Notes under the pieces: model-generated | Database searches by the model: none | The model's input: the letters and a program-made list of their open reading frames with translations, nothing else | Told to the model about the DNA's origin: nothing | Made by a program: the position numbers and the translations under genes | Part shown: positions 1 through 21,976 of the stretch, in pieces | Layout of the letters: the number at the start of each line of letters is the position of its first letter | How positions within the stretch are numbered: the stretch's first letter is position 1 | Virus record (IMG/VR): IMGVR_UViG_3300021075_000019 | Span: 1-21,976 of that record | From: a virus | Direction: 5' to 3' (one strand) | DNA: 21,976 bases

Positions 1-727
1 GGTGTGGGTGGATGAGGTGGATCCGTTGGGGAGGAAGGCGGGGGAGGCACTGTGGCCTGATAAGTATAATGAGGATGATTTGGAACGGGTACGGATGAGT
101 CTGGGTGAGTATGATTGGAATGCTTTGTACCAACAGCGACCTTACAGCCGACAGGGTGGGATGTTTAAGCGGGATTGGTTGGCGGTGGTGGATGTGATGC
201 CGGAGCGAATTGTTTCAAGGGTACGGTATTGGGATAAGGCGGCAAGCGCGGGGAAGGGGGACTTTACGGTGGGCGTTTTGCTGGCGAAGGCGGCGGACGG
301 GATGATTTTCGTGGAGCATGTGGTGCGCGGGCAGTGGAGCACTTATGAACGGGATAAGGTGATGGAGCGAACGGCGCAAGCTGATTTGCAACGGGTGGGG
401 GCGCAGGTGGTGTTTTGGCAGGAGATGGAACCTGGATCGAGCGGGATCGATAGTGCACAGAGCACGGCGAAGTATGTTTTGTCTAGCGGGATTGCGATTC
501 ATAGCCAGCGGGTGACGGGGAGTAAGGAGACACGGGCTAATCCGTGGAGTTCGGCTTGTGAGGCGGGGATGGTGAGGCTGTTGCGGGCGCCATGGAATGC
601 GCAGTTTGTGGATGAACATGCGGCGTTTCCGAATGGGTTGCATGATGATCAGGTGGATGCGAGTGCGGGGGCGTATGGGCAGATTGTGAGGGGTGGGAAG
701 AGGGTTGCGAGGAGTTATCAGGGATGA
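1..727 (+). CDS. Phage terminase large subunit, C-terminal nuclease part (5' truncated)
   Basis: This is the end of the DNA-packaging motor gene. The reading frame is open to the left edge, so the ATPase half lies outside the window. What remains is an RNase H-fold headful nuclease domain of the Terminase_6C type. Numbering from the GTG at position 2, the first catalytic Asp is D78 in RYWDKAASAGKGDFT, an acidic cluster QEMEPGSSG contains E143, and the last metal ligands lie in HDDQVDA (D216/D219). The segment before the nuclease (WNALYQQRP...FKRDW) is the usual linker between the two domains. The gene ends 12 nt before the portal gene and is clearly its operon partner. Third codon positions are dominated by G, as in the following head genes. 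Family assignment is confident; the phage type is not. Confidence 0.93.
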   Translation, partial: VWVDEVDPLGRKAGEALWPDKYNEDDLERVRMSLGEYDWNALYQQRPYSRQGGMFKRDWLAVVDVMPERIVSRVRYWDKAASAGKGDFTVGVLLAKAADGMIFVEHVVRGQWSTYERDKVMERTAQADLQRVGAQVVFWQEMEPGSSGIDSAQSTAKYVLSSGIAIHSQRVTGSKETRANPWSSACEAGMVRLLRAPWNAQFVDEHAAFPNGLHDDQVDASAGAYGQIVRGGKRVARSYQG

Positions 728-739
728 AGAGGAGGAAGA

Positions 740-2104
740 ATGAATGATTTGGAGTTGGCGTTTGAGGTGTTGAAGAGGAAGGGGGAACGGTATTCGAGAC
801 TGTGGGATTATTATGATGGGCGCCATCCACAGCGGTATAACGCTTCGAGACTGGCGGAACTGTTTCGACGGGTGGATGCGAATTTTAGCGAGAATTGGTG
901 CGGGGTGGTGGTTGATAGTGTGCTGGAGCGGGTGAATTTGCTGCGCTTTGTGGTGGGGGAGGATGAGGCGTTGACGTCCAGGTTGGATATGATCTGGAAG
1001 GATACGGAGATGGATTTGCAGGCGTGGGATGTGCATTTGGATGCATTGGTGACGGGGGAAGGTTTTGTGATGGCGGGTTTGGATGAGAATGGGGAATTGG
1101 AGAGTTATGTAAACGATTCACGGTTGGTGGCGGCGTTTTATGATGCGGAGAAGCCGAACCGGATGCGGATGGCGGCTAAGTGGTGGCTGGATATGAGCGC
1201 GGGCGGTTACCGGCTGAATTTGTATTATCCGGAACGGATTGAGTATTATGCGAGTCCGAAGTCGGATTTGCAGACGAGTAAGGCGTTTACTGAATATCAG
1301 CCTGCGGCGGAGAATCCGTATGGGTTGATTCCGGTGTTTCACTTTAGAAGGGAGAGACGGGGAGCTATTTCGGAACTGGATAATGTGATTCCGATTCAGG
1401 ATGCGGTGAATAAGCTGGTGGCGGATATGATGGTGAGTGCGGAGTTTGGGGCGTTTAAGCAGCGGTATGTGATTTCGAATGCGGACGGACTGGGCTCGCT
1501 GCGGAATGCTCCGAATGAGGTTTGGACTATTCCGGCCGGGGATGGTGTGGGGCAGGGAAGCACGGCGGGGCAGTTTGAGTCGACTGAGCTGGGGAATTAT
1601 TTGAGCGGGATTGAGCATTTTGTTAGTGCAATTTCGACGATTAGTAAGACGCCGGGGCATTATTTTTTTAAGAATCAGAGTCATGCGCCGAGCGGGGAGG
1701 CGTTGATTGCGATGGAGAGTCCGTTGAATCATAAGTGTCAGCGGATGATTGAGATGATGGGGAATACGTGGGAAGCGGTGGGGAGGTTTTTGTTGGAGAC
1801 CTACTCGCCAAGAGACCTACTCCCCCAGCCCCTCTCCCTGAAGGGAGAGGGGAGTAAGAAGGGAGAGGTGCGGGCGGTGTTTGAGAAGCCGGAGACTGTG
1901 CAGCCACGGACGCGGGCGGAGATAAGGCAGATGAATGTGACGAGCGGGATTCCTCTGGTGACGAGTTTGCGGGATGAGGGTTGGAGTGATTCGCAGATTC
2001 GACAGATGGAGTTGGATAAGGATGGGGAACGGCAGGCGCAGCAGACGAGTCTGGCGCAGGCGTTGGTGACGCAGCAGAGGAATTTTGATAGGGGAAGAGC
2101 ATGA
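740..2104 (+). CDS. Portal protein (SPP1 gp6-like family)
   Basis: The 454-aa product forms the dodecameric portal at the head vertex, through which DNA is packaged and to which connectors bind. Length, the N-terminal pattern (WDYYDGRHPQRY) and the position between terminase and MuF match the Phage_prot_Gp6/SPP1 portal group. The central block with VIPIQDAVNKLVADMM and the SKTPGHYFF segment resembles the clip/stem region of that group. The ATG at 740 follows GAGGAGG. Codons for residues about 354-378 are a copy of the dispersed palindromic repeat (1815-1859) and encode a Pro/Ser/Lys/Gly-rich loop unlike the flanking protein; the frame is kept. Downstream residues (VQPRTRAEIRQMNVTSGIPLVT) are typical of a portal C-terminus, so the gene is probably functional in spite of the insertion. 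Confidence 0.92.
   Translation: MNDLELAFEVLKRKGERYSRLWDYYDGRHPQRYNASRLAELFRRVDANFSENWCGVVVDSVLERVNLLRFVVGEDEALTSRLDMIWKDTEMDLQAWDVHLDALVTGEGFVMAGLDENGELESYVNDSRLVAAFYDAEKPNRMRMAAKWWLDMSAGGYRLNLYYPERIEYYASPKSDLQTSKAFTEYQPAAENPYGLIPVFHFRRERRGAISELDNVIPIQDAVNKLVADMMVSAEFGAFKQRYVISNADGLGSLRNAPNEVWTIPAGDGVGQGSTAGQFESTELGNYLSGIEHFVSAISTISKTPGHYFFKNQSHAPSGEALIAMESPLNHKCQRMIEMMGNTWEAVGRFLLETYSPRDLLPQPLSLKGEGSKKGEVRAVFEKPETVQPRTRAEIRQMNVTSGIPLVTSLRDEGWSDSQIRQMELDKDGERQAQQTSLAQALVTQQRNFDRGRA
1815..1859 (+). repeat. Dispersed palindromic repeat, copy 1 (inside portal CDS)
   Basis: A perfect 10-bp hairpin, CCCCTCTCCC at 1829-1838 and GGGAGAGGGG at 1843-1852, with loop TGAA. It is flanked by ACCTACTCCC on the left and AGTAAGA on the right, like the other copies. 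A second, partial left flank (ACCTACTC) lies at 1799. The copy is read in frame as ...LSLKGEG... in the portal protein. Confidence 0.9.
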
Positions 2105-2109
2105 AAGAG

Positions 2110-2163
2110 ACCTACTCCCAACCTCTCCCTAAAGGGAGAGGAGTAAGAGAAGAGGGAGTAAGA
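2110..2163 (+). repeat. Dispersed palindromic repeat, copy 2 (portal-MuF intergenic)
   Basis: Hairpin CCTCTCCC (2122-2129), loop TAAA, GGGAGAGG (2134-2141), with the same ACCTACTCCC left flank and GAGTAAGA right flank as other copies. A second right flank, GGGAGTAAGA, follows at 2154-2163. It fills most of the gap between portal and MuF genes. Confidence 0.88.
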
Positions 2164-2182
2164 ACATGATTAGGAAGGTGAT

Positions 2183-3772
2183 ATGCCAGAGATAAGTGAA
2201 CCGGCGGTGGTGAGAGCGATGCGGGAGTACCGGGATGGTATTTTGGCACGGGATGAGCGCCAGATGCGGGATATGACTAAACGATGGTTGACGCTGGAGG
2301 ATAATCTGGCGGCACAGATTGAGCTTACTGCGCGCCAGGTGGCTGATTTGAAGGCGGTGGGCGGTAATTGGGAGGGGAAGGCACGGATGTTGGACAGGTA
2401 TAAGACTCTGTTCCAGCAGACGCAGCGGGAGTTGGAGAGTTATGCGGAGTATGCGACTACGGAGGTTTCTCGGGGACAGGCTGAGATGGCGCGGTTGGGG
2501 ATCACGCTGTCGGCGGAGGCGATTAAGTTAAGCGGGGGGATGAAGTTGGGGACGGCGTTTGACCGGCTGCCGGTTGATGCGGTGTTGGGGATGGTGGGGA
2601 TGGCAGGGAACGGTCAGCCGCTGGGTGAGTTGTTGAGGTCCAGGGTGAAGGATCCGGCGTTGTGGGAGAAGGTGACGCAGACGTTGATGAATGGTACGGC
2701 GTTGGGCTGGAATCCGGTGAAGACTGCGAGGGCGATGGCGGATGATTTGACCGGCGGGTTGCAGAATGCGCTGTTGATTGCGAGGACGGAGCAGATGCGG
2801 GTGTATCGCCAGGCGTCTTTGGATCAGGCGGAGAAGAGCGGGGTGGTGAGCGGACATATTCGAATGAGCGCGCATGATGGACGGGTGTGCGCGGCTTGTT
2901 TGGCATTGGATGGAACAGTGATTAAGAATGGGGAGGCGTTTGGTGACCATCCAGGAGGAAGGTGCTGCGTTGTGCCGGTGGTGGATATGGCGGATCCACC
3001 GAGATGGACGGCGGGGGAGGCGTGGTTTAGGGAGCAGGATGAGGGGATGCAGCGGGATATTTTGGGACCGGGAAGGTTTGAGCTGTGGAAGGATGGGAAG
3101 TTGGAGTTTGGGAAGTTGGCGGTGCATACGCATGATCCGGTGTGGGGGGCGGGGGTGCGGATGGCGACGATGGGGGAGTTGGGTTACAGCGTTTCGGATG
3201 TACGCGGTTTTTTGAAAGGGGCAGTTAATAAGATTAAGAGTATCATTTTGCCAGGAAAGCAGGTTGCACAAAATAGCGTAGAGGAAACACTCAAGAAATT
3301 TGAGGAAGGTATTGTTAAGCAACCCTACGAGTCGGCGATGGCTTTGGATAGCAGCGGGAATGTTATTCTGAAGAAAGATGGAACCAGTGGAAATGTATTT
3401 TTTACTGATCCTGAATGTGTATTGATGAAGGACGGTATATTAACTCATAATCATCCGAGTTATGGAGGATCATTTTCGGAAGATGATATTCATTTTTCAA
3501 TGGGCCACGATTTAGAAGCAATTAGAGCAGTGGGAGATGAGTATCTGCATATTATGACAAGGACGCCAGGAATGTGGGATGAGAATTATTGGAATTCTCA
3601 GGCTGTGCAGGATGCTATATATAAAGCTGAAGATGAGGCGTATAAGATATATAAACCTCAATTAGATAATAACTTAATCAGTATGAGAACGTATCAACAA
3701 GAACGCACTCATTATGTTTGGAATAAATTTTCTAAGGATTTGGGATGGAATTATGAGAGGCGATTGAGATGA
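2183..3772 (+). CDS. MuF/SPP1 gp7-like minor head protein with C-terminal JAMM (JAB) metallopeptidase-like domain
   Basis: Residues about 1-190 are helical. Residues 195-270 are the MuF/SPP1 gp7 signature: ARTEQ, then RVCAAC (C236, C239), then HPGGRCC (H256-C262). Residues 270-335 are the usual WTAGEAWFREQ...WGAGVR linker. The last ~150 residues differ: E383 in PYESAMAL, then THNHP (H422, H424), S432 and D435, which exactly fit the JAMM pattern HxHx7SxxD with its upstream Glu. JAMM enzymes are zinc isopeptidases or peptidases (RadC, Mov34/MPN); the target here is unknown. MuF proteins enter the capsid with DNA, and their C-termini are known to carry exchangeable effector domains (MuF polymorphic toxins). 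Base composition turns AT-rich from about 3220, where the JAMM part begins, suggesting a swapped C-terminus. The ATG at 2183 follows AGGAAGG. The stop codon touches the stop of the reverse gene at 3773. Confidence 0.85.
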   Translation: MPEISEPAVVRAMREYRDGILARDERQMRDMTKRWLTLEDNLAAQIELTARQVADLKAVGGNWEGKARMLDRYKTLFQQTQRELESYAEYATTEVSRGQAEMARLGITLSAEAIKLSGGMKLGTAFDRLPVDAVLGMVGMAGNGQPLGELLRSRVKDPALWEKVTQTLMNGTALGWNPVKTARAMADDLTGGLQNALLIARTEQMRVYRQASLDQAEKSGVVSGHIRMSAHDGRVCAACLALDGTVIKNGEAFGDHPGGRCCVVPVVDMADPPRWTAGEAWFREQDEGMQRDILGPGRFELWKDGKLEFGKLAVHTHDPVWGAGVRMATMGELGYSVSDVRGFLKGAVNKIKSIILPGKQVAQNSVEETLKKFEEGIVKQPYESAMALDSSGNVILKKDGTSGNVFFTDPECVLMKDGILTHNHPSYGGSFSEDDIHFSMGHDLEAIRAVGDEYLHIMTRTPGMWDENYWNSQAVQDAIYKAEDEAYKIYKPQLDNNLISMRTYQQERTHYVWNKFSKDLGWNYERRLR

Positions 3773-4078
3773 TTAACTATTTGTTTCAGGAATTCGAGAA
3801 AATCGAATCCCTTTATCGTTGGGATATGGATTGTTATGATCAAATTCGTCTTTCCAAATAACCAAAGGTATGTCATCAAAAGCGGCACATTTATGGAGAT
3901 GTTGCCTATAAAGGTGATTGTCTAAATCAAAATGGATACAAAATCTACAATTACCGTGAGAAGCTAATAATGATAACTCACCATCAAGCACTTGTATTTT
4001 TTTAGCTTTTCTATCTTCTAGTACCCAGCGGATGTATTCATCTGTACCAATTGTAGTTAGGTCAATATTTTCACTCAT
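3773..4078 (-). CDS. Small Cys/His-containing protein convergent with MuF-JAMM; candidate partner or immunity protein
   Basis: A 101-aa unrecognised protein. It has a CRFC pair (C44, C47), then HLHKCAAF (C64), then IPLVIW...DHNNPYPNDKGIRF, a pattern of three Cys plus His that could bind a metal. I recall similar short proteins with a C-x2-C, CxAFP and DH..P..GDxGI layout near phage head and toxin genes, but I cannot name the family. Its stop codon (3773-3775) abuts the MuF stop (3770-3772), with no terminator between, so the two transcripts would run antisense. An extended -10 (4085-4093) sits 6 nt before its ATG, which suggests an independent, possibly leaderless transcript. Position and composition suggest that it travels with the JAMM C-terminus; immunity or regulation is inference. 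No signal peptide or membrane segment is seen. Confidence 0.75.
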   Translation of the reverse strand: MSENIDLTTIGTDEYIRWVLEDRKAKKIQVLDGELSLLASHGNCRFCIHFDLDNHLYRQHLHKCAAFDDIPLVIWKDEFDHNNPYPNDKGIRFSRIPETNS

Positions 4079-4084
4079 GGTTAT

Positions 4085-4093
4085 ATTATAGCA
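4085..4093 (-). promoter_or_regulatory. Extended -10 promoter element of the 3773-4078 gene
   Basis: Read on the minus strand this is TGCTATAAT (TGn extended -10 plus consensus TATAAT), ending 6 nt before the ATG at 4078. Transcription would start at or within a base or two of the start codon. No good -35 hexamer is visible 17 nt upstream, as expected for extended -10 promoters. Confidence 0.6.
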
Positions 4094-4136
4094 GAAGAGT
4101 TAATTATTTTTATATGATGATTAAAGAGAGTATTTT

Positions 4137-4631
4137 TTATGGTATTAGTTTGAATTGGATTACATGAGGTTCGCATATTGATAAGCCAATTGACGTGCAA
4201 AATTTAATCAGGCGTTGATCGTAGGTGTTGACTTCCGTGATAGGAAAGATAGTAAAGTCGTTTACCCACTGGGCAGTTGCCAGGTGAATAGCATCTTTTG
4301 ATTTTAATCTCCATCCATTAGAGATAGCGTTTCTGATCAGGTATGCAGCATTCTGTGCAATAACTTGATTGAATTCTATAAGGATAATATCGGTATTTAG
4401 CCAGATGCTATTTAATTTTTCTTCTATGTCGGGATCGAGAAAGTTATTTTCTCTTTCATGGCTGGCATGGGTAACTTCAACAATTGAGACAATTGAGGTA
4501 ATAATTTTCCCTTTTTTGGATACAGTTTCTTCCAAGACCTGTTCGATTATGGAGGATCTGTTCTCTTCATCGTTGATATATGAGAGAAATATACAACTAT
4601 CCCAGTATAGTGAAGGAGTGTCATTCTTCAT
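4137..4631 (-). CDS. PIN-domain protein (VapC-like ribonuclease)
   Basis: A 164-aa PIN-domain protein. The four acidic PIN residues are visible (numbered from the GTG one codon upstream): D12 in LYWDSCIFL, E53 in SIVEVTHA, D114 in LKSKDAIHLATA and D139 in NTYDQRL. Most such proteins are Mg2+-dependent RNases acting as toxins of toxin-antitoxin pairs or as RNA-processing enzymes. The ATG at 4631 lies within the last codons of the 253-aa gene upstream, so the two are translationally coupled; a GTG one codon upstream (4634) is an alternative start. The AT-rich composition matches the rest of the 3220-5400 island. The partner is much larger than a typical VapB antitoxin, so a classic VapBC assignment is not supported. 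Function as a phage-carried defence or maintenance gene is inference. Confidence 0.85.
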   Translation of the reverse strand: MKNDTPSLYWDSCIFLSYINDEENRSSIIEQVLEETVSKKGKIITSIVSIVEVTHASHERENNFLDPDIEEKLNSIWLNTDIILIEFNQVIAQNAAYLIRNAISNGWRLKSKDAIHLATAQWVNDFTIFPITEVNTYDQRLIKFCTSIGLSICEPHVIQFKLIP

Positions 4632-5382
4632 CACGTAGGCGCCTTATTGTTTGATCGGAAAGTTCGTCACCTGGTTTCCATGGAAGTAATCCTCTAACGG
4701 ATTTGAAGCTACCATGCACAGGATCGGGGAGTTTTATTATTTCTTTGATGTTGTGAATTTCAAGAGGACGTGCGGTTTTTATATCACGCATGATCATCCC
4801 AGTGACTCTGACATATTTTCCCCATATATCGCGTACGATATTGGATAGTTCTTCGTCAAAGAAGCAAGTGACTGCGCGATCGAATAAGGCATCGTAGAGG
4901 ATAAATCTCAGATTTTTGCGGCTGGAAAGGGTCTCAACATGACCATTGATAGCGCCAGCCGTGAAAACTTTCGTTTCATCGATTGCTTTTTCGCTGGAGG
5001 AAGTGATGTGGAATGTGTCTTTATCTGTAATAAATTCGATAGAACTTATTTTACCATTGAGGATATTGGTGATTGCTTTGGCTTTTTTTACTATTTTATT
5101 TGGGTAAGGGATGGGGCGATTGTTTTGTAGAGCGGCACCGATTGCAGCGTAGGCAGCGATTATTTTTTCAACCGTTTCTATATCTGTAGATTTTCCTTCG
5201 ATGACGGTAGTTGCACTGCCACTTTCAAGTTCAATAATTTCCCATTCAATATCGGCTTTGCTGTCAATTTCATTAGATAAGGCTTTTATGAGTATGTTAA
5301 GATTATTTATCGCCTGAGAAAATAATTCCAGCGGTATTTCACCATTCAGCCTGAGGGTTAATTTATCAGAGGTCATATCCAT
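4621..5382 (-). CDS. Unknown 253-aa protein paired with PIN nuclease (antitoxin-like position)
   Basis: I do not recognise a named domain. The sequence shows an N-terminal alpha/beta region with LTLRLNGEIPLELFSQAINNLNILIKAL, an Ala-rich helix with IIAAYAAIGAALQNN near residue 78, a middle beta-rich part, and a conserved-looking C-terminus with RGLLPWKPGDELSD..IRRLRDEE. I recall proteins ending in this WKPGD...RDEE pattern just upstream of PIN genes, so it may be the PIN partner. It has no Cys, signal peptide or clear membrane span. Its 3' end overlaps the PIN gene, and the two form an operon. Start choice is ambiguous: ATG at 5382 is only 3 nt from a TATAAT box, whereas a second ATG at 5376 is 9 nt from it and fits a leaderless message better. 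Confidence 0.78.
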   Translation of the reverse strand: MDMTSDKLTLRLNGEIPLELFSQAINNLNILIKALSNEIDSKADIEWEIIELESGSATTVIEGKSTDIETVEKIIAAYAAIGAALQNNRPIPYPNKIVKKAKAITNILNGKISSIEFITDKDTFHITSSSEKAIDETKVFTAGAINGHVETLSSRKNLRFILYDALFDRAVTCFFDEELSNIVRDIWGKYVRVTGMIMRDIKTARPLEIHNIKEIIKLPDPVHGSFKSVRGLLPWKPGDELSDQTIRRLRDEE

Positions 5383-5385
5383 TAA

Positions 5386-5394
5386 ATTATATCA
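5386..5394 (-). promoter_or_regulatory. Extended -10 promoter element of the 253-aa/PIN operon
   Basis: On the minus strand this reads TGATATAAT, an extended -10. It ends 3 nt before the ATG at 5382 and 9 nt before the ATG at 5376. It is the same type and nearly the same placement as the element in front of the 4078 gene, which supports both. The promoter diverges from the strong forward promoter at 5443. Confidence 0.55.
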
Positions 5395-5442
5395 GAAAAC
5401 GGTTTCTTGGTGATGTTGTATCTAATTATGTCAAGCAGGTAG

Positions 5443-5472
5443 TTGACAAGGGAACGCGGGAAGGGGTATAAT
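5443..5472 (+). promoter_or_regulatory. Strong sigma-70-like promoter before structured leader
   Basis: Consensus TTGACA at 5443-5448 and consensus TATAAT at 5467-5472, separated by 18 nt. The expected start of transcription is about 5479-5481, exactly at the beginning of the inverted-repeat leader. Both hexamers are perfect, which is rare inside a late operon and suggests constitutive or host-driven transcription of the 5661 gene and perhaps the head genes downstream. Confidence 0.85.
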
Positions 5473-5480
5473 AGGGATAC

Positions 5481-5660
5481 GAGTCAGCAAACCTCTACAA
5501 CCTCACGGGGCTTTTTTGTTTTCTGTGAGACTATTTATTTATATCTATTTCGGTTGCGGATATGAACCCGCTCAGGTGTAAAAGCCCTGCTAGAGTTTGC
5601 TGACTCCCAGGAAACTTGCCTGGGCGGGTTTGTGTTTTAGCACTGGAAGGAGTCAGCAAA
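5481..5660 (+). ncRNA. Structured 5' leader with competing pairings around the ribosome binding site
   Basis: The transcript from the 5443 promoter begins with GAGTCAGCAAAC (5481-5492) plus TCT (5494-5496), which pairs with AGAGTTTGCTGACTC (5592-5606): 15 bp with one bulged C. Inside, 5506-5515 pairs with 5580-5589 (10 bp, one G.U) and GCGG/CCGC forms a small hairpin (5556-5571). A further hairpin CCCAGG/CCTGGG lies at 5606-5624, followed by a T-rich stretch. The same GAGTCAGCAAA recurs at 5650-5660, just before the ATG and including the GGAG Shine-Dalgarno, and is complementary over 12 nt to 5596-5607. The leader can therefore either close on itself, leaving the ribosome site free, or hide it. 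No known riboswitch class was recognised. Confidence 0.7.
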
Positions 5661-6092
5661 ATGGAACAGAATGGTAATGTGGTAGCAAGTGGACAGTCAG
5701 GAAGTACCCTCACCCCAGGAACCTACTCCCCAACCCTCTCCCTGAAGGGAGAGGGAGTAAGACGGATGGAGACGATGGTGGTGGAGCGTGCGGTTTTGGA
5801 GGGGTTGGTGGAGGAGGGGGTTGATTCTCTGTTGGAGTGGTTGAAGAGGAAGGGGGCGCCGGAGATGGTGGTGAAGTATTTTGATAGTTTGTTTGCGATG
5901 AATGGTTTGTTGAACAGGTATACGGGGGATGAGTTGCCTGCGATGTTTAATGAGGAGATTTTGCGGAAGGTGGATAGTTTGAAGTGGGGGATTATGTTGT
6001 TTGAGGGGGAATGGGATAAGTATGCGGGGAGGGAAATTACGAGTGAGGAATTACGAATTGCGAAGAAGGAGCTGGTTTTTTTTGAATGTTGA
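5661..6092 (+). CDS. Unknown small acidic protein behind a regulatory leader
   Basis: A 143-aa protein of unknown role. The ATG at 5661 follows AAGGAG, which is part of the leader's competing repeat, and is preferred for that reason; an in-frame upstream start at 5616 would cut into the leader hairpins. Residues about 19-36 (with LSLKGEG) are encoded by a copy of the dispersed palindrome, read in the same phase as the portal copy. An alternative start at 5766, just after that repeat, would use its GGGAG as ribosome site and give a 108-aa protein. The body is helical and acidic: a VERAVLEGLVEEGVDSLLEWLKRKG segment, then ITSEELRIAKKEL near the end. It lies between the cargo island and scaffold gene, with promoters on both sides. 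It might be a head accessory protein or a lysogen-expressed gene; the sequence does not decide. Confidence 0.65.
   Translation: MEQNGNVVASGQSGSTLTPGTYSPTLSLKGEGVRRMETMVVERAVLEGLVEEGVDSLLEWLKRKGAPEMVVKYFDSLFAMNGLLNRYTGDELPAMFNEEILRKVDSLKWGIMLFEGEWDKYAGREITSEELRIAKKELVFFEC
5721..5762 (+). repeat. Dispersed palindromic repeat, copy 3 (inside the 5661 CDS)
   Basis: Perfect 9-bp stem CCCTCTCCC (5734-5742) and GGGAGAGGG (5747-5755) with loop TGAA and the usual ACCTACTCCC and AGTAAGA flanks. It is in frame within the small gene. Like copy 1, also in a gene, it has a TGAA loop, whereas all seven intergenic copies have TAAA. Confidence 0.9.
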
Positions 6093-6117
6093 TTTTTAGA
6101 ACATAATGTTGTAAAAT
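6089..6117 (+). promoter_or_regulatory. Promoter overlapping the 5661 gene's stop codon
   Basis: TTGATT at 6089-6094 and TAAAAT at 6112-6117, spaced 17 nt. The -35 covers the stop codon of the previous gene. Expected start near 6124, at the beginning of a second structured leader before the scaffold and capsid genes. Each hexamer differs from consensus (two mismatches in the -35, one in the -10). Confidence 0.6.
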
Positions 6118-6123
6118 AGATAT

Positions 6124-6204
6124 GTGAGGGATAAGAATCCCTTTAGTCCTAGAGAAGCGAAAGCCGGGACAGTGCATGTGAGTGCATTGTTGCGGCTTTT
6201 TTGA
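6124..6204 (+). ncRNA. Second structured leader / attenuator-like element upstream of scaffold
   Basis: Seen helices: GGGAT/ATCCC (6128-6132 with 6137-6141), a helix GTCC/GGAC (6146-6149 with 6167-6170) topped by GC-GAAA-GC (6157-6164, a GNRA tetraloop), and AGTGCA/TGCATT (6171-6176 with 6183-6188). AAAGCCG (6160-6166) can alternatively pair with CGGCTTT (6193-6199), which is followed by three further T, giving a terminator-like stem that destroys the GNRA helix. This antiterminator versus terminator layout is typical of attenuators and riboswitches, but no known class is recognised. It may also simply be the terminator of the 5661 transcript. Confidence 0.5.
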
Positions 6205-6209
6205 TTCTG

Positions 6210-6248
6210 ACCTACTCCCAACCTCTCCCTAAAGGGAGAGGAGAAAGA
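6210..6248 (+). repeat. Dispersed palindromic repeat, copy 4 (upstream of scaffold)
   Basis: Stem CCTCTCCC (6222-6229), loop TAAA, GGGAGAGG (6234-6241), flanked by ACCTACTCCC. It follows the attenuator-like leader directly and precedes a purine-rich stretch leading to the scaffold ribosome site. Confidence 0.88.
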
Positions 6249-6309
6249 GAAGAGGGAGAAGAGAAGAGTAACCATGATTGGAAGATTAGCATGATAAGAA
6301 GGAGACGAG

Positions 6310-6852
6310 ATGTCTGATACAGTTAGCGCACAAGGTGCGGGTAAGGAAGGCGGGATGCCTACGAATGACAAGGGGAATAGTGTTGAACCCCAAAGTTTTG
6401 AGAGCTGGCTGGGAAGCCAGGGCGAGGATGTGCGCAGGTTGTATGATGAGCACACGTCCGGGTTGAAGAGTGCTTTGCAGAGTGAACGGTTGCAGCGGGG
6501 CGATTTGGCGAAGCAGTTGCGGGATGCGACGGCGAAGCTGGAGAATGGCTCTTTGGTGCGGTCGGAGTTGGAGCAGACGGTGGCTAAGCTGGATTTGCTG
6601 GAGAGACGGGCTTCGTTTTATGAGGAGGCGTTGAGCCAGGGAGTGGCTAATGCTCGGTTGGCATTTTTGGCGGCGCAGGAGAGTGACTCGTTCGAGAAGG
6701 GCGGGAAGGTGCGCTGGGATAAGTTGAAGGCGGAGTATCCGGAGTTGTTTGCGAGCGGGAAGCCTGCGGCAACGAATGCGGGTGCGGGTGCGGGAAGCCA
6801 GCCTGGGAAGGTGGATATGAATGCGATGATTAGGAGAAGGGCTGGAAGATAA
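6310..6852 (+). CDS. Capsid scaffolding protein (GP20-like minor structural protein)
   Basis: A 180-aa protein with a disordered, Gly/Ser/Pro-rich N-terminus (1-35), a long charged coiled-coil centre (about 40-120, with repeated Leu/Glu/Lys/Arg), a short RWDKLKAEYPELF helix and a Gly/Ala linker ending in a basic tail with MIRRRAGR. This layout and the place directly before the capsid gene are typical of scaffolds that guide procapsid assembly and bind the capsid protein through a basic C-terminus. GGAG at 6300-6303 precedes the ATG at 6310. Primary-sequence families of scaffolds are poorly conserved, so the call rests on architecture plus synteny. Confidence 0.85.
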   Translation: MSDTVSAQGAGKEGGMPTNDKGNSVEPQSFESWLGSQGEDVRRLYDEHTSGLKSALQSERLQRGDLAKQLRDATAKLENGSLVRSELEQTVAKLDLLERRASFYEEALSQGVANARLAFLAAQESDSFEKGGKVRWDKLKAEYPELFASGKPAATNAGAGAGSQPGKVDMNAMIRRRAGR

Positions 6853-6854
6853 GA

Positions 6855-6967
6855 ACCTACTCCCCAACCCTCTCCCTAAAGGGAGAGGGAGTAAGACCCC
6901 AAACCTTCTCCCTAAAGGGAGAGGGAGTAAGACCCCAAACCTTCTCCCTAAAGGGAGAGGGAGGGAA
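6855..6967 (+). repeat. Tandem array of three palindromic repeats (copies 5-7), scaffold-capsid gap
   Basis: Stems at 6868-6889, 6904-6925 and 6940-6961, all with TAAA loops, at an exact 36-bp period. Copies 6 and 7 share the left arm CCTTCTCCC (one G.T wobble in the stem) and the spacer GAGTAAGACCCCAAA, so they arose by tandem duplication. The array is followed by a short pentamer-like run (AAGAC, AAGAC, AAGAT, AAGAT) up to the AAGGAG of the capsid gene. Confidence 0.92.
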
Positions 6968-6996
6968 GACAAGACAAGATAAGATAAGGAGAAGAG

Positions 6997-7962
6997 ATGA
7001 CTGTATATAATAGTTTATTGGATCGGGCGGATGCGGCGGGTTTGATTCCGGTTGAGTATTCGAACGAGATTATGAATTCGGTGGCGAGTGAGACGAGTTT
7101 TGTGATGAAGTTGGCGCGACGATTGCGGGATATGAGTGTGTATCAGAAGACGATGCCGGTGATCAGCGCACTGCCTACGGCTTACTTTGTTACTGGCACG
7201 AGCGGTTCGGCTGCGTTGAAGCAGACGACTGAGGTGAATTGGAGTAATGTAACCTTGCAGGCGGAAGAGATTGCGGCGATTGTTCCCATCCCGGAACAGG
7301 TGTTGGATGATGCCAATATCGATATTTGGGCGCAGGTGAAGCCTCTGATTGCGACGGCGATCGGAACGGCGATTGATAATGCGGTGCTGTGGGGAACGAA
7401 TAAGCCCACCAGTTGGCCGACTGCGATTGTGACGGCGGCGACTTCGGCAAGCCAGAATCTGGCAGCGACGGCGGCTGGGGATGTGTACGATCATATTCTG
7501 GGTGCGACGGGGATCATTGCCAAGGTGGAGGCGTCTGGTTACCAGGTAACAGGGCATCTGGCGCATGTGAGTATGCGGGGTAAGTTACGCGGTTTGCGTG
7601 AGACGATCAGCGGATCTGCGACCGGTATGCCGATTTTCCAGACTTCGATGCAAGCGGCTGGGAATTATGTATTGGATGGGGATCAGATTTATTTCATGAC
7701 GAATGGGGCAGGGAATGCAAGTTATCTGATGGTCAGTGGTCAGTGGGATCAGTTGGTGTATTCGTTACGCCAGGACATTACGTTCAAGATTCTTGACCAG
7801 GCTGTGATCCAAGACAGTGCGGGTGCGATTGTGTATAACCTGGCACAGCAGGACATGGTTGCTTTGCGAGTGGTGATCCGCTGCGGTTTCCAGGTGCCTA
7901 ATCCGGTGAATTGGGTGAAGGCGAGCGGGCAGTATCCGTTTGCGGTGTATACGGCGAGTTAA
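6997..7962 (+). CDS. Major capsid protein, HK97 fold
   Basis: A 321-aa protein without a long protease-cleaved N-terminal delta domain, consistent with a separate scaffold gene and no visible prohead protease. The N-arm with SLLDRADAAGLIP, the E-loop region around PTAYFVTGT, the ALKQTTEVNWSNVTLQAEEIAAIVPIPEQVLDDA block and the spine-helix region PLIATAIGTAIDNAVLWG match HK97-fold capsid proteins of the phage_capsid family. The C-terminal part with QDMVALRVVIRCGFQVPNP is the usual P-domain strand. AAGGAG (6986-6991) precedes the ATG. The three-copy repeat array upstream and two copies downstream lie within the capsid message and would form hairpins at both ends of the coding region, which might influence mRNA stability; that effect is inference. 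Confidence 0.93.
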   Translation: MTVYNSLLDRADAAGLIPVEYSNEIMNSVASETSFVMKLARRLRDMSVYQKTMPVISALPTAYFVTGTSGSAALKQTTEVNWSNVTLQAEEIAAIVPIPEQVLDDANIDIWAQVKPLIATAIGTAIDNAVLWGTNKPTSWPTAIVTAATSASQNLAATAAGDVYDHILGATGIIAKVEASGYQVTGHLAHVSMRGKLRGLRETISGSATGMPIFQTSMQAAGNYVLDGDQIYFMTNGAGNASYLMVSGQWDQLVYSLRQDITFKILDQAVIQDSAGAIVYNLAQQDMVALRVVIRCGFQVPNPVNWVKASGQYPFAVYTAS

Positions 7963-7964
7963 GA

Positions 7965-8037
7965 ACCTACTCCCCAACCCTCTCCCTAAAGGGAGAGGAA
8001 GAAGAGACCAACCCCCTCTCCCTAAAGGGAGAGGGGA
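7965..8037 (+). repeat. Dispersed palindromic repeats, copies 8-9 (capsid-connector gap)
   Basis: Copy 8 stem at 7979-7998 (CCTCTCCC/GGGAGAGG, loop TAAA) and copy 9 stem at 8013-8036 (10 bp, CCCCTCTCCC/GGGAGAGGGG, loop TAAA), 34 bp apart. The left flank ACCTACTCCCC begins 3 nt after the capsid stop codon. No further copies are found in the tail half of the window. Confidence 0.9.
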
Positions 8038-8062
8038 GGAAGAGGAAAGAGGAGGAGGAGAA

Positions 8063-8530
8063 GTGACGGCAACGGCGGCGATGTTAGCACGGTTAAGGCG
8101 GATGGTGGATGAGCCGACAACGACGACTTATAGTGATGTTGTTTTGTCGGCGTATATCGAGGAGTATCCTCTGATTGATGAGCGGGGTTTGATTCCGTAT
8201 TATTTCCGGGTGATTGGTTCGGGTAGTGCGGCGGCACCGGATAAGGTGACAACGACGGGATGGCTGCCGACGTATGATTTGAATGGTGCGGCGGCGGACA
8301 TTTGGGACGAGAAGGCGGCGGCGGTGGCGGAAGATTTTTCGTTTGATGCGGATGGGGGGAAGTTTAGCCGGAATGAGGTTTTTGAGCAGTATCAGGCGAA
8401 GGCGAGAGCACATCGAAGCCGGAAGGTGCCTAAGTCGATGCCGTTGAAGAGCTGGGAGGAGTCGACGAAGGATGGGATGATGGCCGATGGGATCGGGGAA
8501 TGGATCGGTAATCTGGCGGAGGATTTGTGA
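8063..8530 (+). CDS. Head-tail connector (gp6-like head completion protein)
   Basis: A 155-aa protein whose N-terminal LARLRRMVDEP..TTYSD..LSAYIEEYPLID helices match phage gp6-like/gp15-like connector proteins that attach to the portal ring. The start is set at GTG 8063 because GGAGGAGGAG (8051-8060) lies just before it; the longer open frame to 7940 would run through the capsid gene's end and two palindromic repeats. An ATG at 8081 is a weaker alternative. The middle (residues about 80-120) is Ala/Asp-rich with AAADIWDEKAAAVAEDFSFD, as usual in this family. The last codons overlap the next gene as GTGA. Confidence 0.78.
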   Translation: MTATAAMLARLRRMVDEPTTTTYSDVVLSAYIEEYPLIDERGLIPYYFRVIGSGSAAAPDKVTTTGWLPTYDLNGAAADIWDEKAAAVAEDFSFDADGGKFSRNEVFEQYQAKARAHRSRKVPKSMPLKSWEESTKDGMMADGIGEWIGNLAEDL

Positions 8531-8937
8531 ACCCTTTTTCGACAGATGAACTGCTACGGATGCAGAATGTGCAATTGGAGAGTATGCCGGATCTATGCGA
8601 GTTGTTTACGGCTGGCTCTGCGGTTGGTTCATTGGGAGAGCCTATCCTGACGCATCTGGTTAGCGCGGGTTCATGCCAGTGCGGATTGGATCAAAGTTCG
8701 AGCGAAGAGGTTACGCTGGAGAATATGGACGTGATTAAGACGTCGGGTGTGATCCGGCTGCCTTTTGGGACGGAGATCCGAGAGTATGACAAGATCGTGG
8801 TTACGAAGCGGTTTGGATTGGAGCCGGACGGGGGATCGGCAAATCAGCAGTATATGGTGACGGGGATGCCACGCCAATCGGTGTCGGGGATGGTGGCGGA
8901 TGTGATGAAGTATAAGCCGGGGCAGTATAGTTATTGA
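8527..8937 (+). CDS. Head-tail joining / stopper protein (gp16-like)
   Basis: A 136-aa protein beginning with GTG in a GTGA overlap with the connector stop; GGAGG lies at 8518-8522. The beta-rich pattern with VIRLPFGTEIREYDKIVVTKRFG then QYMVTGMPRQSVSGMVADVMKY corresponds to small beta-barrel head-closure proteins (SPP1 gp16-like, DUF6093-like), where a GDxI/V motif sits before a ligand-free loop. Position after the connector and before an HK97 gp10-like protein supports it. It probably closes the portal channel; the exact family is uncertain. Confidence 0.72.
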   Translation: MNPFSTDELLRMQNVQLESMPDLCELFTAGSAVGSLGEPILTHLVSAGSCQCGLDQSSSEEVTLENMDVIKTSGVIRLPFGTEIREYDKIVVTKRFGLEPDGGSANQQYMVTGMPRQSVSGMVADVMKYKPGQYSY

Positions 8938-8938
8938 T

Positions 8939-9385
8939 ATGGAAGTAACGATTGAGGGATTTGATAAGTTGATGAGCCAGTTGAACCATCTGGAAAGTAA
9001 TCTGTCTTATGCCCTGGGAATGGCGGCTTTGGCGGCGGCGAAGACGTTGGAAGCGGAGACGAAGATCACGATCACCAAGAGCAAGCCGAGCGGGAGAAGC
9101 TATAAACGGGGAAAGTCGAGGGTGCATATTGCCAGCGCAGCAGGTCAACCACCAGCGGTCGATTTTGGACACTTGAGAAATTCGATTACCAGCCAATTGC
9201 TGACTACGAGTAAGACGAGCGCAGAGGCTGAAATGGCGGTTGGGGCTGAGTATGGGCTGGCGCTGGAGAAGGGTACATCGAGGATGCAGCCCAGGCCGTT
9301 TGTGGCACCATCCATCCAGGCGGCGAAGATGAAGATGGCTAAGAATGCGAGTATGAAGCTGAAGGAGTATATGGGTAATCTATGA
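8939..9385 (+). CDS. HK97 gp10-like tail completion / neck protein
   Basis: A 148-aa protein with the classic gp10 pattern: an N-terminal helix of a DKLMSQLNHLESNL type, AAAKTLEAETK, GHLRNSI, the VGAEYGLALEKGTSRMQPRPFVAPSI signature and a C-terminal amphipathic helix. These proteins act at the head-tail junction or in tail completion. The gene starts 1 nt after the previous stop and ends in an ATGA overlap with the next gene, so it is tightly coupled. Confidence 0.88.
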   Translation: MEVTIEGFDKLMSQLNHLESNLSYALGMAALAAAKTLEAETKITITKSKPSGRSYKRGKSRVHIASAAGQPPAVDFGHLRNSITSQLLTTSKTSAEAEMAVGAEYGLALEKGTSRMQPRPFVAPSIQAAKMKMAKNASMKLKEYMGNL

Positions 9386-9780
9386 TCTTAAAAGGTATGG
9401 TGGATAAGTTAAAGACGGATATAACGTCTCTGAGTTACCGGGTATATACGGGTAATTTGCCGATTGCGGAATTCATGGTTTTACCGGCGATTGTGGTTAA
9501 TCAGGTGACTCCTTCGGTGACGTTGACTGGAGACCGGTTGCACGGCGTTACGAGAAGCCAGGTGTTGCAGACGCGCTGCCAGGTGGATTTGTATGGGAGG
9601 GATATGGGTGTCTTGAATGCGATTGCGGGGTCGGCGGCTAATTCGCTGGACGGTTATCAAGGGACGCTGGATGGGACGAAGGTTTTGGGGTGTTTGATGG
9701 TGAGTGATATGAATCTGTCCAGATTGGAGAATGATTTGTACCGGCTGTCGCAGGATTATGAGGTGGTCAGCGTATGTTGA
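9382..9780 (+). CDS. Tail terminator / tail completion protein (gp17-like, DUF3168-like)
   Basis: A 132-aa protein with a short N-terminal helix (MVDKLKTDI), RVYTGNLP, LPAIVVNQVTPS, then TRCQVDLYGRDMGVLNAIAGSAANSL and a final strand with LYRLSQDYEVVSV. This alpha/beta order (helix, xxPxIVxxxxS, RxQVDxWx, helix, strand) is that of tail terminator proteins which cap the tail tube. It lies between gp10-like and tail-tube genes as expected. The ATG overlaps the previous stop by 4 nt. Confidence 0.75.
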   Translation: MILKGMVDKLKTDITSLSYRVYTGNLPIAEFMVLPAIVVNQVTPSVTLTGDRLHGVTRSQVLQTRCQVDLYGRDMGVLNAIAGSAANSLDGYQGTLDGTKVLGCLMVSDMNLSRLENDLYRLSQDYEVVSVC

Positions 9781-10109
9781 TCACTGAACCAGTCCAGGCG
9801 CTCGAATATATAGTTCACGAGAAGTTTTGGTTGGGGAGTATGAAGCGGTATGCGGATGTTGGGGATGTACTCAGAATGGATTGTCTTACATCCGATATTC
9901 TGGTCAAATATAGCGTTCTGATGGCTGTAGCGGGCTTGAAAACGCATGAATACTGGGTGAACCATTACCGGTGTATTGTGGCTAAACCGGAGATTAAGAA
10001 GAGTAATGAATTGGTTGAGGCGTTGAAAAATGCGCGCAGGAAAATTAAGTTAGTGGATGTACTGCAAGGCAGCTCACTGCAAGGCAGTGCACTAAAAGAA
10101 GGAGAATAG
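9774..10109 (+). CDS. Unknown small protein before the tail tube gene
   Basis: A 111-aa protein not recognised. Residues 1-85 look like a compact alpha/beta fold (LITEPVQALEYIVHEKFWLG, YADVGDVLRMD, THEYWVNHYRCIVA); residues 85-103 form a charged helix. The last residues (LQGSSLQGSALKEGE) come from a 12-bp direct repeat ACTGCAAGGCAG at 10061-10072 and 10076-10087. The start ATG overlaps the preceding stop codon region. It could be an extra tail or head-tail accessory protein by position only. Composition is close to its neighbours. Confidence 0.65.
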   Translation: MLITEPVQALEYIVHEKFWLGSMKRYADVGDVLRMDCLTSDILVKYSVLMAVAGLKTHEYWVNHYRCIVAKPEIKKSNELVEALKNARRKIKLVDVLQGSSLQGSALKEGE

Positions 10110-10111
10110 AG

Positions 10112-10561
10112 ATGGGACAAACTTCGGATTATACGAATGCGATTAATGCGTACGTTGGATTTCAGACGGGTACTTCGGCGGCAAGTTTCACGAATGTATC
10201 GGGTTTTTCGAATAATGTGACTGTGAGCGGTGGCGATCGGGACAGTGGTGAGGAATATACGCACGATGGCGGGGCGATTATCCTGACGGGGGCACGTAAG
10301 CCGGTGGAGGTTACGGTGCGGGCGGTGTTTACGAATTCGGTCAGTGATCCGTATAGTGTGTTATGGAACTGTTATGCGGGTGGAAGTCTGGTGAATTTGC
10401 AGTGGGCACCTTCTGGGTCGGCTTCTGGGAATTTGCTGTTTAAGACGGTGGGCGGGAAGTTGTTGAAGATGCCGATTGTGTCTGCACCGGCGACGGATGC
10501 GAAGCCGAATATGTTTGAGTTTTCGGTGAGTGCTAATCAGATCGATAAGAGCACGATATAG
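10112..10561 (+). CDS. Major tail (tube) protein
   Basis: A 149-aa beta-rich protein with SGFSNNVTVSGGDRDSGEEYTHDGGAI, a KPVEVTVRAVFTNSVSDPYSVLW centre and KMPIVSAPATDAKPNMFEFSVSA at the end. It matches small tail-tube proteins of siphophages in length, beta content and place, directly before the chaperone pair and tape measure. AAGAAGGAG lies before the ATG. No sheath gene is next to it, which argues for a non-contractile tail. Confidence 0.8.
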   Translation: MGQTSDYTNAINAYVGFQTGTSAASFTNVSGFSNNVTVSGGDRDSGEEYTHDGGAIILTGARKPVEVTVRAVFTNSVSDPYSVLWNCYAGGSLVNLQWAPSGSASGNLLFKTVGGKLLKMPIVSAPATDAKPNMFEFSVSANQIDKSTI

Positions 10562-10562
10562 T

Positions 10563-10895
10563 ATGCCGAAACGTGAAGAGATTGCCACGATAGACGCTAG
10601 CGAAGTCCAGGGCGAAGGCACATTCGTCAAATTGAAACGGATGACGTGGGGACAGCGGAGAGATATGATTGACCAGGTGAAGAAATTGGATGGGGAAGAA
10701 TATACCGATTTTGTCAGCGAATGGTTGATCGAAAACATCGTTGAATGGAATCTGGTGGATGTGGACGGAGCGATTTTGCCTAAGCCTGAGAAGGTTGAGG
10801 ATTTTTTCAAGCTATATGATGAGGAAGTTAATTTCCTGATCGGTTTATATGGCAAGTCTATGAGTGGTCATCTTCTGGACGATAAAAAAAACTGA
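10563..10895 (+). CDS. Tail assembly chaperone, upstream frame (gpG-like)
   Basis: A 110-aa acidic protein beginning at ATG 10563, 1 nt after the tail-tube stop; the in-frame extension to 10530 would overlap the tube gene and is rejected. It contains VQGEGTFVKLKRMTWGQRRDMIDQVKKL, typical of short tail chaperones, and a helical C-terminus. The gene ends in GAT AAA AAA AAC TGA: the heptamer A AAA AAC (10886-10892) is a canonical -1 slippery site placed immediately before the stop. Order (tube, chaperone, chaperone, tape measure) is that of lambda G and T. Confidence 0.8.
   Translation: MPKREEIATIDASEVQGEGTFVKLKRMTWGQRRDMIDQVKKLDGEEYTDFVSEWLIENIVEWNLVDVDGAILPKPEKVEDFFKLYDEEVNFLIGLYGKSMSGHLLDDKKN
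10886..10892 (+). promoter_or_regulatory. Probable programmed -1 ribosomal frameshift site
   Basis: A AAA AAC in the zero frame, followed at once by TGA. A -1 shift joins the two chaperone frames exactly. The heptamer fits X XXY YYZ, and the context (tail chaperone pair before the tape measure) is where such shifts are widespread. No obvious stimulatory hairpin was verified. Confidence 0.7.
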
Positions 10896-11125
10896 TGCGA
10901 GAGGTGTACGCCAGCTTGTATACGGGCGATACACCTCCAGCCATTATCACGGATTTTATTTTATGCAGTGAGATATACCACTGTACGCCAAAAGAGCTTG
11001 ATGAGCAGGATGCAGAGCGGATCCTTGACCATATTATGGTGCATATTGCGAGGGAAGAGGTGCGTAAAATGGACATAGAGGGAAGCCAGAATGATCGATC
11101 TAGAACAGTTCCGAATACTTATTAG
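10895..11125 (+). CDS. Tail assembly chaperone, downstream frame (gpT-like), probably made as -1 frameshift fusion
   Basis: A 76-aa frame with EIYHCTPKELDEQDAERILDHIMVHI, which resembles the T-part of tail chaperones. The ATG overlaps the stop of the upstream frame (TGATG), but reading after a -1 slip on A AAA AAC continues directly as CTG ATG CGA... in this frame, giving a fusion of about 186 residues. By analogy to lambda gpG/gpGT the fusion would bind the tape measure, whose gene starts within its last 35 nt. Whether it is translated alone, as a fusion, or both cannot be seen. Confidence 0.75.
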   Translation: MREVYASLYTGDTPPAIITDFILCSEIYHCTPKELDEQDAERILDHIMVHIAREEVRKMDIEGSQNDRSRTVPNTY

Positions 11126-13382
11126 AACAGAGATCCAGAATTCGAAGGATCTGGACAGCCTGAAGGGGAAGCTTCAGGAAACGAAGAAGGAGACGAGTTA
11201 TACGACTTCTGCGTTTAAGGATATGGGTGGGAGCTTGGCGGCGTCGCTGGGTGGGGCGGCGTTGGCTGCGGCGGCGTTTAGCGCGGCTTCACAGTTTGTG
11301 GGGGACAGCGTTAAGGAAGCGGGGGATGCGGCGGAACAGGCGAGTAAGTTTAATGTGGTGTTTGGGGATAGTGCGGGGAAGGCATCGCAAGAGATTTCTG
11401 AGTTTGCGGATAGCGCAGGACGGTCAAAGTATGAGTTAACGGCAATGGCGTCGAGTGTGCAGGATACGTTTGTGCCATTGGGTTTTGCACGGGAGAAGGC
11501 GGCAGGGTTGTCGGTGGAGCTGGTGAAGCTGGCAACGGATGTGGCGAGTTTTAATAATTCGAGTGATACGGAGGTGATGCAGAATTTCCAGAGTGCATTG
11601 GTGGGGCAGGGGGAAGCGGTGCGGAAGTACGGTATTATTATCACTGAGACGACACTCAATCAAGAGCTGATGAATATGGGGATAGCAGGCGGAGCGAAGG
11701 CAGCCAGTGAACAGGAGAAGGTACAAGCCAGGCTGAATTTGCTTTATAAGGGGACGACGGACGCGCAGGGGGATGCTGCGAGAACTGCTGATAGCTACGT
11801 CAACACACAGAAGGCATTGGCGGCGGCAACAAAGTCGCTTCAGATTGCATTTGGGAAGGAACTCACGCCAGCATTGGCGGAAGCCACAAGAGGATTGATT
11901 GATTATGTGAAGTTTGCAGAGAACATGGTTGAAATAACGTCCGAAATGAGTAAAGAAAATTCAGGATTAATCGAAGGATTATTATTAATATACAATGCAG
12001 TACCAGGTCTTACTGTAGCAGCAAAAAGTACTGGCTCACTTATGGCTGAGTTCAACAAGTGGAAAGCCACTCAGGATGAAGCGAAGAAATCAACAGAAGG
12101 CTTTACAGGCGTTCTCCCAGCATTTGCGGCGGCAATGGGCACGGTAGCAGAGAAAGAGATTGACGCAAAAGAAGCGGCTGCGGCGTTGAAAGATGAGATA
12201 AATAGAACGAAAGCAGGATTTGGCTATCTGAACGATATGATAGCGGGCGAGGTAACGAAGTCTTTTGATGATTTTTTGAGTAAGCAAACAGAGACAAAAG
12301 ATAAATTAGCAGAGATAAAAGATCAGATGGCGGAGTTAAGAGCTACTCCGTGGAAAGATTGGTCAGGCTCTAAGAGCTACGATTTAGCCAAACAATTCAC
12401 AGAAGAGAAGCTAAAACTAGGTGAATTGACCAAAGAGTACGAAAAAAACACGCAAGCTATGCTTCTCAACATGGCTCAAAAATACTTATCAGCACAAGTT
12501 GATTCGGGTTCTCTTTCTAGTTTAGATGCTATGAAAGCGGTGAATAGGATGGCGGAAATGTGGGGAATGATTGATAAGCCAACAGCATTGCTCAACGACG
12601 CTATGGCTGATTTAGTGAGTCAATATGCTACAGGGGCGCTCACTCTTGACCAATTCTCAACCAAAGCGCAAGCATTAAACGATGCAGCGGTAGGCGCAGC
12701 CAGCAGCGCAAAAAGCTCTACGGAGTTTGCCGACAAATACGGCGAATCTGTGTCTAAGATACCTGGACTGGTTACGACACAAATCAAGATTGAGACGCCA
12801 TCGGCTGATTTTGTGAAAGGGATGTTGGACGGGTTGCCTGCGGAGAAGACGATCAAGATCAATATTGAGACGCCATCGAATACGCTGGACGCTTTTAGGA
12901 AGATGGATGAGAAGTTTACCGCTCAGAAGATAACGGTTACGGCGGATGCGGCCTCGGCGAAGCTTGAAATTAAGTCGGTGCAGGAGATATTGGACAGTTA
13001 TCCGGAGAAGATAAGCACGAATGTAATGACTACGGGGACGAAAGAGGCGAATAGCGATGCGAATTCAGTCAAGTTAAGCTTTATGGGTATTCCAGAAAGT
13101 AAGGAAATAAGGATAAACACTTCGGGTAAACAGCAGGTTTTATATGATTTCTGGGAGATTAGTAAAAATATCGATGCTCTCAGGAATAAGGATTACTATG
13201 TGACAGTGCATGTGCGGCGTGAGGATACCGAGTCACAGGATTCGATTAACCCGACGATTAATGCGAGTTCAGGCACAACCGCCAATAGTACTCCGCAGGT
13301 GGCTAATTATAATTTTTATCAGCCGGTAACATTTTCATCCGATTCAACGTTGGCTAGTGATTTACAGGCAAGGCGGTTTTAA
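11091..13382 (+). CDS. Tape measure protein
   Basis: A 763-aa protein. Residues about 47-70 are a hydrophobic Gly/Ala segment; residues 70-270 form the TP901-type tape-measure core with FNVVFGDSAGKASQEI, VQDTFVPLGFAREKAAGLS and LATDVASFNN. The rest is helical and Lys/Glu/Ala-rich, with Thr/Lys beta-like repeats toward the C-terminus (IKIETPSADF and INIETPSNTL). At roughly 1.5 Angstrom per residue the tail would be about 115 nm. Base composition changes from GCG/GTG-rich codons to AT-richer ones near 11930, suggesting a mosaic junction within the gene. It overlaps the chaperone frame by 35 nt and the Dit gene by 1 nt (TAATG). Confidence 0.92.
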   Translation: MIDLEQFRILIRTEIQNSKDLDSLKGKLQETKKETSYTTSAFKDMGGSLAASLGGAALAAAAFSAASQFVGDSVKEAGDAAEQASKFNVVFGDSAGKASQEISEFADSAGRSKYELTAMASSVQDTFVPLGFAREKAAGLSVELVKLATDVASFNNSSDTEVMQNFQSALVGQGEAVRKYGIIITETTLNQELMNMGIAGGAKAASEQEKVQARLNLLYKGTTDAQGDAARTADSYVNTQKALAAATKSLQIAFGKELTPALAEATRGLIDYVKFAENMVEITSEMSKENSGLIEGLLLIYNAVPGLTVAAKSTGSLMAEFNKWKATQDEAKKSTEGFTGVLPAFAAAMGTVAEKEIDAKEAAAALKDEINRTKAGFGYLNDMIAGEVTKSFDDFLSKQTETKDKLAEIKDQMAELRATPWKDWSGSKSYDLAKQFTEEKLKLGELTKEYEKNTQAMLLNMAQKYLSAQVDSGSLSSLDAMKAVNRMAEMWGMIDKPTALLNDAMADLVSQYATGALTLDQFSTKAQALNDAAVGAASSAKSSTEFADKYGESVSKIPGLVTTQIKIETPSADFVKGMLDGLPAEKTIKINIETPSNTLDAFRKMDEKFTAQKITVTADAASAKLEIKSVQEILDSYPEKISTNVMTTGTKEANSDANSVKLSFMGIPESKEIRINTSGKQQVLYDFWEISKNIDALRNKDYYVTVHVRREDTESQDSINPTINASSGTTANSTPQVANYNFYQPVTFSSDSTLASDLQARRF

Positions 13383-15442
13383 TGACAGCACTTATCACGA
13401 TTAAAACATTCAACGGTCATGCGATCAATGATGGCGCAAGCTACGAAGCGAAGGACATCAATGGTGCGTTTACGACGCTGAATAGCGCAAAACCTACCTG
13501 GATACCCCAGGATAAAAGCGATCAAATTTACAGTGGGACGTATACGGTTGATACACGAACATTGGTAATTGCGGTAAAGATAATTGGGAGTGATAAGAAT
13601 GCGCTTGCGGCGACATTGCGGGTGTGGCTGAAGCGGGGAAGCTATGGCAACCTGGTGGTTACGTTTTCGGACGATAGTACGGATTATCAGTTGCCGTGTG
13701 TGGTTACGTCTCTGGTGTCAAAACCAAGTGATTCGTATGATGGGGATTATGTGGTGTCACTCCAGACATCAACAACGGCGTGGACAGCGGTGACTGCCAG
13801 TACGGATACGTGGAGTTACGTACCAGATACAGCGGAAACGAAAACAATCGAGGTTGGGGGCACGGATACTACAAAGCTGATCGCAGCCATCACGCCAACT
13901 GGAAACCCGGCAGCAGGCTATTTATACCAGGCAAACTATCTACTTAGTAACGTGGATGGTAGAAACTTCGGGGATATGTATCCACATTGTATTACAGTAA
14001 ACACTGCTGCATTGGTTACGGCTGGATATATGCAGGCGTCGTGTAATGATTTACGTGTGTACTTGAATGGTGTATCTGTGCCGCGCTGGATTACAGGCGC
14101 AAACACGTCGACAACAAAAGTATGGTGTAATGTGGCCCTAAAACTTGAATATGCATTAACTACGAACCAAGCGTGGGCACCATGGACTAACACACCAATA
14201 ACGATCAATAATAGCATCCCATATTTGCAATATTACGCTACACAGTATCCTTCAGTATTTCCAAATAGCGGAAATATACGAATAGACAGAGAGGTCTTTA
14301 CATATAGTTCATATAGAATTGAAACAGGGTATGGTTCTTGTTATGGACTATGGGGTTATATTTTCACGATCACTAGCAGGGCTGCGTATGGAACAACGGC
14401 AGCAGCCCATGCACAAACAGCCCCCATTTACAAATCCACAAATAGCATAGTGTTAATGTATGGAAATGCGCTTGCTGAGGACCCAGCGGCATCAGACGTT
14501 AACTATGATACTTATAAACCTGTATTCGACTTGACAACATCAGACAACACTAAATGGATATATACGTCCACAACAGGGTTTTATGATGTAAAAAGACCTG
14601 GCGCTTGGAAGTATGCTGCGTCAGGAATAGCGGCAGCAAACAACAGATCGTATCATTATGATTATTACCAAGAAAATATTGACTCTGGATCTGCAGCAAT
14701 GGGATTCAAACTGTCATCCTATAAGAGCGGGAATGCGTGGACAGCCTTAACGAACGCGTATATAGCCTGGTATATGATTCATGTGGCTGGGATCAGTAAG
14801 CTAACAGTGACAGGTTACAAGAAACGGAATATGATAAATTGGCTGGGTACGTTGAATATAGCCAATCCTCCCGCTCTAGCAGGACTACAGAAATCAGCAG
14901 ATTTCGTGAATTGGACGAATGTATGGACGGAACCTACATCAGGAAGTGCGGGCGTGTGGCAGGCGATTGCTACAAGCGGATCAGCCACAGTAAATAATTG
15001 GTATGCACGAATAATTTTAGCGGCGGGAACCGCTGGGCTGCCTAAACCGACAACAGACATAGCCGCACTGGGTTATGGTTGTGAAAATAACCTTGAAATA
15101 TCTTCAGCCACTGTTGAATTTGTACAAGGAAATCTTCCATTAGGAGTATTGGGGGACACTGTAATGGATCACATCCACCTTGTCGGTATGATTAAAAATA
15201 CAACCAATTCTAATGCCGTACAGTTTGATTTTCCGATGGTTAAAAATAAAACGTTTACCTTTGACTCTGAGACAGCAGAGGCAACTTATGAGGGAAATAA
15301 TGCGTATAACTCAATAGCGATAAATGACAATAGCAGAAGTACATGGATAGGATTAGAGCCTGGACATAATAGTTTAACGATTGATAGCGGATCTATGGGA
15401 GATAGTACGATTGCGCTAAGCTGGTATAGGCGGCGGGTATGA
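13382..15442 (+). CDS. Distal tail protein (Dit-like) with large central insertion
   Basis: A 686-aa protein, whereas simple Dit proteins are about 250-300 aa. The N-terminal ~150 residues (ITIKTFNGHAIND, SGTYTVDTRTLVIAVKIIG, YQLPCVVTSLVSKPSDSYDGDYVVSLQ) are a Dit/siphovirus tail component domain. The last ~100 residues end with WIGLEPGHNSLTIDSGS...IALSWYRRRV, the usual C-terminal strand set. In between lie about 430 residues rich in Tyr, Trp, Asn and Thr, including a stretch WTNVWTEPTSGSAGVWQAI that looks like a beta-sandwich. Evolved Dits of other siphophages carry carbohydrate-binding modules in such insertions, so host-surface binding is likely but inferred. It overlaps both neighbours (TAATG and GTATGA). 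Confidence 0.78.
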   Translation: MTALITIKTFNGHAINDGASYEAKDINGAFTTLNSAKPTWIPQDKSDQIYSGTYTVDTRTLVIAVKIIGSDKNALAATLRVWLKRGSYGNLVVTFSDDSTDYQLPCVVTSLVSKPSDSYDGDYVVSLQTSTTAWTAVTASTDTWSYVPDTAETKTIEVGGTDTTKLIAAITPTGNPAAGYLYQANYLLSNVDGRNFGDMYPHCITVNTAALVTAGYMQASCNDLRVYLNGVSVPRWITGANTSTTKVWCNVALKLEYALTTNQAWAPWTNTPITINNSIPYLQYYATQYPSVFPNSGNIRIDREVFTYSSYRIETGYGSCYGLWGYIFTITSRAAYGTTAAAHAQTAPIYKSTNSIVLMYGNALAEDPAASDVNYDTYKPVFDLTTSDNTKWIYTSTTGFYDVKRPGAWKYAASGIAAANNRSYHYDYYQENIDSGSAAMGFKLSSYKSGNAWTALTNAYIAWYMIHVAGISKLTVTGYKKRNMINWLGTLNIANPPALAGLQKSADFVNWTNVWTEPTSGSAGVWQAIATSGSATVNNWYARIILAAGTAGLPKPTTDIAALGYGCENNLEISSATVEFVQGNLPLGVLGDTVMDHIHLVGMIKNTTNSNAVQFDFPMVKNKTFTFDSETAEATYEGNNAYNSIAINDNSRSTWIGLEPGHNSLTIDSGSMGDSTIALSWYRRRV

Positions 15443-16467
15443 GCAGGATCGTAGTGTATGGATTGGATAACTTGCCGGTAGGGGAATTTACGGGAATTGT
15501 CAATCGATCATGGGCGATAAATGACGCTAATTCAACCACGGTGACAGTATCAGGGAATGACATTGCGGAGAAACCGTTTATTCAGATGGGGAGAGTGGTT
15601 GTAATTTACCATGATAAATTGCCGGAGTGGGTCGGCGTTATCGATGCGCCAATATCTTGCTTATATAAGGCGAGCCTGGCACTGTATAGTATTGAATATT
15701 TGTTATCTCTAAGAATGCCATTGGATAAATGGAGCTGGACTTCTAATAAAACTGACAATGTGATTGCGTACATGATAAAACTTGTTAACGATCAGCAAGA
15801 TACCTACTTCCGTCCAGGAGTATTTAATCCTTATATAAACGATACATACAATGTTGGCAGCTTTAGCGCCGATAATTATTGGAATCAGATTAAAGGTTAT
15901 GCCAAATCCAGGCATTATGAGATATTTACTAGAGTAGCGCGTGTTAATAGCCAGTTAATCTATTATTTAGATACATATGCATATGGGCTGTACGGGACGG
16001 ATTGTACAGAGATACTACTCCATGATGGTGACGGCGGAAACGTGGAGCTTAAAGATATATCTGTATCAGAGGCACCTATTAATTTATTAAAATATTATGT
16101 GGGTACGAGCATAGAGAGTGCTTCGTATGTGTCTAATATCTATAAGGACGACCGATCGGTTAGTGATTACCGATTACGGTCAAGCTTAATGCAAACTGAT
16201 TCAATCACGTCAATAAGCGCATTAAATAATTTTGCTATTGCAGCGCTGGCTAAATATAAAGTTCCAAAGGTAACGACCACGTTAAATATACTTGACGTTG
16301 GTGACATTCTCAGCTTCATAAAGCTTGGTAATACGTTTTCTATTCGGATAACGAATTGTGTGTTTCCCGGAGGTAAAACGGGGTACCGGGGGCGAGGGAG
16401 AATAGAGATGATGACGTACAATGAATTGACGAATAATGTTACGGTATCGTTTGGGGGGATTTTATAA
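15439..16467 (+). CDS. Tail-associated hub protein (Siphovirus ReqiPepy6 Gp37-like / gp44-like)
   Basis: A 342-aa protein with an N-terminal SRIVVYGLDNLPVGEF..IVNRSWAINDANSTTVTVSG segment, MGRVVVIYHDKLPEWVGVID, then helices and a C-terminal beta region with VGDILSFIKLGNTFSIRITN and GRGRIEMMTYNELTNNVTVSFGG. This is the pattern of short Tal/hub proteins of the ReqiPepy6 Gp37-like family that seal the tail tip below Dit. It lacks a visible lysozyme or peptidase extension. It overlaps the Dit gene by 4 nt. Confidence 0.72.
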   Translation: MSRIVVYGLDNLPVGEFTGIVNRSWAINDANSTTVTVSGNDIAEKPFIQMGRVVVIYHDKLPEWVGVIDAPISCLYKASLALYSIEYLLSLRMPLDKWSWTSNKTDNVIAYMIKLVNDQQDTYFRPGVFNPYINDTYNVGSFSADNYWNQIKGYAKSRHYEIFTRVARVNSQLIYYLDTYAYGLYGTDCTEILLHDGDGGNVELKDISVSEAPINLLKYYVGTSIESASYVSNIYKDDRSVSDYRLRSSLMQTDSITSISALNNFAIAALAKYKVPKVTTTLNILDVGDILSFIKLGNTFSIRITNCVFPGGKTGYRGRGRIEMMTYNELTNNVTVSFGGIL

Positions 16468-17303
16468 TGGAATTTGATAGCAATAATTTGATAAATGTTG
16501 TCAATGAATTAAAGGCGAGGCTGATAAAACTTGAAGGCAGGTCTTTGTCTGGGATAGAGAGTTTAGATAATATCAGTAACGATTTAGGCGTTATGGAAGC
16601 AGGGGAGTTTAGGGCTGGGGAAGGTACGCCCGATGAGGGTTTTAGCGGTGTGCGCATGGCGTATCCAAGTATGGAATATTCAGTGAGTGGTTCGGCTCAA
16701 AACTTTAATATCGTTGGTGTAAATAATGACGAGTTACAGTTTGGACTGGACGCTGAAACCGGCGCGGCGGTTGCTGGTGCTGGCAATGTACTTATGGATA
16801 TAGATGGACTGGCAATTATTGGTGAAGAGCCGCCGGCGTTCGGAGTATCTGGCGGAACGAATCCTGGTGGTCTCACATCAAAACATAGTTTGCATTTCAA
16901 CGATGAGGACAATCTTAATACGATAGCAGATATTATACTGTCAAACGGACAAACAGCGAAGGGTTTACTGATGCGGTCAGGTTACGATGATTTACCGCTA
17001 GACACATTCTCGAAAATTAGATCACAAAACTCGCATGGGTTTGTACAGTATCATCAGGAAGTTACGGAGGGTGATACAGCAGATATTTATGTTACGAGTG
17101 ATTTACCCTTAACTATTGATCTAGGTGGTGGAACGCTAACAAACTACGTTACGGATGTAGCATCAGGTGGCGGCGGAGTACCTAAACGAATTATCAAACT
17201 TGGAACAACAGTTACTGTAGGTGATGAAGAATCTTATATCGTTGCGCCAGAATTGATTATCAATGGCGATTTCATTCTGGACGGTTATTTGATGGTGAGG
17301 TGA
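16467..17303 (+). CDS. Tail tip / fibre-like structural protein
   Basis: A 278-aa protein with a short N-terminal helix with LINVVNELKARLIKLEG, a Gly-rich segment AGEFRAGEGTPDEGFSGVRM, beta-rich repeats (VGVNNDELQFGLDAETGAAVAGAGNVLMDIDG), and a C-terminal sheet with PELIINGDFILDGYLMVR. The first helix could trimerise. Repeated short beta elements followed by Gly turns are typical of phage fibre or baseplate plug proteins. GGGGGG precedes the ATG, and the start overlaps the hub stop (TAATG). No enzymatic motif is seen; the exact role is not known. Confidence 0.65.
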   Translation: MEFDSNNLINVVNELKARLIKLEGRSLSGIESLDNISNDLGVMEAGEFRAGEGTPDEGFSGVRMAYPSMEYSVSGSAQNFNIVGVNNDELQFGLDAETGAAVAGAGNVLMDIDGLAIIGEEPPAFGVSGGTNPGGLTSKHSLHFNDEDNLNTIADIILSNGQTAKGLLMRSGYDDLPLDTFSKIRSQNSHGFVQYHQEVTEGDTADIYVTSDLPLTIDLGGGTLTNYVTDVASGGGGVPKRIIKLGTTVTVGDEESYIVAPELIINGDFILDGYLMVR

Positions 17304-17306
17304 ATA

Positions 17307-18710
17307 ATGGCATTTCAATTAATGGAAATAAATGAAACTCCTGATGCTCCACTAAGTGGCAGACGACAACTATACGCAAAATCAGATGGCATATATGAAC
17401 AGGATTCTGGTAATGTCGCAGTAAAACTGGCTAATGTGTCAGAGCTTGGTAATGTAACGCTAACTCAAAGACTTTACAATTTTACAGGAGGAACTCTTAA
17501 TGTTGGTGATGTAGTCATAATGGACACCAGTATAATGGACACAGTAGCGACGACCACAGCTCCAAAAGATTTAAGAGTGCTTGGAACAGCCGCAGAGACA
17601 ATTGGTAATATGGCGTATGGTCTATTTAATGTAGTATCAGGATCAATCGCATATATAACGATAGCTGGTACAGTTGCGGTTGGCGATTGGTTAAGTGCAT
17701 CCAGTACGGTCAAAAAAGCATTTAGTGTTGGACCCGTTCGAGAACGTGGAGCATTTGCGGTGGCTCTCTCGTCTGGAACGAACACAACGATAAGATGTAT
17801 GCTGTACACAAATCCAGAATTAACTTCGACTGGAACGTATTCATATTTGATTGGTGGTACTGCTGACTCAATTAATGGAAATGTAAATGCGTATAAATTT
17901 ACACACGCATCGGCTACGGTGGCGTATCTCGCAAGTGCGAATTTACCAGCAGCACTTTTGAGTAATTCAGGAATTGGTAATACCACGTTGGCTGGATATT
18001 CTTCTGGTGGTTCTCCAAATACGTACGGTAATAGTGTGGTAAGCGGATACAAAATGCCATACTCGACAGAGACAACATCGGTAAACGGAAGTCTCGCTCT
18101 AGGTACTGCACGTTTTGCTGCTAGTAGATGTGGAGCAAATTCGTCTACAAAAGGATATGTTATTGGCGGTAATAATATTGCTAATACAACCCTTACTACT
18201 ACGGATAAATGCACGTTTTCAACAGATACAATGAGTGTAAGCACAGCAGCGTCCAGAACGATTTATTATGGTATTGCTATTAGTGATGGTACTGTTGCAT
18301 TTGAATCCGGTGGTACCAGATATACCACAGACAAACGCACGTTTTCAACAGATACTTGTGCCGCAAATGTAGACTCAAATCTACCTATTGGAGGTGGTTG
18401 GGGTGCACTTTCATTTTCCACGACAGGATATTTGGCTATAAAATTATCGGGTACGAGTTACAGTGTAAAAATACCATTTGCAACTGGAGTACAAGCAAAC
18501 AATGCGAACGTATTGACACAATTACAGTCATACTGCGCTATGTTTCCAATCAATGCAACAAACGGATGGTTTATTGGCGACATGTCTACTAGTCCATTTA
18601 CACAATCGAGTAAATTCACATTGAGTACAGAAACTTATACTATTGATAATGGGGCGGCTATGCCAGCAGGTAGATATTATGGAGCGAGTTTCACGAAAGG
18701 AGCATATTAA
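17307..18710 (+). CDS. Tail fibre / receptor-binding protein, propeller-like (paralogue 1)
   Basis: A 467-aa protein. Residues 1-175 are a fibre anchoring domain: RRQLYAKSDGIYEQ, FTGGTLNVGDVVIMDT and GDWLSASSTVKKAFSVGPVRERGAFAVAL. Residues 185-467 contain about seven kelch-like blades, each with a Gly-rich turn and a T/S-rich strand, such as GYVIGGNN...TTDKCTFSTDTMS, FESGGTRYTTDKRTFSTDT and GWFIGDMSTSPFTQSSKFTLSTET. It ends in AGRYYGASFTKGAY. The next gene is a close tandem paralogue sharing near-identical DNA blocks. Binding of a surface glycan or protein is inferred from fold and place. The start lies 3 nt after the upstream stop. Confidence 0.75.
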   Translation: MAFQLMEINETPDAPLSGRRQLYAKSDGIYEQDSGNVAVKLANVSELGNVTLTQRLYNFTGGTLNVGDVVIMDTSIMDTVATTTAPKDLRVLGTAAETIGNMAYGLFNVVSGSIAYITIAGTVAVGDWLSASSTVKKAFSVGPVRERGAFAVALSSGTNTTIRCMLYTNPELTSTGTYSYLIGGTADSINGNVNAYKFTHASATVAYLASANLPAALLSNSGIGNTTLAGYSSGGSPNTYGNSVVSGYKMPYSTETTSVNGSLALGTARFAASRCGANSSTKGYVIGGNNIANTTLTTTDKCTFSTDTMSVSTAASRTIYYGIAISDGTVAFESGGTRYTTDKRTFSTDTCAANVDSNLPIGGGWGALSFSTTGYLAIKLSGTSYSVKIPFATGVQANNANVLTQLQSYCAMFPINATNGWFIGDMSTSPFTQSSKFTLSTETYTIDNGAAMPAGRYYGASFTKGAY

Positions 18711-20116
18711 TGGTAGCTAATATTCCAGAGTATCAAACGAATCCTAATGTTCCAGATAGCGGCATGAGACGTGTTTTTGCTAAGGAAGATGGTATCTATG
18801 AACAAAACTCGTTTATTATTGGTAATGTTCCAGTTCGATTAGCTTATGAAGATGAATTAGGACAGAACGAGTTAGGGCAATTATTTATCAATGAGTCCGG
18901 TGATACTCTATATCACGGAGACGTAGTTATTTTGGATACGGGTTATGCTTATTCGGTTACGACAACCACAGCTACAAAAGACTTGCGGGTCATTGGCGTT
19001 GTGGCGGCTAAGTCGATTGTAAATGACGCAAGCGGATTGATTCACACGGTACATAGCGTTATTGCTGATGTTAATATTGTTGGTAGTGTAGCTATTGGCG
19101 ATTGGTTAAGTGCATCCAGTACGGTTAAAAAAGCATTTAGTGTTGGACCCGTTCGAGAACGTGGAGCATTTGCGGTGGCTCTCTCGTCTGGAACGAACAC
19201 AACGATAAGATGTATGCTGTACACAAATCCAGAATTGACTATGAGTGGAACATTTAGTTATTTTCTTGGTGGTTCTCTTAATGCTGGTACAACCGCAAGC
19301 TCGTACTCTTTTCGGTTTACTCATGCAACTGCAATAGTGGCGTATCTCGCAAGTGCGAATTTACCAGCAGCACTTTTGGGTAATTCAGGAATTGGTAATA
19401 CCACGTTGGCTGGATATTCTTCTGGTGGTACTCCAACGACTTTCGGCGTAGTGGTGAGTGGATATAAAATTCCTTATTCCACAGAAATTACAAGTCTAAA
19501 CTCGAATTTGGCGGTGGCTGTAGCGAAGTATGTATCTGGAAGTGGAGCAAGTGCCACAACGAAAGGCTATATTGTTGGCGGTAATAATGGAGCGTCTGCT
19601 CTTAACACAACCGATAAATGCACTTATTCTACCGATACAATGAGTGTAAGCACGCCTAACTCGGCTAATAACTATAATCGCGCTAATATTAGCGATGGAA
19701 TTACAATTTATTCGTGCGGAGGTTCGGCTGATACTATAACCGACAGGATAACTGTAGCAACAGATGTTATAGCAAATTGGACAGATGCGGCTATGCCAGC
19801 CTATAACCACTATAATTCACTTTCTTTTTCAACGACAGGATATTTGGCTTGTAGGCTTGGAGGCGGAAACTATAGTCATAAAATACCGTTCGCAACAGGT
19901 ATTCGAGAAAATCTTACTCAGGTACTAACACAATCACAATATAATAGTTTTTGTGCAGTCAATGCAACAAACGGATGGTTCATTGGCGACAATACTAGCC
20001 CATTTACACAGTCGAGTAAATTCACATTGAGTACAGAAACTTATACTATTGATAATGGGGCGGCTATGCCTTTAGGCAGAGGGCTGGGAGCATATATGAC
20101 AAATGGAGCTTATTAA
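18710..20116 (+). CDS. Tail fibre / receptor-binding protein, propeller-like (paralogue 2)
   Basis: A 468-aa tandem paralogue of the gene before it, starting 1 nt inside its stop codon (TAATG) with AAGGAG upstream. It has the same anchor domain (RRVFAKEDGIYEQ, FINESGDTLYHGDVVILDT) and the same propeller layout. DNA identity is patchy: 19096-19237 matches 17681-17822 with two differences, and 19337-19429 matches 17919-18011 with one, whereas regions between are strongly diverged, particularly the propeller loops. The C-terminus is PLGRGLGAYMTNGAY. Two such genes suggest alternative or co-assembled receptor-binding proteins. Confidence 0.75.
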   Translation: MVANIPEYQTNPNVPDSGMRRVFAKEDGIYEQNSFIIGNVPVRLAYEDELGQNELGQLFINESGDTLYHGDVVILDTGYAYSVTTTTATKDLRVIGVVAAKSIVNDASGLIHTVHSVIADVNIVGSVAIGDWLSASSTVKKAFSVGPVRERGAFAVALSSGTNTTIRCMLYTNPELTMSGTFSYFLGGSLNAGTTASSYSFRFTHATAIVAYLASANLPAALLGNSGIGNTTLAGYSSGGTPTTFGVVVSGYKIPYSTEITSLNSNLAVAVAKYVSGSGASATTKGYIVGGNNGASALNTTDKCTYSTDTMSVSTPNSANNYNRANISDGITIYSCGGSADTITDRITVATDVIANWTDAAMPAYNHYNSLSFSTTGYLACRLGGGNYSHKIPFATGIRENLTQVLTQSQYNSFCAVNATNGWFIGDNTSPFTQSSKFTLSTETYTIDNGAAMPLGRGLGAYMTNGAY

Positions 20117-20118
20117 AT

Positions 20119-20772
20119 ATGACTGATCAAATAGAATTATCGAAACAAATGATAGAAACCATCGAGGCGATTTATCCTCAAATTTCTAAAATGTATTTTC
20201 ACAGGAGCAAATACTCGCTGGAACATTTTGTTGTCGGACAGCACATGACTCCAGAGCGACAAAAAGCGCAAATTGGTGTGGAACTTCTCGGCTGTATGCA
20301 AGAGTTCACAAGGTTAGTGAATGAAGCTCGGAGATTGAAGAATAAAATCAAGATGATTAATATTCAAATCTCAAGATTAGATTTAAGTGATGAAATCAAT
20401 CTAATTATGGCGGATGATTGGCAGATTGATATTGAGGAAGCGCAAAGAGGGATGCTTGGTATTCAACTGGAAACAGAGGCAAAACTGTATGAAGCGCAAG
20501 AACTGTATCGTCTGTTCGGTCTCTTGCCAGATTTCACACTTGAACAAATGGAGGACGCAGAGCCGGGCTATTGGAAGAAACGACTGATTCGCCAAATGGT
20601 TACGACACAGCGAGATGCTCATGGGAATCTCGAAGCAATGTTGCAAATGAAAACCGAAGTCGGCAAGTTCATTCCAGAGATACAAATATTAAATTTTGAT
20701 GTTGCCATGCGTACTCTTGGTTTGGATGAGAACGGTAAACCGCCACAATTACAAAAGCGAGGTGATAGATGA
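20119..20772 (+). CDS. Unknown helical protein downstream of fibre genes
   Basis: A 217-aa protein rich in Glu, Gln, Arg, Lys and Leu, largely helical, with likely coiled coil around residues 60-90 (CMQEFTRLVNEARRLKNKIKMI) and 115-140 (LETEAKLYEAQELYRLF). It has no signal peptide. Its position after the fibres suggests a fibre assembly factor or minor structural protein, but no family is recognised. GGAG lies upstream of the ATG, and the stop overlaps the next gene start (ATGA). Confidence 0.65.
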   Translation: MTDQIELSKQMIETIEAIYPQISKMYFHRSKYSLEHFVVGQHMTPERQKAQIGVELLGCMQEFTRLVNEARRLKNKIKMINIQISRLDLSDEINLIMADDWQIDIEEAQRGMLGIQLETEAKLYEAQELYRLFGLLPDFTLEQMEDAEPGYWKKRLIRQMVTTQRDAHGNLEAMLQMKTEVGKFIPEIQILNFDVAMRTLGLDENGKPPQLQKRGDR

Positions 20773-21059
20773 CCGACCCTGTACCATACATAATTGCAGT
20801 CCAGAAATATCTCACGGAGCGAATACGTGAAGAACTTCATTATGCTGGAATAGACATTTGGACTATTAAGCCAAGTAACACTAATCCATACAACACGGAT
20901 ATAGTTTTGGACTTTGAACCTACTGACGAACAACGTGCAACCATTAATCAAGTGGTAGAAGCGCATGACCCGTTATACGTTGATGAACCATTGCCTACAG
21001 TGGAACAGCGTCTATCAGACATGGAAGATGTTGTGAAAGTAATAATTTTTGGAGGTTGA
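20769..21059 (+). CDS. Small unknown phage protein (XkdW position)
   Basis: A 96-aa protein: a short alpha/beta N-terminal part (AVQKYLTERIREELHYAGIDIWTIKP) and a C-terminal helix with TVEQRLSDMEDVVKVIIFGG, typical of small proteins located between fibre genes and an XkdX-like gene. No catalytic motif is seen. It overlaps the previous gene by 4 nt and is followed by two closely spaced GGAGG sites. Confidence 0.6.
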   Translation: MTDPVPYIIAVQKYLTERIREELHYAGIDIWTIKPSNTNPYNTDIVLDFEPTDEQRATINQVVEAHDPLYVDEPLPTVEQRLSDMEDVVKVIIFGG

Positions 21060-21075
21060 TATGTGGAGGTTAATA

Positions 21076-21204
21076 ATGTACTTTAAGTTTTTGTTGAATA
21101 TGTGGAAGTTAAGACGACTTACGATTGAAGAAGTCGATGAAGCAGTAACTAAAGGATTAATTACACAAGAACAAGGTGATGCGATTAAAGAAACAATCCG
21201 CTAA
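21076..21204 (+). CDS. XkdX-like very small protein
   Basis: A 42-aa protein with LNMWKLRRLTIEEVDEAVTKGLITQEQGDAIKETIR. The aromatic start followed by T/K-x-E-x-V...V..G.IT.E....I is the XkdX-family pattern of ~45-residue proteins at the end of tail modules. ATG 21076 has GGAGG at 21065-21069, spaced 6 nt. An alternative start at ATG 21061 (also behind GGAGG) would add MWRLI. The last codons ACA ATC CGC TAA are one arm of a perfect inverted repeat. Confidence 0.65.
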   Translation: MYFKFLLNMWKLRRLTIEEVDEAVTKGLITQEQGDAIKETIR

Positions 21205-21222
21205 GGGGTGTTAGCGGATTGT
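21193..21222. repeat. Perfect 12-bp inverted repeat covering both convergent stop codons
   Basis: ACAATCCGCTAA (21193-21204), loop GGGGTG, TTAGCGGATTGT (21211-21222). On the plus strand the left arm encodes T-I-R-stop of the XkdX-like gene; on the minus strand the right arm encodes T-I-R-stop of the recombinase frame. No T-run follows directly. It may work as a bidirectional terminator hairpin or a protein-binding palindrome. Confidence 0.85.
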
Positions 21223-21976
21223 TCGGGTCGTTCCTGTGAAGGAATGTGAGAATTTATGCCTATGAGAAGGTGCCCCCATACGGACGCCATCCATAGGCAT
21301 AAATTCGTTATGGGTGTTTTTTTTTAGGTCTGGGAGGTAGTAGGTGACCATGCCGAGGATGGTTTTTTGATGGCGCTCTACGTCGATACGGGCGATGAAG
21401 CCACGTAGGATTTGGTGTTTGGTGATGGGGTCCGCAGTTTGGAGGGATGTTTGGATGGCGGCGATGATTTCGGCGATTCGGTTATGGTCCAGGATGGGAG
21501 GTTCGGGTGGGTCGGATTCAAGGATGGCGATTTGGGCTATGATTTCGTTTTCTTGGTGTTCGAGGGTGGTGAGTTTTTCTACCAGGTGACGGGATTTGCT
21601 GCCAGCTTCGGTGATGATGTCGGTTAGATTTCCGATCTGTCTCTGCGTGTTGGTCAGTTTGCGGTTGAGGTCTTCTATACGTTTGGTGCGGTCCTGGACG
21701 CGGTTGGTTTCTTCGTCCTGGACTACGGTGTACATTTGGATGATGTTTTCGCCGGTGATGATTTGTTCCTGGATGACCTGCAGAACGGCATTTTCCAGGG
21801 GGCGTTTGGGAATTTTGAGGGCATCACAGCCAGCATGACGTTTTTGCCTGGAGCAGGCGTAGTATTCGAAGGGTTCATCGTAGCCTTTGGGTTTGACGGT
21901 GTGCCCGTTCATGGATGATCCACAGCGGGTACAGTAGACCATGCCGGAGAGGATGTAGGGTGAGTTTGCACGACGG
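21211..21976 (-). CDS. Large serine recombinase, C-terminal part (5' end beyond window)
   Basis: The reading frame enters from the right edge as RRANSPYILSGMVYCTRCG, the typical entry into the recombinase zinc beta-ribbon domain: CxxC in VYCTRCG, then YYACS and the last Cys in AGCDA. A coiled coil of about 70 residues follows (VQDRTKRIEDLNRKLTNTQ..., LEHQENEIIAQIAILE), then GFIARIDVERHQ...VTYYLPD. The catalytic Ser domain lies outside. Such enzymes integrate and excise temperate phages or other elements. The last ~45 residues after YYLPDL run across an A9 tract, a 15-bp palindrome and a 12-bp palindrome and look non-conserved. With one more A the frame would stop at 21308-21310 right after PDLKKKHP, so the extended tail may result from an indel or a sequencing error. 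Confidence 0.85.
   Translation of the reverse strand, partial: RRANSPYILSGMVYCTRCGSSMNGHTVKPKGYDEPFEYYACSRQKRHAGCDALKIPKRPLENAVLQVIQEQIITGENIIQMYTVVQDEETNRVQDRTKRIEDLNRKLTNTQRQIGNLTDIITEAGSKSRHLVEKLTTLEHQENEIIAQIAILESDPPEPPILDHNRIAEIIAAIQTSLQTADPITKHQILRGFIARIDVERHQKTILGMVTYYLPDLKKNTHNEFMPMDGVRMGAPSHRHKFSHSFTGTTRTIR
21250..21325 (+). terminator. Long inverted repeat plus T-run: probable end of the late operon (or att-like site)
   Basis: GAATTTATGCCTATG (21250-21264) and CATAGGCATAAATTC (21292-21306) form a perfect 15-bp stem around 27 nt. Ten nt later is T9 (21317-21325). Alternatively CCCATA (21275-21280) pairs with TATGGG (21309-21314) directly before the T-run. Both could terminate plus-strand late transcription before it runs into the recombinase gene. 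The symmetric 57-bp structure beside a serine recombinase could instead be an attachment-site relic. Confidence 0.55.

Follow-up and report, generated by a model that had tools for sequence, protein, structure and literature searches.

The leader RNA of a small phage gene appears to belong to an uncatalogued family of cis-acting leader RNAs that follow a sigma-70 promoter, precede small accessory genes in phage structural regions and act as a folding-order switch; we put the probability of this reading at roughly 0.6. The leader spans positions 5481-5660 of a 21,976-nucleotide virus sequence (positions 1 to 21,976 of IMG/VR record IMGVR_UViG_3300021075_000019; the window hereafter means this whole stretch), and its features lie on the plus strand. 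It contains arm a at its 5' end, the complementary arm a', and a second sense arm, a2, that includes the Shine-Dalgarno sequence (SD). The design recurs in two other phages with different, still-pairing sequences and so has the look of a genuine RNA control element that had not been catalogued before.

Arms and helices of the window leader

The leader had been described as lying behind a perfect sigma-70 promoter, and indeed TTGACA-18-TATAAT at 5443-5472 matches the consensus at 12 of 12 positions and is the top of 20 promoter-like sites in the 10 kb scanned. From its position, transcription is predicted to start at 5479-5481, and the 5'-terminal arm of the transcript is arm a (GAGTCAGCAAAC-C-TCTA, 5481-5497). 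The 11-mer GAGTCAGCAAA occurs at 5481-5491 and 5650-5660 on the plus strand and at 5596-5606 on the minus strand, with no other exact copy in the window. The anti-SD arm a' (TAGAGTTTGCTGACTCC, 5591-5607) pairs with arm a through 5481-5492 x 5595-5606 (12 bp) and, past the bulged C5493, through 5494-5497 x 5591-5594 (4 bp), with a duplex energy of -24.7 kcal/mol. The 15 bp plus bulge originally proposed for 5481-5496 x 5592-5606 is therefore right, with one further pair possible (5497 x 5591). The other partner of a' is a2 (GGAGTCAGCAAA, 5649-5660), which ends at the ATG at 5661; its pairing with 5596-5607, claimed to be perfect and to hide GGAG right up to the start codon, is confirmed as 12 unbroken base pairs with GGAG inside (-21.5 kcal/mol).

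Several elements had been overlooked in the original prediction. Arms b (ATATGAACCCGCTCAGGT, 5560-5577) and b' (GCCTGGGCGGGTTTGTGT, 5618-5635) form an 18-bp helix that is the strongest of the window leader (-29.7 kcal/mol) and is equalled by none of 2000 shuffles. Overlapping the end of b' is a U-rich tract (TTTGTGTTTT, 5629-5638), interrupted by two G, and together they look like an intrinsic terminator with a large structured loop. Arms c (CGGGGCTTTT, 5506-5515) and c' (AAAAGCCCTG, 5580-5589) pair over 10 bp. Folding prediction offers an alternative to c/c' in the form of a local hairpin with a U-rich loop at 5502-5529, also predicted at the equivalent place in the other three members of the family. 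Because the arms are arranged in the order a - c - b - c' - a' - b' - a2, b/b' crosses both a/a' and a'/a2.

The top duplex between the a-a' segment and the a'-a2 segment of the window beats 2000 of 2000 shuffles. Of 200 dinucleotide shuffles, 199 fold less well than the whole leader (z -3.4), whose minimum-energy fold contains b/b' and not the arms first described. Across the window and 160 related loci, 1.57 Mb in total, only the window site has two direct copies and one inverted copy of at least 10 bases ending at an SD and start codon.

Members in other phages and coupled arm changes

Three more members were found, two of them paralogous copies in the IMG/VR phage contig L166 and one in L211/L214, giving a family of four. 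L166 was the only contig returned by an IMG/VR scan for TTTGCTGACTC N25-55 GAGTCAGCAAA. Its copy 1 (about 2129-2294) follows the same plan (promoter, a, c, b, c', a', b', SD arm, ATG), with arms nearly identical to those of the window, a different 20-bp b/b' helix and a leader fold z of -5.4. Copy 2 (about 10936-11100), detected by an architecture scan of the collected loci, has the arms GAGTCAGGAAAC / GTTTCCTGACTCC / GGAGTCAGGAAA. The L166 copies have the promoter TTGACA-17-TAAAAT, with 6 nt from the -10 box to arm a, which places the arm near the expected start. At arm position 8, compared with copy 1 and the window, copy 2 has C changed to G in a, G to C in a' and C to G in a2, a triple change that preserves both a/a' and a'/a2. 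L166 carries two diverged promoter and leader copies before different small ORFs, both against structural genes.

L211 came from a search of 396 genomes, all from the class that contains Ornatilinea apprima (Anaerolineae), with a covariance model (R1) built from the window and the two L166 copies. Its arms a (GAGCTGCGAACTCAG), a' (CTGAGTTCGCAGCTCC) and a2 (GGAGCTGCGA), in shortened form GAGCTGCGA.. / ..TCGCAGCTCC / GGAGCTGCGA, are complementary three ways; the alignment of L211 was fitted to the model structure, and its pairings were checked directly as well. Helix b/b', prolonged by a stretch of G and C, is here CAAAACCCTGTG / CACAGGGTTTTG, c/c' is GCAGGCGT / ACGTCTGC, and the promoter is TTGACA-17-TACACT, 11 nt from arm a. 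The leader lies on the opposite strand among phage head genes (L214), flanked by a gp6-like connector on one side and a head completion gene on the other, and is followed by a 66-aa ORF and then a 119-aa ORF; upstream of it are genes that, from their sequence, we take to be HicA/HicB-like. L211/L214 is a prophage-like head-gene region in a genome of the sampled class, probably Anaerolineae, and what we say of the host comes from this one region, in a genome of the class of Ornatilinea.

The original prediction had named covariation of the arms in homologous leaders as its own test, which the members found here pass. Both pairings are kept by coupled changes in three arms, with a and a' covarying in L166 copy 2 and L211 and a2 covarying with a'. 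In the four-member alignment, both partners have changed in 4 pairs of a/a' and 98% of its cells are paired, and a'/a2 is perfect at 12, 12, 12 and 10 bp despite sequence change. On four of five measures, between 1 and 8 of 500 shuffles match the nested structure; none of the slid versions of the alignment does so, and these are at most 46% paired over the whole structure. Helix b/b' has no sequence similarity between phages yet is paired at the same place, and in L166 copy 1 and L211, as in the window, it beats 2000 shuffles, indicating that it was rebuilt. Helix c/c' beats shuffles in all four members (p = 0.009, 0.007, 0.032, 0.001), each of which also has a U-rich tract after b' and arm a at or near the expected transcription start.

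Wider searches left the family at this size. Pattern scans of IMG/VR gave no member beyond L166, patterns demanding exact arms yielding only L166 or chance matches, and the other genomes of the Chloroflexota sample contained none. An improved model (R2), applied to about 1.8 Mb of collected loci and to genomes of the phylum (390) and of the class (376), added no convincing member; these genome searches are not independent, because the sampled sets overlap. Comparing the leaders with phages and plasmids by blastn turned up no convincing match, and one of 37 nt to Escherichia phages was set aside as chance. Covariance-model matches were rejected in L053/L055 (L053, inspected, looks like coding sequence), in L213, where the arms fail to pair, and in L212, which has a hairpin and a U-run but no SD arm or b/b'. 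At 1501-1630 of L212, a leader before an ABC-transporter-like gene combines a 5' arm GCGTCTGAAAA with a downstream complement of that arm and a U7 run, and is possibly a distant cousin or chance.

Folding order and competing explanations

When the transcript is cut just after a', the predicted fold has a/a' in all four members and c/c' in three. For the window transcript, combining a/a' with the local hairpin gains 1.9 kcal/mol over combining it with c/c'. Once b' is added, b/b' is the better fold in three of the four members, by 0.6 to 10 kcal/mol, whereas L211 keeps a/a'. The predicted minimum of three members is helix b/b', in whose apical part a' is trapped. The full-length ensemble of L166 copy 2 is divided among a/a' (0.08), a'/a2 (0.40) and b/b' (0.48), and that of L211 has a/a' at 0.96 and, with arm a removed, b/b' at 0.92. 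The balance between folds is not uniform, since L211 prefers a/a' and the others b/b'. Of the two duplexes a/a' and a'/a2, the first is the stronger in all three members for which both were calculated. From the folds of cut transcripts, the ensembles and the duplex strengths, we therefore propose a folding-order switch in which arm a is made first.

Folding with and without the first arm, which the original prediction had suggested as a check, does not bear out its picture of the window. Because b/b' traps a' and is the predicted minimum, the window SD is not hidden by a' at equilibrium in secondary-structure models either way. Hardly any a'/a2 pairing is predicted by these models in the window, L166 copy 1 or L211, nor do they show the SD clearly hidden once arm a is removed. 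They are nested only, pseudoknots of b/b' with a/a' or with a'/a2 lying outside their scoring, and a real OFF state through a'/a2 would probably need a pseudoknot. The observation behind the original prediction is thus confirmed, and its interpretation as an anti-anti-SD / anti-SD / SD design is partly supported: the three-arm competition around the SD holds, but a' is not shared by a and a2 only, as b/b' also traps it.

In the mechanism that we infer, including its assignment of ON and OFF states, termination at b/b' and any trigger, arm a would pair with a' as the polymerase leaves the promoter, with c pairing with c' or sitting in the local hairpin, so that a 5' domain is formed. As b' emerges it could pair with b, giving a hairpin that with its immediate U-rich tract would be terminator-like and would trap a' apically. 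If the polymerase continues, a2 would emerge and could pair with a', hiding the SD, unless a' were already taken by a or buried in b/b'. An intact, available 5' arm would favour expression, leaving the SD free and disfavouring b/b'; a 5' arm that is lost, captured or slow to fold would favour b/b' and/or a'/a2, the OFF state, with b/b' and the U-tract lowering expression by termination and a'/a2 by SD hiding. The presence of c/c' and the U-rich tract in all members suggests that transcription may be attenuated besides translation. A wider proposal, which we hold only tentatively, is a portable class of phage riboregulators: a promoter and leader cassette placed before unrelated cargo, whose 5' arm would sense its own integrity, its timing or a trans-acting RNA or factor, and in which termination at b/b' and SD hiding by a'/a2 would turn expression off together.

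The leader could instead be an attenuator foremost, with b/b' and the U-tract as intrinsic terminator, a/a' and c/c' as antiterminator, and the complementarity of a2 to a' minor or serving only to block translation of decay products. We consider this unlikely, although every one of the four members keeps a U-rich tract directly after b' despite the rebuilding of b/b', b/b' with the U-tract is exclusive with a/a' plus c/c' in nested folds, and removal of arm a in L211 flips the predicted fold from a/a' to b/b'. The apical loop of b/b', at about 40 nt, is unusually large for a terminator, a terminator scan does not call b/b', and an a'/a2 pairing that stays perfect through change, including the coupled change of L166 copy 2, would need a reason.

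The folding-order reading was also set against known RNA systems. Rfam 15, riboswitches included, has no window match at gathering and only spurious matches far below it at E up to 10, consistent with the earlier statement that no riboswitch class was recognised; L211 is equally negative at E up to 1, and a literature search found no paper on this leader motif. The logic of the leader is nearest to that of the timP mRNA, the metastable anti-SD structures of aapA3 and hok, and terminator/antiterminator leaders. Classical attenuators and riboswitch platforms have the same anti-anti-SD / anti-SD / SD logic with a terminator-like alternative. The leader family differs from riboswitch platforms in lacking a known aptamer from Rfam and in having variable arms with no evident conserved binding pocket; and its 5' arm sits at the transcription start, which leaves no aptamer domain ahead of it. 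In the leader of the MS2 maturation gene, a transient structure gives a time window for translation (PMC6733600); the leader family would share with it a transient structure in a phage RNA that times translation, but MS2 is an RNA phage and its leader a cloverleaf, with no three-arm exchange.

These likenesses bear on a second alternative, a type I toxin-antitoxin-like mRNA of the hok or timP style, in which successive structures delay translation and an antisense RNA or end processing is the real switch; we regard it as improbable. The 5' end of hok mRNA is laid out as a 5' arm, its complement and an SD arm, and the same order of 5' activating arm, complementary arm and SD-side arm (tac/ucb/dcb) is found in the leader family, as is, in the proposed mechanism, a folding pathway set by transcription order. 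The metastable 5' hairpin of hok (hok/Sok, plasmid R1) is discussed in PMC6733600, as are the successive anti-SD structures that form during transcription of aapA3 mRNA in Helicobacter pylori; there, several anti-SD segments act on one SD, whereas in the leader family one anti-SD arm is common to two identical sense arms. The timP mRNA (TimPR type I toxin-antitoxin, enterobacteria) has its SD shut in a hairpin, and its translation depends on a pseudoknot formed upstream (PMC11228461). Like timP, the leader has exclusive conformations, some of which would shut in the SD, a distant, helix-crossing upstream pairing that would decide translation, and a structure that outlasts sequence change, but the timP pairing joins two stem-loops over 7 bp and involves the sRNA TimR (PMC11228461). 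The leader family has three linear arms of 10-16 bp with the 5' arm at or near the first transcribed base, non-homologous downstream genes and no Rfam relation.

Of the components that such an mRNA would bring, neither a Sok-like antisense promoter nor a hok 3' arm (fbi) was found. None of the four leaders has a reverse-strand sigma-70 site of at least 9 of 12. A complement of arm a with at most 2 mismatches is absent downstream of the window gene; in the pairing comparison, the window match is G-rich coding sequence, and in L166 the best such pairing is no better than shuffles. The downstream ORFs of 143, 94, 48 and 66 aa, inspected for a small toxic membrane protein, have no domain; the two L166 products (48 and 94 aa) look small and partly hydrophobic, but the 143-aa and 66-aa products lack a membrane-toxin look, and the family has no evident hok-like toxin and no conserved coupled upstream reading frame. 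Leader-peptide attenuation was rejected, as upstream ORFs vary in frame, length and product even between the L166 copies and almost none has an SD.

That the three GAGTCAGCAAA copies are regulator operators or mobile-element ends at the DNA level, not RNA arms, is very improbable: identical 11-mers near a promoter, with centre spacings of 115 and 54 bp that are close to whole helical turns, would suit such an element, but it leaves unexplained the extension of a/a' past the repeat across the bulge, the rebuilding of b/b' and c/c' in different sequences, the fold z-scores, and arms that differ between phages yet stay mutually complementary. Chance or neutral inverted duplication has nothing in its favour except how often inverted repeats occur in phage DNA generally and is hardly credible, given an arrangement unique in 1.57 Mb that recurs in other phages with coupled changes.

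Accessory cassettes and the scaffold operon

The gene under control is a 143-aa ORF (5661-6092, plus strand) with no detectable relative or domain: it has no match in Pfam, PHROGs, NCBIfam, PADLOC, phage records, or viral or genome contigs, and no significant PDB match, and a single-sequence structure prediction is uninformative (pLDDT 45). A terminator-like hairpin followed by T6 at about 6161-6202 (plus strand; inner stem 6168-6191 by scan) closes a transcription unit of promoter, leader, ORF and hairpin, which sits with minus-strand accessory genes in the interval from a MuF-like gene to the scaffold and capsid genes. The original description of a gene of unknown function in a head operon therefore holds for the lack of relatives but not for an ordinary head-operon gene, as this is a one-gene cassette with its own promoter and terminator-like hairpin; the 143-aa gene is an accessory 'moron' cassette gene, not a true head gene. 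The habit extends to the family: each member stands after a sigma-70-like promoter and before a different small gene (94 aa, with one hydrophobic stretch, for L166 copy 1; 48 aa for copy 2), and there is no convincing protein similarity between the window and L166. Since the downstream genes differ, the conserved unit is promoter plus leader, with the cargo not conserved, as in morons.

Just upstream of the window unit, on the other strand (4137-5382), a PIN-domain gene (Pfam PF01850) overlaps an upstream 253-aa gene of no known family, whose product has no relatives in viral contigs; the layout resembles a toxin-antitoxin pair within the head gene region. REP-like palindromes (CCTCTCCCTgAAGGGAGAGG) are present at 5730-5754 and 6217-6241, in and between phage genes, one of them inside the start of the 143-aa ORF, and similar stretches seem present in other window ORFs.

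The neighbouring scaffold gene has features of its own. At its start codon or just before it lies a tiny covarying hairpin, NNNC-GNGAN-GNNN, the AUG being partly in the loop and partly in the stem. The hairpin occurs in the window at 6303-6315 and 6348-6360, and also at 2228-2240, and in the relatives L002-L091, often in several copies; examples are GGC GAGAU GCC, GAAC GAGAU GUUC, GAUC GAGAU GAUC and ACC GAGAU GGU. Such hairpins number 119 in 54 relatives, where shuffled sequences would give 13.7; the AUG is present in 39 of the 54, and there are 22 distinct 13-mers, in which the second stem pair is GC, AT, CG or TA. Judged by these sequence patterns, the hairpin seems to be a so far undescribed operator for translation of the scaffold-capsid operon. 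Many relatives also have, directly before the scaffold gene, a strong sigma-70-like promoter, a short non-coding leader (often with an AACYRAATA start) and a terminator-like hairpin (L003, L029, L042, L056, L058, L059, L066, L070, L071; window 6089-6202), as if late capsid expression passed an attenuator. A recurring small ORF with a motif like LRRALLxVxxAIE lies just before this promoter-terminator leader, in the MuF-scaffold gap (L003, L037, L056, L058, L059, L066).

Structured control leaders before phage accessory (moron) genes have been little described, and none like this one is in Rfam. Here one design precedes unrelated small genes in three phages, and the triple compensatory change is strong sequence evidence for a three-arm RNA switch. 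Its promoter, arm a at the start, b/b', U-tract and a2 at the SD provide a search handle for such cassettes and their small genes, and the leader offers a compact natural system for control by order of folding.
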